A stretch of 64,000 nucleotides of DNA from Candidatus Saccharimonadota bacterium (GTDB lineage Bacteria; Patescibacteriota; Saccharimonadia; Saccharimonadales; UBA4665), in contig JAQBRT010000001.1 in the NCBI GenBank assembly GCA_028286345.1, positions 754,567-818,566 on the forward strand, read 5' to 3'. The translations under genes were made by a program, and so were the position numbers. Shown piece by piece: positions 1 through 64,000 of this stretch. Positions within the stretch are counted from its first letter, which is position 1, and every line of letters begins with the position of its first letter. The notes beneath the pieces were generated by a model. It was not told where the DNA came from. It saw only the letters and a list, made by a program, of their open reading frames with translations, and did not search any database.

Positions 1-323
1 TTTACGCCCGCTCCCTCACCAAAGGCGGCTATGAAGTCACCGTCATTCCTGATGGCGCCAAAGCCCTAATTGAAGCCCAGACTGATAAATATGACATCAT
101 CCTGCTCGACCTAATGGTTCCTAACGTTACCGGTATCGAGATCCTGCGCGCCCTCCGTGACACCACCCAAACGCCGCAACTAAAAGCCAAAATTATCATC
201 ACGACCAACCTAGACCAACGCGATGACGTCCGCGAAGACATCGAAAATAACGCCGATGCCTACCTAGTAAAGGCCGAACTGACACCGCACGAACTGGTCA
301 ACTTCGTCAACACCGTCCAGTAG
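1..323 (+). CDS. Receiver-domain response regulator, 5' end outside window
   Basis: The reading frame is open from base 3 and belongs to a CheY-like receiver whose start lies left of the window. Visible landmarks are the phospho-acceptor Asp of ILLDL (codon 108-110), the Thr of the IIITTN switch strand and the conserved Lys of YLVKAE near the end. The protein stops right after the receiver, so there is no DNA-binding output domain, and it probably acts by protein contact. Its kinase is not in view. Similar single-domain receivers occur at 49116 and 57361. Confidence 0.9.
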   Translation, partial: YARSLTKGGYEVTVIPDGAKALIEAQTDKYDIILLDLMVPNVTGIEILRALRDTTQTPQLKAKIIITTNLDQRDDVREDIENNADAYLVKAELTPHELVNFVNTVQ

Positions 324-410
324 TTATTACCTAACTTTGCGGCCAATCTTTCTAGACAGCAATAGGCAGCTAAAACGTCAGCAATACTACATCGTTTTTT
401 ATATATTTTC

Positions 411-439
411 TTTGGCCACAACACCATAACCGATATAAT
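411..439 (+). promoter_or_regulatory. Promoter of the 478 gene
   Basis: TATAAT at 434-439 with a weak -35 (TTTGGC, 411-416) at 17 bp spacing. A leader of about 30 nt with the Shine-Dalgarno AGAAGGA (461-467) precedes the ATG at 478, so this gene is leadered. Confidence 0.6.
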
Positions 440-477
440 AAGCGATATACCAACCCCTTTAGAAGGATAAAATAAAC

Positions 478-933
478 ATGAAACTCAAAAAACTTAATGC
501 CCTAGGTATTGCCCACACTCTTCTTGCCGCAATTATCGTGCTTGGCGTTGGCGTCGGTGGCGCTGCATACATTGTCATGAGCCATGCTCAAGTTCCCCCA
601 GAAGCAGCCGGCAAATGTAGCATAGTCGCTAAGCGCGTCAATTCGTACACGGTAGACTACTATGTTACCGTTACAAATGTTGGCAATACCGGCTTTAAGC
701 CTTCTCTGTATTACAAGAGTACTTACTATCACGCAGGGGCTACGCAAACAGGATCAAGTGGTTACCGAAACGAGAACCAATACTGGCGCACGCTGAGCCC
801 AAATCAATCACAGCAACTTGATTTCATTTCCCAAAACGTGAACTTCTTGTCTACTGGTGACTACGTCAATATGACTGTTTACCAAAATGCTCCCACCTAT
901 TCTTGCTCTGTACGCGCAACTATCCAGCGGTAA
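478..933 (+). CDS. Hypothetical secreted or membrane-anchored protein
   Basis: A 151-residue protein I do not recognise. The N-terminus is basic (MKLKKLN) followed by a hydrophobic, Gly/Ala-rich segment at about residues 9-36, which fits a signal anchor or uncleaved signal peptide. The remaining 115 residues are rich in Tyr, Asn, Ser and Thr and hold two Cys (about residues 47 and 144) that could form a disulfide outside the cell. It has its own promoter, a good Shine-Dalgarno and its own terminator, so it is a single-gene unit. The length and composition would fit a small beta-rich surface domain, but that is inference. Confidence 0.8.
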   Translation: MKLKKLNALGIAHTLLAAIIVLGVGVGGAAYIVMSHAQVPPEAAGKCSIVAKRVNSYTVDYYVTVTNVGNTGFKPSLYYKSTYYHAGATQTGSSGYRNENQYWRTLSPNQSQQLDFISQNVNFLSTGDYVNMTVYQNAPTYSCSVRATIQR

Positions 934-944
934 GTCCAATAATT

Positions 945-977
945 AAAAAACTGAGCCCATATTGGACTCAGTTTTTT
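945..977 (+). terminator. Intrinsic terminator after the 478 gene
   Basis: An 11-bp perfect stem (AAAAAACTGAG with CTCAGTTTTTT) around an 11-nt loop, ending in a T-run. The A-run on the 5' side makes it potentially bidirectional. Confidence 0.9.
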
Positions 978-1267
978 ATTGCATAAGCGCGACATGGAAG
1001 AGTATAGTTAGTTCTAGCCACGAGAGGACTTTGCGCTAGCAATTTACTTCCCGGACTTTACAACCAGGTAAGCACACTCCGGTCACTGCAAGCCTTCATA
1101 CATTCAAAGCATCGCTGCTTAAACGTTTCTCACTGAACGGTGTCCAGAAACTTTGCAGGGAAGCTCCAACTCCAAAATCCGTTCGCTGACAGATATAAAC
1201 TGATCAGTCTCTTTACTTATTAACCTTTTACTCCCAGGCTCTCCCTGGGGGAATGGAGCTTTGAACT
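978..1267 (+). other. Gene-free leader region upstream of the mutasome operon
   Basis: 290 bp without a convincing ORF. It holds a CTAGC/GCTAG hairpin near 1015-1037 and a CCCAGG/CCTGGG hairpin at 1233-1248 close to the start of the 1268 gene. The Shine-Dalgarno GGAG (1255-1258) sits ten bases before the ATG, just past the second hairpin. I see no clear LexA box of the Gram-positive or E. coli type. Confidence 0.45.
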
Positions 1268-1540
1268 ATGACAATCCGCTACTTTGATACCCCTGAAGTT
1301 GAAATTACCTCACTCTACTTCCGCAGCACTAAGGGCAAACAACGCCTAGAAAGCTTCCCAAAAAAAATGGTCTACGGCGGCCGCGAATACACCTTTATCG
1401 AGCAGGGCATGCGCTACCTCGTCGAGAAAGGCCAGGAGCTGGTCAAACTTTTTGACGTCTCTGACGGCCACAACCAGTTCCGTCTGCGCCTAGACAATGC
1501 TAACCACTGGACACTTGTCGATATGAAGGAACTGGCGTGA
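1268..1540 (+). CDS. Hypothetical protein, first gene of the umuDC-like operon
   Basis: A 90-residue soluble protein with no recognised domain. It mixes beta-type strands (VEITSLYF, RLRLDNANHWTLVDM) and charged helices and ends on TGA. It begins with a GGAG Shine-Dalgarno and lies about 30 bp upstream of the UmuD-like gene, followed by umuC, so it is probably co-transcribed with the translesion polymerase. A role linked to mutasome control is possible from context only. Confidence 0.75.
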   Translation: MTIRYFDTPEVEITSLYFRSTKGKQRLESFPKKMVYGGREYTFIEQGMRYLVEKGQELVKLFDVSDGHNQFRLRLDNANHWTLVDMKELA

Positions 1541-1571
1541 AATCAAAACAAGAAAAGGAATGGAGCAAATT

Positions 1572-1946
1572 ATGGAAGCAAATCTTGAGGCTATGGCCGG
1601 AAGCAACCCAGTACCAGATGATGGAGTATCAGTACACGCCGGTTTCCCAAACCCGGCCGCAGACCGACGAAAATGGGGCGTAAAGCTTAGCTTGGACTTT
1701 AACCAGCTGCTAGTGAAACGCCCCTCAAGCACCTTTGTGTTCCGGATCGTTGGCCACCGCTATGCCGATCACGGGATTTTTGACGGCGACATTGCCGTTG
1801 TTGACCGGGCGCTGCCACCGCGGGACAGCGACGTAGTCATCCGTTGGCTAGAGCAAGGCTTTGAGCTCAAGCGCTTCCGCCAACTCGAAAATCCCAATGA
1901 GGCCTGGGGCGTCGTAACGGCCGTGGTACACCAGTATGAGCGTTAG
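1572..1946 (+). CDS. UmuD-like S24 family protein lacking the catalytic Ser
   Basis: About 124 residues colinear with UmuD. The N-terminal arm carries an Ala-Gly pair in VHAGFPNPAAD at the position of the UmuD/LexA self-cleavage site, followed by the S24 core (NQLLVKRPSSTF, GIFDGDIAVVD, FELKRF). Family members carry the nucleophile in a G-D-S-M box. Here that box reads GHRY, so Ser is absent, while the general-base Lys of ELKRF remains. It is therefore probably not self-cleaving, or it is cut by another protein. The ATG at 1572 is chosen because GGAG lies six bases upstream. An ATG at 1560 is an alternative. The gene overlaps umuC by 11 bp. Confidence 0.85.
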   Translation: MEANLEAMAGSNPVPDDGVSVHAGFPNPAADRRKWGVKLSLDFNQLLVKRPSSTFVFRIVGHRYADHGIFDGDIAVVDRALPPRDSDVVIRWLEQGFELKRFRQLENPNEAWGVVTAVVHQYER

Positions 1947-3234
1947 CCCTATCTTTGCCCTCGTTGACTGTAATAACTTCTTTGTGTCGTGCGAACGCGT
2001 CTTTCGTCCGGACCTCGAGGGCCGGCCAATAGTAGTCTTGAGCTCCAATGACGGCTGCGCCGTGTCCCGTAGCAATGAGGCAAAGGCGCTCGGCATACCT
2101 ATGGGCGCGCCGGCTTTTAAATACCGCGACCTTTTTAAGCAGCACGGGGTAGTGCAGTTTAGCGCCAACTTTGACCTGTATGGTGATATGTCGGAGCGGA
2201 TCACCCGTATCCTGACTAGCATTACGCCACGCACCGAAGTCTATTCGGTCGATGAGTCGTTTTTGGACCTCAGCCGGCTTGAAATAACAGATTACACGGC
2301 TTGGGCCCGCGAGGTGCGCGCCCGCGTCCTACGTGAAGTCGGCGTACCAGTGTCGATTGGCATTGCACCCACCAAAACCATGGCTAAACTGGCCAGTGAC
2401 CACGCCAAGAAAGATTTAGAGCTGGCCGGCGTCCTCGACCTATACTCCCTTGAGCGCCCCGAACAGGAGCGCTACTTATTACAAACGCCCATCGAGAATA
2501 TCTGGGGCGTTGGCCGCCGCCTAGGACCACGCCTAAAAGCCGAGGGCGTCTTTAATGCCCTAGACTTAGCGCAGATGCGCCCGCAACTGGCCAAGCAGCT
2601 CATGGGCATCCAGGGGCGGCAAATGGCCGCCGAGCTGAACGGTGTCTGCTGCCATCCGTTGGAGCGTATCGGCCGGATCCGCCAAACAGTCATGCATGGG
2701 CGGATGTTTGGCGAAGATACTAATGACTTTGCCATTGTTGAGGCCGCTGTTGCCAGCCTAACTGCCCGGGCGGCCTACCGCTTGCGCCGGGAAGGGCTGT
2801 TAACCCGGCGGGCAGTGCTGTCACTCTATACCAACCGCCACAAACCGGGCTTTACACGCTCCGACACACCGCTTTATTTCACCACACCCACCGCCGATAG
2901 CGGGGAACTAATCAGCCAACTGGTTGCCGCCCTGCAAGAAGTCTTCCGCTACGGCATCTTATATCACCGGGCCAACATTTTATTTTATGACCTTGTCCAC
3001 GAGTCCACGCTCCAAGCCGACCTCTTTGGCATGGTAAACCTAGATGGTAGCGACACTAGCAAGTCACGGATGCACGCCTTTGACAGCATTAATGACCGCT
3101 ACGGCAAACGGACCATCCGCTACGCCGCCGAAGACCTCAGCAAGCGCTGGGAACCCAAGCACCAGTTGCGCAGCCCGCGATATACCACCAACTGGGATGA
3201 ATTACCGCGCATTGTCACCAAAACCGTGTTGTAA
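1936..3234 (+). CDS. umuC: UmuC-type Y-family DNA polymerase
   Basis: A 432-residue translesion polymerase subunit, normal length for UmuC. The palm motif FALVDCNNFFVSCE supplies the first catalytic Asp, and YSVDESFLDLS supplies the Asp-Glu pair. The helix-hairpin-helix region (IWGVGRRLGPRLKAEGV) and little-finger domain follow. LQADLF near residue 365 matches the QxxLF beta-clamp binding motif. It overlaps the UmuD-like gene and completes a three-gene mutasome operon. It would copy damaged DNA with low fidelity. All visible catalytic residues are intact even though its UmuD partner looks inactive as a peptidase. Confidence 0.95.
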   Translation: MSVSPIFALVDCNNFFVSCERVFRPDLEGRPIVVLSSNDGCAVSRSNEAKALGIPMGAPAFKYRDLFKQHGVVQFSANFDLYGDMSERITRILTSITPRTEVYSVDESFLDLSRLEITDYTAWAREVRARVLREVGVPVSIGIAPTKTMAKLASDHAKKDLELAGVLDLYSLERPEQERYLLQTPIENIWGVGRRLGPRLKAEGVFNALDLAQMRPQLAKQLMGIQGRQMAAELNGVCCHPLERIGRIRQTVMHGRMFGEDTNDFAIVEAAVASLTARAAYRLRREGLLTRRAVLSLYTNRHKPGFTRSDTPLYFTTPTADSGELISQLVAALQEVFRYGILYHRANILFYDLVHESTLQADLFGMVNLDGSDTSKSRMHAFDSINDRYGKRTIRYAAEDLSKRWEPKHQLRSPRYTTNWDELPRIVTKTVL

Positions 3235-3265
3235 TTAAAGTGTTTTTATGGTTTGATGAGTGTAA

Positions 3266-3994
3266 ATGGCTTTTGAGAAGTTACAAGAAATAAACACCGG
3301 TACAGCCGAGCGAGCAATCGACAATGAGCTAGTCTCTCAGTTCAAGGCAGCCCACAAGGCAGCCGGGGCAGCCGATAACCCAGCCGATGCGGCTATCGAG
3401 GCTAACCACGCCAGTATGATTTGGGGTGAGCTCTACGGACGGCATATTAGCGACCTTCGCTCCCATTTATGGCGAAAAACAGCTGGACCGGAAGAGCTTG
3501 AAGACATTCTGCAGGAAACATTTTTGCGTGCCTATAACGGGATACGCTTATATGATGAAACTGAAGAAAAAAGTACCTTTGGGGGCTGGTTAAAACGCGT
3601 TGGCAGCAATATAGCCATAGATGCCCACCGAAAAAAGCAGCGACTTCCCCCGAGCTCATTAGACATTAGCGTGCATCCAATTGAGCCTGTTAGCCAAATT
3701 GGCAACCCGGAAACAGACACCGTTGGGGTAGAGTATATGCAGCTCCTGGGCCTTGCCCCGGATACCCATCGTTCGGTCATCGATTTAGTAGATGGCCAGG
3801 GTAAAAAGTACGAAGAGGCCGCTGAGGCGCTCGGTATAAACATTAATACTGTTCGCAGCCGGCTAAATCGCGGCCGTTTAGGCCTGCTCCGGGCTTTGCT
3901 TGAGTACGTCGAAGCAAACGAAAATCCTGATGACTACTTAACTATTTTAATTCGTAGTCATGCGAATTTATTCGAAGATGAAGCAGCTAGCTAG
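3266..3994 (+). CDS. ECF-type RNA polymerase sigma factor
   Basis: 242 residues with sigma-70 region 2 at about 60-130 (ELEDILQETFLRAYNGI and the GWLKRVGSNIAIDAHRK promoter-melting helix) and region 4 at about 165-215 (YEEAAEALGININTVRSRLNRGRLGLLRALLEYV), the HTH that reads the -35 box. No anti-sigma factor follows. The next genes are a methyltransferase overlapping its 3' end and rlmH. The extra 50 residues at the N-terminus and the acidic C-terminal tail are outside the usual ECF core. Its regulon is unknown. Confidence 0.88.
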   Translation: MAFEKLQEINTGTAERAIDNELVSQFKAAHKAAGAADNPADAAIEANHASMIWGELYGRHISDLRSHLWRKTAGPEELEDILQETFLRAYNGIRLYDETEEKSTFGGWLKRVGSNIAIDAHRKKQRLPPSSLDISVHPIEPVSQIGNPETDTVGVEYMQLLGLAPDTHRSVIDLVDGQGKKYEEAAEALGININTVRSRLNRGRLGLLRALLEYVEANENPDDYLTILIRSHANLFEDEAAS

Positions 3995-4601
3995 GCACAC
4001 CCGGCTGCTTGAGCAATACCCAATCATCTCCGACCAGATCAAACGGCCAGCCCTGAGCGTGGTGCTCCGGGAGTTTGAAAAAACACTCGAAGTCGACGGC
4101 GACATCGTGGAACTTGGTTGCTATATCGGCACGACCAGCCTGTTTATTAAGCGCATCCTCGACCAGAGCGGTTCAGCTAAACAGTTCTACGCCTATGACT
4201 CATTTGAGGGCCTGCCGGATAAAACCGCCCAAGACAACAGCGGCGCCGGCGAACAATTTAAGGGCGGCGAGCTGAACGTCAGCAAAAAGCAGTTCTTGAA
4301 CGAATTTCATAAGGCCAACCTCAAACCGCCCATTACCATTAAAGCCTGGTTTAAAGACCTGCGGAATGATCAGCTGCCAGAACAGATCAGTTATGCCTTT
4401 TTAGATGGCGATTTTTATGAATCCATCCTCGATTCGCTGCGCCTGGTTTGGCCTAGGCTGAGCGAGGGCGGCATTATCACAATTGATGATTACGGCCGAG
4501 ATGCACTGCCCGGGCCAGAGCGGGCTGTGCGTGACTTTTTTCAGGATAAACAGATCAGCTTGCATCACGAGCACAATATCGCCATAATTCGCCGCGCATG
4601 A
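3960..4601 (+). CDS. TylF/macrocin-type SAM-dependent methyltransferase
   Basis: 213 residues. The SAM-binding motif is VELGCYIGTTSLFIKRIL, followed by FYAYDSFEGLPDKT, which is typical of the TylF/MycF family. AFLDGDFYESILDSL and GGIITIDDYG give the metal/acid loops of motif IV. Members methylate sugar hydroxyls in antibiotics or glycans. The substrate here is unknown. The start at 3960 overlaps the sigma gene by 35 bp. An in-frame ATG at 3978 is equally plausible. The 3' end overlaps rlmH by 4 bp (ATGA), so the three genes are translated in a coupled string. Confidence 0.85.
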   Translation: MRIYSKMKQLARHTRLLEQYPIISDQIKRPALSVVLREFEKTLEVDGDIVELGCYIGTTSLFIKRILDQSGSAKQFYAYDSFEGLPDKTAQDNSGAGEQFKGGELNVSKKQFLNEFHKANLKPPITIKAWFKDLRNDQLPEQISYAFLDGDFYESILDSLRLVWPRLSEGGIITIDDYGRDALPGPERAVRDFFQDKQISLHHEHNIAIIRRA

Positions 4602-5029
4602 AACTCCATCTCATAACCATTGGCAGCCCAAAACTCGCCTATGCCAAAACCGGCTGGGAGGAATATGTAGGCCGGCTCAAACACTTTCACCAAGTCCGCG
4701 TTACGCACCTGCAAGATAAGCACGATGATGCTACCCATCTTCTAGAAGCTGCCGGCAACAGCTACAAAGTAGCCTTGGTTATAGAGGCCACTCAGCTGTC
4801 CAGCCCAGAACTCGCAAACTTTTTAGACAAACGCGCCCAGGAAGGCAGGGAAGTTAGCTTTATAATTGGTGGCCCGGAAGGCTTGCCACCAGAGGTGTGT
4901 AGCAATGCCGACCTACAGCTCAGCTTTAGTGAATTAACTTTTCCGCACGACCTAGCAATGGTCGTACTTGCTGAAGCGCTTTACCGTGCCGGCACCATTA
5001 GCGCAGGCCATCCATACCACCGGGCGTAA
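4598..5029 (+). CDS. rlmH: 23S rRNA (pseudouridine1915-N3)-methyltransferase
   Basis: 143 residues, near the usual 155 of RlmH, a SPOUT-fold enzyme that methylates pseudouridine 1915 in helix 69 of 23S rRNA. The SAM-binding knot motif FIIGGPEGLP, the LSFSELTFPHDLAMVVLAEALYRA block and the C-terminal PYHRA, which completes the active site, are all present. The start codon overlaps the stop of the methyltransferase gene (ATGA). Confidence 0.95.
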   Translation: MKLHLITIGSPKLAYAKTGWEEYVGRLKHFHQVRVTHLQDKHDDATHLLEAAGNSYKVALVIEATQLSSPELANFLDKRAQEGREVSFIIGGPEGLPPEVCSNADLQLSFSELTFPHDLAMVVLAEALYRAGTISAGHPYHRA

Positions 5030-5110
5030 GATGGCTGTAAAAATTTAGACAGCACAATTGTGATAAAAGTTCATAATGCCCGATATCAGCATAATTCTGA
5101 GGAGGGTACT

Positions 5111-6265
5111 ATGGCCACTTTTACAGCGCAGGATAAAACTATTCTGCAACGACTCGCGTCAATACTAACGACTATAACTATGGTGTGCTTTGGCTTCACC
5201 GGCTTTGCGTCGGCGGATAGTATTAGCACAACCGGGCAGGATTCGACAAATACCATTAGTAATAAAGTCCGTAATGACTGTGATGTTACCAATAACAATG
5301 ACGTTACGGTGCGTAATAGCAATGATCAAACCGCCAACAGCGGCGATGCCAATGAAGTTGCCAACACCAATGGTGGCAGTGCAACGACTGGCGATGCAAG
5401 TAATGACAATACCACTACAGGCGACATCTCCGTCGATAACAGTGGCGGTGCCTGTTGTGCAGCAATGGCAATGCCAACTTCAGCTAGCAATAGTACCATC
5501 AGCAACACCGGCCAGGATTCAACCAACACCATCAAGAACACCACGCGCAACGATGTCGACGTGACTAATAACAATGACGTTACGGTGACCAATTCTAATG
5601 ACCAAACGGCAACAACTGGCGATGCCACTGAAGTTGCCAACACCAACGGTGGTTCGGCAACGACTGGCGATGCTAGCAACAGCAATGATACCGCTTTCAT
5701 AGTGGAACTCGTTAACGGTAGTTCCTCAGCCCAAACATCAGTTACACCAGCACCTGGCTGTGGCCCAGCATCATCAGCTGGCGGCGGCATGGGTAGCGGC
5801 CAAGGTGGATCCTTTACTTCTAACAGCTTCGCACCAGCAAGCGGTGGATTCGGTGGATTCGGTGGCGGTGGTGGTGGCGGTTTTGGCGGCGGCTCCTCTA
5901 CATCATCATTCTTCCGTCCACGCAGCAGCGGACCAACTACCACTTCTAGCACGCACACAGCACCAAGCGCACCTGCATCCAGCTCACCAGCTCCAGCCGG
6001 TGGTGGCATGGGGGGCGGTGGGCAAGCCACACAAGTGAGCACCATCAACAACACTGGCCAAGGTTCAGATAATACTATTTCTAACTCGGCCAGCAACAGC
6101 TACACAGCCAACAACACCAATACTGTAACCGTAGACAATAGTAGTTGGCAGGGCAGTACTAGTGGCGATGCGACTACCAGCTCCAACACCAACGCCGGCA
6201 GCAGCACAACTGGTGATGCCAGCAACAGCAACAGCGCATTTACTGGAACCTCAATTACAAATTAA
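5111..6265 (+). CDS. Secreted Asn/Thr-rich repeat protein with Gly-rich linker
   Basis: About 384 residues. GAGGAGG (5099-5105) fixes the ATG at 5111. A hydrophobic segment at residues 13-35 ending in FASA looks like a signal peptide. Three copies of a roughly 65-residue module follow (about residues 36-105, 125-190 and 305-384). Each begins TGQxSxNTI, passes through NNNxVTV and ends TGDASN. Modules two and three are separated by a Gly/Ser/Pro linker (about 205-300) with FGGFGGGGGGGFGGG. Short Asn-Thr-Gly strands in this order suggest a beta-solenoid or amyloid-like fold. There is no LPXTG signal. It converges on the cohesin gene with overlapping stop codons. Confidence 0.85.
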   Translation: MATFTAQDKTILQRLASILTTITMVCFGFTGFASADSISTTGQDSTNTISNKVRNDCDVTNNNDVTVRNSNDQTANSGDANEVANTNGGSATTGDASNDNTTTGDISVDNSGGACCAAMAMPTSASNSTISNTGQDSTNTIKNTTRNDVDVTNNNDVTVTNSNDQTATTGDATEVANTNGGSATTGDASNSNDTAFIVELVNGSSSAQTSVTPAPGCGPASSAGGGMGSGQGGSFTSNSFAPASGGFGGFGGGGGGGFGGGSSTSSFFRPRSSGPTTTSSTHTAPSAPASSSPAPAGGGMGGGGQATQVSTINNTGQGSDNTISNSASNSYTANNTNTVTVDNSSWQGSTSGDATTSSNTNAGSSTTGDASNSNSAFTGTSITN

Positions 6266-7833
6266 GCTTTCTTAAGGACAGCCTTGCCTTTAGCGGCCTT
6301 GACTGCAGGCTTCTTAACCCGTCGTGTAACCTTCTTGGGCGCGGCGGGTTTTTCGTCTACACTCAGCGGCAGTTCAGCTTCACTGGTATCAGGCTCATTA
6401 AAATGTTTAATGGCGATCTGGGTTACGGCAGGTTCTGATCCTACCCGCGGAATGTTATTGACTAGCTGGTAGAGGGGCATATCGGCTGCGGCCTTAATGT
6501 CCAGGTCACCCTCAAGGTCACGCGGGCGGATGGTCGTATATCTTGGCGCTGATCGCTCAGTTAGTGCTATTGGCTTTTCTTCTTCAACCGGCTCCGCCGC
6601 TAGTAGTGGTTCAGCGTGACTGTGGTGCGGCTGCGGCAGGGCCGGCAGGTGCATCTTGATACGGAAAGCTTTAGCAAAGAAACGTGAGCCAAAAATAACC
6701 GCATCAAGACCGATCAGTACAATCACTACCAGGGCTAGGGCTGCCGAGCTATACATCCAGCGGTTTTCTGGAGCCCGGCTGAGAGCCAACTGGTAAGATG
6801 GCAGCTTTTTAGCCGACTTATCAACGGTGATGGACTTTTGCAATGTAGCCCCGTTAAAGCTGGTAATAATCTTTTTGTTGCCGGCGCCAGAAGGGATGGT
6901 GACGCTGCCGTGTTCATCAGTTATGCCGGTGGTGTTATCTAGGGTAACCATGGCGCCAGCTTGGGGTTGGCCATCGGCCGAGCGGACAATAATTGTCACT
7001 GGTATGCCCGGTATAGGCAATGTCTGGTCCGCACCAGTCTGCACATTGCCGGCGCCGTCAGTTGATTTAACGCGGTAATGGAAGACTGTCTTAGGCGTCA
7101 GGAATGAGCTGCTCAAAACTACTTCATGGTTGGTAGTAGGGGAGGCAACAGAGGCGCTCAGGCCATAACTGGTATCCAGGCCATACTCCACAACCGAGTC
7201 ACTAGGCTCGTTGGTTTTCCAGGTGATGGTACCGCCATTTGGCTGCAAATCCTTATATTTGGTCTCGCTGATGGTTGGGGGAGTTGTATCCTTTGGCGCC
7301 TCAGCCACAGGGGCTGCTGCAGATGAGCCTCCGCTTGAACTCGCTGCCACCGAACCAAAATTGACGGTAGTTGCGCCGTTGGCATGCGGTACATCACTAT
7401 TATCATTGGCATTTACTAGGTGCGATGAGCCAAGCACGCTGATCGTCGCGCTGCCAGAGCCCGATATACCTTTAAAGGTAACTGTAGCCACTAAGCCAGA
7501 GCCAGATACGGGGCTGGTTGAACCAACATTAATAGCTACCGAGCCATCACCAGGCGTTGGCGGTGCCTGCACGCCAAAGGCCGAGCCTGAGTACGACACT
7601 CCAATGTACTGCAACTTGCTACTCGGGAAGCCAAGGTCAGCTTCTACGGCGTTAACCGGCGTGCCACCACCGTTCATGTAGACGGCAACAACCAGGCTAC
7701 CCCCATCGGCTACAGTGGCCTTATTAGCAACAACAGAAATCGAGGCACCAGCCGCATAGGCGGTTAGGGGGAACAAAGCCGAGCCAACCATGGTGGCGAT
7801 CAGGACAAGGAGGGCGGTCAGTTTTTGTTTCAT
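6262..7833 (-). CDS. Membrane-anchored cohesin-domain surface protein
   Basis: About 523 residues starting at MKQKLTALL, one base after the stop of the dockerin gene (TAACATG). Order: signal peptide to about residue 28; cohesin-like domain 29-160 (SISVVANKATVADGGSLVVAVYM, then VNAVEADLGFPSSKLQYIG and GLVATVTFKGI); Ser-rich linker; FN3-like domain about 180-275; carboxypeptidase-regulatory-like beta domain about 275-355 (VRSADGQPQAGAMVTLDNTTG); one transmembrane helix about 360-382; cytoplasmic tail of about 140 residues ending in a Lys/Ala-rich stretch. Cohesins bind dockerins, and the gene directly upstream encodes one. This protein is therefore the likely cell-surface receptor for its operon partner. 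The cytoplasmic tail is unlike known anchoring scaffoldins. Confidence 0.88.
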   Translation of the reverse strand: MKQKLTALLVLIATMVGSALFPLTAYAAGASISVVANKATVADGGSLVVAVYMNGGGTPVNAVEADLGFPSSKLQYIGVSYSGSAFGVQAPPTPGDGSVAINVGSTSPVSGSGLVATVTFKGISGSGSATISVLGSSHLVNANDNSDVPHANGATTVNFGSVAASSSGGSSAAAPVAEAPKDTTPPTISETKYKDLQPNGGTITWKTNEPSDSVVEYGLDTSYGLSASVASPTTNHEVVLSSSFLTPKTVFHYRVKSTDGAGNVQTGADQTLPIPGIPVTIIVRSADGQPQAGAMVTLDNTTGITDEHGSVTIPSGAGNKKIITSFNGATLQKSITVDKSAKKLPSYQLALSRAPENRWMYSSAALALVVIVLIGLDAVIFGSRFFAKAFRIKMHLPALPQPHHSHAEPLLAAEPVEEEKPIALTERSAPRYTTIRPRDLEGDLDIKAAADMPLYQLVNNIPRVGSEPAVTQIAIKHFNEPDTSEAELPLSVDEKPAAPKKVTRRVKKPAVKAAKGKAVLKKA

Positions 7834-7834
7834 G

Positions 7835-10084
7835 TTAATTGTAATTGCTATTATCGTTACCAAAATGCGACAGCAAAACGCTTAAGTCAAATATATCAAC
7901 TTTACCGTTGTTATTAAAGTCCCCAGCCCCTGAACGGTTCCAGTGGGACAGCAACATACTGAGGTCAAAGATGTTAACTTTGTGGTCACCATTTACGTCG
8001 CCGGTTATAGCTGGTGGTGGGTTAGCGACGTTAATGGTCACGCTCGACGTGGCATAATTGCCGGTTGCATCGTAGGCTTTGGCAGTAATAACCCGGGAAC
8101 CGTTGTGAACTGCATAGCTGTTCCAGTTAAAACTAAATGGCGCACTATAGATGGTGCTGATGCGGGTAGCGTCGGCGTAAAACTCAACACGGTTAAGGTC
8201 CAGGTCGTCGCTGGCAGTTGCGCTAATTGTAAACGTCAGCTGGTTGTTGCCGCTGGCCGGGGCCGTCAGGGCGACGCTTGGCACGGCGGTGTCGGGTAGG
8301 GTACTGATAGCCAGCACAACGGAAGCCGTTGATTCATTGGGGTGGGCATCGACAGCGGTGACCGTGTAGTGGTAGGTGGTGTTGTAGTGCAAGCCCGGGT
8401 CACTGTACATCGTGCTGACGCTTGTACCAATAAACGTACCGTCGCGGTAAATGCGGTAACCGCTGACGGCCACATCATCCGATGCAGCGTCCCAAGCCAA
8501 GTCGACACCGGTTGTAGTCTGATTAGGCGATTGGGGGTTGCCGGGGGTGGTTGGCGCAGTCTGGTCTGTCAGGGTACTGACAGTATAGGCTGCCGAATCG
8601 GCCGAAGGGTTGCCGGAACTATCAAGCGCCACAATGTGGTAGGCGTAGCTGGTGTTAACTGCCCGGCCAGTATCGGTGTAGTTAGTGGCGTAGGTAGTGG
8701 TCAGGAGGGTGTTGCCACGGTAAACTTCATAGCCATTAACCGCCACATTGTCGGTAGAAGCCGTCCAGCTCAAACTAACAGTAGTGTCCGTCTGTGACGG
8801 CGAGGTAAGCCCGGTGGGGGCACTAGGCGGCGTGGTATCGTAGGCGGTTGTGACCGGTAGGGCGGCCGAATCAGGCGATTCGTTATTGGCCGCGTCATAG
8901 GCCCGGACAGTGTAGGTGTAATTAGTTACCGGTGATAGTCCGTGGTCAGTAAAGCTAGTAGTGGTGCCGCCGGTGGTCGTACCTACCAAGCTACCATTAC
9001 GGTATATTTTGTAGCCGGTGGTGGCAACATTATCACTAGAAACGTTCCAGGCCAGTGAAATGGCGTTATCCATGACACTAGTAGTGTGCAGGTTTGGCGG
9101 GGTGCCCGGCGGAGTGGTATCACTGGAGCTACTGGTTGAATACGGTGTTGAAAACGCTGACGGGTTACCCGTTGAATCTACGGCCTTGATGGTGTAGGTG
9201 TAGTTACCAGCGACGCTGAGGCCAGTATCGGTAAAGGTCGTGCCCCCAGGCGAACCAACCAGGCTGCCATCGCGGTAAACCCGGTAACCTGCTACCCCGA
9301 CGTCATCGGTCGAGGCGTCCCAGGCGAGGTCAATGGTGCTAATCGTGCTACCAGTTTTATGGATGTGGTCGGGGACGCTGGGCGGTGTTGTGTCGGCAGC
9401 CGTGCCAGCAAACAGCGTAGGCGATAACGATGAGGGGTTATTAGCTGCGTCCAGGGCCAGGACCCGGTAAGTATAGCCGCTGTAGACTGCCAGGCCGGTA
9501 TCGGTAAATGAGGTGGCGGCCTGGGTTTTGACCAGGTTGCCGTTGCGGTAAATTTCGTAGGCAGTCGTGGCAACATTATCAGATGAAGCGTTCCAGGCAA
9601 TGGTGATCGAAGAAGTTGTTTGGCCTGTCTGGTGGACATTGCTGGGAATGCTTGGCGGGGAGGTATCGGCCAGGGTAGAGGCCGTCAGCGGCGAGGAGGC
9701 TGCCGATTCGTTCGGTACCGCATCGTAGGCAGTGACGGTGTAGTTATAACTGGAGTTAGGTGCCAGGTTGGTATCGCTAAAAGCGTTGGTAGCCACATCA
9801 CCAACCTGGGTAGCACCCCGGAACACATGGTAGCCAATTACGCCAACGTCATCGGTGGAGTTTGTCCAAGTCAAATCAATAGTGGTAGCTGAACGGCCGG
9901 ACATGGCCACATTAGCTGGAACCGACGGTGGCGTAATGTCTGGGTTGGCACCAGCGGCCACCGCCCAAAGGTTTTGGCCTATGGTCACTACAACGATCAT
10001 TACAAGCGCCTCAATGTGGAACATAGTAAACGGCAAGTGCATGAGCACCCGGTGCCTACCCAGAGTCGTTTTTGCCGTTTTCAT
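7835..10084 (-). CDS. Exported six-FN3 protein with C-terminal dockerin
   Basis: 749 residues: basic N-terminus with a hydrophobic export segment (about 20-45), six FN3 repeats of about 90 residues each opening DxTPPSxP and containing W.AS.DNVA..GY..YR, an Ig-like domain (about 600-690, VEFYADATRISTIYSAPFSF), then a type I dockerin. The dockerin has two calcium-loop repeats, DVNGDHKVNIFD and DFNNNGKVDIFD, each followed by DLSxLLSH. In cellulosomes dockerins plug enzymes into cohesins. Here there is no catalytic domain, so the FN3 array itself (adhesion or spacer) is the cargo. The next gene is the cohesin protein. Confidence 0.92.
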   Translation of the reverse strand: MKTAKTTLGRHRVLMHLPFTMFHIEALVMIVVVTIGQNLWAVAAGANPDITPPSVPANVAMSGRSATTIDLTWTNSTDDVGVIGYHVFRGATQVGDVATNAFSDTNLAPNSSYNYTVTAYDAVPNESAASSPLTASTLADTSPPSIPSNVHQTGQTTSSITIAWNASSDNVATTAYEIYRNGNLVKTQAATSFTDTGLAVYSGYTYRVLALDAANNPSSLSPTLFAGTAADTTPPSVPDHIHKTGSTISTIDLAWDASTDDVGVAGYRVYRDGSLVGSPGGTTFTDTGLSVAGNYTYTIKAVDSTGNPSAFSTPYSTSSSSDTTPPGTPPNLHTTSVMDNAISLAWNVSSDNVATTGYKIYRNGSLVGTTTGGTTTSFTDHGLSPVTNYTYTVRAYDAANNESPDSAALPVTTAYDTTPPSAPTGLTSPSQTDTTVSLSWTASTDNVAVNGYEVYRGNTLLTTTYATNYTDTGRAVNTSYAYHIVALDSSGNPSADSAAYTVSTLTDQTAPTTPGNPQSPNQTTTGVDLAWDAASDDVAVSGYRIYRDGTFIGTSVSTMYSDPGLHYNTTYHYTVTAVDAHPNESTASVVLAISTLPDTAVPSVALTAPASGNNQLTFTISATASDDLDLNRVEFYADATRISTIYSAPFSFNWNSYAVHNGSRVITAKAYDATGNYATSSVTINVANPPPAITGDVNGDHKVNIFDLSMLLSHWNRSGAGDFNNNGKVDIFDLSVLLSHFGNDNSNYN

Positions 10085-10139
10085 CTCTGTTATTTTGTCT
10101 TTTGGGATGCCTCACACGCACCACTTAGGTTTCCCTGTT

Positions 10140-10170
10140 ATTTTACCATAACCAGCATTAATTTTGACAA
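10140..10170 (-). promoter_or_regulatory. Promoter of the dockerin-cohesin operon
   Basis: On the minus strand, TTGTCA (10170-10165) and an extended -10 TGGTAAAAT (TAAAAT at 10145-10140), spacer 19 bp. This leaves a leader of about 50 nt before the ATG at 10084. Confidence 0.6.
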
Positions 10171-10230
10171 CTTTTTTCCTAGGGGTGATTATCTGAGCAT
10201 TTAGCTAAGCATTTGCGTTTTATTTATGAT

Positions 10231-10248
10231 GATTGTATTGATACAATC
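10231..10248 (+). promoter_or_regulatory. Palindrome overlapping a leaderless promoter
   Basis: GATTGTAT-TG-ATACAATC is a perfect 8-bp inverted repeat. Its right arm contains the -10 box TACAAT (10242-10247), preceded by TGA as an extended -10 and ending six bases before the ATG at 10254. A repressor bound here would block the promoter, so it is a candidate operator of the 10254 gene. Confidence 0.55.
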
Positions 10249-10253
10249 ACTGT

Positions 10254-11120
10254 ATGCAGGCACATCTGTTTGAAGCCCCGAGCGGCAATGCTGAAACTCT
10301 CGTTATTTCGTACTATCCGTTGGTGGGGAACCATGGCAATACCGGCCCACGCTACGAGCGTGAAGCTACCCTGACCAATTTTGACATCCTAGGCATTATC
10401 CGGCAGGGCAGTGACACACTCACCTACAGCCCAGACCTCCGCCAAAAGCTTAGCCCAGGGCAGTTTGATGATTACTGGACATCAAAGTCTGACTTTTTGG
10501 CCGACTACGCCTACGGCTACGACCGGGTGATTGTCCGTGGTCAATCGGTCGGTGCCTTTCCAGCGCTCAGTATCGTTAAAAAAGGGGTAGTCAAGGCTAC
10601 CCACCTCGTCATTGACGATGGCATTAATACCCGCAAGAACCGCCGTGGCACGCAGCGCCATGCCCTGACTGCCGGCGCCGATTGGGCCATCAGCAAACGC
10701 CGCGAAACCAAAGCCCAGCCCGACCCCCTAGATCCAGCCTGGCGTATCCCAGCCGCCCCGGAAGGCAAGGATGGCCTTAAAAAGTTCGCCATCGAAACCC
10801 TGCACTGGGGCGCTCTCTGGCGCAGCGATTACGGCCAAAGCACGCTACTTGAGATCGCCAGCACGCGCCCGGATCTCCCTATGCTCGTATCATTTGTTGG
10901 ACACACCGCCATGACTACTAACCTCGAGGTAGAAACACTACGCAGCCGTCTGGCTTTAGCCCGTCTGGCCCGTCAAAAAAAATCCCACACTCTTAATGCC
11001 GACTTGCGTGCCAACTATCATACCGACGCCTGGCACAACATCCTCGAATACCCTGAGTTTGGTGCCAAAAACCTGCTCGAAGCCGCCGCCATGACCTCAT
11101 ACGTCCATATCACCACTTGA
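10254..11120 (+). CDS. Alpha/beta-hydrolase-like protein
   Basis: 288 residues. VIVRGQSVGAFPALSI near residue 100 is a GxSxG nucleophile elbow in the usual beta-turn-helix setting. VIDDGINTR and the late His in YHTDAWHN could complete a Ser-Asp-His triad, as in alpha/beta hydrolases. There is no signal peptide, so it is probably cytoplasmic. The substrate is unknown. The -10 box ends six bases before the ATG, predicting a leaderless mRNA, and a palindrome covers that promoter. It diverges from the dockerin operon. Confidence 0.7.
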   Translation: MQAHLFEAPSGNAETLVISYYPLVGNHGNTGPRYEREATLTNFDILGIIRQGSDTLTYSPDLRQKLSPGQFDDYWTSKSDFLADYAYGYDRVIVRGQSVGAFPALSIVKKGVVKATHLVIDDGINTRKNRRGTQRHALTAGADWAISKRRETKAQPDPLDPAWRIPAAPEGKDGLKKFAIETLHWGALWRSDYGQSTLLEIASTRPDLPMLVSFVGHTAMTTNLEVETLRSRLALARLARQKKSHTLNADLRANYHTDAWHNILEYPEFGAKNLLEAAAMTSYVHITT

Positions 11121-11203
11121 CCAAATAAAAAGACTTCCGATTGCTTATGCTTGCTTAGAATAAAGCATAGATCATAATAGGCAATTAAGAGGAGTAACTT
11201 ACG

Positions 11204-11557
11204 ATGAATGGACGAGTGAAAGCCGGGTGTGAGTCATGTTCTGTGCCATGTAAAACATTTGAAGTTGACCCTATAACAATTGCTGGTTTTGATCTAGTTT
11301 CTGGCACAGAGGCAATACCGATGACAATTGAAGCGCCGGATATAAGTAGCTTAGGTTTAATTGCAAGAGTTAAAGAGCGTAGAGAGCTAAAACAACACCG
11401 AAAGCGTGTTGCGGAATTTATGGTGGGTATACCGACATGCGGGGGCCCGATTGCAGATGAATGTCGCTTCAAGTCTGGTGTCGAAGAGCTAGACGCAGGG
11501 CTCATTCTGTTTGCCGAAAATATGGCGCCTATTCTTCCGCACCTTATTAAACATTAA
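11204..11557 (+). CDS. Hypothetical Cys-containing protein
   Basis: 117 residues, family not recognised. Three Cys lie near the N-terminus (CESCSVPC, a CxxCxxxC pattern) and two more at IPTCGG and DECRF, so metal binding or redox is possible. The middle is a charged helix (VKERRELKQHRKR). The Shine-Dalgarno AAGAGGAG lies at 11188-11195. Codon use is more AT-rich than in the nearby small gene at 11979. The downstream neighbour is tRNA-Glu on the other strand. Confidence 0.7.
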   Translation: MNGRVKAGCESCSVPCKTFEVDPITIAGFDLVSGTEAIPMTIEAPDISSLGLIARVKERRELKQHRKRVAEFMVGIPTCGGPIADECRFKSGVEELDAGLILFAENMAPILPHLIKH

Positions 11558-11621
11558 ACAAATAGATTGAACTAAGATTTTTGGCCCTGCGGGTATAGAA
11601 TTCAAATAACAGGGATGGAAA

Positions 11622-11652
11622 CAAAAAGAGATCTGCACGGATGCAAATCTCT
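11622..11652 (-). terminator. Intrinsic terminator after tRNA-Glu
   Basis: Read on the minus strand, an 11-bp stem (AGAGATTTGCA with TGCAGATCTCT, one G-U pair) and a 4-nt loop are followed by a run of five T. It lies 18 bp past the CCA end of the tRNA. Confidence 0.85.
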
Positions 11653-11669
11653 AATCTGTGATTACAATT

Positions 11670-11744
11670 TGGTGACCTCATGGAGAATCGAACTCCAATT
11701 GCCAGGATGAGAACCTGGCGTCCTAACCGTTAGACGATGAGGCC
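11670..11744 (-). tRNA. tRNA-Glu (anticodon CTC)
   Basis: A cloverleaf can be drawn by hand. The acceptor stem GGCCTCA pairs with TGAGGTC, the anticodon arm CCAGG-TTCTCAT-CCTGG gives anticodon CTC (Glu, GAG codons), and a T-arm with GTTCGATTC follows. The discriminator base is A and the CCA end is encoded in the DNA. An intrinsic terminator follows. Confidence 0.95.
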
Positions 11745-11909
11745 GAGCGAGTAACACATAAAAATGTGTCTACACATTTTTAATGTTTATGAGCGAGGTT
11801 TCATATGCGCAGCATATGAGGCCGGCTATCTATTTTCATTACGAAAACAGGGGTAATAATAGCACGAAACCTACTTGTTGTCTACGCGAAAGCCTTAGCG
11901 TAAGCAATA

Positions 11910-11938
11910 TTGCGTATTTTGACAAGATGTGCTATAAT
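11910..11938 (+). promoter_or_regulatory. Promoter of the 11979 gene
   Basis: TTGCGT (11910-11915), a 17-bp spacer and TATAAT (11933-11938). A short leader follows in which GTCC and GGAC can pair just upstream of the Shine-Dalgarno. Confidence 0.7.
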
Positions 11939-11978
11939 ATGTTGTCCAACAATGGACTTCGACAAGGGGGAAACACCT

Positions 11979-12242
11979 GTGTTCCGTCAGCTTCGCTGCA
12001 AGGAAAACCTGTACTGCGCGCTCATCACACTGATCATCGCGGTCGGTATCGACGCTTTCATCCACTTCACGTGGGGCATCATGCACACCGGGTCATTGAT
12101 CGCGTTCGCAGTCGTCACTGTGTTCAGCTACATCATCATCTGGTCATACCTGACCGACTTTGCTGAAGCGAACTACCGCATCTGGCGCGAGTCACGGTCG
12201 ACAACCAAGCAGTCGCTCAACAGAACGACCACGAAGTACTAG
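11979..12242 (+). CDS. Small two-helix membrane protein, atypical codon use
   Basis: 87 residues from a GTG start, chosen because AAGGGGG (11964-11970) lies eight bases upstream. An in-frame ATG at 11952 is the alternative. Two hydrophobic stretches (about 15-32 and 38-62) predict two transmembrane helices with a Lys/Arg/Thr-rich cytoplasmic end. All Ile codons are ATC and all Lys codons AAG, unlike the flanking genes. The same bias is seen in the small genes at 20895, 21508, 21818, 22451 and 25440. Function unknown. Confidence 0.75.
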   Translation: MFRQLRCKENLYCALITLIIAVGIDAFIHFTWGIMHTGSLIAFAVVTVFSYIIIWSYLTDFAEANYRIWRESRSTTKQSLNRTTTKY

Positions 12243-12321
12243 CACGTAGAGCACAGTTCATCCGTCCGTCGAACCCTTCGGCCAAAAGAGGCTCTTAACA
12301 AAGAGACCCCGAGGGGAACAA

Positions 12322-12385
12322 AAAGCCGTGTAGAGCGTGACAGTTGACCATTTGGTCACACACCTCGCAACTACTACACGGCTTT
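12322..12385 (+). terminator. Long stem-loop after the 11979 gene
   Basis: A 12-bp perfect stem, AAAGCCGTGTAG (12322-12333) with CTACACGGCTTT (12374-12385), followed by TTCTT. Inside it sits a second hairpin, TGACCA/TGGTCA (12345-12358). A further hairpin, CCCTTCGG/CCGAGGGG, lies upstream. It is probably a terminator, elaborate for such a small gene. Confidence 0.65.
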
Positions 12386-12455
12386 CTTCATGCCTTAAAA
12401 ACATAAGTGGATTGCAAAACGGCGCCAAAACACCGATAATACCCTATAGAAATCC

Positions 12456-13745
12456 ATGGCATTCAATCTGTTTAAAAAAGGTGGGCCTGGCTCACATGGC
12501 AAAACGGGGGCGGCTGGCACAGCCACAGCCGCTGATTTGCATGACGAAAAACTGAAATTTGAAGTCATTATTAACAGCATCAAAGACGGGGTGATCCTAG
12601 TAGACGACCAAGGGGTTATCCAGGTCTGTAACCCAGCTGCTGCCGCTATCACGGCCTGGCCGGCAGATGAAGTTACCAAGATCAGTGTCCAATCGGTTAT
12701 GACATTCGTGGATGAAAAGGGCGAAGCCCTACAAGAAAGCCAGAACCCGTTCACAATCGTTTTTAAGAACGGCGAGCACTACCGCGACAACAAAGCCAGC
12801 CTGCTCAACCGCGACAAAAAGCAGCTAGCCCTCAGTCTGGACGTCACGCCGTTGCTTGATACTGACGGCAAAGTAACGGCGGCCATCGCCGTTTTTAGGG
12901 ATGTCAGCCAGGAGCGGGCCGAAGAAGCCCAACGTGGAGACTTTATTAGCACCGCCAGCCACGAAATGCGCACGCCAGTTGCCGCCATTGAAGGCTATCT
13001 GGCGCTGGCACTCAATGCCAAAGTATCGACTATCGACAACCGCGCCCGGGATTACTTAGAAAAGGCCCACAGCGCCACCCAGCACTTAGGGCAGCTATTC
13101 CAGGACCTTTTGACGAGTGCCAAGGCCGAAGACGGCCGCCTAACCAGCCACCCCGGCGTGGTAGAGATTGGTTCACTACTGGAACAGATCACCAATGACC
13201 TGCGCTTTGCAGCCGAAAAGAAAGGCTTATTTGTAGAATTTACAGTTGGCAGTAGTAATAGCACGCTTGACGCCACTGGCGGGTCAGCAGGCGGCGGCAA
13301 AACCGTCCGGCCACTTTATTACACCTTCGCAGACGGCGACCGCTTGCGCGAAGTTATCACCAATTTATTCGATAACGCCGTCAAATACACGCCGGAAGGT
13401 AAAATCACGATTGGGCTAACAGGCGATGACAAAGTGGTCCAATATTACGTCCGGGACACTGGCCCTGGCATCCCCCCAGAAGACGCCGACCATCTTTTCC
13501 AAAAGTTTTACCGCGTCGACAACTCGGCCACGCGCACTATCGGCGGCACCGGCCTTGGGCTATTTATCTGCCGTAAGATTATCGAACTGTACCAGGGCCG
13601 TATCTGGGTAGAAAGCGAACTGGGCAAAGGAAGCACGTTTTACATTAACTTACCGCGCCTAACAACCCAGCAAGCCGAAAAACTCCAGGCCGAGGCTGCG
13701 GCCAATCCACAACTCGCACCCCTTGGAGACGGTAAGGGCATCTGA
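12456..13745 (+). CDS. Soluble PAS-domain sensor histidine kinase
   Basis: 429 residues with no transmembrane segment. A PAS domain (about 30-140, ILVDDQGVIQVCNPAAAAI) is followed by the HisKA dimerisation helix with the phospho-acceptor His in FISTASHEMRTPVAAIEG, then a HATPase domain: N box REVITNLFDNAVKYTPEG, G1 DTGPGIP, F box FQKFYRVD and G2 GGTGLGLFI. It should sense a cytoplasmic signal and phosphorylate a receiver. The obvious partner is the receiver protein encoded 50 bp downstream. A TATAGA box five bases before the ATG suggests a leaderless message. Confidence 0.93.
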   Translation: MAFNLFKKGGPGSHGKTGAAGTATAADLHDEKLKFEVIINSIKDGVILVDDQGVIQVCNPAAAAITAWPADEVTKISVQSVMTFVDEKGEALQESQNPFTIVFKNGEHYRDNKASLLNRDKKQLALSLDVTPLLDTDGKVTAAIAVFRDVSQERAEEAQRGDFISTASHEMRTPVAAIEGYLALALNAKVSTIDNRARDYLEKAHSATQHLGQLFQDLLTSAKAEDGRLTSHPGVVEIGSLLEQITNDLRFAAEKKGLFVEFTVGSSNSTLDATGGSAGGGKTVRPLYYTFADGDRLREVITNLFDNAVKYTPEGKITIGLTGDDKVVQYYVRDTGPGIPPEDADHLFQKFYRVDNSATRTIGGTGLGLFICRKIIELYQGRIWVESELGKGSTFYINLPRLTTQQAEKLQAEAAANPQLAPLGDGKGI

Positions 13746-13794
13746 TACAATGCTAAACATAAGCCCCATAAAAATTCTAAAGTAAGGAATCACC

Positions 13795-14940
13795 ATGGCA
13801 AAAATCATGCTGGTCGAAGACGACAACAACCTACGCGAGATTTATGAAGCGCGTTTACAAGCCGAAGGCTACACTATTGTTGCCGCTAAAGATGGCGAAG
13901 AAGCCTTGGTGATCGCCAAAGCCGAAAAGCCAGACCTAGTAATTTCCGACGTTATGATGCCAAAGATTTCTGGTTTTGAAATGCTCGATATCCTGCGCAA
14001 CACCGATGGACTCAAAGATGTAAAAGTTATTATGCTGACCGCCCTCGGCCAGAATGATGACCAACAGCGCGCCGACCGCCTTGGTGCTGACCGCTACCTG
14101 GTTAAATCACAGGTAACCCTTGAAGATATCGTTAACGTTGCCCATCAACTTCTCGAAGGTGACGGTGCATTGCCGGTTGTAGCCGCTACGCCACCACAAG
14201 TCCAAGTTACCCCTCCCGAGCCAGTTGCCGTAGCGCCAGCACCCGCTCCTGCTCCAGCTCCTGCCCCCGAGCCAGTCGCCAGCGTGCCCGAGCCAGTCGC
14301 CGCGGCCGTTCCAGAACCAACCGCAGCCAGTGATGCCGCTTCCGACGACAAGCTATTATCGGACGCCGTCGACACCATAGTCGCTAGCGCTGAAGCGCCG
14401 GTTGAACCAGCCAGCACCGTAGCGCCAGCTCTGCCAACCGACACGCAAAGTTCCGCTTCAGAAGAGGCCGCCGTTGAAGATCAGATTGAAAACTTCGTAG
14501 CCGGTGCCTCAAGCGCTGCTCCAGTGCCCGGAGAGCCAACACCAAGCACCCCGGTCACACACATTGAAGCGCCTGTCGAAGCAGTTGAGGAAACAGCCGA
14601 AGTAGCAAGCGATACACCAATCGCCACTGCGCCACCTGTTGTTATGCCCACCCCCGAAGAACCAACCATCATAACTCCCATTACAGTCGCCCCAGAAACA
14701 ACCCCTGCAGCTGAAGCCGAAGCTGCTCCAACTCCAGCCCCCAGCGAAGAAGCAGCAGCAGATAACCACGTGACAGTTGCCGGTAAAAAGGTTATTCAGC
14801 CCCTAGGCACTGAGCCCAAGACCGACCTTGGCCAACTGGTAGCCGCAGAAGCCGCCAAAGAAGCCCAAAATACCGGAACAGGCGTTGTTACGCCAACTCC
14901 ACCTCCTGCTGAGGATGACCCCAGCAACATTGCGTTGTAA
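13795..14940 (+). CDS. Response regulator with long Pro/Ala/Glu-rich tail
   Basis: 381 residues. Residues 1-122 form a complete receiver: acidic pair EDD, phospho-acceptor Asp in LVISDVMMPKISGFEMLD, Thr in IMLTALG and Lys in YLVKSQ. The remaining 260 residues have no recognisable fold and are low in complexity (alternating Pro, Ala, Glu, Val), so they look like a disordered tail rather than an output domain. The histidine kinase gene directly upstream is the likely phosphodonor. AAGGAA precedes the ATG. The receiver resembles the one at 57361 closely (DVMMPKVSGFDVLDILRNT). Confidence 0.9.
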   Translation: MAKIMLVEDDNNLREIYEARLQAEGYTIVAAKDGEEALVIAKAEKPDLVISDVMMPKISGFEMLDILRNTDGLKDVKVIMLTALGQNDDQQRADRLGADRYLVKSQVTLEDIVNVAHQLLEGDGALPVVAATPPQVQVTPPEPVAVAPAPAPAPAPAPEPVASVPEPVAAAVPEPTAASDAASDDKLLSDAVDTIVASAEAPVEPASTVAPALPTDTQSSASEEAAVEDQIENFVAGASSAAPVPGEPTPSTPVTHIEAPVEAVEETAEVASDTPIATAPPVVMPTPEEPTIITPITVAPETTPAAEAEAAPTPAPSEEAAADNHVTVAGKKVIQPLGTEPKTDLGQLVAAEAAKEAQNTGTGVVTPTPPPAEDDPSNIAL

Positions 14941-14949
14941 ACTAACTGC

Positions 14950-15609
14950 ATGCGCATTAATAAGTTCATTGCCCAGGCTACTGGTTTAAGCCGCCGTACA
15001 GCCGATACTGCCATTGCTGAGGGCAGGGTAGCTGTCAACGGCCAGGTACCAGGTCCGGGACTACAGGTTACCGAGGCCGATACTGTCACGCTCGATGGCC
15101 AACCGCTCAGCGCACCCGCCACGCTCATCACAATTATGCTCAACAAACCAGTCGGCTACGTCTGTTCGCGGGACGGGCAGGGCAGCCGGACAATTTACGA
15201 CCTACTGGCACCCGAATATCACAGCCTCAAAGCCGTTGGCCGCTTAGATAAGTATTCGTCGGGGCTTTTGCTTCTAACCAACGATGGGGTGCTTGCCAAC
15301 CAGCTAACACATCCACGGTATGCCAAGCAAAAAGTCTATAAAGTTTCACTTAACCGGCCGCTCGAGCCCCTACACCAGCAGATGATCAATGATTACGGCA
15401 TCAAGCTTGATGACGGCGTAAGCAAACTGACGCTCGAAAAGGTCGACGAACCAGGGTTTGACTGGCGCGTACGGATGAGTGAAGGCCGCAACCGCCAGAT
15501 CCGGCGCACTTTCAGCGCCCTGGATTACACCGTTAACACTTTGCACCGGACACACTTTGGCAGCTACAGCCTAGGAGACCTGAAACCCGGCCAGGTTAAG
15601 CCAGTTTAG
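14950..15609 (+). CDS. RsuA/RluB-family rRNA pseudouridine synthase
   Basis: 219 residues. An S4 RNA-binding domain (about 1-60, MRINKFIAQATGLSRRTADTAI) is followed by the synthase domain. GRLDKYSSGLLLLTNDG holds the catalytic Asp, MLNKPVGYVCS is a family motif and EGRNRQIRRTF lies near the C-terminus. RluB-type activity on 23S rRNA is more likely than RsuA, but the sequence does not decide this. TAAACT (14938-14943), which uses the stop codon of the previous gene, ends six bases before the ATG, so the message is probably leaderless. Confidence 0.9.
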   Translation: MRINKFIAQATGLSRRTADTAIAEGRVAVNGQVPGPGLQVTEADTVTLDGQPLSAPATLITIMLNKPVGYVCSRDGQGSRTIYDLLAPEYHSLKAVGRLDKYSSGLLLLTNDGVLANQLTHPRYAKQKVYKVSLNRPLEPLHQQMINDYGIKLDDGVSKLTLEKVDEPGFDWRVRMSEGRNRQIRRTFSALDYTVNTLHRTHFGSYSLGDLKPGQVKPV

Positions 15610-16294
15610 AAATTTCTGGGAGGGTGTAGCGTTTGGCTACAACCCTGAACTCTTGGGAAGCACGATGCTTGGCGTTACGGCTGTAGGGGTGCGCCGACTT
15701 GCCAATGTGCTCAAATGGTGTCATCGCGACCCCACAAGCAATCCGTGCCAAACGGCTGCCAGTAATTAGTTTGCCTTGCAGTATGAAATAGCTGTCGTGG
15801 CCTTCGATAGGCTTACGGGTTACCGCAGTGACCTTGGATTGGCTTTGAAAGTAATGGCTAATCCTGTCTGGTAATTCGCTGGGGGCAACTGCTTGGATTA
15901 CCAAATAACTAATCCGGCCGGTTACTATTTTTCTATCAACAAGGCTGGGCAGCAAATCGCCAGCAGTGGCTATCGGCTGCGGGCCGTAGTTATGCACGCC
16001 GGTGGACTCAGTACCGAGCCATGGTTTAACGTCTTCGGCTAAGGGCAGGACTCTGCTCACTTGGGTGGCAAATGTGGATAGGTAGCTGTTCACGGCGCTA
16101 TCCGCGTATGTGTAGGGAGCCTGCCCGGGCCTCCAATATACGTTAAGGTTTTGTTGGGTAGTTACTTCGTCATACACCATTTGTGGCCGGGCTAGGCAAG
16201 CGGCTTGACCGTCTTGAAGGCCGAGCACTTGCTGGTAATAGTCCACGGCTTCCGGGCTGGGAAAAAAGGAAAGGGCTTCATTTACGTCTGTCAT
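15596..16294 (-). CDS. Hypothetical protein
   Basis: 232 residues, soluble, not recognised. The C-terminal third is basic (PYSRNAKHRASQEFRVVAKRY), and the middle has alternating strands and helices. It converges with the pseudouridine synthase gene and overlaps its last 14 bp. Its promoter region (TATAAT on the minus strand at 16316-16311) is shared back-to-back with der. No function can be assigned. Confidence 0.75.
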   Translation of the reverse strand: MTDVNEALSFFPSPEAVDYYQQVLGLQDGQAACLARPQMVYDEVTTQQNLNVYWRPGQAPYTYADSAVNSYLSTFATQVSRVLPLAEDVKPWLGTESTGVHNYGPQPIATAGDLLPSLVDRKIVTGRISYLVIQAVAPSELPDRISHYFQSQSKVTAVTRKPIEGHDSYFILQGKLITGSRLARIACGVAMTPFEHIGKSAHPYSRNAKHRASQEFRVVAKRYTLPEISKLA

Positions 16295-16356
16295 ACTCTA
16301 GTTTTAATATATTATACCATTTGTGTCAATGCTTCTTATCTGTTAGAATGTAAGTA

Positions 16357-17793
16357 ATGGCTAAAAAATTACCAATCGTAGCAATCGTCGGGCGCGCCAA
16401 CGTAGGCAAGTCCAGTTTGTTCAACGCGATCCTTGACCGCCGCGAAGCAATTGTCGCCCGCGAAGCTGGTACAACCCGTGACAGCATCATCGCCAAGGCC
16501 GAATATAACGAGCAAAACTTTTGGCTGGTCGACACCGCCGGTATGAAAAACCCGGAGGATGATTTTGAATTTACCATCCAGGAGCAGATCATGCAGGCCG
16601 CCGACAGCGCCGATGTTATTTGGGTAGTCGTAGAAGCTAACATCCCAATCACCGAAGAAGACCGCAAAGTTGCCAAGATGGCTCACAAATCCGGCAAGCC
16701 GGTATTTTTGGTTATCAACAAAATGGACCAGGCCAAAGGTGCCGACATTGACCGTTTTGACCGCCTAGGTATCAAAACCACCGTCCGCACCAGCATGAAG
16801 CAGGGGCAAGGCGTTACAGAACTACTCGACAAACTCTACGCCGTTATCCCCGGCATTGCCGAAGCCGACGACGACGGCCGCCTCAAAGTTGCCATTCTGG
16901 GCCGCCCAAATGTTGGTAAATCACAGCTCTTTAACACGCTGGCTAAAAAGCAGCAGGCCGTAGTAGCTGACCGCGCCGGCACCACCCGCGACATTAACCG
17001 GACATTTATCAAATATGAGGGCCGCGAAATCGAACTTATGGACACCGCCGGCATCCGTCGTAATGGCAAAATCGAAGTCGGTATCGAAAAGTTTAGTGTT
17101 ATCCGGTCATTGGCGGCTATTGAACAGTCCGATGTTTGTTTCTTGCTGATTGATGTCCATGATATTAGCGTCCAGCTCGACCAAAAAATTGCCGGCATGA
17201 TCCAAGAAGCAGGCAAGGGCCTGGTATTAGTCGTTTCCAAGTGGGACGACGTTGAAGGCAAGGACGCCTACACACGTGATGCGCTGGCTCCGCAGATCGC
17301 CCAGAACTTTGTATTTGTGCCTTGGGCACCACTGATCTTTACCAGCGCTGTAACAGGGCAGAATGTCACCAAATTATTCGATATTGCCTTGCAAATCGAT
17401 GAGCGCCGCGGCCAGCGCATTGCCACCAACGAACTCAACAAGTGGCTCCGCAAAATGGTCGACCGCCACCCGCCAGCCGGCCTAAAAAACCGCTCACCAA
17501 AACTCAACTACATCGTCCAAGAAGACGACAACCCAATTCCAGCCTTTAAGGTGTTTGGTTCGCACACCAAGTTCCTGCACTGGAGCTACAAGCGCTACCT
17601 GGAGCGCGGCCTGCGCGAAGCCTACGGCTACGAAGGCACCGCCGTCCAATTCTGGTTTATCGAAAAGCACGTCACCCACAAACACGGCGTTAGCCCGACC
17701 AAAGAAAACAATTCCGAATTGCAACGCTCTATTGCCCGCAAAAAAGCCGTCAGGCCCGAAGCCGCAAACGACGATTCTAGTAACCCGTACTAG
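16357..17793 (+). CDS. der: Ribosome biogenesis GTPase Der (EngA)
   Basis: 478 residues, the usual EngA plan of two tandem G domains and a C-terminal KH-like domain. Domain 1 has GRANVGKSSLFN, DTAG and NKMD. Domain 2 has GRPNVGKSQLFN, DTAGIRR and SKWD. It acts in maturation of the 50S subunit. A charged tail of about 40 residues extends past the KH-like domain. TAGAAT (16344-16349, with TGT before it) ends seven bases before the ATG, so a leaderless mRNA is likely. Confidence 0.97.
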   Translation: MAKKLPIVAIVGRANVGKSSLFNAILDRREAIVAREAGTTRDSIIAKAEYNEQNFWLVDTAGMKNPEDDFEFTIQEQIMQAADSADVIWVVVEANIPITEEDRKVAKMAHKSGKPVFLVINKMDQAKGADIDRFDRLGIKTTVRTSMKQGQGVTELLDKLYAVIPGIAEADDDGRLKVAILGRPNVGKSQLFNTLAKKQQAVVADRAGTTRDINRTFIKYEGREIELMDTAGIRRNGKIEVGIEKFSVIRSLAAIEQSDVCFLLIDVHDISVQLDQKIAGMIQEAGKGLVLVVSKWDDVEGKDAYTRDALAPQIAQNFVFVPWAPLIFTSAVTGQNVTKLFDIALQIDERRGQRIATNELNKWLRKMVDRHPPAGLKNRSPKLNYIVQEDDNPIPAFKVFGSHTKFLHWSYKRYLERGLREAYGYEGTAVQFWFIEKHVTHKHGVSPTKENNSELQRSIARKKAVRPEAANDDSSNPY

Positions 17794-17825
17794 TATAGGC
17801 ATAAGCTGTTTGCTATGCTCAAGAC

Positions 17826-18416
17826 ATGAATAAACAACGTGGTTTTAGCGCAGTTATCGTCCTGTTAGTGATCACAGTCATTGTCCTAACTGGGGCAGTG
17901 GGCTGGCAGGTCATGAGTAAACATACAACGTATTCTCCGGCAACGGCCAGCTCATCAGAAACTCAATCTACCAAGTCGGTTACTAAAACTACAGCCACAC
18001 CAAGCAAAGGGAACAACTCGGTCGACTTCTTGGTTATTAAAGAGTGGGGTACTAAGGTGCAGCTCAACGATAAGGTGGCTGGGCTCTATCTCGACAAGAC
18101 CGGCTTTCGCAGTACCGCACTCGATGCTCTATCATCTTCAAAATGTGGTGGTACGAACAGCGTAGTCGTAATGCGCGGCATGGCCAATGATCAACTTCCA
18201 GGTGAAACTGGGGACGCTGGAACATATGCAAAAAATTATGCTACATATATAGCCAACACCTCAACCACTACAGTACATGTCAAAATTGGTGACTACTACT
18301 ACCTCACTCCGGCATACCGCGGAGCCTCTTGTGTCACCGACAGTAGCAATGTCGACAAAGAAGGATCCACCATAAAGGCCATCTTCGACGCAGTAAACCA
18401 GATGGTCGCGCTTTAA
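17826..18416 (+). CDS. Membrane-anchored hypothetical protein, pilin-like N-terminus
   Basis: 196 residues. The start MNKQRGFSAVIVLLVITVIVLTG resembles a type IV pilin leader (basic residues, Gly-Phe, long hydrophobic helix), but the Glu five residues after the cleavage Gly is missing. It may simply be a signal anchor. A Ser/Thr linker (about 38-65) precedes an extracellular domain with two Cys (SSKCGG, GASCVT) that could pair. TATGCT (17814-17819) ends six bases before the ATG, so the message is probably leaderless. Confidence 0.8.
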   Translation: MNKQRGFSAVIVLLVITVIVLTGAVGWQVMSKHTTYSPATASSSETQSTKSVTKTTATPSKGNNSVDFLVIKEWGTKVQLNDKVAGLYLDKTGFRSTALDALSSSKCGGTNSVVVMRGMANDQLPGETGDAGTYAKNYATYIANTSTTTVHVKIGDYYYLTPAYRGASCVTDSSNVDKEGSTIKAIFDAVNQMVAL

Positions 18417-18449
18417 GTCTTTCTGACTCGTAGTTGTATACTGTAGGGC

Positions 18450-19091
18450 ATGGCTTTATTCCAGCGACGACCTCAAACCTCAAACCCTGTTAATTACGTT
18501 ACTGTTGGCCTCAACAAGGTCATCTTACTGGTTGGCTTGGGCAACCCAGGCAAAGAGTACGACCAGACACGCCACAACATTGGTTTTGACTGCCTTGATG
18601 CCTTTGTGGACGCCCAGAGCGAAATGGAACCATGGATGGCTAAAAAGGACTTAAAATGCCTCATGAGCAGTGGCCGGCTTGGCGAAACCAAGGTCATTGC
18701 CATCAAACCAACAACTTTCATGAACCTTAGCGGCGAAGCAGTCCAAGAAGTCGTGCATTTTTATAAGATTCAACCCGACCACATCGTGGCGGTACATGAC
18801 GAGTTGGACATCGATTTTGGCCAGATCCGTATGCGGGTCGGCGGCTCATCAGCCGGGCACAACGGCATTAAATCCGTCACCCAGCACATTGGCGAAAACT
18901 ACGGCCGTGTCCGCATTGGCATTGGCCCCAAAAAGCCAGCCCGTATTAAAAGTGAAGATTTTGTCCTGCAAAAGTTCAGCAGCGATGAGCAAGAACAGCT
19001 CAAAAACCTCAAACAAGAGGTTAACGCGGTCTTAAGCGAATATGTTTACGGCGGGGAACTACCTAATGAGACGCGGAGTTTTGTAGTCTAG
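18450..19091 (+). CDS. pth: Peptidyl-tRNA hydrolase
   Basis: 213 residues. The catalytic core is complete: LLVGLGNPGKEYDQTRHNIGF with the active His, FMNLSG with the substrate-binding Asn and VHDELDIDFG with the Asp. GGSSAGHNGIKSV follows. It releases peptides from stalled peptidyl-tRNA. About 25 extra residues precede the core. The start is kept because TATACT (18437-18442) ends seven bases before this ATG, the leaderless pattern seen elsewhere in the window. Confidence 0.95.
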   Translation: MALFQRRPQTSNPVNYVTVGLNKVILLVGLGNPGKEYDQTRHNIGFDCLDAFVDAQSEMEPWMAKKDLKCLMSSGRLGETKVIAIKPTTFMNLSGEAVQEVVHFYKIQPDHIVAVHDELDIDFGQIRMRVGGSSAGHNGIKSVTQHIGENYGRVRIGIGPKKPARIKSEDFVLQKFSSDEQEQLKNLKQEVNAVLSEYVYGGELPNETRSFVV

Positions 19092-19407
19092 CCTCTTGGG
19101 CTTCGGTGAGCTCGGCAACCTGAGCCGGATCGCCCAGGCGCAAAACATCTTCCCGGGCCATAAGGCGGTCTACAAGGCCGTTTAAAAATCCGATTTGGTC
19201 GGCATTGGTGATCATTTGGTGCGGGGCATATTCTTCAGGCGCTTCTTGGAGCTCGGCACAGCGTTTTACGGCCAAGAGGGCAACCTCTACGCCGCGCTGG
19301 AGCGGAATACCACCTGGTATTGCGTTTTCTTTACCCAGGCTGAGAACTTCTGGCAGCGTAAAGCTAAAATTACGGTGTGACTTTTGGTTTGCGAGAACAC
19401 GGAACAT
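19063..19407 (-). CDS. Hypothetical protein
   Basis: 114 residues, mostly helical and acidic, without membrane segments or a recognised domain. It converges with pth and overlaps its 3' end by 29 bp. The predicted protein is rich in Glu, Ala and Leu (ELQEAPEEY, LTEAQEARLQ). Upstream (19408 onward) lies the hairpin-rich gene-free region. Confidence 0.65.
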   Translation of the reverse strand: MFRVLANQKSHRNFSFTLPEVLSLGKENAIPGGIPLQRGVEVALLAVKRCAELQEAPEEYAPHQMITNADQIGFLNGLVDRLMAREDVLRLGDPAQVAELTEAQEARLQNSASH

Positions 19408-19437
19408 TACTTATTATTATACGCCGATACAAAAATA

Positions 19438-19810
19438 GGTCGACAAGAGGGGGTGGGCACCGCTTGTCGACCAATTTTTGTGGAGAACCGAAGTTCTCCA
19501 CGTTTCCCTTCAACCCACCCCAGCGAAACATCATCGACTAAATCAATGTCGTGTGTCTACCTTAACGGTAACCATTTAGGCTCACTTTGAAATTGGGGAC
19601 CTCTCGGGGAACCATGGGCTTCCAGGAGGGATCTGTTAAAGGGGTTAGTGTGTCTTAGAGCGTGATGGCTTTTGAGGGCCAGCGTGAAGAGTAAGTGGAG
19701 GGTAACAACTTATGGTCTTGCCGCTCTAAAACAGTCTAACGATTGTTAGATTTGGGGTAAAAGGTGCAAGAATCCTATTACTAGGATCCACGATTTGCTA
19801 TTTTAGCAAA
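19438..19810 (+). ncRNA. Hairpin-rich gene-free region, candidate structured RNA
   Basis: No ORF fits, but at least six stems can be drawn: GGTCGACAAG/CTTGTCGACC (19438-19472); GTGGAGAAC with a CGAA tetraloop (19480-19501); TTAGAGCG/CGCTCTAA (19655-19729) enclosing TAAGT/ACTTA (19692-19712); TCTAAC/GTTAGA (19735-19750); ATCCTA/TAGGAT (19772-19787); TTTGCTA/TAGCAAA (19794-19810). The loop of the first, GGGGTGGG (19450-19457), can pair with CCCACCCC (19514-19521), giving a pseudoknot. Strand is uncertain. On the minus strand the first hairpin would be followed by TATTTTTG, terminator-like. I see no tmRNA, RNase P or SRP signature. Confidence 0.5.
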
Positions 19811-19979
19811 AAACTGTCGCAATGTCAATACTGTGAAACGTTTTTATACATAATGCAAGGTAGTTACGCTTATATGTAGTGTAAGCGTCTGCTGAGCACA
19901 GCGAGGCTAGATGCTTAACATTATTAACTATTACTTAACTTCTGGTGATTTCCCGGGCATGGGGCGCTATACTCGCGAC

Positions 19980-20816
19980 ATGAACATCCCCATCCCTGAC
20001 AGATTGCACCAGCTAGATGTGCCACCCAAGCAGTTATTTGCCCGCGGGGCACCGCTGGAATCATTGCTAGCGACACCGTGTGTAGCGATTGTTGGTGGCC
20101 GGGCAGTGTCGCCATATGGCAGGCAAGTTACAGATATCCTCGCCACCCAGCTGGCAGAACGGGGTATTACCATCATCAGCGGTTTAGCTTTTGGTGTTGA
20201 TAGTATTGCCCATAAAGCTGCACTCCGCGCTGGCGGCAAAACTATCGCCGTGCTGCCTGGCTCGGTCGATGAGATCTACCCCCGTTGGCATGCCAACTTA
20301 GCCGAAGAAATTATTGCCAAGGGAGGGGCATTGGTAAGCGAATGCCCGCTAGGCACGCCAATTATTGCCCCTAGCTTTATCTTTCGCAACCGGCTCATCG
20401 CCGGGCTGGCAGACGCCGTATTACTAACAGAAGCGGCCCTAAAAAGCGGCAGCCTGCATACCGCCGGCTTTGCCCGCGACCAAGGCAAAGATCTGCTAGC
20501 TGTACCGGGGCCAGTTACTAGCCCGACTTCCATAGGTACCAATAACCTTATAAAAACCGGCGCGGCAGTCGTAACTGTGGTACAAGACATACTGCAAGTA
20601 TTAAAATTACAGGACGATGACATGCCGCTAATTACAGGTGACAGTACAGTTGAGCAACAGATTATCGACCTGATGCGTGATGGCCACAGTGACGGCTCAG
20701 CATTACTGAAACAGAGCGGGCTAGAAGTTACCGCCTTTAACCAAGCGCTTATCATGCTGGAGATTAATGGCAAGGTGCGGGCACTGGGCAATAACATGTG
20801 GAGTTTGTGCCGTTAG
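19980..20816 (+). CDS. dprA: DNA-processing protein DprA
   Basis: About 278 residues. The Rossmann-like core carries CVAIVGGRAVSPYGR, ISGLAFGVDSIAHKAAL, the GG-rich KTIAVLPGSVDEIYP, FIFRNRLIAGL and GTNNLIKTGA, all DprA hallmarks. A C-terminal winged-helix-like domain (about 220-278) follows. DprA loads RecA onto incoming single-stranded DNA and points to natural DNA uptake. The ATG at 19980 is preferred over an upstream one because TATACT (19968-19973) ends six bases before it. Confidence 0.93.
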   Translation: MNIPIPDRLHQLDVPPKQLFARGAPLESLLATPCVAIVGGRAVSPYGRQVTDILATQLAERGITIISGLAFGVDSIAHKAALRAGGKTIAVLPGSVDEIYPRWHANLAEEIIAKGGALVSECPLGTPIIAPSFIFRNRLIAGLADAVLLTEAALKSGSLHTAGFARDQGKDLLAVPGPVTSPTSIGTNNLIKTGAAVVTVVQDILQVLKLQDDDMPLITGDSTVEQQIIDLMRDGHSDGSALLKQSGLEVTAFNQALIMLEINGKVRALGNNMWSLCR

Positions 20817-20894
20817 GCTATTGTTTTGTTCGTCAAAATATGGTTTTATACTATACGTGTTTCTCACCCGGAGAACCGACTGTTTGGAGGGAAA

Positions 20895-21146
20895 ATGACC
20901 ACCATGCAAACCGAAACAGAAGTCCTGCACTTCACGCTGTCATACATCGACCGAGTCTGGAGGGCCACCGGCGACACCATGCTCCGCAGCGCTCTGCAGC
21001 GGCGCGACGTCGCCGAGATCGAGGCCAGATTCAAATTCCAGTTGATGGAGCGTCCACACCACAATGACGGCAAGTGGCTGCTCAAGGTCCGGAGGCTCTC
21101 TGACGAGTTCAAGGACGAACTGAGCAAGTTCACCAACAAGAAGTAG
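20895..21146 (+). CDS. Small charged hypothetical protein, atypical codon use
   Basis: 83 residues, helical and highly charged, not recognised. GGAGGG (20886-20891) precedes the ATG, and a second in-frame ATG at 20904 is possible. TATACT at 20847-20852 gives a leader of about 35 nt, in which TTCTC and GAGAA can pair. Codons end mostly in C or G (GAG, AAG, ATC), unlike dprA before it. It belongs by style with the genes at 21508-22708, though its leader differs from theirs. Confidence 0.7.
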   Translation: MTTMQTETEVLHFTLSYIDRVWRATGDTMLRSALQRRDVAEIEARFKFQLMERPHHNDGKWLLKVRRLSDEFKDELSKFTNKK

Positions 21147-21180
21147 GCAGCACCGGCAAGGGCAACACAACATCAAGAAG

Positions 21181-21252
21181 AGGGGTCGAGGATCGGCACG
21201 AGTTTTCTGCAACCAGCAGTTCTACTCCCGCCGATACCCTCCCTTTCTTTTT
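21181..21252 (+). terminator. Stem-loop terminator after the 20895 gene
   Basis: ATCGGC (21192-21197) pairs with GCCGAT (21230-21235), extended by AGGG/CCCT outside a bulge. CTGC/GCAG can pair within the loop. It is followed by CCTTTCTTTTT, a terminator-type T-run. Confidence 0.7.
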
Positions 21253-21310
21253 ACCGTTCCACAGATGTACAGCTGTGCTGATGAGCCGTTAACGGCGAAA
21301 ACGGTGCGCA

Positions 21311-21507
21311 TTGCAAAAATGCTCAATTATGATAAAATAGTCAGGTTTCGTCGAGGCAATTTTTTGCGCTCCGAAGCACTTTGACAAGTAGGTACACCGA
21401 GGTCAGATATTAGCAGAGCCATCTCTGTTGTTATCTGACCTCGCGTTATAGAACACGCAACTAGCATCAGCTACGATAGGTCACGCTCTGCCCCAGGGGG
21501 AGTTTAT
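21311..21507 (+). promoter_or_regulatory. Promoter and structured leader of unit 1
   Basis: TTGCAA (21311-21316), a 16-bp spacer and extended -10 TGATAAAAT (TAAAAT 21333-21338). In the leader, hairpin I (TTCG, GAG and CAA pairing with TTG, CTC and CGAA) is followed by the linker TTGACAAGTAGG (21381-21392). Hairpin II has 12-bp perfect arms at 21398-21409 and 21432-21443 and a capping CAGAG/CTCTG stem. GGGGGAG then precedes the ATG at 21508. The linker bases 21383-21395 are complementary to 22242-22254 in the tail of the same unit. Leader 2 (22274-22402) has the same architecture. Confidence 0.75.
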
Positions 21508-21783
21508 ATGCAAGCCAGTGTCATCAGTTACACCAAGCGCTACATCAAGCTCAACTACCGTCCGTCTATCCCGTTCGACCAGTTGGCCGACGACACCCTT
21601 CGGTTCCTGAAGCTCCGCTTCCAGGACGAGCCATCTGCCATCACGGCAGAGGTCGAGGAGTACGTCCAGCAGCAGATCCGTGCCGTCCAGGGACCATTCC
21701 TGCCCAGCGACATCCGCAAGGCCAAGGAGACCTGCCGCATCATCGAGCAGCGACCCTCCCGGGTCAGCCTGGTCCAGGTCTAG
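21508..21783 (+). CDS. Small hypothetical protein of RNA unit 1, first gene
   Basis: 91 residues, soluble, mixed helix and strand, not recognised. GGGGGAG sets the start. Every Glu codon is GAG, every Lys AAG and every Ile ATC, a bias absent from dprA and topA on either side. It is the first of two genes between a structured leader and a matching tail. Function unknown. Confidence 0.75.
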   Translation: MQASVISYTKRYIKLNYRPSIPFDQLADDTLRFLKLRFQDEPSAITAEVEEYVQQQIRAVQGPFLPSDIRKAKETCRIIEQRPSRVSLVQV

Positions 21784-21817
21784 CTCATCCAACTACTGCC
21801 CGTTGAAAGGGAGTACA

Positions 21818-22162
21818 TTGACTACAGAGCATGAGATCACAAACCAAGTGGCGAACCGCGTTGCAGCGCTGTTCAGCACACCCAAGCTCATACCGGTTCT
21901 GGCAGCCGCCTTGGCTGAGATCGACCCGCAGAGCCTTCACGGCACCCAGCGACAGATCCGTCACCGGATGTTCCAGATACGCGGTCGCGTTCTCGAGATC
22001 CTCGATCATGAGCTCCTTGCGGACGACGACCTCGACATGATCATCTCGGCCATCGGCCACAGCCGTGTCGAGGGCATACCGGGAGAGCCGCTGCTGATGT
22101 TTGAGCCGCTCATCGACTCCTTACCCAGTTACGGAGCTCGCGCTTCGGCCCTGGTCACTTAA
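21818..22162 (+). CDS. Small hypothetical protein of RNA unit 1, second gene
   Basis: About 114 residues from a TTG start. The reading frame has no ATG near its beginning, and AAAGGGAG (21806-21813) lies four bases upstream of the TTG. The protein is helical (VANRVAALFSTPKLIPVLAAALAEID) and acidic, and not recognised. The stop codon lies in the loop of a large hairpin (22139-22177) whose arms are CGCTTCGG and CCGAAGCG plus TGGTC/GACCA. Codon use matches the 21508 gene. Confidence 0.72.
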   Translation: MTTEHEITNQVANRVAALFSTPKLIPVLAAALAEIDPQSLHGTQRQIRHRMFQIRGRVLEILDHELLADDDLDMIISAIGHSRVEGIPGEPLLMFEPLIDSLPSYGARASALVT

Positions 22163-22260
22163 GACCAGCCGAAGCGCTGCCCCCAGGGTAGGCAAGCAGG
22201 TGGCTTCCAGCTAAGGCTCACGCCTCACGTGTTCTTCTAACGTGCCTACTTGTCTTGCCC
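22139..22260 (+). promoter_or_regulatory. 3' tail of unit 1, complementary to its leader
   Basis: Two structures are visible. A hairpin spans the stop codon of the 21818 gene (22139-22177, about 15 bp with a 2-nt bulge). A second stem pairs GGCAAG-CAGGTGG (22191-22203) with CCTACTTG-T-CTTGCC (22245-22259). The 3' arm contains GTGCCTACTTGTC (22242-22254), which is a 13-nt complement (one G-U) of 21383-21395 in the leader. The same bases can therefore pair locally or with the 5' end, but not both. No T-run follows. Confidence 0.7.
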
Positions 22261-22273
22261 ATGCTTATCGCTA

Positions 22274-22402
22274 TTGATTAAAAGTAATATTTATTGTAAA
22301 GTTATACGGTTCCGTTGAGGCTTTTGCCTCCGGTGCACATTGACAAGTAGACGATCGGGATGAGCCACTAGCGCTGCTATACAGCACTGTTGGTTCGTCC
22401 TG
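22274..22402 (+). promoter_or_regulatory. Promoter and structured leader of unit 2
   Basis: TTGATT (22274-22279), a 17-bp spacer and TAAAGT (22297-22302). Hairpin I is CCG-TT-GAGGC-TTTT-GCCTC-CGG (22312-22333). The linker TTGACAAGTAGACGA follows (22340-22354). Hairpin II has 12-nt arms at 22356-22367 and 22391-22402, fully paired with three G-U pairs, capped by GCTG/CAGC. The helices match leader 1 although many bases differ, which is the mark of a conserved RNA fold. Bases 22341-22354 are a 14-nt perfect complement of 22785-22798. Confidence 0.75.
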
Positions 22403-22450
22403 AATTTAGAAATTAGAAACCATCATCCACCAATCCTGAGGAGCTGTCCC

Positions 22451-22708
22451 ATGGTACTGCCCAACAAGACCTACCAGGCCGCTGTTGCCAACGCCACACC
22501 GCGACTCTCGCTCGACGACGCTGTCAAGACCACGCTGTACCAGATCGGCTTCAAGGCTGACGACTACTCCGTAGAGGAACGGCAAGGCCTGCTCACCGAG
22601 CTCTCAACGCTCATCAGCACCAAGCAGCTTGCCAACTTCCACGTAGGCCTGAACGCCAAGTCCGCATCTGAGCGCGAACTGGTCGGCGCCGAAGCCTCTG
22701 GCAAGTAG
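22451..22708 (+). CDS. Small hypothetical protein of RNA unit 2
   Basis: 85 residues, soluble, not recognised. GAGGAG precedes the ATG by about nine bases. The protein is largely helical (LSLDDAVKTTLYQIGF, VEERQGLLTELSTLIS). Lys codons are all AAG and Ile all ATC. It sits alone between leader 2 and tail 2. There is no clear similarity to the unit 1 proteins by eye, so the RNA elements are conserved while the cargo differs. Confidence 0.72.
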   Translation: MVLPNKTYQAAVANATPRLSLDDAVKTTLYQIGFKADDYSVEERQGLLTELSTLISTKQLANFHVGLNAKSASERELVGAEASGK

Positions 22709-22716
22709 CTCTCCAC

Positions 22717-22803
22717 GGTATTGGCAGGTAGATGATGGTTAGCGGGTGCTACAAAGTTGCCTCTGGCAGCCCACCCCCTAAACTTCGTCTACTTGTCATT
22801 ACC
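22717..22803 (+). promoter_or_regulatory. 3' tail of unit 2, complementary to its leader
   Basis: The 32-nt arm 22717-22748 pairs imperfectly with 22772-22803 (mostly Watson-Crick, three G-U, a few mismatches). The 3' arm contains TCGTCTACTTGTCA (22785-22798), the exact complement of leader bases 22341-22354. Both tails end in a similar block, CTACTTGTC then CCCATGCT. Local stem and leader-tail duplex exclude each other. Confidence 0.7.
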
Positions 22804-22832
22804 CATGCTAAACCTCGTGGTAAACTGCTAGC

Positions 22833-23006
22833 ATGAAGTTTATGATTTTAGTTGGCATTACTATTGGCGGGGCAGTAGGGGGTTGGCTGGGCGCCCTGAT
22901 GAGCCACGGGAACTATTTGAGCGGCTGGAGCATCTTGCTCAGCACTGTAGGATCGTTCGCTGGTATCTGGGCAGGCTACAAAGCCGGCCAAAATATGGGC
23001 ATGTAG
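22833..23006 (+). CDS. Small membrane protein, 57 residues
   Basis: Two hydrophobic, Gly-rich segments (about 4-22 and 33-50) with small residues spaced like glycine-zipper helices (GITIGGAVGGWLGALM, GSFAGIWAGYKAG). Extended -10 TGGTAAACT (TAAACT 22821-22826) ends six bases before the ATG, the leaderless pattern. It lies between unit 2 and topA. Function unknown. Short, but the promoter position and composition support it. Confidence 0.6.
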   Translation: MKFMILVGITIGGAVGGWLGALMSHGNYLSGWSILLSTVGSFAGIWAGYKAGQNMGM

Positions 23007-23066
23007 TTCATATTCTTATATATAAAGTTGCATATTTGTGGCATATGCGTTTAGATAGGATGCGTT

Positions 23067-25367
23067 ATGCCAGCCAAAAACCTCGTTATCGTAGAAAGTC
23101 CAGCCAAAGCTAAGACCATAGAAAAGTTCCTCGGAAAAGATTATGTGGTCAAAAGCAGCTTCGGCCATATCCGTGATTTGCCTAAAAAAGGGCTTAATAT
23201 TGATATCGAGAAAAACTTCGAGCCCAAGTACGAAATTAGTGCTGATAAGCGCAAGGTAGTAGCTGAGCTCAAAAAGCTAGCTGCAGGCTCTGAAGTCTGG
23301 CTAGCAAGCGATGAAGACCGCGAAGGGGAGGCTATTGCCTGGCACCTCGCCCATGCTTTAAAACTCGACCCATCTAAGACCAAGCGCATTGTCTTCCACG
23401 AAATTACCAAGACTGCCATCGACGAAGCCATTAAGAACCCTCGCACCGTCGACCTCAAACTTGTAGACGCCCAGCAGGCCCGGCGTATCCTTGACCGCCT
23501 CGTAGGCTACGAATTATCACCAGTATTATGGAAAAAGGTCCGCACCGGCCTCAGCGCTGGCCGCGTACAATCGGTAGCCGTCCGCCTGATTGTCGAACGC
23601 GAACGCGAAATCCGCGAATTTGAAGCCGAAAGCTCATTTAAAATCACCGGCCTGTTTGACTGCGGTGGCACCGACCTGCCTGCCGAGCTAACAACCAAGC
23701 TCCCAGACGCCAAAACCGCCCAGGCATGGCTAGAAAGTGTCGTAGACGCCAGCTACAGCATTACTGACATCGCCCAGAAACCCGGCAGCCGCGGCCCCGG
23801 CGCACCGTTTACCACCAGTACACTACAACAAGAAGCCTCACGCCGCCTAGGTTACTCGGTCCGCCAGACCATGACCATTGCCCAACGCCTCTATGAATCC
23901 GGCCATATCACCTACATGCGTACAGACAGCACCACTTTGTCCGGCTTTGCTATTAAGTCCGCCGAGGAACACATTACCTCGCAGTACGGTGCCCAGTACC
24001 ACCAAGTCCGCCAGTTTAAGACAAAAAATTCGAGCGCACAGGAAGCGCATGAGGCAATCCGCCCAACCGAGTTCCGCAAACTCGAAGCCGGTGACGATGA
24101 CTCCCAGAAAAAACTCTACAAACTCATCTGGCAGCGGGCAATTGCCTCACAAATGAGTGAAGCCAAGCTGGAGCGCACCGAAGTTACCATCGCCATCAGC
24201 GGCAAAACCGAACAATTCGTCGCCAAAGGTGAAGTCCTAAAATTTGACGGCTTCATGAAAGTCTACGGCGGCGGCAAAGACGATGTTATCTTGCCAGCTG
24301 TCTCTGTTGGCCAGGCCTTACCCCGCAAAACTTTGGCTGCTACCGAAACCTTTAGCCGTGGCCCGGCCCGCTATTCAGAAGCAGCCCTAGTTAAGAAGCT
24401 CGAAGAACTCGGCATTGGCCGGCCAAGCACCTACGCGCCAACCATTTCCACCGTCCAAACCCGCGGCTACGTCGAAAAAACCGACCTCGAGGGCACGGAG
24501 CGCGATGTCACCGAAATCAAGCTGGAAGGCAAAACCGTTACCGCAGAAACTAACAAAGTTATCACTGGCGCGGACAGGGGCAAACTAGTCCCAACCGGCA
24601 TAGCCGAAGTTACCACCGACTTCCTGGTAAACCACTTCCCAAGCATTGTCGATTTTGACTTTACCGCCACCGTCGAGGGCGACTTTGACAACATTGCCGA
24701 AGGCAAACAGCAGTGGCAGACGATGATTGCCGAGTTCTATAAAGGCTTCCATCCGTTGGTCGAAAAGTCCGCCGATGTCTCCCGCGCCGAAGTCTCCCAA
24801 GCCCGCCTTATTGGTAGTGACCCCAAGAGCGGGGAACCAATTTACGCCCGCTTTGGCCGCTACGGCCCAATGCTACAGATGGGCGACGTAGATGATGAAG
24901 ATAAGGACAAAAAGCCCACCTTTGCCCCAATGCCTAAAGACACGACCATAGATACCGTCACTCTCGACCAAGCCCTGGTTATGTTCCAGCTGCCACGCCT
25001 CGTTGGCCAAACCGAAGACGGCCAGGATATCAAAGCCAACATTGGCCGCTTTGGCCCATATGTTGTCGTTGGCAAGACCTTTGTATCAATTAAACCACTC
25101 GATCCACACGACATTACCCTCGAAGAAGCCCGCGCCAAATACATCGAAAAGCTCGCTAAAGACGCTGCCAAGCACATCAACGAATTCCCAGGCGGTATTA
25201 AGGTCCTAAACGGCCCTTATGGCCCATACATTACCGATGGTAAAAAGAACGCCCGCATCGCCAAAGATGTTGACGCTGCCAAAATCACCGAAGCCGAAGC
25301 TAAAAAGATCCTCAAAGAAGCGCCTGCTAAGAAGCGCTTTACCCGTCGCAAGGCTGCCAAAAAGTAG
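23067..25367 (+). CDS. topA: DNA topoisomerase I
   Basis: 766 residues, type IA topoisomerase that relaxes negative supercoils. The TOPRIM domain carries LVIVESPAKAKTIEKFLG and the DxDxE-like SDEDREGEAIAWHL. The active-site Tyr is in SGHITYMRTDSTTLS, and LSAGRVQSVAVRLIVERE is the central domain motif. The C-terminal half has topoisomerase repeats (RFGRYGPMLQMG, NIGRFGPYVVVG, NGPYGPYITDG) rather than Cys zinc fingers, and ends in a Lys-rich tail (KKRFTRRKAAKK) that could bind DNA. Confidence 0.97.
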   Translation: MPAKNLVIVESPAKAKTIEKFLGKDYVVKSSFGHIRDLPKKGLNIDIEKNFEPKYEISADKRKVVAELKKLAAGSEVWLASDEDREGEAIAWHLAHALKLDPSKTKRIVFHEITKTAIDEAIKNPRTVDLKLVDAQQARRILDRLVGYELSPVLWKKVRTGLSAGRVQSVAVRLIVEREREIREFEAESSFKITGLFDCGGTDLPAELTTKLPDAKTAQAWLESVVDASYSITDIAQKPGSRGPGAPFTTSTLQQEASRRLGYSVRQTMTIAQRLYESGHITYMRTDSTTLSGFAIKSAEEHITSQYGAQYHQVRQFKTKNSSAQEAHEAIRPTEFRKLEAGDDDSQKKLYKLIWQRAIASQMSEAKLERTEVTIAISGKTEQFVAKGEVLKFDGFMKVYGGGKDDVILPAVSVGQALPRKTLAATETFSRGPARYSEAALVKKLEELGIGRPSTYAPTISTVQTRGYVEKTDLEGTERDVTEIKLEGKTVTAETNKVITGADRGKLVPTGIAEVTTDFLVNHFPSIVDFDFTATVEGDFDNIAEGKQQWQTMIAEFYKGFHPLVEKSADVSRAEVSQARLIGSDPKSGEPIYARFGRYGPMLQMGDVDDEDKDKKPTFAPMPKDTTIDTVTLDQALVMFQLPRLVGQTEDGQDIKANIGRFGPYVVVGKTFVSIKPLDPHDITLEEARAKYIEKLAKDAAKHINEFPGGIKVLNGPYGPYITDGKKNARIAKDVDAAKITEAEAKKILKEAPAKKRFTRRKAAKK

Positions 25368-25439
25368 CAAGTAATCTATTTTGATGGTATAGTATATGTT
25401 GCATTAACAGATTGTTATTGCATGGAGAAGGGAAGTTCA

Positions 25440-25757
25440 TTGCCATCACCACAGGTACCGGTACGTCCGAATCCTTCGGACTTTGGTCCCTACATCTGGG
25501 ACAGGCTCAAGCCTGGTGAGATCCTCGAGATCAAGACCGACATCGGGTCTACCTTCTGGATCACCATCACGGCCTACACCCTCGTCAACGCGGACAACGT
25601 CAGCAACGTCGCAATTCAGACGTCCGACAGGCAAGCTCGTATCGGTGGAAGCCCCATCGGACAACGGGTGAGCCGCGACATCAACCCTGGCGAGAAGTTC
25701 AACGTCAATGGCCAGTGGGTCGGCCTCATCAAGTCTGCACGCACCGTGCACGGTTAA
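25440..25757 (+). CDS. Small hypothetical protein with SD-tail complementarity
   Basis: About 105 residues, predicted beta-rich and soluble (FWITITAYTLVNADNVSNVAIQTS), not recognised. TTG at 25440 is preferred as start because GGAGAAGGGA (25424-25433) lies just upstream. An ATG at 25422 overlaps that site and has no Shine-Dalgarno. TATAGT at 25388-25393 is the -10 box. Codons are C/G-ending as in the units at 21508-22708. The 3' tail contains an exact complement of the Shine-Dalgarno region (see 25767-25852). Confidence 0.7.
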   Translation: MPSPQVPVRPNPSDFGPYIWDRLKPGEILEIKTDIGSTFWITITAYTLVNADNVSNVAIQTSDRQARIGGSPIGQRVSRDINPGEKFNVNGQWVGLIKSARTVHG

Positions 25758-25766
25758 GAGGTCGGT

Positions 25767-25852
25767 GCCGGTGGCGTCAGATCACGCTCATGCGTGAACC
25801 TGGCGCCACCCGGCCCGCCAACCCACCCACTAACGAACCGCTCCCTTCTCCA
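25767..25852 (+). promoter_or_regulatory. 3' tail of the 25440 gene, complementary to its SD
   Basis: A GC-rich hairpin, GCCGGTGGCG with CGCCACCCGGC (25767-25814, one bulge), contains an inner ACG/CGT stem. Downstream, TCCCTTCTCCA (25842-25852) is an 11-nt perfect complement of TGGAGAAGGGA at 25423-25433, which holds the Shine-Dalgarno. Pairing would hide the ribosome site. DnaA-box-like TTATCCACA lies just after, at 25874-25882. Confidence 0.55.
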
Positions 25853-25985
25853 AACATCCATTTTTAGGGCAATTTATCCACAATTTGGCGCTGGAAGCGA
25901 AGCCATTGGCTCGTAACATTTTTACAACATAAAGACGGCACTATCGTCATAAAAGTGCTACAATATACATAGTTAACAAATAGAT

Positions 25986-26014
25986 TTGACTCTACGCACT
26001 TTACGTTTTATAAT
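25986..26014 (+). promoter_or_regulatory. Consensus-like promoter of the HARE-HTH regulator
   Basis: TTGACT (25986-25991), a 17-bp spacer and TATAAT (26009-26014). The message then has a leader of about 35 nt with AGGGAAGA before the ATG at 26055. It is the closest match to the sigma-70 consensus on the plus strand of the window. Confidence 0.8.
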
Positions 26015-26054
26015 ACTTGTAATCTGAATATAATTAACAGGGAAGAACCTACAC

Positions 26055-27095
26055 ATGTCAGACCAGACAACGGTGGCCACTTTATCGACAGAACAGTTAG
26101 TAAATGACGTACTAGCCACTATTGACCGCGAGCGCGAACGAGAAATCGTTTCACGCCGTTTTGGTTTATTTGACCGCAAGGAGACCCTTGAGCAGATTGG
26201 TGAAATGCTCGGCATTACCCGTGAACGCGTCCGCCAACTTGAAAAATCAGTTGTAACCCGTCTTAAAACCCAGGCAGAGCAGGGGACTATCCCACACATT
26301 GCCGATTTTGAAGTTACTGTAACAGAGAAGCTGCAGGGCATGGGCCAAGCCGCCCGGGTCAGCGAACTGACAGCCCAAATTACCCCAGAAGCCAACCGCA
26401 TCGAGCAGGCCAGGGTAGCATTCCTGGCACAGCTATGCCCAGCATTAGTAGTTATCAACGAAGACGACTACTTCCACCTATCTGTAGCCATTAGGAACAA
26501 GCGCGACGAAAAGGCCATCAAAACCACCGTCCAGAACATCATTACCGCCATCAAGGGCCTTGGTGAACCTAAAACCATCGAAGAAGTTGCCGCTGCTGCC
26601 AACATGAGCGACACAGCCGAAGTTGCCGCCCTAGCGAGCACTTCTAAGCAGCTTGCCACCCTGAACGGCCGCTGGGGGCTCATTAAGTGGCCAATGGTCA
26701 ACCCAAAGAACATCCGCGACAAAATCTACGTTATCCTTAAAGAACACGGCCAACACCTCCACTTTAATGAAATCGCCGAAGCCATCAAGGACAGCGAATT
26801 TAAACGCAAAGACGTCACCACCCAAGCCATCCACAACGAACTCATCAAAGACAAGCGCTTTGTGCTGATCGGCCGTGGCATCTACGCCCTCAAAGAATGG
26901 GGCTACGAAAAGGGAACCGTCGCTGACATCATCACCGAAGTCCTCAAAGAGGCCAAAGAACCCCTCCACCGCGACGAAATCGTTAAGCGCGTCCTCAAGA
27001 GCCGCTTCGTCAAAGAAACCACCATCCTTCTGAACCTCCAGGGCAAACCACAGTTCAAGCGTGTAGCTAAAGCTACGTACGCTCTCGCAGAATAG
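26055..27095 (+). CDS. Sigma region 4 / HARE-HTH (RpoE-delta-like) regulator
   Basis: 346 residues. The N-terminal 75 residues contain a sigma-70 region 4 HTH (REIVSRRFGLFDRKETLEQIGEMLGITRERVRQLE), the -35-reading motif, with no region 2. The C-terminal half carries winged-helix units resembling the HARE-HTH domain of the RNA polymerase delta subunit (about 215-280 HFNEIAEAI.., 285-345 LHRDEIVKRVLKSRFVKETTILLNLQ). This suggests an RNA-polymerase-associated factor rather than a normal sigma. A strong promoter suggests high expression. Confidence 0.8.
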   Translation: MSDQTTVATLSTEQLVNDVLATIDREREREIVSRRFGLFDRKETLEQIGEMLGITRERVRQLEKSVVTRLKTQAEQGTIPHIADFEVTVTEKLQGMGQAARVSELTAQITPEANRIEQARVAFLAQLCPALVVINEDDYFHLSVAIRNKRDEKAIKTTVQNIITAIKGLGEPKTIEEVAAAANMSDTAEVAALASTSKQLATLNGRWGLIKWPMVNPKNIRDKIYVILKEHGQHLHFNEIAEAIKDSEFKRKDVTTQAIHNELIKDKRFVLIGRGIYALKEWGYEKGTVADIITEVLKEAKEPLHRDEIVKRVLKSRFVKETTILLNLQGKPQFKRVAKATYALAE

Positions 27096-27099
27096 GCCC

Positions 27100-27750
27100 A
27101 TGGGCGCACCTTCGCTCCTTACAACCAGGAATTATGAGCTCATCAGCGACCGTATGCTATTTACGTCGCCAGAGCGTCCTTCGGCAGCTTTACCGATCGA
27201 TGTAGTGTCAGATCTACAGATGATACCGCCACACCCATACGACATATCCTTTCTTCGCCAAATAGGTGATATTGACGGCGGCCGTCTAGGACTCGGCGCC
27301 CCTGATGCTTATGCCGTCACGCTACGCTCAGCAGTCCCAGTCGCTGATACTTTACGAGGATTTTTCGAAGCCGGTGAACGTGAGTGCCCGCCATTGCTTG
27401 GCCTCGAAACCAATAAAGCGGCATCGACTAACTTTTATCGTGATGCCAAATCATTAACAGCCGCCCAAGATGCCCATGTGGCCGAACTTACGGCTCGATT
27501 TGGCGGTGCCGATCATATCTGTATCGTCGAACAATTTGTCTCTACAGGCCAAACCCTTGGCTTTGGCGCGCATATGTTAGGACTTGCTGGTGTAAAACGA
27601 GTCAGCGCCATCAGGGGGTCATGGTACCACGAAACCCAGAACCATACGGTAGATGTTGATGGCCTTACCTCATATCATGGCGACCAGCAGGCATTTATGC
27701 GTGGTGTAGGCCGCCTGGCAGCCAAAAAACTAAGTTTGCAAACAAACTAA
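27100..27750 (+). CDS. Possible phosphoribosyltransferase-like protein
   Basis: 216 residues. HICIVEQFVSTGQTLGFGAHML near residue 145 resembles the PRPP-binding loop of type I phosphoribosyltransferases (hydrophobic strand, acidic residue, then STGQTL), but the usual double acid (DD, ED) is replaced by EQ. The rest shows no clear landmark. It follows the HARE-HTH gene by 4 bp, so it is probably in the same operon. Treat the family call as tentative. Confidence 0.55.
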   Translation: MGAPSLLTTRNYELISDRMLFTSPERPSAALPIDVVSDLQMIPPHPYDISFLRQIGDIDGGRLGLGAPDAYAVTLRSAVPVADTLRGFFEAGERECPPLLGLETNKAASTNFYRDAKSLTAAQDAHVAELTARFGGADHICIVEQFVSTGQTLGFGAHMLGLAGVKRVSAIRGSWYHETQNHTVDVDGLTSYHGDQQAFMRGVGRLAAKKLSLQTN

Positions 27751-28480
27751 ACATTTTACGAACAAAGGCATAGGCTGGATGGCCGGCAGTAAATGAATGT
27801 TCTGAGTAGTGCTTATGCTAAATAGTGCTTTGGACGGGCAGTGAAGCTAAAATTATTTATAAAAAATTAAAGCTGCGGGCGAGCCGGCAAAAATCTGGGC
27901 GCGGCAGGCGGTGCAGAGACCCAAACAAAGGCATAGACTCAACGTCGCACAATATATCTTTTGCGACACGCATATCTGTAACATAGTTGATTACTGATAC
28001 CCCTGTTGCAGGGGACTTTTTGATGCTTACGGCTATTGTACTTAGATTAACCGTTTACATCGTTCTCAACCACTCACTACTGTTAACCATATGCACTGTC
28101 GTAGCCAACCCCCTCAAATGGCTCTAGCGTCTCGTTGTGATTTACGACACTATTTGACTTTTGCGGCACTATGTCGTGAAAACATATACTTTTCCACAGG
28201 TTTGCCCAATATTTTTTAGTTCCCTGCTTTTCTGCGCAACTGTGTATTTATTTGACTTTTGCCCTGCTATGTATGTTTATATAGTTTTTTCATACATCCT
28301 GATCGCTAAATATATGAACAAATTACGAACTGGCGGGGTAGAACAATAGGGGGGACTGCCGATTATCCACCGCCATACTTTATGGCCATATCCCCTATAG
28401 CATATACATATATCATCAAAGGGATTTCCCTATAAAGCTACTAGGGGTATAGGGCACCCTGCCCTATACCCCCTTTAAAG
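27751..28480 (+). other. Gene-free strand-switch region
   Basis: 730 bp between mostly plus-strand genes on the left and mostly minus-strand genes on the right. Visible: AACAAAGGCATAG twice (about 27761 and 27926); inverted repeat GTCGCA/TGCGAC around 27942-27966; a CCCCTG/CAGGGG hairpin with T-run (28000-28021); two near-copies of TATTTGACTTTTGC...CTATGT (about 28150 and 28250); DnaA-box-like TTTTCCACA (28190-28198) and TTATCCACC (28363-28371); and the perfect hairpin GGGGTATAGGGC/GCCCTATACCCC before the ftsQ stop. A 62-codon ORF at 28161 is not convincing. Confidence 0.5.
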
Positions 28481-29410
28481 CTATTTGTAATATGCCCGGC
28501 CAACAAGCCGAACATCAATGTACTGACCAGGGCTGATCCCCTGTTGTTGCAAGCGGCCAAACGCCGCTATAAAGGTGCCGGCCTGCGTGCGGGCAGAGGC
28601 GGCATCTGCCAGGTTGAACTTCACAAAAAATGGCTGGTCGGCCAGTTTAACGTCAAGTTCTTGGCTGGCAGCTGGTAGCGTCAATGAGGCGGCAGTAAAG
28701 CTATGAGCCTTAAGCTGGGTTAGCACCACTTGTACGAAAGCAACTGTGCTGCTGGGCAATACTAGTTTATTGGCTTCGACCTTAAAGCCGCTTTGGTCTA
28801 TCACCGCTGGTAGCGCATCCCGCTGGGCGGCTATCAAGCTAGTGCTTGGCAGCAGGGCTTTACCGGTTGAATCGATCACAAACGAGCCATTCGGAGTCGA
28901 CATGATCAGCACCGGCTGGACAGGCTGCAGGTAGACAATGGGTCGGTGTGCCAGCAGCGGTAGCGTAACGGTAGCGCCACCGAGCTCCGGGAACTGCTTG
29001 GCGAGCGCCTGGGCAAGGTGGTCGGTGTTAACCGTAATCTTAGTGCGGTTGAGTATCGAACCATCTAACAACTTATCGGCGGCGGCCTGGTACACCGACG
29101 GGTCTTGAAGCAAGGCTGCGCCGTCAGCACCTTTGAGGGCAATGATTTTAGCGTGGGGGGACAAACTGGCGCTACTAATAAGGCATGCAACCGCCGCCAC
29201 CAGAAGAAAAAGCAAGCCAAAACGCTGTAGCCAGAAGCTGCCGTGTTTGCGTGCGGCTTTGCGAAGTGCTTCGCGGGCGGTGTCACGACCGGTGTTATCA
29301 CTGGTTTGGGAGCGCCGGTTATAATAAGAATAATTGGCTGCCGAGCCTTGCTCACGTTCGTAGCGCTGCCGACGGGTCGGCTCAACCGGTTTTCCCTTAA
29401 ATAATTTCAT
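28481..29410 (-). CDS. ftsQ: FtsQ-like cell division protein
   Basis: 309 residues. A basic cytoplasmic N-terminus (about 60 residues, TRRQRYEREQG), one transmembrane helix (about 62-85, LLFLLVAAVACLISSASL) and an extracytoplasmic part with a POTRA-like segment. FtsQ links early and late divisome parts. The sequence itself is weakly conserved, and the call rests mainly on topology, size and its place as last gene of the dcw cluster, ten bases after murG. Confidence 0.75.
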   Translation of the reverse strand: MKLFKGKPVEPTRRQRYEREQGSAANYSYYNRRSQTSDNTGRDTAREALRKAARKHGSFWLQRFGLLFLLVAAVACLISSASLSPHAKIIALKGADGAALLQDPSVYQAAADKLLDGSILNRTKITVNTDHLAQALAKQFPELGGATVTLPLLAHRPIVYLQPVQPVLIMSTPNGSFVIDSTGKALLPSTSLIAAQRDALPAVIDQSGFKVEANKLVLPSSTVAFVQVVLTQLKAHSFTAASLTLPAASQELDVKLADQPFFVKFNLADAASARTQAGTFIAAFGRLQQQGISPGQYIDVRLVGRAYYK

Positions 29411-29419
29411 GTCTTTTTG

Positions 29420-30583
29420 TTATTTTGCCTGTCTTAATAATAGCATTGCCAGGCGGTGAGCGGCGTCCTCATGGGCAAACTCATGCAGCTTCTCCCCTAG
29501 TGACTGTTGTAATTTTGTATCTTTTAGCAAGGTGCTTAGCTGCTTGGCAAGGCGGTTCGGATCTTCGGCCAGCTCGGACTCGGACAGCACTACCCCTGCC
29601 CCGGCGTCACGTAAGAACTCGGCATTTTTAGTCTGATGGCCACTGGTCAGGTACGGGCTTGGGATAATGACGCAGGCTTTGCCTTGCATCGCAAATTCAG
29701 CCAGATTGGTAGCGCCGGCACGGGTAATGACAATGTCGGCTGCCCCACCATAGCGGTAGACATCAGAAATAAAGTCTTTTACTTCTAGGCGCGGGGCTTG
29801 TGCCTCTGTTAGGTTGCGGGCATACTCTTGTTCCATAACCGCGTGGTTGGCCCGGCCAACTCCATGGACAACGTACAGGTTCGGGAACTCCTGCATCAGA
29901 TGCGGAATAGCTTGGGCCACGGCATGGTTAACGCGCTGGGCACCAAGGCCACCACCAATCACGAAAATCATTGGTGCCGCCTGGGGAACTTTGAGTAAGG
30001 TGCGGTAATGTTTTTTGAGCGCCGGCGTGACGTATTCAAAATGACTACTGAGCGGGATGCCGACTGTCTCTGTTTTATCCTGTGGGTAGTCGTAGACGCC
30101 TTTGGGCAGCGCCACGGCGTGCACCGATGCCCAGCGCCCAATAATGCGGTTAGCCAGGCCGGGAATGCTGTCAGAATCATGAGTCACAAATGGTATCTTC
30201 AGCCGGGCGGCAGCTAAGCCAACAGGCACGCCCACAAAGCCACCTTTCACAAAAATTACCTGGGGCCGGATAGCCCGGAGCAAGCGCCAGCTTTGTACTA
30301 AACCTACTAGTACAAATATGCCATCGCGCAGGTTTAACAGGTTGGTTTTAACATCGAGTAGTTGGCGCCAGCCTTGGCCGTGGTAGCGGCGAAACTTGCC
30401 GGCGCGCACTGTAAAGACTTTGTCGATGTTGGGGTCTTTGGCTGGGATATCACCCAAGCCATCGCCCGTTTGGCCGATATAAATTAGGGTACAGCCTGGT
30501 TTGAGCTTCTTAAGCTCAGCCGCGACGGCTAGAATCGGGGTGATATGCCCCCCGGAGCCGCCGCCCGTTAGGACGATTGTCAT
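29420..30583 (-). CDS. murG: MurG, lipid II-forming GlcNAc transferase
   Basis: 387 residues. It adds UDP-GlcNAc to lipid I at the inner face of the membrane. The N-terminal glycine loop VLTGGGSGGHITP and the C-terminal donor-site region (VITRAGATNLAEFAMQGKACVIIPSPY, then HQTKNAEFLRDAGA) are intact. The start lies inside the ftsW gene, 68 bp before its stop. The next gene is ftsQ. Confidence 0.96.
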   Translation of the reverse strand: MTIVLTGGGSGGHITPILAVAAELKKLKPGCTLIYIGQTGDGLGDIPAKDPNIDKVFTVRAGKFRRYHGQGWRQLLDVKTNLLNLRDGIFVLVGLVQSWRLLRAIRPQVIFVKGGFVGVPVGLAAARLKIPFVTHDSDSIPGLANRIIGRWASVHAVALPKGVYDYPQDKTETVGIPLSSHFEYVTPALKKHYRTLLKVPQAAPMIFVIGGGLGAQRVNHAVAQAIPHLMQEFPNLYVVHGVGRANHAVMEQEYARNLTEAQAPRLEVKDFISDVYRYGGAADIVITRAGATNLAEFAMQGKACVIIPSPYLTSGHQTKNAEFLRDAGAGVVLSESELAEDPNRLAKQLSTLLKDTKLQQSLGEKLHEFAHEDAAHRLAMLLLRQAK

Positions 30584-31778
30584 GGCTTTCTCCTCTGTCG
30601 TTAGTTATCCGTGGTGCTGCGTAACTGGTGTAATGTGAAATCTGAAAAACGAGCCCGATGGCCGCAGCCACAAAGACCACACTGGTACCGCCGTAACTAA
30701 TAAATGGCAAGGTAATGCCTTTTAGGGGCAACAGTCCAATCATAGCACCGATATTAATCAGCGCCTGCACGCTCAGCCACGCCAGGATGCCCACAACGAT
30801 CAAACGGCTAAACTCATCGCTAATGCGCTCGGCAATGGCCTTAAGGCGCCCAAAAAAGCCTACAAACAACGCTATGAGCACCAAGGCACCTATAAAACCG
30901 AACTTTTCGGCGTAAATCGCAAAGATTGAGTCGTTAGCGGCTTCTGGCAGATAGCCGTAAGCTTGGACGCTACGGCCAAGGCCCAGGCCAGACATGCCAC
31001 CACTACCAACAGCGATCAGTGCTTGGCAGGCCTGATAGCCCGAGGTTTGGCAATTAGCTGCCGGGTGCAAGAATGCCTCTAGGCGTGCCCGGCGGTACGG
31101 CGTAGATGAGATAGCTAGGAACAACATGATCATAATTAGGCCGCCGATCATCAGTATGCGCTTAAATGGCAGCCCGGCCACAAAGGCCATTGTACCCATT
31201 ATGGCCACTATAACACCGGTGGACCCGAGGTCGCTCTGGATGCCGGCAACCACAACTGCAACAGCCCCAAAGGCATACAAAATTGGCTTAAATGTCTCGA
31301 CGAAATTCTGGATCTGCCCTTGGCGGATACGGTTGCTCAAGAACCCAGCCAGCCAGATGAGGACCGCAAACTTAAGCAGCTCCACAGATTGGAATGACAG
31401 TGTGCCGAGCCGTACCCAACGGTGAGCTGGATACTGCGGGTTAACCGGCATAACCAGCGCCAGTAGCGTTGCAAAAGCCGCCATTATCAGCAATGGCTTG
31501 TAGGCTTTGCGCCAGAGGTCAATTGGCACTTGGGCGGTAATTAGAAAGGCTACGATACTCAAGCCAATGGCAATCAGCTGCTTATTAACGTAATAGTTGG
31601 CGCCAACGTGGTTGGCCTGGCCTAGGGCTGGGCCAATGGCATAGACAACTACTAAGCCAATCGCCAGTAAGGCGGCACTAAGTATTAGCAGAGCATAGTC
31701 AGGACGGTGACGCCGCCCAAGATCGCTTTTGAAAGCCGGCTGCTGTCGCTGCCGGCCGCGGACCACCGATGGCCGCAT
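30516..31778 (-). CDS. ftsW: FtsW, SEDS-family septal glycan polymerase
   Basis: About 420 residues with ten predicted membrane helices. SEDS landmarks are HRWVRLGTLSFQSVELLKFA, QSDLGSTGVI and the C-terminal GITLPFISYGGTS. It polymerises lipid II together with the FtsI transpeptidase encoded two genes upstream. The start at 31778 follows the mraY stop by 7 bp, with GGAAGGAG upstream inside mraY. The C-terminal 22 residues read through the start of murG in another frame, an unusually long overlap. Confidence 0.95.
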   Translation of the reverse strand: MRPSVVRGRQRQQPAFKSDLGRRHRPDYALLILSAALLAIGLVVVYAIGPALGQANHVGANYYVNKQLIAIGLSIVAFLITAQVPIDLWRKAYKPLLIMAAFATLLALVMPVNPQYPAHRWVRLGTLSFQSVELLKFAVLIWLAGFLSNRIRQGQIQNFVETFKPILYAFGAVAVVVAGIQSDLGSTGVIVAIMGTMAFVAGLPFKRILMIGGLIMIMLFLAISSTPYRRARLEAFLHPAANCQTSGYQACQALIAVGSGGMSGLGLGRSVQAYGYLPEAANDSIFAIYAEKFGFIGALVLIALFVGFFGRLKAIAERISDEFSRLIVVGILAWLSVQALINIGAMIGLLPLKGITLPFISYGGTSVVFVAAAIGLVFQISHYTSYAAPRITNDRGESHDNRPNGRRLRGAYHPDSSRRG

Positions 31779-31785
31779 AGGGTTC

Positions 31786-32826
31786 CTAAGAGCTCCTTCC
31801 GAGCAAGTACACAATCAGGCCAAGCACACTGGCAACCTGCCCGAGGATCCAAAAACGCATAGTCACCTTAGTCTCTGGCCAACCAATAGCTTCAAAGTGG
31901 TGATGGATTGGCGATGATAAGAAGACCTTTTTGCCATTCCGTAACTTCTTAGAGGCGCGGTTTACAATCACCGAGCCGGTTTCCATAACATAGACGGCAC
32001 CAATAACAGGCAGGACATATATAGTATCTGTTTGCATGGCAATAATACCCAGAGCCGTGCCTAGCGCAAAGGCGCCCACATCCCCCATAAAGAAGCGCGC
32101 CGGATAGATGTTAAACCAGGTGTAACTCAGCAAACCACCGATGACAGTAAAACAAAAAGCTGCCAGCGCATACTTGCCCTGGATCATTGCAATGACGGCA
32201 TAAGCCATAAATGATGAGGTTAGCAGGCCGCCGGCCAAGCCATCAAGCCCGTCACTGATGTTGACGGCGTTGGCTGTGGCAATCACTACAAACCAGAAAA
32301 TGACAATAATCAGTGCCCCTACCTGCACGTGGTGCAGCCCCGGGAAATAAAACGAGTGGACGCCGAGTTTATTGTAAAACCAAAAGCCGCCGGTTAGGGC
32401 CACAGCGCTGTACAGGCCAAACTTGAGCTTAGCCCCCATGCCGGCGATCTTGCTGGAGCCGCGGATATTCATAACATCGTCAACTAGGCCGATCAGCCCC
32501 GCCCCGAGCATGCCTGCCAGTGGTAGCCAGGTTTGCCCACGGCTTAAATTACCGGTTAATGTCACGAAGGCGATGGCTAGCACAAAAATTAAGCCGGCCA
32601 TATTTGGCACGTGGCGTTTATGCTTGGCAGCGTGCAGTTTGGCGTAGACTGTGGCCTTGCCGCCGCTCCAGGAATCGGTGCGCGGTTTTTTCCACCATTC
32701 GTACTTATAGGCGACGGTCGTAAATAGCGGCGTTAGTGCCATGGCCAGTAAAAAACCGAGGAAGCCAAGGAGCAAAATATGCACCAAGGTTGACGTTTGT
32801 ATTGCAAGGTTGAGCGTATTTGTCAT
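31786..32826 (-). CDS. mraY: MraY, phospho-MurNAc-pentapeptide translocase
   Basis: 346 residues, multi-pass. It makes lipid I on undecaprenyl phosphate. Family motifs are present: GLVDDVMN with the catalytic Asp pair, NISDGLDGLAGG, NIYPARFFMGDVGAFALG and SPIHHHFE. TATAAT lies about 18 bp before the start, so it could have its own promoter inside the cluster. Confidence 0.96.
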   Translation of the reverse strand: MTNTLNLAIQTSTLVHILLLGFLGFLLAMALTPLFTTVAYKYEWWKKPRTDSWSGGKATVYAKLHAAKHKRHVPNMAGLIFVLAIAFVTLTGNLSRGQTWLPLAGMLGAGLIGLVDDVMNIRGSSKIAGMGAKLKFGLYSAVALTGGFWFYNKLGVHSFYFPGLHHVQVGALIIVIFWFVVIATANAVNISDGLDGLAGGLLTSSFMAYAVIAMIQGKYALAAFCFTVIGGLLSYTWFNIYPARFFMGDVGAFALGTALGIIAMQTDTIYVLPVIGAVYVMETGSVIVNRASKKLRNGKKVFLSSPIHHHFEAIGWPETKVTMRFWILGQVASVLGLIVYLLGRSS

Positions 32827-32858
32827 AGGTGTTAGTTATCTGTAATTATACCACTGTC

Positions 32859-34628
32859 TTAATGTTTCGGCACCACATAGGAGTTATCAATTAGCATGTG
32901 GGCGAGCTTACTAAATATTGGCTGTGCGGCGCCAATACCTGCATACGTACCAACGTGTGGTTCTTTAACAAATACAACGATAACGTACTGGATGTCGTTG
33001 CCACCAACATATCCTAGGTAGGTGCCATTGTAGGCATCATCGCGGTAGCCCCCACCCTGCTTGGCAATCTGGGCGGTTCCGGTTTTACCACCAACTTGGT
33101 ACTTACCAGTATCAAAGTTGGGGTTAAAGTTGTGGTGCTGCACCGAGTATTCCATAATCGACAAAAACTGCGGCAAAGTCCCTGGTTTGATAATATTGCT
33201 GGCTTTGACAACCGACTTAGTTTTAGTGGTAGTGCCATCGGCATTGTCGGTAGAGTCTACAAGGTGCGGCTGGAAGTATGTGCCACCATTTACCACTGCA
33301 CTAATGGCCGCGCCCATTTGGAGTGGCGTAGCGGTTAGCGCTTGGCCAAAGGCCATATTGGCATATGTCAGGTTAATGCCGGCACCATTATCTTCTGGTG
33401 ATGGGATATAGCCGTCAGCTTCGTACCCCTGCTCAATGCCGGTCGCCTTGCCCAGCAAGAAATGCTTTGTCAGGTAGTCATACCATGCCTGGCGGCCTTT
33501 GGCGTCCAGTTTGCCGCCGCCCATTTGCATCAATTCCCAGGTTGCACCGGTGTTAAGCGACAAGTTAATAATGTCGTTTACGCTACGGGTGCCTGCCCCG
33601 CCCTCTTCTTCAACGTTCTGAATCCTAAAACCGTCCACGAGCCAAAAGCCCGGGTCGGAGTAAGTTGTATCTTTGTTAACTACGCCCTGGTCGATGGCAG
33701 CGACGGTAGTTAGGGTTTTCATAATCGAACCGGTTTCGATGGGATTGCTAACTGCCCCGTTCTGGAAGACGCTGCCGTCTTCTACCTTGTAATATTCGGC
33801 GGGGTTAAAAGTTGGGGCGTCAGCCATAGCCTTAATTGCCCCGGTGCGCGGATCCATAATAATGACGCTGCCAGCGCTGGAGTGGGCATTTTTAAGGCCG
33901 TCGGCTAGGATAGATTCGGCTTGGTGCTGCATTGCTACATCAATAGTCAAAACCACGTCTTTTCCATTCTGCGGTGCAATCTCGATATTGTTCTTACTGG
34001 AGGCCAATGGGATGCCGCGGGCATCGGTAATTGCCTTAAGCTGGCCTGGTGTGCCGGAAAGTTCTTTATTGAGCGCCTGCTCAATGCCGTATTTGCCCTT
34101 GCCGTCATCATTTACAAAGCCCAATACCTGTGCCGCCAATGACCCCTGAGGATAAGTTCGGTAATTATGCGTTTCGGTGCCAATACCTGGGTATTGAAGT
34201 GCTAGGATCTTATCGCGCTGTGCGGGGCTTACCTTCTTGGCCAAAATAACGTAGCGCGTTTTCTTGGTTTTGAGCTGGCTAATGCGGTCGTCGAGCTTGC
34301 CACCAATGATCGGCACCAGTTTTTCGGCGACCTGTTCAGGGTTTTTGATAAACGTTGGATCGGCATAGACGGTATATAGCTTTTGGTTGAGGACAATTGG
34401 CAGCACTGAGCTGCCGTCGTAGGCCTTTATAACGCCCCGTGATGGCGGGATTTCATACTGTTTAAGCTGGTCTGATAAAGCGGCCGTCCGGTAGTAGTCA
34501 TAGCGGATAACTTGCAAATAAAAAAGCCGGATGCAAAATATAGCGACAATGCCAATAAGCAGTGCATACCAGAGGCGGAGACGTTTTACAGCGGTTACTC
34601 CGCTGGTGTTTGTGTTTGGCAAAGCCAT
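32859..34628 (-). CDS. ftsI: FtsI-type class B penicillin-binding protein
   Basis: 589 residues. One N-terminal membrane helix (about 17-38), a dimerisation domain, then the transpeptidase domain with all three active-site boxes: SxxK in GSIMKTL, SxN in SLNTGA and KTG in GGKTGTAQ. It cross-links septal peptidoglycan. Extended -10 TGTTAAAAT ends seven bases before the ATG, predicting an internal leaderless promoter. A PASTA domain is not seen. Confidence 0.95.
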   Translation of the reverse strand: MALPNTNTSGVTAVKRLRLWYALLIGIVAIFCIRLFYLQVIRYDYYRTAALSDQLKQYEIPPSRGVIKAYDGSSVLPIVLNQKLYTVYADPTFIKNPEQVAEKLVPIIGGKLDDRISQLKTKKTRYVILAKKVSPAQRDKILALQYPGIGTETHNYRTYPQGSLAAQVLGFVNDDGKGKYGIEQALNKELSGTPGQLKAITDARGIPLASSKNNIEIAPQNGKDVVLTIDVAMQHQAESILADGLKNAHSSAGSVIIMDPRTGAIKAMADAPTFNPAEYYKVEDGSVFQNGAVSNPIETGSIMKTLTTVAAIDQGVVNKDTTYSDPGFWLVDGFRIQNVEEEGGAGTRSVNDIINLSLNTGATWELMQMGGGKLDAKGRQAWYDYLTKHFLLGKATGIEQGYEADGYIPSPEDNGAGINLTYANMAFGQALTATPLQMGAAISAVVNGGTYFQPHLVDSTDNADGTTTKTKSVVKASNIIKPGTLPQFLSIMEYSVQHHNFNPNFDTGKYQVGGKTGTAQIAKQGGGYRDDAYNGTYLGYVGGNDIQYVIVVFVKEPHVGTYAGIGAAQPIFSKLAHMLIDNSYVVPKH

Positions 34629-34661
34629 TAGCGTTATTTTAACAGTTTTGGGGTGTTTCGG

Positions 34662-35009
34662 CTAGTTCTGAACGGTGTCAGATGGGGCCACAGACACTAA
34701 GCCTTTGGCAACGGCGCTGTCCTGGGTACGATTGAGCGACTGCAGGCGGGCCGAGGCTACTTCTAGGTCATCATGTTCGGACTTCAGGCTGGTCTGCTGT
34801 TCTTGCAAGCCGTTAATTTGGTAGCCGTAGGCGTTGGTCTTGGTGACTTGAGTCAGGTATAACAAACCAAGCAAGCACGCGAGTACTATAAGGATAATTG
34901 TGTTGCTAATCGGGCCGAGTGTGCGTTCTGTGACGCGAAAGCTAACCGCATTCTGGTTGCGGCCGGCAAATCGGTGGCGATTCATAGCGAGTGAGCTGGA
35001 GTATGTCAT
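34662..35009 (-). CDS. ftsL: FtsL/DivIC-like division protein
   Basis: 115 residues. Cytoplasmic N-terminus, one transmembrane helix (about 34-53, NTIILIVLACLLGLLYLTQV), then a coiled-coil-forming stretch (INGLQEQQTSLKSEHDDLEVASARLQ). This topology and its place between rsmH and ftsI are those of FtsL, which bridges FtsQ and FtsI. Sequence similarity alone would not prove it. A later Met (34985) is an alternative start. Confidence 0.8.
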   Translation of the reverse strand: MTYSSSLAMNRHRFAGRNQNAVSFRVTERTLGPISNTIILIVLACLLGLLYLTQVTKTNAYGYQINGLQEQQTSLKSEHDDLEVASARLQSLNRTQDSAVAKGLVSVAPSDTVQN

Positions 35010-35040
35010 ATTTTTGTTTTGTTTTCTTTTTGTTTTGGTG

Positions 35041-35073
35041 CCGGCCCCCCCTGTTTTAGGAGAGGCCAGCTGC
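35041..35073 (-). other. Strong hairpin between rsmH and ftsL
   Basis: On the minus strand GCTGGCCTCTCC pairs with GGGGGGGCCGGC (12 bp with G-U pairs). No T-run follows, so it is more likely an mRNA-stability or attenuation element than a terminator. Confidence 0.55.
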
Positions 35074-35080
35074 TCGATAC

Positions 35081-35140
35081 TTAGACGACTTTTACGACGA
35101 CTTTGTATGCTCGGGAGCTGCTTTTTACCTGGATTGGCAT
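35081..35140 (-). CDS. Possible 19-residue leader-type peptide
   Basis: MPIQVKSSSRAYKVVVKVV, preceded by AAAGGGACC, sits between rsmH and ftsL. The Shine-Dalgarno and clean stop followed at once by a strong hairpin resemble a leader peptide or translational coupler. It is too short to support by composition. Confidence 0.35.
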   Translation of the reverse strand: MPIQVKSSSRAYKVVVKVV

Positions 35141-35160
35141 TTGAGGTCCCTTTCTTATTT

Positions 35161-36057
35161 TTATTTTTTCACTGCGGCGCGAAGTTTTGCACTCCGGGCA
35201 CGCGGATTGTGAACTAATTCGTTCTGGCTAGCCGTTATCGGCCGTTTGGTTATGAGCCGCAAATCAGCATCGTATCGTTCCCCGCCAACTTCTTTGAACG
35301 CCTGTTTTACCAAACGGTCCTCTAAGCTGTGAAAACTGATGACTGCGATTCTTCCGCCCGGTTTTAATAACTCGAGCCAACGCGGCAAGGCCTCCGTTAA
35401 CAAGTGCAGCTCATCGTTGACCGCGATTCTAAGAGCTTGGAAGCTACGCGTGGCGGGATGAACCCTACTATGCCCTGGCCAGGCTTTTGCAATAACAGCT
35501 GCAAGTTCGTCGGTGGTCTTTAAAGGTCGGTTTTCGACGATCATGCGGGCAATTTGTCGAGCTTTGGGCTCTTCGCCATACTGGATTAGAATTTCGGCAA
35601 TCGCGGTCTCACTATAGGTGTTAACAATGTCAGAAGCGGTAAGTGTCTGCCGGTTATCCATACGCATGTCGAGCGGCCCGTGGCTAGCGATTGCAAAGCC
35701 GCGGTCATCTCTGTCGAGATGTGGTGACGATACGCCTAGATCTGCCAAAATAAGATCAAAGTGCTTTCCTTGATTCACCAGATCTGCGCTGGCACTCAAA
35801 AAGTCGCTATGTGTGAGGCTTATACCGGTACTGCCGAACTGCTGTGTTAGCTCGTCGATGGCATTTTGGTCTCTGTCGACGAGGACACTGTCCCTATAAT
35901 TCCCGGTTTGAGCAAGCACTGCGCTGGCGTGTCCGCCATAACCAGCCGTTAGGTCAAGATAACTCTCGCCTTTTGCCGGACTGAGGCACTGGAGCACTTC
36001 TTGCAGAAGTACTGGCTCATGAACTACATCTTTATTTTGGTTTTTCTTTTGGTGCAT
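35161..36057 (-). CDS. rsmH: 16S rRNA (cytosine1402-N4)-methyltransferase
   Basis: About 298 residues (RsmH/MraW). HEPVLLQEVLQCLSP, the SAM motif YLDLTAGYGGHASAVL, LADLGVSSPHLD, GFAIASHGPLDMRMD and the C-terminal ISFHSLEDRLVKQAF are diagnostic. It modifies C1402 in the ribosomal P site. ATG 36057 gives the usual N-terminus, while an in-frame ATG at 36084 would add nine residues. It is the second gene of the dcw cluster. Confidence 0.95.
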   Translation of the reverse strand: MHQKKNQNKDVVHEPVLLQEVLQCLSPAKGESYLDLTAGYGGHASAVLAQTGNYRDSVLVDRDQNAIDELTQQFGSTGISLTHSDFLSASADLVNQGKHFDLILADLGVSSPHLDRDDRGFAIASHGPLDMRMDNRQTLTASDIVNTYSETAIAEILIQYGEEPKARQIARMIVENRPLKTTDELAAVIAKAWPGHSRVHPATRSFQALRIAVNDELHLLTEALPRWLELLKPGGRIAVISFHSLEDRLVKQAFKEVGGERYDADLRLITKRPITASQNELVHNPRARSAKLRAAVKK

Positions 36058-36084
36058 CTTGATCTTGAATATCCCGTGTATCAT

Positions 36085-36493
36085 CTCTTTATCAGAAACG
36101 ATGCTTTTTGTTTTTGTGTGTGTTTTTATTTTTCAAGGTCACCTATATTGGTATGTGCTGCGCACTTGCCAATATAGCTAATCTCGATACTCGAGGTTAG
36201 CTAATCAGCAATCAACTTTTGGTTTTTTTGGAGTTTTTGTTTTTGTTTGTCATTTCATGTTTGTAAAAAGGATTCAATAAAGAATTTTCTACTGATGAAA
36301 CAACGAAGTTTGAGAGACTTATGTGTGAGGTGGAGTTTTGGGAGGTGTTTTAAAAAAGGTGCGAGGTTTTTTTACGTGGTTTGTCCTATGATGTCCACGT
36401 GTTGATTGCCGAATAGCTAACCTTGAGCGTCCCCTGTCTATCAGGTTCTACTCTGTTTTCTTCTTCGAATAAGTTGTTAAGGTGCCCTTTTGG
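36085..36493 (-). other. Gene-free spacer between mraZ and rsmH with tandem hairpins
   Basis: 409 bp, A-rich on the transcribed strand, no ORF. Two adjoining hairpins stand out: CTATATTGG/CCAATATAG (about 36145-36178) and TAGCTAA-TCTCGA/TCGAGG-TTAGCTA (about 36177-36205). A third, ACGTGG/CCACGT, lies near 36375-36400. An RNA element controlling expression beyond mraZ is possible. Confidence 0.5.
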
Positions 36494-36868
36494 CTACTGC
36501 TGGATGGATTCGCTGGCGACAAGCCGCCAGTAACGTCCAACACCGATTGCCGTAATATTGCGGTCGATGCCTGCGTAGTCTAACAAGTGCTGCTCAAGGG
36601 TTACTCGCCCCTGTTTGCCGTCCGGGGATAGTTCGATCTTACCCATTCGGAACTGAACATTCAGGTCCGCGATGCGTTCATCGAGAATATCGCCTTCCAA
36701 GCGCGGTTCGACCATGTTATCCCAGACATCTTTTGGATATAGATGGAGATATTTGCCGAACCCACGGGTAACGACAACACCTGAGGCGAAGCGGTCACGA
36801 AGTTCCGGTGGTATGGTTAACCGCCGTTTATCGTCAAGCTTCCTCTCAAAGTAGTCTACCGTGGACAC
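36494..36868 (-). CDS. mraZ: MraZ transcriptional regulator
   Basis: 124 residues, an AbrB-like fold with two SpoVT-like halves: DDKRRLTIPPELRDRF in the first and GRVTLEQHLLDYAGID in the second. MraZ binds DNA upstream of itself and controls the dcw cluster. GTG start with AAAGGGAAAC before it. Confidence 0.93.
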   Translation of the reverse strand: MSTVDYFERKLDDKRRLTIPPELRDRFASGVVVTRGFGKYLHLYPKDVWDNMVEPRLEGDILDERIADLNVQFRMGKIELSPDGKQGRVTLEQHLLDYAGIDRNITAIGVGRYWRLVASESIQQ

Positions 36869-36939
36869 TTGTTTCCCTTTTTAATGGTTAGTGGTGTTTT
36901 TGTTTTTCGTGGTTACAGCCTATTTAGCCGTTCCCGTTT

Positions 36940-36980
36940 TACCCACTACCAGCAGTGTACTACCCACGATGACCCCCCAC
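36940..36980 (-). promoter_or_regulatory. Candidate MraZ operator repeats
   Basis: On the minus strand GTGGG occurs three times (36946-36942, 36967-36963, 36980-36976), and the first two are part of GTGGGTA copies exactly 21 bp apart, two helix turns. In E. coli MraZ binds repeated TGGG boxes upstream of mraZ, but with about 10-bp spacing. The assignment is by analogy. Confidence 0.4.
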
Positions 36981-36994
36981 AATACACAAAACAT

Positions 36995-37024
36995 AAAAAA
37001 AGTGGCGTTTTTGACACCACTTTT
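36995..37024 (-). terminator. Intrinsic terminator after the 37052 gene
   Basis: Minus strand: AAAGTGG/CCACTTT stem (7 bp) with an 11-nt loop followed by seven T. It separates the 37052 gene from the mraZ promoter. Confidence 0.85.
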
Positions 37025-37051
37025 CCACAGTTTCTTAAAAAACGCTTAAGC

Positions 37052-37456
37052 TTACTTACCTGCTGGCTGAATATCAGTTGGGGTTGGCTGTGCAGCTTCT
37101 TCCCTAGCGGCTTGTTCTGCTGCCTGTTGTACTGCTTCCGAATTACCGCCCTGCTCAACGGCAATTTCTTGATTGCTCAAACGAGGTTCTGGTCCATTAT
37201 CAAGTGGCCCGGCAGAGCCTTTTTCTAAACCATGAACAGCGGCACCTAAGAAAGCCGCAGTACCTACGACTACTGCACCGGCAATACGAGCGGCACGATA
37301 TTGTCGCTTTTTACCGCGATGCAAGAGGTCCTCTGTGGAAAGGTCACCTGTTAGAATACCCTGATCGCGTGCTTCCATAAGCCCGGCGTTAAAACGGGCA
37401 CGAGTAAAGTTACTCATGTCTGGTCGTAATGGTGCATTTGGGTTGGTGTTTTTCAT
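37052..37456 (-). CDS. Hypothetical single-helix membrane protein
   Basis: 134 residues, not recognised. A basic, Arg-rich N-terminal half (HRGKKRQYRAARIAG), one membrane helix (about 57-78, AGAVVVGTAAFLGAAVHG), then an acidic Gln/Glu/Ala-rich exposed end. A full sigma-70 promoter lies directly upstream, with the -10 box ending six bases before the ATG, so the message is probably leaderless. Confidence 0.75.
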   Translation of the reverse strand: MKNTNPNAPLRPDMSNFTRARFNAGLMEARDQGILTGDLSTEDLLHRGKKRQYRAARIAGAVVVGTAAFLGAAVHGLEKGSAGPLDNGPEPRLSNQEIAVEQGGNSEAVQQAAEQAAREEAAQPTPTDIQPAGK

Positions 37457-37462
37457 AATTGT

Positions 37463-37491
37463 ATATTAGCATAAGCTTGATCAAATGTCAA
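37463..37491 (-). promoter_or_regulatory. Consensus leaderless promoter of the 37052 gene
   Basis: TTGACA (37491-37486), a 17-bp spacer and TAATAT (37468-37463), with TGC just before the -10. AAGCTTGA/TCAAGCTT is a perfect inverted repeat over the -35 box, a candidate operator. The spacer half GCTTATGC recurs in the 56652 promoter. Confidence 0.8.
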
Positions 37492-37493
37492 GC

Positions 37494-37790
37494 TTATATC
37501 TTTCCTGTCCTTCCAGGAGTTCGTTGGCCAACACTATAACTAATGTAGTGTGGGCCGGTTTCTTCAGTGCGCTCGCGGCGAAAAGGACTGTTACCTTCTG
37601 GGCCAATCTGGGCGACAGCAAACACAGGCTGCACGCTTAATGCAGCTTTGGTGATTTGGTGGTCACCAGTTTCGACAAGGCCAAGGGTGGTGGCAGTCGC
37701 CATCATAACCAGGCCAAGATTCTGGGCGGCACTTGTTAAGCCGTCCGTAATGTTTTCGAATGTATTGTTATTGTTTGTATTTGCTGACAT
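37494..37790 (-). CDS. Hypothetical protein
   Basis: 98 residues, Asn/Thr-rich start (MSANTNNNNTF), a weakly hydrophobic middle (about 20-40) and a polar C-terminus rich in Gly, Arg and Pro. Not recognised. It has its own consensus promoter and lies upstream of, and parallel to, the 37052 gene. Confidence 0.6.
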   Translation of the reverse strand: MSANTNNNNTFENITDGLTSAAQNLGLVMMATATTLGLVETGDHQITKAALSVQPVFAVAQIGPEGNSPFRRERTEETGPHYISYSVGQRTPGRTGKI

Positions 37791-37799
37791 AGCAATACT

Positions 37800-37828
37800 A
37801 TATTAGCAAACATTAGCGCTTTTGTCAA
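37800..37828 (-). promoter_or_regulatory. Consensus promoter of the 37494 gene
   Basis: TTGACA (37828-37823), a 17-bp spacer and extended -10 TGCTAATAT (TAATAT 37805-37800). The ATG at 37790 follows nine bases after, so the leader is almost absent. Confidence 0.75.
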
Positions 37829-37847
37829 TAAGCTTGTGTTTAGACAG

Positions 37848-38480
37848 TTAGACTATATCGATGTTTATTGGTTTGCCGGTTTCCGGCTTAAGAAAGATGA
37901 TGCGTTGCTCGCCAAAGGCTTTCTCGAGCAAGTCGTATGTTTGCTGGCGGGCGTCATCGGACCAGTGCCAGTCGTGGATTGGCACAATGTACTGCGGCCG
38001 TAACTCTAGGCCATGTTTGACGGCGGAAACAACCGAGCCCCATGGGGCGGTTACGGGAAGCGCCAGTACATGCATGGTCTCTGTGAAGCTGTGGCTGTCG
38101 CCGGGGTGGCTAAAGACGTGGTCAAAGTGGACGCCGATTTGCAACGGCCGCGGGAACAACGGCTCGGTATCTTCATGCGGCGACTCAAAGAGTGTGGCGT
38201 TGTCGCCAGGCATTGTGCTTGCTTTAATGCCAGCGGCCTCTAGCTGGCTGACCACTGGTGCGGTAGTGGTAATACGTACCTCCGGGAATTTGGCGACAAT
38301 CTTTTTGACGCTTTCGGGGTCAAAGTGGTCACCATGCTCGTGGGTTATAAATAGGTCGTCGAGTTTGTTGATGGCGTCCAGGTTGAGTGCCTGGGCACTC
38401 ATGGCGCCGGGGTCAAACAGCGCTGTGTAACCAGGTGTCTCTACTAATAAACAAGAGTGGACGAATTTGGTTATTTTCAT
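37848..38480 (-). CDS. MBL-fold metal-dependent hydrolase
   Basis: 210 residues. LFITHEHGDHFD is the HxHxDH zinc-binding motif of the metallo-beta-lactamase fold. FVHSCLLVET at the start and IVPIHDWHWS near the end resemble the UlaG-like branch. The substrate is not known. AAAGGAGG precedes the ATG. It follows a flavoprotein gene and a VOC gene in what looks like one operon. Confidence 0.85.
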   Translation of the reverse strand: MKITKFVHSCLLVETPGYTALFDPGAMSAQALNLDAINKLDDLFITHEHGDHFDPESVKKIVAKFPEVRITTTAPVVSQLEAAGIKASTMPGDNATLFESPHEDTEPLFPRPLQIGVHFDHVFSHPGDSHSFTETMHVLALPVTAPWGSVVSAVKHGLELRPQYIVPIHDWHWSDDARQQTYDLLEKAFGEQRIIFLKPETGKPINIDIV

Positions 38481-38492
38481 GAACTACCTCCT

Positions 38493-39221
38493 TTAGCGGT
38501 ATTCGGGGTTAGTAAAATCAAAGCGGGCGCCGGCGTCCCATTCGGAGCGTTGGTTGCCGTAAGCCGGTATGCCGCCGGCGTCTTTGAGCATTTTGGCCAG
38601 GTGCATCAGGTTCCAGGTCATGAAAGTAGCATTGCGGTTGGTGAAGTCATTATCGAGGCCTTCGCGCGTGCCATCTTCTTTGGTGTCGCCGTAGCTGGCG
38701 CCGGGGCCAACCTCGCCAATCCAGCCGGCGTCGGCTTGGGGCGGTATGACACATCCGAGATGCTGTAGGCTGTAGAGCGTGTTCATGGTGCAGTGTTTGA
38801 CGCCGTCTTCGTTGCCGGTAATCAGTGAGCCGCCAACTTTGCCGTAGTAGGCGTACTGCCCTTTGCTGTTGAGCAGGCTGCTGCAGGCGTAGAGGCGTTC
38901 GATTATTTTCTTGGTCATCGAGCTATTGTCGCCGAGCCAGATTGGGCCAGCCAGGATGATAATGTCGGCTTGCTCAACGCGCTTATATATGTCTGGCCAT
39001 TCGTCAGTAGCCGCGCCATGCTCGCGCATATCAGGGTAAACACCGGTGGCGATGTCGTGGTCAATTGTCCTGATAACTTCAACCCCGACACCGTGTTTTT
39101 TCATAATGTCGGTGCTGATTTTGATCAGTAAATCGGTGTGGCTCTCCCCGGGTGATTTAGTAAGGGTGCCGTTAAAAACAATGGCCTTGAGGCCAGAAAA
39201 ATCCCAGTTCTTATCGGTCAT
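38493..39221 (-). CDS. NADPH-dependent FMN reductase-like flavoprotein
   Basis: 242 residues. Flavodoxin-like fold: AIVFNGTLTKSPGESHTDLLI at the phosphate loop, ADIIILAGPIWLGDNSSMTKKIIERL in the middle and GSLITGNEDG around the flavin ring. Such proteins reduce FMN, quinones or iron chelates. GGAGACT precedes the start. The operon order is VOC protein, this gene, MBL hydrolase, which could suggest a detoxification role, though that is inference. Confidence 0.85.
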   Translation of the reverse strand: MTDKNWDFSGLKAIVFNGTLTKSPGESHTDLLIKISTDIMKKHGVGVEVIRTIDHDIATGVYPDMREHGAATDEWPDIYKRVEQADIIILAGPIWLGDNSSMTKKIIERLYACSSLLNSKGQYAYYGKVGGSLITGNEDGVKHCTMNTLYSLQHLGCVIPPQADAGWIGEVGPGASYGDTKEDGTREGLDNDFTNRNATFMTWNLMHLAKMLKDAGGIPAYGNQRSEWDAGARFDFTNPEYR

Positions 39222-39230
39222 TCAGTCTCC

Positions 39231-39611
39231 TTACATTTCTCCACTAACAATGTTGAGGATGTTGCCGTCTGGATCTTTAAACCAGGCCGATTTGGTGTCA
39301 CCCATAACATGGACATCACCTTCGATCGTGGTTTGTGGCATGCCCTCGTAGTGTTCAAAGGTTACGCCTTTGCCTTTTAGCTCTTCTGCTTCAGCAGCCA
39401 CATCGTCAACCCGCCAAGCTGCGTAGGTTGCCTGGTTGGTACCGGCGAACTGCGTTGGATAGACAAACACACCACCGCTACCAGAGGTGTAGAATGTGCC
39501 TCCAGGAGTTTCCATGCCCTTCTCTAGCCCCAGAACGTTGCCATAAAATTCATCAGCTGCTGCCATATCCTTAACTGCTATCGTGACGCAGACATCACTG
39601 TTTTTTAACAT
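39231..39611 (-). CDS. VOC-family (glyoxalase/bleomycin-resistance-like) protein
   Basis: 126 residues with the paired beta-alpha-beta-beta-beta layout: VTIAVKDMAAADEFYGNVLGL in the first half and AWFKDPDGNILNIVSGE in the second, closing with the metal-site Glu region. GAGGAGG precedes the ATG. Substrate unknown. Confidence 0.88.
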   Translation of the reverse strand: MLKNSDVCVTIAVKDMAAADEFYGNVLGLEKGMETPGGTFYTSGSGGVFVYPTQFAGTNQATYAAWRVDDVAAEAEELKGKGVTFEHYEGMPQTTIEGDVHVMGDTKSAWFKDPDGNILNIVSGEM

Positions 39612-39682
39612 ATACCCTCCTCGGTGATTAGATTAGTTGGATTTGTCAGCCTGTTGGTATTGCTCTCAGTATACGCTTATTT

Positions 39683-40264
39683 TTAAGGGTGATGAGTAAG
39701 AATTTTAGCTTGCCGATACATAATTTCGAGACCGATGCTGAGTCCACTCAAAACAAAATAGATCGGAAACGCGGCACTCGTAAAGGTCAAACTCTTAATT
39801 GAAAGTACGGATAACAATGACGCAAATCCGAAGATAATAAATGAGTGCCACGCCTCTTCGCTGGGCTTCACCCAGGCATGGTGATATGTGGGGATGCATC
39901 CGATAAAATCCGCAAAGACCGTGAAAGCGATTGCCCAGAGCGGATCCTTGGTTGTTAGCCACGCGATGATACCAACTATCGCCAGTGCCTGGCAGGCAAT
40001 ATCCAGAATGGTAAAACTTTTCTCTGCACCGCGAAACGCCAGCACTAAAATACTGAAATCAACAATTGCAGATACTCCCGTCAGCACAGCGCTTGAATAG
40101 GCATGGGCCGACAAGGCAGCAAACGTTGAGATGAAGCAGATTAGGCTCCAGGTAAAAAATGTAACGATGCGCGGCTTCACTTTGCCCCGGATTACATCGA
40201 GCATATACGGCAAGAATGAAACTGTAGCTATGATCGTGCTGGCGATCAGTAATGCCTGCCGCAT
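39683..40264 (-). CDS. Multi-pass membrane protein, PQ-loop/SWEET-like
   Basis: 193 residues with about six to seven hydrophobic helices. Two similar motifs, FLPYMLDVIRGKVKPR (about 17-32) and IPTYHHAWVKPSEEAW (about 125-140), each a Pro at a helix end followed by a basic loop, recall the tandem PQ-loop repeats of SWEET-type transporters. Weak evidence. The start codon overlaps the stop of the NYN gene by one base (TAATG). Confidence 0.65.
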   Translation of the reverse strand: MRQALLIASTIIATVSFLPYMLDVIRGKVKPRIVTFFTWSLICFISTFAALSAHAYSSAVLTGVSAIVDFSILVLAFRGAEKSFTILDIACQALAIVGIIAWLTTKDPLWAIAFTVFADFIGCIPTYHHAWVKPSEEAWHSFIIFGFASLLSVLSIKSLTFTSAAFPIYFVLSGLSIGLEIMYRQAKILTHHP

Positions 40265-40839
40265 TACTTAGATTTCTTTTTGTGGTCGTAGTAGCTGAGT
40301 TGGCGGCGGAGTTGGTCTAGGCGGACGATTTTGTCATCAAACACCTTGAGCAGGCTACTGAACTGCCAGTTGGGGGTCATGATGTGAGCAAGCTTACCCT
40401 GCTCTTGCAGGTATTCGGCCAGGCTAAAGAAGTCGCCGTCACCGGAAACGATGATGGCTTTATCGTAGTTGGGCATTTCTTTCATGGCATAGAGGACAAG
40501 CTCGGTGTCGACGTTGCCCTTGATGAGTGGCTTCTCTTTTTCGACTGGGTTATCGCTATTTTTGGTTTCGGCAACGGCCTTGTCGTTTTCAGGGTTAGAG
40601 ATTTCTAGCGTTGGTTTGAGGACCACTAAAAAGCCGAGCTCGTACATGTATTCGTAGAGTGATTCGTTGTCGAACATGTAGCCAATGAACATGTAGGCAT
40701 GGGTAACACCGTATTTTTCTTGGAGAAAGAGGCGGAACTTGCGCCAGTCCATCTTCCAGCCATTGCGTTGGATGCCAAGGTTGAGGTTTTGGCTGTCGAT
40801 AAATGCGTAGACATTGGGCTTTTGAGATCTGCGGGCCAT
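40264..40839 (-). CDS. NYN-domain (PIN-like) ribonuclease
   Basis: 191 residues of the LabA/DUF88 type. Acidic residues of the active site are seen in YAFIDSQNL, GNVDTELVLYAM and IIVSGDGDFFSLAEYLQ. Members are putative metal-dependent RNases in RNA processing. TACACT preceded by TGC ends six bases before the ATG, the leaderless pattern. A Lys-rich C-terminus (DHKKKSK) could bind RNA. Confidence 0.88.
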   Translation of the reverse strand: MARRSQKPNVYAFIDSQNLNLGIQRNGWKMDWRKFRLFLQEKYGVTHAYMFIGYMFDNESLYEYMYELGFLVVLKPTLEISNPENDKAVAETKNSDNPVEKEKPLIKGNVDTELVLYAMKEMPNYDKAIIVSGDGDFFSLAEYLQEQGKLAHIMTPNWQFSSLLKVFDDKIVRLDQLRRQLSYYDHKKKSK

Positions 40840-40860
40840 GACAGTAGTGTAGCACCAGGG

Positions 40861-41388
40861 CTAGCGATATCCGAATACCCTATACGGTACCCGCAGCTGC
40901 CTAGCCAGCCGCCACGCCTCATTTGTCAGCAGTGCTAGCGCCGGAATGTAGATCAGGGCCAGCAAGGCAGCCGGCGTGTGCAGCAGGTCCAGGAGGCGTC
41001 CCAGGCCCGGAGCCACTGCAATGACCCTGCCCTGCACCAGCCGCGGCGGAATGGCTTGGTCGGGACGGCTCAGGGCATCACCTTTTGTGGTGAGCCAGCC
41101 AGTTTGCTTGTTAATGTGCGTGATGCGATGTGCGATGGTGACGCCCGGGTTACCAGGACTTTGGTAGCGGACGATATCGCCAGGCCGGTAGGTTGGCATT
41201 GGGCTGACGAGCAAGGCATCGCCAGTCGAGAACAAGGGCCGCATGCTGCCTGACTGCACTGCTACGATACGCCCACCGTTGCCGTACCAGAGTGCCAGAC
41301 AGCCGGCGCCGGTGAACAGTAGTGCGAGCAGCATGGCGCCGCTGGCGATACTCAGGCTGTGAAAGGTTTTCTGAAGCATCTTGGGCAA
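40861..41388 (-). CDS. SipW-type (Ser-His) signal peptidase I
   Basis: 175 residues with an N-terminal membrane helix (about 13-35) and a C-terminal helix pair. The nucleophile lies in VQSGSMRPLFSTGD. The second box reads TIAHRITH with His where bacterial enzymes have Lys, as in SipW and eukaryotic signal peptidases. TTKGDAL is box D. SipW enzymes process TasA/camelysin-type fibre proteins, and the gene just upstream encodes a candidate for exactly that. Confidence 0.88.
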   Translation of the reverse strand: MPKMLQKTFHSLSIASGAMLLALLFTGAGCLALWYGNGGRIVAVQSGSMRPLFSTGDALLVSPMPTYRPGDIVRYQSPGNPGVTIAHRITHINKQTGWLTTKGDALSRPDQAIPPRLVQGRVIAVAPGLGRLLDLLHTPAALLALIYIPALALLTNEAWRLARQLRVPYRVFGYR

Positions 41389-41391
41389 CCA

Positions 41392-41973
41392 TTAATTGGT
41401 TACCGCAGTGCCACTAAAGCTGAAGTCGATGTTGCCAATGGTAGCACTCGGACCGGTGACGGCATCGCTGGCCATCTGGATTTGCAGCGTGTACTGGCTA
41501 ACAACATTTGGGTTGAGCTGGCTCGGGCTAGTGATGGTTGCGCCGCCGGTGGTTGATGAGTCAATGAGCGATTGCATGCTAAAAGTTTGGCTTTGGCCAG
41601 TCGTCAATTTGAGGATGACATTGACCTTGCTGAGGTCGGCATTATCGGGATTACTTGGGGGACTGCTGACGGCAAGTTTTAGGGAGAGCGGCGTGCCGCC
41701 AGCATTCTTGAGATAAACCGGGAAGCCGCCACTTGGCATGGCCTGCCCACCAGGGATTAGGTTAGCAAAGACAAAACCGGTCTGGGAATTGGAATATGTG
41801 GTCCCGTCATTGCTAACTTGTAAATTGGCCGTAGCCGTCTGGATAACGTTACCGGTAAGTTTGCTCTGCTGGCTTTGCAAACCGGCAAAAGTCACACCAC
41901 CAGTCACCACGGCGACAGCCGCCACAACCAACACGGCTCTCATAATCGGTACTATTTGGCGTTTGTGGGTCAT
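41392..41973 (-). CDS. TasA/camelysin-like exported protein
   Basis: 193 residues. A long signal peptide (about 1-33, ending near TFAGLQSQ), then LTGNVIQTATANLQVS and a beta-rich domain (VYLKNAGGTPLSLKLAV) that resembles SipW-dependent TasA/CalY proteins. The start has CGGAG upstream. The SipW-type peptidase begins 3 bp after its stop, so the two are translated together. In Bacillus this pair builds amyloid fibres of the biofilm. Fibre formation here is inference. Confidence 0.75.
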   Translation of the reverse strand: MTHKRQIVPIMRAVLVVAAVAVVTGGVTFAGLQSQQSKLTGNVIQTATANLQVSNDGTTYSNSQTGFVFANLIPGGQAMPSGGFPVYLKNAGGTPLSLKLAVSSPPSNPDNADLSKVNVILKLTTGQSQTFSMQSLIDSSTTGGATITSPSQLNPNVVSQYTLQIQMASDAVTGPSATIGNIDFSFSGTAVTN

Positions 41974-42128
41974 GGCACTGGCTCCGTTTAGGTAGTGCCG
42001 CCAGCATGCACTGCCCTACCCGGCTGCGTCAAAACTTTATGCAACTTATTGGACCACTAAAACTACTTTTTGTATAATTTACCCCTGTTACCATACAGGG
42101 TGCACCATAAAAGGTGGTTAAGAATTAG

Positions 42129-43664
42129 TTAAGAAACGTCATTGAGTTTGATCAGTTTGAGGATGTCGTCGGCGTATTTTTCGACCTTGCTTTTACCAAA
42201 GCCGGGCATGGCTAGTAGCTGCCCTGGCGTTGCCGGCTTGACGCTGGCCACAGCCATGAGCGTGGTGTTGTGGGCAATCATATAGGGCGCTACATTATCG
42301 GCTTTAGCCCGGCGCAGGCGCCAAGCTTTGAGCTGTTCAAACAATATTGGGTCAAAGCCGGTAGGTTCGGCTGAGGCATCGGCAGCGGTAAAGACTTCGT
42401 CGGCAATGTCGTCGGTTACATTAGCTAAGTTAGTTGAGGAACGGCGTAGCTCGGCGTCGAGTGTATGAATCTGCGGGTGCATGCGTAGCGCCTGGCCGTT
42501 AATGCCTTTCAAATACAAACCATCAAGCGAACGGACACGTGACAGTGCAACGTAGCCCATGCCAGGTGTGAATGCCCGGCTAAGATCAATCTCCGCAGCA
42601 TCTAGGCTCAGGCCCTGCGACTTATGAATGGTGATTGCCCACGCCAGGCGCAGTGGCAACTGGGCGACTTCGGCGCGGACGCGGCCGTCCTCGCTCAAGG
42701 ACCATGAATGCTGCTGGACTTTAATAATCCGGCCGGCAGTTAGGGCTACAACTGGCGTGTCGCCTTCAAAATCAATCACCTGCCCGCGGCTGCCGTTGAC
42801 GAACCCTTCTTGAAAATTATTGGCCACAAACATTACTTCGGCGCCAACTTTAAGCTCTAATACCTCCGGTGCTAGCACGCTTTTCATGAGTGTCTCAACC
42901 TTGGGTTTATTGCCTTTGGTGACCATGTGGTAAGTACGGACATCTGTTGGCAATATGCCAAGGTGGTGCTGGTTAATCGATTCTACATCAACGTTGTGAG
43001 CGTAGAGGCGCGTGACGGGCGTGTGTGATGCCGGCTGTTCTTCGAGGCGCTCAACTAATAATAAGCGGTGGCGTTCTGTGAAGTTATTCTTACGCATAGC
43101 TTCGAGCAGGTCTAGCAAACCATCTTCGTCGGCCTGCCGGTGCTGCTCGGTTATGTAGCAAACTTGCAAGTCCAGCTCGGCCCAAGCGGTGCTAAGGTGC
43201 ACAAACTCAAAGTCGCTGCGGCCGCGGCTGACTGGTGGTAACTGGAATAAGTCGCCGACCAAAATAACCTGCATGCCGCCAAACGGCGCATCGCTGCCAC
43301 GTAGTAATTTGGCCAGCTGGCTGACCATATCCAAGCGGTAACCGTGGAGCATAGAAACCTCATCAATCACCAATGTATCGACGGCGTTGTAGCGCTTAGC
43401 CAATTTGTCGCTGTCGCCAAGGCGCTCTAGGTCGTAGTCATTTAAAGCATCAAGGATCCCCAGGCCGGACCACGAGTGGATAGTAGTCCCGCCAAGATGA
43501 GTTGCGGCAATGCCGGTGCTGGCCGTGACAGCCACCCGCTTGCCCGCCCGCTCGGCGCGCTTTACAAACTCGTTTAAGACGTAGGTTTTGCCAGCACCAG
43601 GCGCACCCGTCAGAAAGACGTTTGCCCCACTCATCATCACCGCTAGTGCTTGTTTCTGCCTCAT
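42129..43664 (-). CDS. Pif1-like superfamily 1 helicase with HRDC domain
   Basis: 511 residues. Walker A is GAPGAGKTYVLNEF, Walker B LVIDEVSML, motif III ILVGDLFQLPPV, and the C-terminal motifs include AWAITIHKSQGLSLD and GYVALSRVRSLDGL. An HRDC-like domain ends the protein (about 430-511, LRRAKADNVAPYMIAHNTTLMAV then LLAMPGFGKSKVEKY). Pif1 enzymes unwind DNA 5' to 3', often at G-quadruplexes or stalled forks, and the HRDC domain is normally found on RecQ. Confidence 0.92.
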   Translation of the reverse strand: MRQKQALAVMMSGANVFLTGAPGAGKTYVLNEFVKRAERAGKRVAVTASTGIAATHLGGTTIHSWSGLGILDALNDYDLERLGDSDKLAKRYNAVDTLVIDEVSMLHGYRLDMVSQLAKLLRGSDAPFGGMQVILVGDLFQLPPVSRGRSDFEFVHLSTAWAELDLQVCYITEQHRQADEDGLLDLLEAMRKNNFTERHRLLLVERLEEQPASHTPVTRLYAHNVDVESINQHHLGILPTDVRTYHMVTKGNKPKVETLMKSVLAPEVLELKVGAEVMFVANNFQEGFVNGSRGQVIDFEGDTPVVALTAGRIIKVQQHSWSLSEDGRVRAEVAQLPLRLAWAITIHKSQGLSLDAAEIDLSRAFTPGMGYVALSRVRSLDGLYLKGINGQALRMHPQIHTLDAELRRSSTNLANVTDDIADEVFTAADASAEPTGFDPILFEQLKAWRLRRAKADNVAPYMIAHNTTLMAVASVKPATPGQLLAMPGFGKSKVEKYADDILKLIKLNDVS

Positions 43665-43692
43665 GTAGACTCCAATTGTAGCACTATAGGTC

Positions 43693-44757
43693 TTAGATGC
43701 CGGCTAACAGTTCGTCTTCTTCATTAACTTTTAAGATTTTCTTGCTTTTGATCTCGTAGCGCAGTCCGGTCACCGGTGATTCCACGTAATCGTCATTCAT
43801 GTGATTGATGAACTTCATCATGTCTTTTTCATCCAAGATAATGATGGCGCCAGAGTCGTCGGACATTAAGCCGGTGCCAAGGTCGTCAGATTGCTCTAAC
43901 AATTCTTCTTGTTTCACTAATCCAGGCGTTGAATTTTGCAATTTTTTGATGGCAGGCTTGTTGTCTTTTACTAGTGACTGCAATGTTAAGCCTTCGGCAA
44001 AACTGAGGCGATAGGCACTCTCAATTTCACGCACCATGCTGTCGGCGATGCTCTGCTCTTTGGCGTCATATCCAAACAAAGCTTTTAGTTTGGGCTGAGA
44101 AAACACGTACATGTCCTGGTCGAGCACCAGCAGCTGGTTGTCGGTTGGCACGCGCAGCGCGGCCTCGGCGTCAAATGGCACCATCTTGCCATCACGCATC
44201 ATCCAGCCGGTGTTGCCTTTAATAATCTGCGACTGCGGCAACGCCTTAATAATATAAAATGACTGCTTCAGTTCCGGGTGTTTAACCCGTGCCACGACGC
44301 CCTTGATGCGCTTGATATCATGCGTCTCTTCATTAAACAGCTCCATGGCCGATTCCTGCGTCTTCACAAAGTTGAGCAGCTCTTGCGCCTGTTTTACGTT
44401 TTTGGTGCGAGTACGCTGTAAGACATTTTTCTCTGCCTCGGCGTCCTCAAAGCCGCGAACAATCAAACCCATGTCAGCGCCTTCCAAAACGTATTCCATC
44501 AGTCCGTCAGTAAAGATCGGCTCCATTTGCTTGTCGAGTACCGGGCTGCGCTGCGTCTTGTAAACCACAAAGTTTTTGTTAAACAAAAACAGGTCAAACT
44601 TGAGCTCGTCCTTAAACTGCACAAGGTTGTTGGCCCAGGCAAAGACGTCGCTCTCGGTGTAGTTGGCATCTGCTGCGGCATCATCTGCCAGGATATCCGT
44701 TGCCACGGCTTGGTTGGTTATTATCTCTTTTGGCTTTGGTGCTTCGGGTACATTCAT
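43693..44757 (-). CDS. Hypothetical protein, possibly KwaB/DUF4868-like
   Basis: 354 residues, soluble. The layout, with FKFDLFLFNK-like strands early, an acidic helical middle and the sequence DNQLLVLDQDMYVFSQPKLKALFGYD followed by a helical C-terminal third, recalls KwaB of the Kiwa defence system. I cannot confirm it. No KwaA-type four-helix membrane gene is next to it, and the downstream neighbour is the Pif1 helicase. TAGAAT ends nine bases before the ATG. Confidence 0.5.
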   Translation of the reverse strand: MNVPEAPKPKEIITNQAVATDILADDAAADANYTESDVFAWANNLVQFKDELKFDLFLFNKNFVVYKTQRSPVLDKQMEPIFTDGLMEYVLEGADMGLIVRGFEDAEAEKNVLQRTRTKNVKQAQELLNFVKTQESAMELFNEETHDIKRIKGVVARVKHPELKQSFYIIKALPQSQIIKGNTGWMMRDGKMVPFDAEAALRVPTDNQLLVLDQDMYVFSQPKLKALFGYDAKEQSIADSMVREIESAYRLSFAEGLTLQSLVKDNKPAIKKLQNSTPGLVKQEELLEQSDDLGTGLMSDDSGAIIILDEKDMMKFINHMNDDYVESPVTGLRYEIKSKKILKVNEEDELLAGI

Positions 44758-44859
44758 ATCCGGTCTATTCTACTAGACCTCGGCACTTAAATCTGCTGTA
44801 AAATTGCCTGCTTGTTAAAAATCTGGAATATTAAAACCGATACAACGGTAGTGATTGAG

Positions 44860-46065
44860 TTATGAGCGAGCGCTGGATCTGCGGCGAAGTAAATGATGCC
44901 AGAAATGTACAGGGCTTAAAAAATTACTGCTACGCCGGGCTTCGGTTTGGACGACAGTAAGTGGCCTAGTCCTTTCTTGTAAAACTCCGTAGTTCGTCTC
45001 CACTCCCGCTTGTTCTTTTAATAATTGGTCAATTGCTCTCAGCATATTAAAGGCTTTTCGAACATCCTTATCAAGTTCTTTCCGGCGTTGTTTGGGTAGT
45101 GGCTGGTTGACTATGGGGAGCGACCAGATACTAAGCGCATGGTCGGCATCGGTGAGCGGGCCCGCAATCGTGTCATGGTTCGGTCGGATTACATAGGCCT
45201 CCCCAAAGCGCAGCTTGATAGGTTCGAGCATCAGCTCACCGACTTCAATTTCATCGTCTTCAAGCTCGGTTTCCGACTCATCCACCTCAACCCTTTCGTC
45301 TTCCTCGATCATTTCCGGATCGATGATGTGGGTGCTCAGTTTGCAATTGAGTTCGTTGCAGGTGCAGTATGCCCGAACTTCATCACCAGCTGCGTCGAGC
45401 CAGATAAATTTTTCATGTACGGTGAGATCTTCTTCGAACTGAGCAATCATGAATTCGGTTTTATGTATTGCTGTCCAGCGCAATTTAGCGGCGTATGCAA
45501 CCGCTTGGGAGGGAGTAAATCGCTCCAGCTCGTCATCAGGCTCAAAGGCATCTTCAAAACTACCGCCATGCGCCAAAACTGCTGCCGCAGCTTGGTCTTC
45601 GGTTTCTTGGTTGTACGCAAATAACTCTACCGCGAGTGTATCAGGCAGTGATGCGCCATGGTATGTAACACTGGCACTCAAAATGTAGCGCACCACCGGC
45701 TGCCAGGTGCTGGGAAATTTACTTTCTTTATCTCGTTTGAGGGCCGCCCGAACAGAGTCAAAATTAGTAATCTCATAATGGCGCGTGGCCCCAAACTCGT
45801 ATTCAGTTTTAATGGTGGCAGCATTGAGTTTATCAACATCTGTGTAGGGTATGCCCGCTTGGTCTACGCGCACCACTTCGCTTTCGGCAACATCGCTGGT
45901 TGCTAATACAAATTGCACTTCGCGAGCGAGTTCGTCCCGGAAGTCGCCGTTGCGAAACGCTAATTTACGAAGCGATTCGACCAGTAGTTCTTCGGTGAGT
46001 GGGCCGCCAAACTGCTCTTGGAGCGTCGGGTATTTATCCCCAAAAGCTTCTTGCGGAACAGCAGT
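44860..46065 (-). CDS. Hypothetical acidic protein with Cys cluster
   Basis: About 401 residues, not recognised. It has a very acidic stretch (about 250-285, EEDERVEVDESETELEDDE) preceded by YCTCNELNCKLSTH, a possible metal site, and a basic C-terminus (LLRRRSSARS). GTG at 46065 is preferred as start because it follows the stop of the upstream 43-residue ORF by one base. A GTG at 46083 is an alternative. The N-terminal 40 residues are helical. Confidence 0.7.
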   Translation of the reverse strand, partial: TAVPQEAFGDKYPTLQEQFGGPLTEELLVESLRKLAFRNGDFRDELAREVQFVLATSDVAESEVVRVDQAGIPYTDVDKLNAATIKTEYEFGATRHYEITNFDSVRAALKRDKESKFPSTWQPVVRYILSASVTYHGASLPDTLAVELFAYNQETEDQAAAAVLAHGGSFEDAFEPDDELERFTPSQAVAYAAKLRWTAIHKTEFMIAQFEEDLTVHEKFIWLDAAGDEVRAYCTCNELNCKLSTHIIDPEMIEEDERVEVDESETELEDDEIEVGELMLEPIKLRFGEAYVIRPNHDTIAGPLTDADHALSIWSLPIVNQPLPKQRRKELDKDVRKAFNMLRAIDQLLKEQAGVETNYGVLQERTRPLTVVQTEARRSSNFLSPVHFWHHLLRRRSSARS

Positions 46066-46069
46066 CACG

Positions 46070-46201
46070 TTAGAATCCCTCACGCGTCATATTGCTCTCA
46101 TCATACACTAGTTTTCTAAGCCATGGCCCAAGATCGAAAGTATGCCCAACTGAATCCAGATCCACAGCAATTGTGTCAAGGTCTGGAACCTGTTCACTCA
46201 T
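46070..46201 (-). CDS. 43-residue ORF between glyS and the 44860 gene
   Basis: MSEQVPDLDTIAVDLDSVGH and onward to TREGF, acidic and soluble. It starts 3 bp after the glyS stop and ends 4 bp before the GTG of the next gene, so it fills the gap exactly. This spacing supports a real, translationally coupled small gene. Confidence 0.55.
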   Translation of the reverse strand: MSEQVPDLDTIAVDLDSVGHTFDLGPWLRKLVYDESNMTREGF

Positions 46202-46204
46202 GGC

Positions 46205-47605
46205 TTATTTAGATAGTTTGGCTACCAATTCTGCAATCTTAACGCGCTCTTGTTCAGTGGTATCGCGGTTGCGGACGGTTACGGTGTCTGCAGTCTCGCC
46301 TTCAAGTGTTTCAAAGTCGATGACGACGCAGTAAGGCGTGCCAATTTCGTCTTGGCGGCGGTAACGCTTGCCGATGTTGCCGTTGTCGTCCCACATGACG
46401 TTACCGAATTCTTTTTTAAGCATGGTGTAGACTTCGCGTGCTTTGGCGACTAGCTCGGGCTTGTTCTTAAGCAGCGGCGAGACGGCAACTTTGACAGGAG
46501 CGAGGTGCTCTGGCAGCTTGAGATACTCGCGTTTTTCGCCATTTACTTCGTCGACGGTGTAAGCAGCGGACAGGACGGCCATAATGGCACGCTCTAAGCC
46601 AAAGCTTGGCTCGATAACATGTGGCACAAATGGTGCGCTGCCGTCTTTGGGGCGATATTCCAAATTCTTGCCGGACACGCGCTGGATGTTCTGCAAGTCA
46701 AAGTCGGTGCGATATGCTAGGCCAAGCAGTTCTTCGCGGCCAATTGGAAAATCAAACTCAAAGTCGATGGTTCGCTTGCTGTAGTGGGCGCGGTCGGTTT
46801 CTGGAACTTCTAGTTCATGGACTGAGTCGTCTGGTAAGCCAAGGGCTTTGCACCATTCGTGTACGGCTTTGACCCACTTTTCAAACTCGGCTTCCCACTG
46901 GTCCGGGTGCACAAAGTACTCGATCTCCATCTGTTCAAACTCGCGCGAGCGGAAGACAAAGTCGCGCGGGCTAATTTCGTTGCGGAAAGCCTTGCCCTGT
47001 TGCGCCAAACCAAATGGCAGGTCTGGATAAATCGTGTCGACAACGTTTTTGAAGTTCGTGAAAATACCCTGGGCTGTTTCTGGGCGTAAATACGATACGC
47101 TGCTTGGTTCGTAGGTAATTGCTTTGCGGCCTTCAAGGTCAACACGGCCTCGGTTCTCTTCGTCTGCATCTATCGGTGCACCGATTGTGAGTTCTTCGCC
47201 TTGGTTGGGGCCAATGAAAGTTTTGAACATCATGTTGAATGCTCTAGGCTCGCCGAAAGTGCCAGTTTTGCCGCAAGTCGGGCATTTGCTGGTGTCGATT
47301 TTATCGGCGCGGAAGCGGCCGTGGCAGTTGGAACATTCGACGAGTGGATCGGTGAAAGTGTCGACGTGGCCGCTGGCCTGCCAGACTTTTTGGTTCATTA
47401 AAATGGCAGCGTCGATGCCGAACATGTCGTCGCGGTCTTCGACAAACATTTTCCACCACAGTTGCATAACGTTGCGCTTGAGCTGGACGCCGAGTGGGCC
47501 GTAGTCCCAGGTGCCAGACAGGCCGCCGTAGACGTCGGAACCCGGAAAGATAAAACCGCGGCGCTTGCACAGGCTGACAATATCTTCTAATTTTACGTCG
47601 CTCAT
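46205..47605 (-). CDS. glyS: Glycyl-tRNA synthetase, alpha2 type
   Basis: 466 residues, the single-chain class II form shared with archaea, eukaryotes and some bacteria. RRGFIFPGSDVYGGLSGTWDYGP at the N-terminus, class II motif 2 (AFRNEISPRDFVFRSREFEQME), motif 3 (VIEPSFGLERAIMAVL) and an anticodon-binding domain at the end. A CxxC...CxxC zinc element (ECSNCHGRF, SKCPTCGK) lies at about 90-115. The start overlaps the stop of the 47602 gene (ATGA). Confidence 0.96.
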   Translation of the reverse strand: MSDVKLEDIVSLCKRRGFIFPGSDVYGGLSGTWDYGPLGVQLKRNVMQLWWKMFVEDRDDMFGIDAAILMNQKVWQASGHVDTFTDPLVECSNCHGRFRADKIDTSKCPTCGKTGTFGEPRAFNMMFKTFIGPNQGEELTIGAPIDADEENRGRVDLEGRKAITYEPSSVSYLRPETAQGIFTNFKNVVDTIYPDLPFGLAQQGKAFRNEISPRDFVFRSREFEQMEIEYFVHPDQWEAEFEKWVKAVHEWCKALGLPDDSVHELEVPETDRAHYSKRTIDFEFDFPIGREELLGLAYRTDFDLQNIQRVSGKNLEYRPKDGSAPFVPHVIEPSFGLERAIMAVLSAAYTVDEVNGEKREYLKLPEHLAPVKVAVSPLLKNKPELVAKAREVYTMLKKEFGNVMWDDNGNIGKRYRRQDEIGTPYCVVIDFETLEGETADTVTVRNRDTTEQERVKIAELVAKLSK

Positions 47606-47811
47606 GCTACATCTTCCTCTGCTGTGTTAAGCTCGCCTTCAACTGCTCGTGCGAGTGATTCGCGTATTTCAAATTCTTCGACTGTGCCATCTGCAAATTC
47701 GACACGGGTGTAACGGGTACCTTCGGCATCAACCCAGCGGTGGGTGATGTCATGGCCAACAATTTCGTGCGGTGATACGTAAAAATCTGGCTCGCTCAGT
47801 CTTTCGGGCAT
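47602..47811 (-). CDS. Small hypothetical protein upstream of glyS
   Basis: 69 residues, acidic, beta-type core (GTRYTRVEFADGTVEEFEIRESL), not recognised. Overlaps glyS by 4 bp. TATAAT ends about ten bases before its ATG, so it probably heads the glyS operon. Confidence 0.72.
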   Translation of the reverse strand: MPERLSEPDFYVSPHEIVGHDITHRWVDAEGTRYTRVEFADGTVEEFEIRESLARAVEGELNTAEEDVA

Positions 47812-47847
47812 ATTGGCTATGATTATACCGGTTAAAAACAGATTCGG

Positions 47848-48417
47848 CTACTGCTTGAGGTCGGCTTGTGTTATGAAGTGGACTTGGGGACGCGCGACGA
47901 TACTGGCGCGGACGCTGTGCATGGGGTCGTCGCTGTCAACAAGCGCAGTTGCAACGGTAAGACCAGCCGCTGAAACATCGGCAGAAAATCGTTCGGACTT
48001 TGTGGCCGGGAAATCAACAGCGTAGCGGTCTGAGCCTGCCCCTTCTAGACGATATGATACCTCGCAGATATCTTCGTCATCGGTGTAATAACGGATGTCT
48101 TTAATTGACTGCTGCGCGCGGTTTGGCTTGGCAAAGGCGTAGTTGCCTAATCGCTCGAGGCGAAGTTCATGCTTTTCATCACAGAGGCGCAAAACTGAAT
48201 ATCCGATTAAGTGATTGCGGTCTTTAAATGGCAATCGCTCGAGAATTCCGATAGTAAAAGCCCCGAGCGCACCAAGTTCTGGTGGCTTCCGGCCCAGAAT
48301 ATGCTTTTCTGCCTTAGGGATGCCGCCGCGAACTCCGACATAGCTTTTTGCAATGTAAATCCCCTTGCCTGCGCAAGGTTCTGGGGCTTCAAGATCGTGT
48401 TTGAGAACATCTGCCAT
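47848..48417 (-). CDS. Hypothetical protein
   Basis: 189 residues, soluble, not recognised. Mixed strands and charged turns, with AKSYVGVRGGIPKAEKHILGRKP near the start. TAAACT on the minus strand (48429-48424), which includes the recO stop codon, ends six bases before the ATG, so it has its own leaderless promoter despite lying just after recO. Confidence 0.7.
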   Translation of the reverse strand: MADVLKHDLEAPEPCAGKGIYIAKSYVGVRGGIPKAEKHILGRKPPELGALGAFTIGILERLPFKDRNHLIGYSVLRLCDEKHELRLERLGNYAFAKPNRAQQSIKDIRYYTDDEDICEVSYRLEGAGSDRYAVDFPATKSERFSADVSAAGLTVATALVDSDDPMHSVRASIVARPQVHFITQADLKQ

Positions 48418-48426
48418 GTTAATAGT

Positions 48427-49119
48427 TTAATGCTGCAGCTGGATGCGGCGCAAGCTTTCGAGCAGCGGCTTTACCTGGCCGGCAAATTCTGCTGCCCCCT
48501 GCACTTGCATCAGCGCGTTGGGCTGATGGCCCTGGAACACCAGGCGCAGGAACTTAATTTGGTCAGCGCCAAAGCTGCCGGTTGGGTGCACGGCAAAGGC
48601 CATGTCTTCAAAACTAAAGGTGTAGATTTTGCCCTGCTCCAGTTTTTGGCCTGTAGTGTCACTAAATAAATCGGGTTCGTGGCCACCAAACTTGATCAGT
48701 TGCGCCTCAAACCACAGCCGCACCAAATCAACTGGTAGTGCCGCGTCATTAAGCGCACTAAATGACTGGTCTAACAGGTGGAAATATTCGCTGTCGGGGT
48801 TATCCTCGGTAATTTTGTTTAACAGCTTGATGAGGTCGTAGCCGAGCTGGACGCGGGTAATATCTTGGATAATCTTGCCGTAATGTTTGTCGAGCCGCGC
48901 CGAGATGAGCGTGCCTAGGTCGCCCTTGCCATGCATGTAGGTAATATCGCTGACGCTAAATAATTCAATACCACCGGCCAGTTTGCTTTTGCTTTTGCGC
49001 ACGCCCCTGGCAATCAGGCGCAATTTTCCTGCCTCGGGTGTTAGCAGTGTAACAATCCGGTCGGCTTCGCCGTAGTCGGTGCGGCTTAAAATAATCGCCT
49101 TGGTGGTGAGCTGTTTCAC
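48427..49119 (-). CDS. recO: DNA repair protein RecO
   Basis: 230 residues. The N-terminal OB fold is clear (TTKAIILSRTDYGEADRIVTLLTPEAGKLRLIARGVRKSKS), and a helical domain follows. The four-Cys zinc site of many RecO proteins is absent. RecO anneals single strands and helps load RecA. The start overlaps the stop of the receiver gene. Confidence 0.92.
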   Translation of the reverse strand: MKQLTTKAIILSRTDYGEADRIVTLLTPEAGKLRLIARGVRKSKSKLAGGIELFSVSDITYMHGKGDLGTLISARLDKHYGKIIQDITRVQLGYDLIKLLNKITEDNPDSEYFHLLDQSFSALNDAALPVDLVRLWFEAQLIKFGGHEPDLFSDTTGQKLEQGKIYTFSFEDMAFAVHPTGSFGADQIKFLRLVFQGHQPNALMQVQGAAEFAGQVKPLLESLRRIQLQH

Positions 49120-49493
49120 GCAGGAGCGAACGAATTAACGCTATTAAGTAGGGTCTGCAGCGTGGTTAGTGGTTTGTAATGATAACCGGCCACGCCAAGC
49201 TCGTTTTTGAGCAGGTCCCAGCTGTTATCAAACTCACGGGCGGGCACTGTTGATTGCACCACCACTGGGATATTTTGCCATTCGGGGTAGCTGCGGAACT
49301 CGTATAAAAACTCGATGCCGGAATGGTCAATAAGTTGCAGTTCTAGGATAATTAAATCTGGGGTCACGGTGTCGGCTGCAAAAATTGCCGACTGGGCACT
49401 GGCACACATAATTACTTTGTGCCCCTGCCCTTCGAGTGCCTGGCGGTAGGTGCCTGCCAGCAAACGGTCTGGCTCTATGAGTAAGATGTTCAT
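49116..49493 (-). CDS. Stand-alone receiver protein
   Basis: 125 residues. LLIEPD at the start supplies the acidic pocket only in part (Glu, Asp). LIILELQLIDHSGIEFLYEF has Glu where the phospho-acceptor Asp should be, while VVQST and HYKPL keep the Thr/Ser and Lys positions. It may thus be a receiver locked in an active-like state. It is coupled by 4-bp overlaps to both the kinase-like gene upstream and recO downstream. Confidence 0.8.
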   Translation of the reverse strand: MNILLIEPDRLLAGTYRQALEGQGHKVIMCASAQSAIFAADTVTPDLIILELQLIDHSGIEFLYEFRSYPEWQNIPVVVQSTVPAREFDNSWDLLKNELGVAGYHYKPLTTLQTLLNSVNSFAPA

Positions 49494-50200
49494 ACTAGTT
49501 GCAGTTGGTTATTTGGCTCAAGGACCGTGCCCAGGCCAAATAAGCCGTGGTGCCGGGTCAGTTGCAGTTTGAGGTCCATGGCGGCTAATAGTGCATCGGC
49601 CACAAAAATGCCAGCACCACTAGTGTGGCTGTGCTGGGCTAGTGGCTGGCGGACTTTGCCTTGCAAACGGCGGCCTTGGCGTAAAGCATCGAGCGACAGC
49701 TGCTCTGTTTCCGAATACAAGCCCGCAACAATGCCATAGCGGCAGCGGTAAGCAGCTAGTTGCAGTTTGAGCTGCGGCGCTTCGGTGGCCGGCAAAGCCT
49801 CGATCAAGGCAACGCCTAGGCTAACAAGCGCTGTTTGCAGCCCCTGTTTGTGCGCCATAACCGGCCCGTAGCGTCCGGCAATGTTCAGCTCCAAGCTAAC
49901 GCCGTAAGCTTTGGCAATTGCATCAAGCTCCTGCCCGGTGTCATACAAAATAGATGACACGCTAACTGGCTCAACATCGAGTTGGGATTGCTCCAAATTG
50001 AGGCGCACGCCAAGAACATAACCATCAATTAGGCGCAGCGCTGTATCAGCCGTTGACTGGATAAGGCCAAGGTTGGGTTGGGCGTGTAAGCTGGCCAGCT
50101 CGGCCTGCCTGGCAATCTGTAACAGGGGCAGTTTGAGTTGCTCGGCAACGCTTAGCAATAATTGCTGAGACACCATTGGTACCGAATCCCCTCGAGACAT
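49490..50200 (-). CDS. Histidine-kinase-like protein without phospho-acceptor His
   Basis: About 236 residues. The HisKA helix reads VAEQLKLPLLQIARQAELA, where active kinases have HELRTPL, so the His is replaced by Glu. The ATP-binding part is degenerate: the N box is unclear and the G2 loop is reduced to SGAGIFVADALL. It is probably a pseudokinase or scaffold. ATG at 50200 follows AGAGGGAG. TATACT (50233-50228) is its -10 box. The partner is the receiver at 49116, which lacks its Asp too. Confidence 0.75.
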   Translation of the reverse strand: MSRGDSVPMVSQQLLLSVAEQLKLPLLQIARQAELASLHAQPNLGLIQSTADTALRLIDGYVLGVRLNLEQSQLDVEPVSVSSILYDTGQELDAIAKAYGVSLELNIAGRYGPVMAHKQGLQTALVSLGVALIEALPATEAPQLKLQLAAYRCRYGIVAGLYSETEQLSLDALRQGRRLQGKVRQPLAQHSHTSGAGIFVADALLAAMDLKLQLTRHHGLFGLGTVLEPNNQLQLV

Positions 50201-50254
50201 ATCTAGCTGCTCCCTCTTCTGCAAGGCAGTATAGCAATAAAAAGCGTGGTTTGG

Positions 50255-50920
50255 CTACGGTACGAAGGTCAGGTTTTTGAGGATGATGTTGTTAAAGTCG
50301 TCGAGATATTGGCTGCCTTCGGTAGATATCTCCAGCGTCTTATCGCGGAGCTGAATAAAGACAGCCACGCCTGAAGAGCCATCTGGCAAGACGCCGGTCG
50401 CCTTAATGCCAATTCGGCTTGGGACTTGCGGCAAAGCATATGGTTCAACCTTAACTTTATTGTCCTTTTGCAAGCTGCTAAGTGATACCAATGTCTGGGC
50501 GTAAGTTTGGCCAAGTACCCGGACGCGTAATGCAAAGACCGAAGAATCTGCGGCAATACCGGGCACAACCCCTGGGTTAAAGAAGCCATTTAGTAGAACA
50601 TCCGTATTACCGCTAGCATCCACATAGCCGCTCCAGGTCTTTGGGTAACTGACCTTAATGCTGCCGTAGGTATCTGGTCCGGTGTAAGTAATGAGGGGCT
50701 TCTTGGCGTCTTCGGCAAATTGCTTGTCTTTGAGGGTGTCTTCTTGCTGCTTGGCGATGGTTACCGCGGCGGCGATTTTTTTGTCGGCATTATTTTTATA
50801 GTCTTGGCGTCCGGTCGCAGCCCAGACTGCAAAGCCAATAAAACCGATAGCTATCATGCTGGTAATGATGAGGGGTAGCAATAACGCGTTAACTGCCCCA
50901 ACCTGGTTATGCTTTGTCAT
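50255..50920 (-). CDS. Membrane-anchored hypothetical protein
   Basis: 221 residues. An N-terminal membrane helix (about 10-33), a charged helical linker (about 40-70, NNADKKIAAAVTIAKQQEDTLKDKQ) and a C-terminal extracytoplasmic domain (about 75-221) of mixed strands resembling PsbP/Mog1-type folds (SIKVSYPKTWSGYVD). TATGAT with TGA before it ends six bases before the ATG, giving a leaderless message. Confidence 0.75.
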   Translation of the reverse strand: MTKHNQVGAVNALLLPLIITSMIAIGFIGFAVWAATGRQDYKNNADKKIAAAVTIAKQQEDTLKDKQFAEDAKKPLITYTGPDTYGSIKVSYPKTWSGYVDASGNTDVLLNGFFNPGVVPGIAADSSVFALRVRVLGQTYAQTLVSLSSLQKDNKVKVEPYALPQVPSRIGIKATGVLPDGSSGVAVFIQLRDKTLEISTEGSQYLDDFNNIILKNLTFVP

Positions 50921-50932
50921 AGCAAAATCATA

Positions 50933-51424
50933 TCACAGGTCGTATTCGTAGAGGAAGACACCATCGCGTACGGCCGCTGGTGTTTTACCTGGAATCTCAA
51001 AAGCAAAACTCGTTACCTTGACAGGTTTATGCTTGTATTGCATAACTTTTGTATCCAGTTTTTTCATGTACTTTGGTAATAAAAATACAAAAATTGCCTC
51101 GGTCTCAGGCCACGGCTGGCGCCAAAAGTCACCCCATATAATCGTAATCATTTGGCGGTGCTTTATGGTTCTTAGCCATGCTATAAGTGCCAGGATTGGG
51201 TTAAGCTCATAACCCACCGACTTAACCCCCACATGGGCCGCTGCCAGCAACATTCTGCCATCGCCGCATCCCAATTCCAGCAGCGTTTCGCCGGGCTTAA
51301 CATTAGCTAGCTCTAGCGCTGCCCTTACCTGCGGCTTGAGCGTTGGCAAATACGGCGCGCCGAACAGCAGAACAAAGCCAAAACACAGCAAAATGGCGAA
51401 CAGCACCAGGCTTAGGACAATCAT
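50933..51424 (-). CDS. Membrane-anchored class I methyltransferase
   Basis: 163 residues. One N-terminal hydrophobic helix (about 1-24), then a SAM-binding motif LLELGCGDGRMLLAAA with VGYELNPIL as the acidic post-motif. WGDFWRQPW occupies the motif IV region. Small membrane-tethered methyltransferases are widespread but their substrates are mostly unknown. The start overlaps the xseB stop. Confidence 0.82.
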   Translation of the reverse strand: MIVLSLVLFAILLCFGFVLLFGAPYLPTLKPQVRAALELANVKPGETLLELGCGDGRMLLAAAHVGVKSVGYELNPILALIAWLRTIKHRQMITIIWGDFWRQPWPETEAIFVFLLPKYMKKLDTKVMQYKHKPVKVTSFAFEIPGKTPAAVRDGVFLYEYDL

Positions 51425-51621
51425 GCTTTGTTAAAGGTTGCCTTGAGTTCGGTAATTTTATTTTCGGCTGTTTCTAAGTAGGCTTCTAGCTCTTTAACTA
51501 GTGTTAGGCCGCGTTCGTAGTGCTTGAGGGCTTCGTCTACATCTAGGTCATCGCGCTGCAGCTCGGCCATAATGGTATCGAGTTCTGTGCTGAGTGCTTG
51601 GTAATCAAGTTTTTTGGTCAT
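51421..51621 (-). CDS. xseB: Exodeoxyribonuclease VII small subunit
   Basis: 66 residues, typical helical XseB: LDTIMAELQRDDLDVDEALKHYERGLTLVKELE. It packs on XseA to make the complex that degrades single-stranded DNA. Overlaps xseA by 4 bp. Confidence 0.93.
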   Translation of the reverse strand: MTKKLDYQALSTELDTIMAELQRDDLDVDEALKHYERGLTLVKELEAYLETAENKITELKATFNKA

Positions 51622-52742
51622 GGCTTCTCCTTGGTTTGGGCTGTAAAGCGGCCGTCGGCCAGTTGTACTTCAACTATAGCACCTGGCTTTATTTTGGCAG
51701 ACCTTAGGACTTGGCCGCCATTGCTCCTGACGATGGCGTAGCCGCGTTTGAGTGTAGCTTCCGGGCTGAGCACCGCCAATAGTTTTTGGTAGGTTTGGTA
51801 TACACTCCTTTTGGTTTTTATAAGGTCCTCAATATATTGGTGCAAACTATCAGTTTTAAGGGACAACAGCTGCCTGGCAGCCTGCATTTGCACTGCTCCC
51901 AGGCGCAGCAACTCGTCAGCTTGGCGTGCCAAGTGGGCTTTTAGAGCTTTGCGGTCCGGTACCAGCAGTTCGGCAGCATTGCTTGGTGTGCTGGCCCGGA
52001 CATCGGCTGCCAGTTCTGCCAAGGATAGGTCAACTTCGTGGCCAATGGCCACAATTGTTGGCACGCGGCTGGCGGCCACGGCCCGGGTCACCTGCTCGGT
52101 ACTAAAGGCGGCCAGGTCTTCGGCGCTTCCGCCACCACGGATAATTACAATTACTTCAGGCGGTTCGCCGAGGGCATTGAACTGCTCAATGGCCCCTACG
52201 ATCTGGGCCGGTGCTGGTTCGCCCTGAACCTGCACGTCAATCACGTCAATTTGCACACCACCCCAGCGGGCATTGATGATTTTTGTAAAGTCAGCATAAG
52301 CGGCCGACTGCCGCGACGTGACAAGGCCAATACGCTTCGGTGGGTATGGCACCGGGCGCTTGCGCCCTTCATCAAACAGGCCTTCGGTGGTGAGCTTGGC
52401 CTGCAGCAGGTCGGCGGCTTTGCGGATACTGCCCTCGCCTGCCGGTGCCATACTCAGCACATTTACGCTAAAACCGTAGAGGTTGTGCAGCTTGGGCTGG
52501 CCGCGGACACGCAGCAGCATGCCATCTTCTAGTGGACCAGGCAGCTGGTAAACGGTGCCGAAAAATTTAACGCTACAAAACTCATCTTTCAGGTCAAAAT
52601 AAACCCAACGGTTCTTGCTAACGCGGAAGTTTGCCAGCTCGCCAACAATAGTGACACTCGGAAAGGCGTAGTCCAATGCTTGGTTTAGTAAGGCAACGAA
52701 GTCACTGACGCTGACTTCTGGTTCGCCCGCATCAAGCGGCAT
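51618..52742 (-). CDS. xseA: Exodeoxyribonuclease VII large subunit
   Basis: About 374 residues, slightly shorter than E. coli XseA. An N-terminal OB fold (VSDFVALLNQALDYAFPSVTIVGELANF), then the nuclease domain (IGLVTSRQSAAYADFTKII, VIIRGGGSAEDLAAF, PTIVAIGHEVDLSLAELAADVRASTPSNAAE) and a shortened coiled coil. ATG 52742 is chosen for its GGAG. It overlaps the upstream membrane gene by 11 bp. Confidence 0.95.
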   Translation of the reverse strand: MPLDAGEPEVSVSDFVALLNQALDYAFPSVTIVGELANFRVSKNRWVYFDLKDEFCSVKFFGTVYQLPGPLEDGMLLRVRGQPKLHNLYGFSVNVLSMAPAGEGSIRKAADLLQAKLTTEGLFDEGRKRPVPYPPKRIGLVTSRQSAAYADFTKIINARWGGVQIDVIDVQVQGEPAPAQIVGAIEQFNALGEPPEVIVIIRGGGSAEDLAAFSTEQVTRAVAASRVPTIVAIGHEVDLSLAELAADVRASTPSNAAELLVPDRKALKAHLARQADELLRLGAVQMQAARQLLSLKTDSLHQYIEDLIKTKRSVYQTYQKLLAVLSPEATLKRGYAIVRSNGGQVLRSAKIKPGAIVEVQLADGRFTAQTKEKP

Positions 52743-53799
52743 CACGCGGCTCCGGCACGCGGCTAGTACCATGAGTTAAATTGCGGTGGTACAAGTAGTA
52801 GCCCGGCGGAATCTGCACCAACGTATTCACCACACGGTACATAACGGTTACCGGAAAACTAATGCGTGCCGGCACGCCGGCCGTGGCCATAACGGCCGTC
52901 ATTAGCGCTTCGTAAACGCCCACACCGCCCGGCAATACCGAAACTAGGCCGGCAAAGTTTGCCACGGCATAGGCCATGATCACGGCACCGAGGTTTACGT
53001 AATGCCCAAAGGCTATGTAGAACACATAGAGCGCCAACACCTCAGTGGCATTGGCCATAAAAGCGTACCAAAATGGCGCTTTGAGCTTTGCTCGGCTACT
53101 GCTGAGCATTTGGTAATTATCGTGAAAATCATTAAATAGCTTTTTGGCGCTAGTGATATTTATGGTCTCTGGATGGCTACGCCAGACAAGCTGAATCAGC
53201 CGGTTGAGCAACTGGGTGACGGCCGTAAAGAACCCATTAATGCGCTCCTTGGAGCCCACAATATATGCAAAGCCGATTGTACCAACCAGCAGTAGCGTAG
53301 ATAGGATTGAAGCCACCAAAATGGTCAGGTTATTTACCCGGCCCATGGCCGCCAGGCACAACAAGCCAATCACAATCAGCAGTTCAAATGACAAGAACTG
53401 CAGCCCAAGTTTCATAATCTGGATCAGCGTGGCTTTGCCGCCGGTAATCTCTTCGCCCTTGCGTAGCCGCAGCCCAAAATATGAGATACCAGTTACGCCG
53501 CCGCTCGGAAAAACGTGGTTAACAAAGTTGAGTTCTAATGACATTTTGTATAAATACTTGTAGGGCAACTTGTTGCCAACAATGCCAAACAAGTGCTGGT
53601 ACAGCTTGGCCTGCGCGTGGTAATTGAGTGCTTCGATCGGGATAATCAGCAGTACCGCCCAGGCATTAACGTGGGCAAAATCACGGAACGTCTGCGCTAA
53701 CTGGTGACGGATAGCATAGACCAACCACAGCAGCGCAAACACCGTAACAAGGTTCAGAATGTACTTCCAGCGGCGGCGCAAAAACGAGGTGTCGCTCAT
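52732..53799 (-). CDS. UPF0104/LPG-synthase-TM-like integral membrane protein
   Basis: About 355 residues, roughly eight helices. NFVNHVFPSGGVTGISYFGLRLRKGE and VSVLPGGVGVYEALMTAVM match the AglD/MprF flippase-domain family (lysylphosphatidylglycerol synthetase TM region). It lacks the soluble MprF synthase domain, so lipid flipping or glycolipid transfer is more likely. TATAAT (53812-53807) ends seven bases before the ATG at 53799, which sets the start and predicts a leaderless message. Confidence 0.85.
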   Translation of the reverse strand: MSDTSFLRRRWKYILNLVTVFALLWLVYAIRHQLAQTFRDFAHVNAWAVLLIIPIEALNYHAQAKLYQHLFGIVGNKLPYKYLYKMSLELNFVNHVFPSGGVTGISYFGLRLRKGEEITGGKATLIQIMKLGLQFLSFELLIVIGLLCLAAMGRVNNLTILVASILSTLLLVGTIGFAYIVGSKERINGFFTAVTQLLNRLIQLVWRSHPETINITSAKKLFNDFHDNYQMLSSSRAKLKAPFWYAFMANATEVLALYVFYIAFGHYVNLGAVIMAYAVANFAGLVSVLPGGVGVYEALMTAVMATAGVPARISFPVTVMYRVVNTLVQIPPGYYLYHRNLTHGTSRVPEPRDAA

Positions 53800-53840
53800 G
53801 ATAGGCATTATACGCTAGCACCGGTATACTAAACAGGAAT

Positions 53841-55064
53841 ATGCAAAGCGTTTTAATTCTTGGCCGCCAGCCTGTGCTTGGGCTAGCCGAACTCGAAAGC
53901 CTGTACGGTGCAGCCGCCGTACGGTCAGTCTCAAGCCACGCCGCCGTGGTTGATGTTGACCCATGCCTGCTGGCCTTTGACCGCCTTGGCGGCGCTGTCA
54001 AATTCTGCAAACTGCTCACCACTCTCGACACCATCCAGTGGAAAAAAATCGAAACATTTTTAATCCAAAATACGCCCGAACATTCCAAAATGATGCCCGA
54101 GGGCAAAATGACCCTTGGCCTATCCGCCATCGGCCTAGACGTTAACATCCGCCAAATGGAAGCCACCGGCCTGAGCATTAAAAAAGGCGTCCGTAAAACT
54201 GGCCGTCCCGTCCGCCTGGTACCAAACAAAGAATTGGAACTGGGCACTGCCCAAGTACTGCACAACAAGCTCACCGGCCCGAACGGCTGGGAGCTAGTCT
54301 TTATCCGTGACGGCCAGCAAACAATTGTTGCACAGACTGTCAAAATCCAGGCCATAGAAAGCTACACCCGCCGCGACCGAGAACGCCCAAAGCGCGACAC
54401 CAAAGTCGGCATGCTGCCGCCAAAACTCGCCCAAATTATCATCAACCTGGCTGCCGGCCCCGTCCCCGAAGCCCAGCTATCCAGTATTTGCGACATCCCT
54501 GCCGGCCAGCCCATCCCCAAGAAAATCCTCGGCAAAACCGTCCTCGACCCTTTTTGCGGCACCGGCGTTGTCCTGCAAGAAGCCCACCTAATGGGCTACG
54601 ACGTCTACGGCACTGACCTTGAGCCGCGCATGGTCGACTACTCGGCGGCTAACATGGAATGGCTCGACCCGGCCCTAAAAGCCCGCCTAGAACAAGGCGA
54701 CGCCACCCACCACACCTGGCAGCCACCCATCGACCTAGTTGCCTGCGAAACCTACCTCGGCCGCCCCTTTACTAGCCGTCCGGACCCAGAAATCTTGGCC
54801 CAAACCGTACAGGACTGCAACCTGATCATCAAAAAGTTCCTTAAGAACATCCACGGCCAGCTCGCTGCCGGTGCCCGCCTCTGTATCGCCCTGCCCGCTT
54901 GGCAGACCCATCCGCATGCTTTTAAGCACCTGCCACTTCTTGACTCTCTCGAGGATATCGGCTATAATCGTATAAGTTTTGAGCACGCCCGGGACGAACA
55001 GCTGATCTATTACCGTGAAGGCCAGATCGTCGGCAGACAGCTCATAGTAATAACAAGAAGGTAG
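53841..55064 (+). CDS. Trm11-like (COG1041) RNA/DNA methyltransferase
   Basis: 407 residues. An N-terminal THUMP-related part, then TRRDRERPKRDTKVGMLPPKLAQI, a signature of tRNA guanosine-N2 methyltransferases, followed by SAM motif LDPFCGTGVVLQEAHLMG. The usual DPPY catalytic motif is replaced by ACETYLGRP. In archaea and eukaryotes such enzymes make m2G10 in tRNA. TATACT about ten bases before the ATG and AGGA in the leader. It is one of the few plus-strand genes in the right half. Confidence 0.85.
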   Translation: MQSVLILGRQPVLGLAELESLYGAAAVRSVSSHAAVVDVDPCLLAFDRLGGAVKFCKLLTTLDTIQWKKIETFLIQNTPEHSKMMPEGKMTLGLSAIGLDVNIRQMEATGLSIKKGVRKTGRPVRLVPNKELELGTAQVLHNKLTGPNGWELVFIRDGQQTIVAQTVKIQAIESYTRRDRERPKRDTKVGMLPPKLAQIIINLAAGPVPEAQLSSICDIPAGQPIPKKILGKTVLDPFCGTGVVLQEAHLMGYDVYGTDLEPRMVDYSAANMEWLDPALKARLEQGDATHHTWQPPIDLVACETYLGRPFTSRPDPEILAQTVQDCNLIIKKFLKNIHGQLAAGARLCIALPAWQTHPHAFKHLPLLDSLEDIGYNRISFEHARDEQLIYYREGQIVGRQLIVITRR

Positions 55065-55074
55065 ATAACACTCT

Positions 55075-55347
55075 ATGTCACACGTAAAAGCTGGCGGTAC
55101 CGCCAAAAATACCCGCGATTCACCCGGCCAACGGCTCGGCGTTAAGCTGTTTGGCGGCGAAAAAGTTAAAACCGGCCAAGTTATTGTCCGCCAAGTTGGC
55201 GCTACCAAGCGCGGCGGCGTCGGCACCAAAGTATCACGCAACTTCACCATTCACGCAGCCAAAGACGGCGTCGTTGCCTACAAGACGCGCCAGTTCCGCA
55301 CCTTTAGCGGCCGCAGCGTTCCTCGCACCGAAGTCACTGTTATCTAA
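55075..55347 (+). CDS. rpmA: 50S ribosomal protein L27
   Basis: 90 residues. GGTAKNTRDSPGQRLGVKLFGG matches L27, with the flexible N-terminus that reaches the peptidyl-transferase centre. No long N-terminal extension for cleavage, unlike Firmicutes L27. The partner gene rplU is not adjacent; a methyltransferase precedes it. A TATAAT lies about 100 bp upstream inside that gene. Confidence 0.96.
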   Translation: MSHVKAGGTAKNTRDSPGQRLGVKLFGGEKVKTGQVIVRQVGATKRGGVGTKVSRNFTIHAAKDGVVAYKTRQFRTFSGRSVPRTEVTVI

Positions 55348-56652
55348 CTAGATACCCTTGTTAAACCAGTCTTCTAGGCCGGTATTCACAAGCTGAGCAA
55401 CCTGTGCAGTTTTGCTGAAGTCTTTCGTTGGGTTAAGTTTACCCTCCATGAACTTGGATGTGTCGAGCACACACGACAACCAAGCGGCGGTTTCCTCGGG
55501 CATGACAATCATACCCTTGCCGTAGAGTCGTTCAACATTCATAACTTCAGCGATTTGGTCAGCCAACGCTTCGGCACGCTTCTGGTCAGCAGTCGTGTAC
55601 GAACCAACAAGTAAGTCCTTGGCAATGTCATAAAAACGCTCAGTTGCGCCGCGCAGTGCGGTAAGATTTCCTGGTGTAAGCATCTGAAGGCGGTTCTTGT
55701 CGCTCATGACAGTGGCAAACTCGACCAGCTGAGGTTTAACAGCGTCGTAACGAGCAGACTTCTCAAAGTAAGCGTTCTGCAACTCCTGGCCGCGCGGCTT
55801 AGGGCCGGCTTCATGTTCAACAATCTTGTCAGCAAGTCGCTTTGCCTGGAATGCTTCACGTTCGTTGTCGCGCAAGTAGTCCCAGCCCTTGCGGTCGTAG
55901 GCTTCTTCGAGAGTGCCAAAAAACTTTTGTGCAGGATCAAGAATCAGCACCTGACCGTCAATACCAGTGTATCGTGTCCACTGATGAGCATCACGCTCAG
56001 TCGAACCTTCTCCGTTCTTAAGTTCTCGCTGGTTAACTTCGCTCGTAAAGACACCTTTGACTATGCCTTGTTTAGATAATTCCGAGCCAAGCCAGGCAGC
56101 AGCAAGTGACATATGCCGGCAAACACCCTTGCCCTCATCAAGATAGACGCCCAGGTTGATTTTGCGATGGTTGGATGTAAGAGCGTCTGATTGAACCGTG
56201 GTGAACGGCAGATCGTAATCCATTGTGTCACCGACTGCATCATAAATAGATTTTATGATTTCCCTATTGTTTGTGGCTTGGCTTGCTCGCTGATAAAAAG
56301 CATTGTTGAGCTTGTTGTAGCCTGCAGGGAGGGATTTACGTTCAATAACAATTGCCTCGTCACCGGCGACCCAAGATCGAATATCAACCTTGCCTTCAAA
56401 ATCGGTTGTATTGCGACTAACCCGCTCGCGATTGGCAAAGATCCTGGCTACTTCAGCGGTGTCAGCACCTGATTCATCTGGCCTTTCTTGCAGCATGCCC
56501 CGTTCTCGAGCAAGCTCATCAGCTTTTATGGTATGAACTGCTGTGTATTTACTTGATTCACCGTCATCACCTGGTAGGCCGGGTGCCACAAGTTGTTCAC
56601 CCACGAATGATGGGTCTAGGACAGCTGCTGGATTGGGGGCTTCGTGTAACAT
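55348..56652 (-). CDS. Transglutaminase-like cysteine protein
   Basis: 434 residues, no signal peptide seen. A candidate Cys-His-Asp triad is laid out as in transglutaminase-like proteases: Cys in GKGVCRHMSLAAAWL, His in DAHQWTRYTG and Asp in VLILDPAQ, with the His-to-Asp spacing of the fold. The N-terminal 80 residues are acidic and probably disordered; the last 150 are helical. Substrate unknown. It shares its promoter spacer with the 37052 gene. Confidence 0.7.
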   Translation of the reverse strand: MLHEAPNPAAVLDPSFVGEQLVAPGLPGDDGESSKYTAVHTIKADELARERGMLQERPDESGADTAEVARIFANRERVSRNTTDFEGKVDIRSWVAGDEAIVIERKSLPAGYNKLNNAFYQRASQATNNREIIKSIYDAVGDTMDYDLPFTTVQSDALTSNHRKINLGVYLDEGKGVCRHMSLAAAWLGSELSKQGIVKGVFTSEVNQRELKNGEGSTERDAHQWTRYTGIDGQVLILDPAQKFFGTLEEAYDRKGWDYLRDNEREAFQAKRLADKIVEHEAGPKPRGQELQNAYFEKSARYDAVKPQLVEFATVMSDKNRLQMLTPGNLTALRGATERFYDIAKDLLVGSYTTADQKRAEALADQIAEVMNVERLYGKGMIVMPEETAAWLSCVLDTSKFMEGKLNPTKDFSKTAQVAQLVNTGLEDWFNKGI

Positions 56653-56676
56653 TTTTGTTTTTGCTTTCTATACGTG

Positions 56677-56705
56677 AGTATAGCATAAGCTTTATTAAAT
56701 GTCAA
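56677..56705 (-). promoter_or_regulatory. Promoter of the transglutaminase-like gene
   Basis: TTGACA (56705-56700), a 17-bp spacer and extended -10 TGCTATACT (TATACT 56682-56677). The spacer nearly repeats that of the 37463-37491 promoter: TTGACATTT, then AT, AAGCTTATGC and TA are shared. Confidence 0.75.
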
Positions 56706-56715
56706 TTTTGGGGTG

Positions 56716-57315
56716 TTAAGTTCGAATGTTGCTAGGCTTTGGCCGGTCAGGGTCTGGAGGGGATATGGCTTTGGCACCAAGTTTCTTGGCAGCTTGGGCA
56801 GCACGGCGGATACGGCTAACTGGTACAGCTTCGGGGATAGATTTTAGCTGGATAACATCAACATGCAGGACGCGGCCCGGGAAGACGTCTTTGGTCAATA
56901 AATAGCGGAACTCGTCTGGCTCTTGGGCACTCAACATGGCGGTGTGGAGGCCTTCTTGCTTGCCGTCTTTGTTTACAGGGCCGCGGCTAATAAGGAAAAC
57001 TGGGAAATCGTTTTGGCCGGTGAGGATGCGGCTAATAATCAGGCTGTTTTCTGGGTCACGGACGGTGCGAACACCTTCCCTGTCTTGGATCGACTCGAGA
57101 ATGGTCTTTTGCTGGGCAGCTTTTACGGTGGGGTCTGTAATGCCGTAGCCGGCGGGGGCGTATTCGAAGAGGTCTTGCTGGTCCATAGGCTTGCCGCTTT
57201 GTTCTGCAATCCAGGCTTCTGCGCCGTAACGAACCAGGTTATTCTCAGCTAGCATAGCAGCAGCCGCTTGGTTGCGGTTGGCTGTTTCGATCTGTTCGTT
57301 ATGCGCGTGAGTCAT
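56716..57315 (-). CDS. Hypothetical protein
   Basis: 199 residues, soluble, not recognised. Gln/Ala-rich N-terminus, central strands (FPVFLISRGPV, GRVLHVDVIQL) and a basic, Pro-rich C-terminus (PPDPDRPKPSNIRT). A full promoter lies upstream (TTGCTT 57350-57345, 17 bp, TACTAT 57327-57322 with TGA before it), ending six bases before the ATG, so the message is leaderless. It precedes the transglutaminase-like gene, which has its own promoter. Confidence 0.7.
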   Translation of the reverse strand: MTHAHNEQIETANRNQAAAAMLAENNLVRYGAEAWIAEQSGKPMDQQDLFEYAPAGYGITDPTVKAAQQKTILESIQDREGVRTVRDPENSLIISRILTGQNDFPVFLISRGPVNKDGKQEGLHTAMLSAQEPDEFRYLLTKDVFPGRVLHVDVIQLKSIPEAVPVSRIRRAAQAAKKLGAKAISPPDPDRPKPSNIRT

Positions 57316-57360
57316 AACACAATAGTATCACACTTATGCTTAAAAAGCAAGTTTGTGGTC

Positions 57361-57768
57361 TTATGCTAAGTGGTGCTTGATGCGCTCGACAACGTCGGCG
57401 ATAACAACCTGGGATTTGACGAGGTAATCATCTACACCGAGGGATTCGGCACGCTCTTTGTCTGATTCTTGGCTAAGGGCTGTGAGCATGATGATTTTGA
57501 GGTTGGCAGTTTCTGGGGTGTTACGCAGGATATCTAGGACATCAAAGCCGCTGACTTTTGGCATCATAACGTCAAGCAGGATGAGGTCTGGCTTGTAGGT
57601 AAGGGCGGCGGCTAGGGCGTCTTCCCCGTTGGCTACGCGGCGGACATCAAAGCCTTCGGCTTGCAGGCGGGTTACGTAAACATTTGCTAGTGCATCGTCG
57701 TCTTCAACGAGCAGAATGTGTTTTGGGTGACCCGAATTAGTTGGGGCCGGTGTTGCTGTTGGTTCCAT
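57361..57768 (-). CDS. Stand-alone receiver-domain response regulator
   Basis: 135 residues: a Thr/Pro-rich 15-residue start, then a complete receiver with EDDD, phospho-acceptor Asp in LILLDVMMPKVSGFDVLD, Thr in IMLTALS and Lys in YLVKSQ. It is close to the receiver of the 13795 protein and may share its kinase. No output domain. TAACAT ends seven bases before the ATG. Confidence 0.93.
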   Translation of the reverse strand: MEPTATPAPTNSGHPKHILLVEDDDALANVYVTRLQAEGFDVRRVANGEDALAAALTYKPDLILLDVMMPKVSGFDVLDILRNTPETANLKIIMLTALSQESDKERAESLGVDDYLVKSQVVIADVVERIKHHLA

Positions 57769-57805
57769 ACTGCTAATGTTAGCCTAAACAGGGTAAAACT
57801 GCAAC

Positions 57806-58318
57806 CTAGGCGGTGACAGGTTTGGCGTAGGCGTAGTCTTCGAAGATGGCTTGCAGCGCGCCTAGTGCTATCTGGGCGGCTACTCGGTGCTCTTCATTAA
57901 TTGTAATGTCGACTATGCGCTCAACTTCGTCATGGGTAAGTGGTTCTTCGGAGACAAGGTAAAATTCGGTGTCGGTTTGGTCATTTTCGTCGTCTGGTGC
58001 TTCCCAACCTAGGTTAGCGAAGTCGGTTTCGACGCTGAGCGGTACATCTGGAATGGTTTTTGTTAGGTTGTGACGGCTAGCAAAATCGTGGAGTGCAGCA
58101 ACCAGCCCTGCTTGAGCGAGTGTGGTTGGCCAGGATAGAACATAGAATGGCGTTTTGTTCTCACCATCAACGTGAGTCACATCTGGGTAATGCAGTTCTA
58201 GGGCTAGCGGAGTTTCTATGCCACCAATATGAACTTGGGCTGGATCGTCAGCGAATTCGACGACAGAAAAATCGCCGATTTGCTTTGGTATGACTTTTTC
58301 GGCACTTGTTTCGGACAT
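57806..58318 (-). CDS. Hypothetical protein downstream of pyrG
   Basis: 170 residues, acidic, soluble, not recognised. Strands early (FSVVEFADDPAQVHIGG) and a helix at the end (QIALGALQAIFEDYAYA). AAGGAG lies just before the ATG, 13 bp after the pyrG stop, so it is probably translated from the pyrG message. Confidence 0.7.
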   Translation of the reverse strand: MSETSAEKVIPKQIGDFSVVEFADDPAQVHIGGIETPLALELHYPDVTHVDGENKTPFYVLSWPTTLAQAGLVAALHDFASRHNLTKTIPDVPLSVETDFANLGWEAPDDENDQTDTEFYLVSEEPLTHDEVERIVDITINEEHRVAAQIALGALQAIFEDYAYAKPVTA

Positions 58319-58330
58319 AATAACTCCTTA

Positions 58331-59929
58331 CTACAGCAGTGATTTGATAAAGCCGTCGAACATTGGGTGGGCGACTGTTGGGCGGCTCTTAAACTCTGGG
58401 TGGAATTGGCTAGCCAGGAAGAATGGGTGGTCGGTGCCTTCGATAACTTCTACCAGGTTGTTGGCGTGGTTGAGGCCGCTGGCAGTGATGCCCCAGCTGG
58501 CGTATTGCTCACGGTAGTCGTTGTTGCATTCGCCGCGGTGGCGGTGGCGCTCGACGATGTCGGTGGCGTTGTAGACTTTGCTGGCCAGGCTGCCCTCTGC
58601 CAGTTGGCAGTCATAGTTTCCAAGCCGCATGGTGCCGCCGGTATTGGCCAGGTTTTTTTGGTCGGCCATGGTGTTGATAACGACGTCTTTAGAGTTAGGG
58701 TCAAGCTCGAAAGTGGTAGCATCTTGCAGGCCAGCGTTGCGGGCGGCGGCAATAACGGCCATTTGCAGGCCTAGACAGAGGCCGAGGTATGGCTTTTTTT
58801 CTTTAAGTGCATATTGGGCGGCTTTGATTTTGCCCTCTAGGCCGCGTTGGCCAAAGCCACCGGGCACCAGGATGCCGTCGTACTGCGAAAGCGTGCTGAC
58901 ATCGGAGTCTGTGCCATCAAACTGCTCGGCGTCGACCCAGACAATGTCGAGGTTAACATCGTTCCACCAGGCGGCTGAGCGTAGGGCTTCGAATACGCTC
59001 ATGTAGGTATCGGTGTTGTCGAGGTATTTGGCGATGACGCCAACTTTAACGGTTTTATCAAACTTGTTGGTGGCGCGGGAAACCATGTCGCGCCAATCCT
59101 GCAGGTCGGCGGTGTGGCCTTCTAGGCCAAGGCGCTCAACAATGACGTTGGCAACGCCAGTATCTTCGAGCGTCAGCGGTACTTGGTAAATACTCTTGGC
59201 GTTTGGCAGTAGTGCGATGGCATCTTCGGAAACACCGGTAAACAGGCTTAATTTCTTTTTGACGCCTTCGTTAGCGGTATTTTCGCTGCGGGCAACCAGG
59301 ACATCTGGGCTAATGCCCAGGCCACGCAGGTCGCGGACAGAGTTTTGGGCTGGCTTAGTCTTGGTTTCCTGGCTGGCGCCGAGGTATGGCAGGTAAACAA
59401 CGTGGACGTAAATGCAGTTTTCTAGGCCAACGCGCATACCAAACTCACGGATGGCTTCGACGAAGCTAAGGCTCTCGTAGTCACCAACGGTGCCACCAAT
59501 TTCTACGATGTGGACGTCATAGCCCTTGCCTGCTTCTTCGATGTAGTCTTGGATTGCACCGGTCAAGTGCGGGATAATCTGGACATCTTCGCCCTCGTAT
59601 TTGCCTGCCCGTTCGTCTTGGATAACTTTGAGTAGCACCCGGCCGGCCATCAGCGAACTGGCCTGCGTTAGTTCCTGATCAATAAAGCGTTCATAGTGGC
59701 CAAGGTCCAGATCTGTTTCTGCGCCGTCTTTGGTAACAAAACATTCGCCGTGCTCGCGGGGGTTGAGCGTACCAGCATCGACATTAAGATACGGGTCACA
59801 TTTTTGGAGGTTGACCGAAAGGCCACGGGACTTTAAGAGGCGGGCGATGGAAGCGGCGGTGATACCCTTTCCGAGTCCGGAAAGCACACCACCAGTTACA
59901 AACACATACTTAGTTGGCTGCTTTGCCAC
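58331..59929 (-). CDS. pyrG: CTP synthase
   Basis: 532 residues, full length. The synthetase domain starts KYVFVTGGVLSGLGKGITAAS. The C-terminal glutaminase has PGGFGQRG and the nucleophile Cys in YLGLCLGLQMAVI, with HPEF carrying the His. It makes CTP from UTP, ATP and glutamine. GTG start with AAAGGG before it. Confidence 0.97.
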   Translation of the reverse strand: MAKQPTKYVFVTGGVLSGLGKGITAASIARLLKSRGLSVNLQKCDPYLNVDAGTLNPREHGECFVTKDGAETDLDLGHYERFIDQELTQASSLMAGRVLLKVIQDERAGKYEGEDVQIIPHLTGAIQDYIEEAGKGYDVHIVEIGGTVGDYESLSFVEAIREFGMRVGLENCIYVHVVYLPYLGASQETKTKPAQNSVRDLRGLGISPDVLVARSENTANEGVKKKLSLFTGVSEDAIALLPNAKSIYQVPLTLEDTGVANVIVERLGLEGHTADLQDWRDMVSRATNKFDKTVKVGVIAKYLDNTDTYMSVFEALRSAAWWNDVNLDIVWVDAEQFDGTDSDVSTLSQYDGILVPGGFGQRGLEGKIKAAQYALKEKKPYLGLCLGLQMAVIAAARNAGLQDATTFELDPNSKDVVINTMADQKNLANTGGTMRLGNYDCQLAEGSLASKVYNATDIVERHRHRGECNNDYREQYASWGITASGLNHANNLVEVIEGTDHPFFLASQFHPEFKSRPTVAHPMFDGFIKSLL

Positions 59930-60009
59930 TCTTAAACGCCCTTTCGTTATTCACTAAATACTATCATGCTAACGGTGTTGTGGCAACCGTAAAGCGGAAT
60001 ATCTGCATG

Positions 60010-61236
60010 TTATTTAGCTAGGTAGGCTTGGGCAGCTTGCAGTTGGGTGTCGGTGCCGGCTTTGGCGTCGTCGGCGGAGATTTTAACAGTTTTGTCAGGG
60101 GTGATGCCTTTGTGGTTGATGTTTTGGCCGTTGGGGCGGTACCAGCTGGCGACGGTGACCTTGAGCTGGGAGCCATCGTTAAAGCTAATCAGTTGCTGGA
60201 CTACGCCCTTACCGTAAGACTTTTCGCCAATGATGTAGGCAGCTTTGTTGTCGTGTAGGGCGCCAGCGGTGATTTCTGAGGCCGAGGCGCTGCCATCGTT
60301 AACTAAGATGACCGTTGGGATGCCGTTTAAGATATCGCCGCCGAGGGCTTCGTAGCTCTGGACAACGGTACTGCCACGCTGTTCTTTGAGTACGTTTTTA
60401 CCAGCGGGCAGCCACAGGCTGGAAACACGCACAGCGGCATCAAGCAAACCACCTGGGTCATTACGCAGGTCGAGGACGATGCCCTTTACGCCGGCATCCT
60501 TGAACTGCTGGGCGGCTTTTTGGGTCAAGTCTACGGTATCATTGGCAAAGGTCGTAATCTGTATGTAGCCAATGTTGCCATCAAGCGTCTTAGTTTTAAC
60601 GCTCGGCAGGACGATGTCTTGGCGGGTAATAGTCAGTGTGAGGGCTTGCTGCTTGTTGCGGACAAGCTGCAACGTAACTTTAGTGTCTTTGGGGCCGCGG
60701 ATTTTGGTGACGGCTTCATCTACTGACATGCCGGCCGTACTAGTGCCATTAATACTGGCGATGATGTCTTTGGCCATGATGCCGGCTTTGGCGGCTGGCA
60801 GGCCATCGATTGGAGCGATAACTTCTATGTTGCCGTCACTATCCTGCCCCAGTTGGGCGCCAATACCACTGAAGGAATTGTTGAGTTCTTTGTTAAAATC
60901 GGTAGCTTCCTTGGCTGTAAAGAACACTGTATACGGATCTTTGGTGGCTGTCGCCAAGCCGTGTTTTAGCCCATCTGTCAACTGTGTTTCGGTAATTTTA
61001 CCGTCGTAGTTTTCTTTGAGCGACTTATATACCTCATCGACGCTGGTGTAATTGAGCTTGCCGGGCAGCTGCTGGTTTTCGCTGCTGAGGCTATGGCTGA
61101 GGCCAAGCGTGATTTTGCCCTGCCCGATCCCAACACCGAAGGCAAAAACAGCTACGACGACAACAATATTACCAACGCTACGCAGCACAGCATGCCGTTG
61201 GCTACCCTCTTCGGAGTTTTTGTTCCCTAATTTCAT
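60010..61236 (-). CDS. ctpA: S41 family C-terminal processing peptidase
   Basis: About 408 residues. A signal anchor (about 20-42), a PDZ domain (about 120-210, FSGIGAQLGQDSDGNIEVIAPIDGLPAAKAGI) and the tail-specific protease domain with the catalytic Ser in VNDGSASASEITAGAL and Lys in YGKGVVQQL. It works outside the membrane. TATACT (61249-61244, with TGC) ends seven bases before this ATG, which fixes the start. It lies after the CHAP hydrolase and ftsEX genes. Confidence 0.94.
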   Translation of the reverse strand: MKLGNKNSEEGSQRHAVLRSVGNIVVVVAVFAFGVGIGQGKITLGLSHSLSSENQQLPGKLNYTSVDEVYKSLKENYDGKITETQLTDGLKHGLATATKDPYTVFFTAKEATDFNKELNNSFSGIGAQLGQDSDGNIEVIAPIDGLPAAKAGIMAKDIIASINGTSTAGMSVDEAVTKIRGPKDTKVTLQLVRNKQQALTLTITRQDIVLPSVKTKTLDGNIGYIQITTFANDTVDLTQKAAQQFKDAGVKGIVLDLRNDPGGLLDAAVRVSSLWLPAGKNVLKEQRGSTVVQSYEALGGDILNGIPTVILVNDGSASASEITAGALHDNKAAYIIGEKSYGKGVVQQLISFNDGSQLKVTVASWYRPNGQNINHKGITPDKTVKISADDAKAGTDTQLQAAQAYLAK

Positions 61237-61286
61237 TAGTTCAAGTATAGCAAACCACAAGCACTACGACCAAGCCAGGTATTACA

Positions 61287-62405
61287 TTAGAAGTGGATGA
61301 ACGACAGGCCGCTTGGGCTAAAGTGGTAGATTTCTGAGTAGTGGCCGGCGTAATCCCAGTTGTACTGCGAGATATTGATAGTGCCGTCGTCGTTGACAGA
61401 TTCGACGTACATAGCGTGGCCGTATGAGCCCCAGTAAGCGATGGCGACATCACCGGCGCGTGGGTTGCCATCTACAGCGATACCGGCAGCGCGGGCGTTG
61501 CCTGGCCACTGGTTAGCGTTGCCGTAGCCGCCCCAATAAGGCATGTTACGGCCACTAGCGGCGACTTTCCAGGCGGTGTAGCTAACGCATTCGCGGTTGT
61601 ACATGCCCCAACTGTCGATCATGGTGTCCTGGGCATTGTTGCGCCAGACATTTGGATAGGTGTCATTACCGTTATTGCCGGCAACTACGGCGTAGCCGCG
61701 GAAGTGACGGGCGTTTTCGGCAGCTTGCTGCTGGCGAAGTGAGCTAATCTGGGCGTTCTGGTCGTGAATCTTGGCGCTAAAGGCATCTTGCTGAGCCTGG
61801 GTGTAAGCGAGCATTGCAGCCTGCTGTGATTGGGCGGCAGCTAACTGGGCGTTTTGCTGTTGCTGGGTGGCAAGTAGCTGTTCTACCTCTTGCTTTTGCG
61901 ACTGGAGCTGCAGCTGCAAGGCCGCGATTTCCTTAATCGTAGCTGTTAATTGGGACTGGACTTTGGAGCGGTACTCTTCTTTATCAACGTAATCACTGAG
62001 ATTATTGCTGCTGGCAAACTGCTCGATGGCAGTTGGTTGGCCATCAAGGTACATGGCCTTTACGCTGGCGCCAATTTGTGACTTTTTGGTATCAATTTGT
62101 TGCTGGTTGGCCGTTATCTGTGTCTGGAGGTCACTTTGCTTGGCCACATTAGCGGCAATGGCAGCCTGGACGCCGTTAATTTGGGCTTGCAGCTGGTTGA
62201 TGGCGTCTTGGTAACTGGCCGCTTGGGAGGTAAGGTCATTAAGCTGCGACTGGTTCTGGGCCTTTTGGGAATTAATTGCATTGATCTGGTCGTCAAATTG
62301 GTCGGCATGAACAACCGCCGCCCCACTGACTAAGGACAGTAATAAAACCGCGGCGCTGATGCGTCGCCACAGTGGATTCGGCCGTATTATCTTTTGTTTT
62401 TGCAT
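61287..62405 (-). CDS. Coiled-coil CHAP-domain peptidoglycan hydrolase (PcsB-like)
   Basis: About 372 residues. Signal peptide to about residue 35 (LLLSLVSGAAVVHA), a long coiled coil (about 36-235, rich in Gln) and a CHAP domain (about 255-372) with Cys in NRECVSYTAWKVA and His in GSYGHAMYVESV. This is the plan of PcsB and related amidases/endopeptidases that FtsEX activates at the septum. ftsX and ftsE are directly upstream. TATAAT (62439-62434, with TGA) lies about 30 bp before the start. Confidence 0.92.
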   Translation of the reverse strand: MQKQKIIRPNPLWRRISAAVLLLSLVSGAAVVHADQFDDQINAINSQKAQNQSQLNDLTSQAASYQDAINQLQAQINGVQAAIAANVAKQSDLQTQITANQQQIDTKKSQIGASVKAMYLDGQPTAIEQFASSNNLSDYVDKEEYRSKVQSQLTATIKEIAALQLQLQSQKQEVEQLLATQQQQNAQLAAAQSQQAAMLAYTQAQQDAFSAKIHDQNAQISSLRQQQAAENARHFRGYAVVAGNNGNDTYPNVWRNNAQDTMIDSWGMYNRECVSYTAWKVAASGRNMPYWGGYGNANQWPGNARAAGIAVDGNPRAGDVAIAYWGSYGHAMYVESVNDDGTINISQYNWDYAGHYSEIYHFSPSGLSFIHF

Positions 62406-62510
62406 ACTTTTTGTTTTATTTATGCTGTTACTTATTATATCACGCTTATGCAAATCTATTATTCCCCTTCTTGGTTGTTGTAGGGAAAATGTGAGGAGCC
62501 TAAATAGTAT

Positions 62511-63452
62511 CTATTTCGTTTTGAATTTGAGGTACCGTCGGGTCGCAATCGTTGATGAGACAGTACCAATAAGTATACCAACCATAAGCTGTAAGCCCAA
62601 GAGTGAAATAAAATGGTTCCCAAACCAGGTGCTGGCGTAATTAATATCAAGCAGGCCTAGGCTGCTGGCCTGCAGCGCATTACTAGAGGCCAGAAACGCC
62701 GAATTAATTATAAGCACCGAGATAATAGCGGACAGTACACCGTAAATTAAGCTTTCCACCACAAATGGACCGCGGATATAGCTGGTACTGGCACCAAGCA
62801 GCCGCATAATGGTAATTTCATCGCGGCGGTTAAATATTGCCATCTGTATGGTGTTAAAGATAATGAGCGCACAGATGATTGAGAAAACAGCCACGGTCAC
62901 AACGCCAATTTGCCGCAGCACATTGGTGGCGTGGGTAATTTTATCAATAGCAGCTTTGCGGTCACCACTGTAGCTTGGATCGTCAGATTGGAGCTGTTTG
63001 ACTTCTGGGCGGCTGAGGTATGATTTTATGTCTTTAATCTCGTTGAGATCCGTAGGCTTAATCAAAATTGTAGCCGGCAGTGGGTTGGCGGTACTACTAA
63101 TGGCCGCGAGTAACTGCGGGTTGTCAGCGTTTTGCCGTTCGTAGCGTTTGAGCGCATCGTCCTTGCTTAGGTAAGTTACCTGTTTAACATTTGACAGGTG
63201 CTTTAGCTGGCTGACGAGCTGGGTGCTTCTGGCAGCCGGAACGTCGTCTTTGAGGTAGACTGAAATATCGATTTTATCGGTGATCTGGGCAATTGTGTTT
63301 ACAAATGAGGCATTGGTAATGACTGAGAACAGCACAATTGTCAGTGTCACGACCATTACAGCCATAGCCGCCACTGCTAGGCTCAAATTACGCATAAAAT
63401 TAAGGATTCCGGTATGGAAAATGCGTGATAACGTAATGAATCTGCGTTGCAT
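62511..63452 (-). CDS. ftsX: FtsX, divisome ABC transporter-like permease
   Basis: 313 residues, four membrane helices: one near residue 25-45, then three in the C-terminal half (about 175-300). The large loop after the first helix (about 46-170, ISVYLKDDVPAARSTQLVSQL) is the extracellular domain that contacts the hydrolase. FNRRDEITIMRLLGAS is the coupling motif to FtsE. It starts 3 bp after ftsE. Confidence 0.94.
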   Translation of the reverse strand: MQRRFITLSRIFHTGILNFMRNLSLAVAAMAVMVVTLTIVLFSVITNASFVNTIAQITDKIDISVYLKDDVPAARSTQLVSQLKHLSNVKQVTYLSKDDALKRYERQNADNPQLLAAISSTANPLPATILIKPTDLNEIKDIKSYLSRPEVKQLQSDDPSYSGDRKAAIDKITHATNVLRQIGVVTVAVFSIICALIIFNTIQMAIFNRRDEITIMRLLGASTSYIRGPFVVESLIYGVLSAIISVLIINSAFLASSNALQASSLGLLDINYASTWFGNHFISLLGLQLMVGILIGTVSSTIATRRYLKFKTK

Positions 63453-63455
63453 AAC

Positions 63456-64000
63456 TTAAACTTTGTAGCCGCCCCCGGCACGGTCACTGGCAATTTTGCC
63501 GTTTTCAATGGTGACCACGCGGCGCTTTAATTTATTGACGATGTCCTGATTATGAGTAGTTAGCAGGACCGTGGTGCCGTAGCGGTTAATTTTTTCGAGG
63601 ACCTTAATGACATCCCAGGCGTGTTTAGGGTCTAGGTTACCGGTGGGCTCGTCGGCAATCAGGATGCGTGGCTGGCGGACAATGGCACGGGCGATGGCCA
63701 CCCGCTGGCGTTCACCACCAGATAACTCTTGTGGCATACGCTTTTCTTTGCCTTTAAGGTTCACGATATCGAGAACTTTGGGCACGGTGTGTTTGATTTC
63801 TTTGTTGCTGACACCGACGATTTCTAGGGCAAAGGCCACGTTTTCGTAGACGGTTTTGTTGGGCAATAGCTTAAAGTCCTGGAAAACAACGCCAATTTTG
63901 CGGCGCAGCAGCGGGATATCTTTGTCTTTTAATTTGTCGTAGTCGATGCCACCGATGATAATTTTGCCACTAGTGGGGCGTTCTTCGCGCGTGAGCAGTT
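63456..64000 (-). CDS. ftsE: FtsE ATPase, 5' end outside window
   Basis: The right edge cuts the gene before its Walker A. Visible are the Q loop (GVVFQDFKLLPNKTVYENV), signature LSGGERQRVAIARAIV, Walker B ILIADEPTGNLD and the H loop TTHN. Frame is open to the end of the window. FtsE drives FtsX conformational change by ATP hydrolysis to switch on the septal hydrolase. Confidence 0.95.
   Translation of the reverse strand, partial: LLTREERPTSGKIIIGGIDYDKLKDKDIPLLRRKIGVVFQDFKLLPNKTVYENVAFALEIVGVSNKEIKHTVPKVLDIVNLKGKEKRMPQELSGGERQRVAIARAIVRQPRILIADEPTGNLDPKHAWDVIKVLEKINRYGTTVLLTTHNQDIVNKLKRRVVTIENGKIASDRAGGGYKV

Follow-up and report, generated by a model that had tools for sequence, protein, structure and literature searches.

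The window analysed here is a 64,000-nt stretch of a Candidatus Saccharimonadota genome, and the locus of interest within it consists of small same-strand genes set between structured RNA elements. Upstream lies a cassette, u0, whose ORF (20895..21146, +) encodes an 83-aa orphan with a GC3 of 0.83 and which ends in a hammerhead ribozyme (21253..21305, +); no closed leader was recognised for it. Two tandem units follow. Unit 1 carries two ORFs, u1a (21508..21783, +; 91 aa, GC3 0.86) and u1b (21818..22162, +; 114 aa, GC3 0.72), the second of which uses a TTG start after GGGAG and has a strong predicted hairpin overlapping its stop codon (22144..22178, +), while unit 2 carries a single ORF, u2 (22451..22708, +; 85 aa, GC3 0.79). 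The proteins of the two units had appeared unrelated to one another at first inspection, and they are indeed orphans without a Pfam match; u1a and u2 have no homologue among the genomes of the family, and none of the window's own proteins matches a phage protein. Directly behind unit 2, positions 22833-23006 (+) encode a 57-aa glycine-zipper-like membrane protein with weak Pfam similarity only.

Both units begin with a promoter and a leader of the same design. The unit 1 promoter, TTGCAA-16-TAAAAT with an extended -10 element (21311..21338, +), was identified by a consensus scan and shares its -35/-10 layout with the promoters of relatives. The unit 2 promoter, TTGATT-17-TAAAGT (22276..22304, +), was read by eye and has the layout seen in relatives; the consensus scan does not report it. 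In unit 1, hairpin I (21345..21377, +) forms the predicted 5' end and contains a conserved core, G-UU/UC-GAG..CUC-C; it is followed by a linker, L (21383..21395, +), and by hairpin II, a 12-bp helix with a capping stem (21398..21443, +). The corresponding elements of unit 2 are hairpin I (22309..22336, +), L (22341..22354, +) and a capped hairpin II (22355..22403, +). When compared with dinucleotide shuffles the leader folds give z-scores of -6.9 and -5.0. Comparison of the units shows that, in hairpin II with its cap, both partners have changed in 8 pairs and a single partner in 4, and copy 2 has one C-A mismatch; in hairpin I, both partners have changed in one pair, and copy 2 has one U-U mismatch. 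These folds and two-sided changes bear out the initial annotation, which had described matching leaders that keep their pairing despite base changes.

Each linker is complementary to a tail, T, at the 3' end of its own unit. The pairings that had been read from the sequence, 21383-21395 with 22242-22254 (+) in unit 1 (13 nt, one G.U) and 22341-22354 with 22785-22798 (+) in unit 2 (14 nt), are exact. When each unit is folded at full length, the linker:tail helix is predicted to dominate the ensembles of both units with a probability of 0.87-1.0 per base pair, and the structure of unit 2 lies mainly in the UTRs, its ORF being no better structured than shuffles. Cross-pairing between the units, which had been raised as an additional option, can form but is much weaker, at -15 to -16 kcal/mol against about -23 kcal/mol within a unit.

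The tail also has a potential partner close by. In unit 2 this local arm, L' (22722..22735, +), is a 14-nt mimic of the linker that pairs with T through a helix containing three G.U pairs, and in unit 1 it is a partial mimic (22186..22203, +) that can pair with the tail at a predicted -22.2 kcal/mol, compared with -23.5 kcal/mol for the linker, and that scored weakly in a systematic test for local arms. A linker-mimic segment pairing with G.U wobbles is found 50-80 nt 5' of the tail in many units and is absent from some. Across 21 full transcripts, the predicted folds are dominated by the closed state in 16 and by the local hairpin in 5, and closure and the local tail hairpin are near-isoenergetic and mutually exclusive in these models. 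The local hairpin competing with closure that had been proposed for this locus is thus recovered, most clearly in unit 2, and the exclusive states recur in many units. Because local arms are so frequent and the folds split 16:5, we regard the exclusive states as a property of the family, though not a universal one.

The spread of the leader was examined with two covariance models. The first, R1, was built from the leaders of units 1 and 2, as had been suggested for Saccharibacteria genomes, and was searched against 93 genomes of the same family, where it matched 35 sites in 18 genomes, many with E-values between 1e-7 and 1e-16; once the two window leaders are set aside, this leaves 33 copies spread over 17 other genomes. 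The second, R2, a refined model of hairpin I and the linker, recovered 111 leaders across 47 of the 295 genomes of the order, with a single genome carrying up to 15 leaders, each before different genes. R2 also identified a third unit in the source genome, at C2:717739 (E 0.0025), which had been left out of model building and so constitutes a prospective hit. It is again closed, by a linker of its own (TGACAGAGTAGAGACGA) and a matching tail (TCTCTACTCTGTC) ~0.6 kb downstream that differ from those of units 1 and 2, and its protein bears no similarity to u1a. The proposal of a new class of cis-acting RNA had been made dependent on further covarying copies in relatives, and these occur throughout the order. 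Searches of Rfam returned no known family for leaders or tails, the sole matches being hammerheads, and viral contigs (searched by protein and by leader motif) and plasmids gave no match. One leader motif (L178) lies on a contig, JAITDV010000319.1, that was assigned to a Planctomycetaceae bin but is probably a misbinned Saccharibacteria contig.

Covariation in the family extends to the leader and to its helix with the tail. In the leader alignment, 93.7% of cells are paired, compared with at most 46.5% in slid controls, the covariation measure is 0.374 where the controls reach no more than 0.082, and both partners have changed in 26 of 29 pairs. For the linker:tail helix, 26 units were aligned; each of the 8 core columns pairs in 24-26 of them, with two to four Watson-Crick pair types, and this covarying helix excludes chance as the source of the match. 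The linkers and tails that pair in this way can be quite unlike one another, as in GACAGACAGATACGC, GACAGAGTAAAGACG and TGCTCTCAGTATCAG. The pairing total of linkers with their own tails is 809, against 451 ± 26 when tails are permuted (0 of 20000 permutations), for T sites that were chosen as best complements; reversed-linker controls were mostly much shorter, and many of the T sites were located independently by controls and adjoining ribozymes. A few leaders, such as L083 and L093, have no tail within the 1.5 kb examined. On these comparative grounds, units 1 and 2 are members of a widespread, undescribed class of Saccharibacteria mRNA whose leader appears built for pairing with its own tail.

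Such an arrangement could work as a riboswitch-like or protein-regulated switch, where a ligand or protein on hairpin I or II toggles between L:T and L':T to control translation or decay across a regulon of small genes. Two conserved, exclusive pairings of near-equal predicted energy would suit such a device, as would the near-invariant bases of hairpin I and the presence of so many leaders before different genes in one genome. Hairpin I is conserved, but hairpin II is highly variable and is missing altogether from L080, L081, L082, L084, L085 and L090, the cargo is unrelated and shares no pathway, and not all units have a recognised local arm. We consider a dedicated switch possible, though unlikely. 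Four of the leaders without hairpin II (L082, L084, L085 and L090) form a subclass that also lacks a hammerhead, with a linker around AAGYTCTCTGTT and a tail inside the end of the ORF or just behind it.

The second recurring component, absent from the initial annotation, is the hammerhead ribozyme, a known ribozyme class that is here found in a new setting. The u0 hammerhead, located by a match to RF00008 and by a motif scan, has closed stems I and II, an open stem III (ACCGUU/AACGGU) and a predicted cleavage site after C21259 (NUH = UUC); it scores 23.2-24.7 bits, the lower value having an E of 0.07 (2.3 kb x 4227 families), and so falls short of the Rfam gathering score of 48.5, a level attained by only three relatives in the order. 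The hallmarks of type III hammerheads, namely the CUGANGA ... GAA(A) core, three helices and NUH, are present in u0 and in 61 other sites, so that the motif scan of the loci examined yields 62 distinct hammerheads, compared with 0 in a 1.6-Mb reversed control. RF00008 matches occur in 23 of the 93 family genomes and in 16 of the 18 with R1 leaders, and in many relatives the hammerhead core lies directly behind the tail. A hammerhead is found on the same strand 0.5-1.8 kb downstream of 31 of the 111 leaders and upstream of 8 (tandem units), and never on the opposite strand (0/111). Units 1 and 2, like several relatives, have a tail with no recognisable ribozyme behind it, and L079 ends in an ordinary terminator. 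Conversely, no closure was found for some hammerhead cassettes, which makes closure and self-cleavage separable. Other Patescibacteria also contain hammerheads, more rarely.

Two further observations concern the 3' ends of cassettes. One region (G088 C6:24227-38302, parts of which are in L099 and L172) holds at least six same-strand cassettes in which leaders and hammerheads alternate, some of them without closure. In L074, L088, L089, L094 and L072, structured sequence that matches no known ribozyme lies 3' of the tail, and a motif common to L074 and L088, near ACUAAAAnGAAA, may be another self-cleaving element.

The fixed order of these elements bears on whether L and T might act at the level of DNA, as the inverted repeats at the ends of a transposon- or integron-like mobile cassette. 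The inverted-repeat geometry, the tandem same-strand arrays and the patchy occurrence among genomes would all fit, but the pairing tolerates G.U pairs, the promoter and hairpin I sit outside the repeat, orientation is fixed relative to promoter and ribozyme, the flanking genes are housekeeping genes, and there are no relatives in Rfam or among viral contigs. No integrase or transposase is present among the 25 listed families of neighbouring ORFs. Given this strand fixity and these neighbours, we rejected a mobile element as highly improbable.

In the genomes compared, the anatomy of the class, its covariation, its strand order and the co-occurrence of its parts are established: a promoter, hairpin I, linker L, usually hairpin II, at least one ORF and a tail T covarying with L, with a hammerhead immediately 3' of T in many copies, although not in all. 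The reading that we favour, and hold to be probable, is that these are end-closed mRNA cassettes in which closure and ribozyme trimming shield both ends. Transcription would start at the base of hairpin I, as placed by the promoter, and self-cleavage behind T would give the nascent mRNA a defined 3' end that carries a 2',3'-cyclic phosphate. T would then pair with L and close the mRNA, so that exonucleases could attack neither the 5' end, which is a terminal hairpin, nor the 3' end, which would be both held in a duplex and blocked chemically. The G.U-weakened arm L' may hold T until it is captured by L, or may render closure reversible, and the device could then switch between two states to set stability or translation. 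The cassettes would serve to give a long life to mRNAs that encode small accessory proteins, many of which are actinophage-like.

Several known systems share parts of this arrangement. In Staphylococcus aureus, the leader of the icaR mRNA pairs with its own 3' UTR, affecting decay or translation. As here, the pairing joins the 5' and 3' UTRs of one mRNA, but icaR is a single mRNA with a short anti-SD motif, whereas we describe more than 100 candidate cassettes that have a structured leader, a covarying helix and, in many cases, a ribozyme. In the cyclisation of flavivirus genomes, complementary 5' and 3' elements compete with a local 3' hairpin, a likeness that extends to the present units, although the latter are DNA-encoded bacterial mRNAs rather than a viral RNA genome. 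The nearest precedent is found in hammerheads clustered around prophage genes, many of unknown function (Perreault et al. 2011, PMC3088659), which also lie at gene or operon ends and could cut transcripts into gene-length mRNAs. In the Saccharibacteria cassettes, by contrast, the ribozyme follows a dedicated tail whose bases covary with those of the 5' leader, and the cassettes lie among housekeeping genes rather than in integrase-linked prophages. Obelisks and viroid-like RNAs resemble the units in being RNAs of about 1 kb with an orphan ORF and type III hammerheads (PMC13096302, PMC11922315), but here the genes are chromosomal and have promoters, there is one hammerhead per unit, the ORFs are not rod-folded and there is no sign of circles. 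An Obelisk- or viroid-like replicon was rejected, the units being chromosomal with promoters and the u2 ORF folding no better than shuffles. In the literature searched (subscription papers and preprints not covered), we found no bacterial mRNA family in which a covarying helix between leader and tail has been described together with self-cleavage at the 3' end, and no publication linking hammerheads with Saccharibacteria or Patescibacteria. The class represents a recurring bacterial mRNA architecture in which both ends would be controlled by RNA alone, through a dedicated leader-tail helix and, in many copies, a ribozyme that makes the 3' end. It would give a concrete role to the hammerheads of many Patescibacteria genomes, and marks out an accessory gene set, in part actinophage-related, in organisms whose parasitism on Actinobacteria is little understood, raising the testable question of whether some of the cassette messengers are read in the host.

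The cargo itself consists mostly of orphans and has no common pathway. Few of 79 unit proteins match Pfam, these being Band_7 (three cases), glycosyltransferase (two) and, once each, RNA polymerase alpha-CTD, DUF2807, flotillin and cold-shock domains. Codon usage is distinctive, with a median GC3 of 0.79-0.80 for cassette ORFs; in the source genome, u0, u1a, u1b and u2 have values of 0.72-0.86, compared with a mean of 0.546 (sd 0.065) for ORFs of at least 150 aa. Optimisation for the cell's own ribosomes was ruled out, since the highly expressed genes of this genome have a GC3 of 0.51-0.60 and favour GAA, CCA, ATT and GTT. The cassettes show the opposite preference, with GAG, CCC/CCG, ATC, ACG and GCG frequent in them and rare in the genes for EF-G, DnaK, GroEL and RpoC.

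This codon style invites the idea that the cassettes are exported messengers, closed and trimmed RNAs that pass into the actinobacterial host, for instance through a type IV system that lacks a relaxase, to be translated in that host, with closure and the cyclic phosphate protecting them in transit and hairpin I serving as a recognition tag. Cargo codons run opposite to those of the cell's highly expressed genes, unit ORFs reach a GC3 of 0.97 beside neighbours at 0.38, and cargo relatives are often from actinophages: those of L121 are actinobacteriophages in 351 of 351 records, those of L159 are mycobacteriophages only, L100:7655 matches a Rhodococcus phage, and L099:9654 both a Streptomyces phage and Dulem virus 39. 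Patescibacterial type IV secretion systems, moreover, are conjugation-like, mostly without a relaxase and thought to be co-opted for other functions (PMC12102498). Recent capture of genes from high-GC phages would, however, yield the same codon style, the GC-rich style is not universal (0.50 in the third unit of the source genome; 0.39 in L112 and 0.29 in L116; 0.28-0.39 in units of AT-rich genomes), and the L128 cargo family matches Paenibacillus and Microcystis phages instead. Phage gene capture is the plainer account of both codon style and actinophage-like cargo, and export is in our judgement improbable, if conceivable. The fullest form of the idea, which we also find unlikely, is that Saccharibacteria make armoured mRNAs, protected by the 5' hairpin, by covarying closure and by a 3' end that the ribozyme makes and leaves blocked, and bring actinophage-like or orphan effector genes, in the codon style of the high-GC actinobacterial host, into that host for translation. 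Recent capture and long-term selection for GC-rich codons were also weighed against each other: in homologous cargo pairs, 36-50% of codons differ at identical residues and GC3 still stays near 0.74-0.90, a pattern that independent import could still produce.

Three further observations concern individual genes. The source genome contains orphan ORFs of similar composition (L032:5389-5658 and L031:12267-12728, both on the minus strand; GC3 0.83-0.87, one with a signal peptide) at which no leader or hammerhead was recognised. The product of a hammerhead cassette at L104:13598-14008 (-) has an RNA polymerase alpha C-terminal domain (Pfam, one A4 member) and is possibly a transcription effector. 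The glycosyltransferase-like cargo of L137:1672-2367 (-) and L194:3543-5049 (+) is 93% identical between two Saccharibacteria families, suggesting recent transfer.
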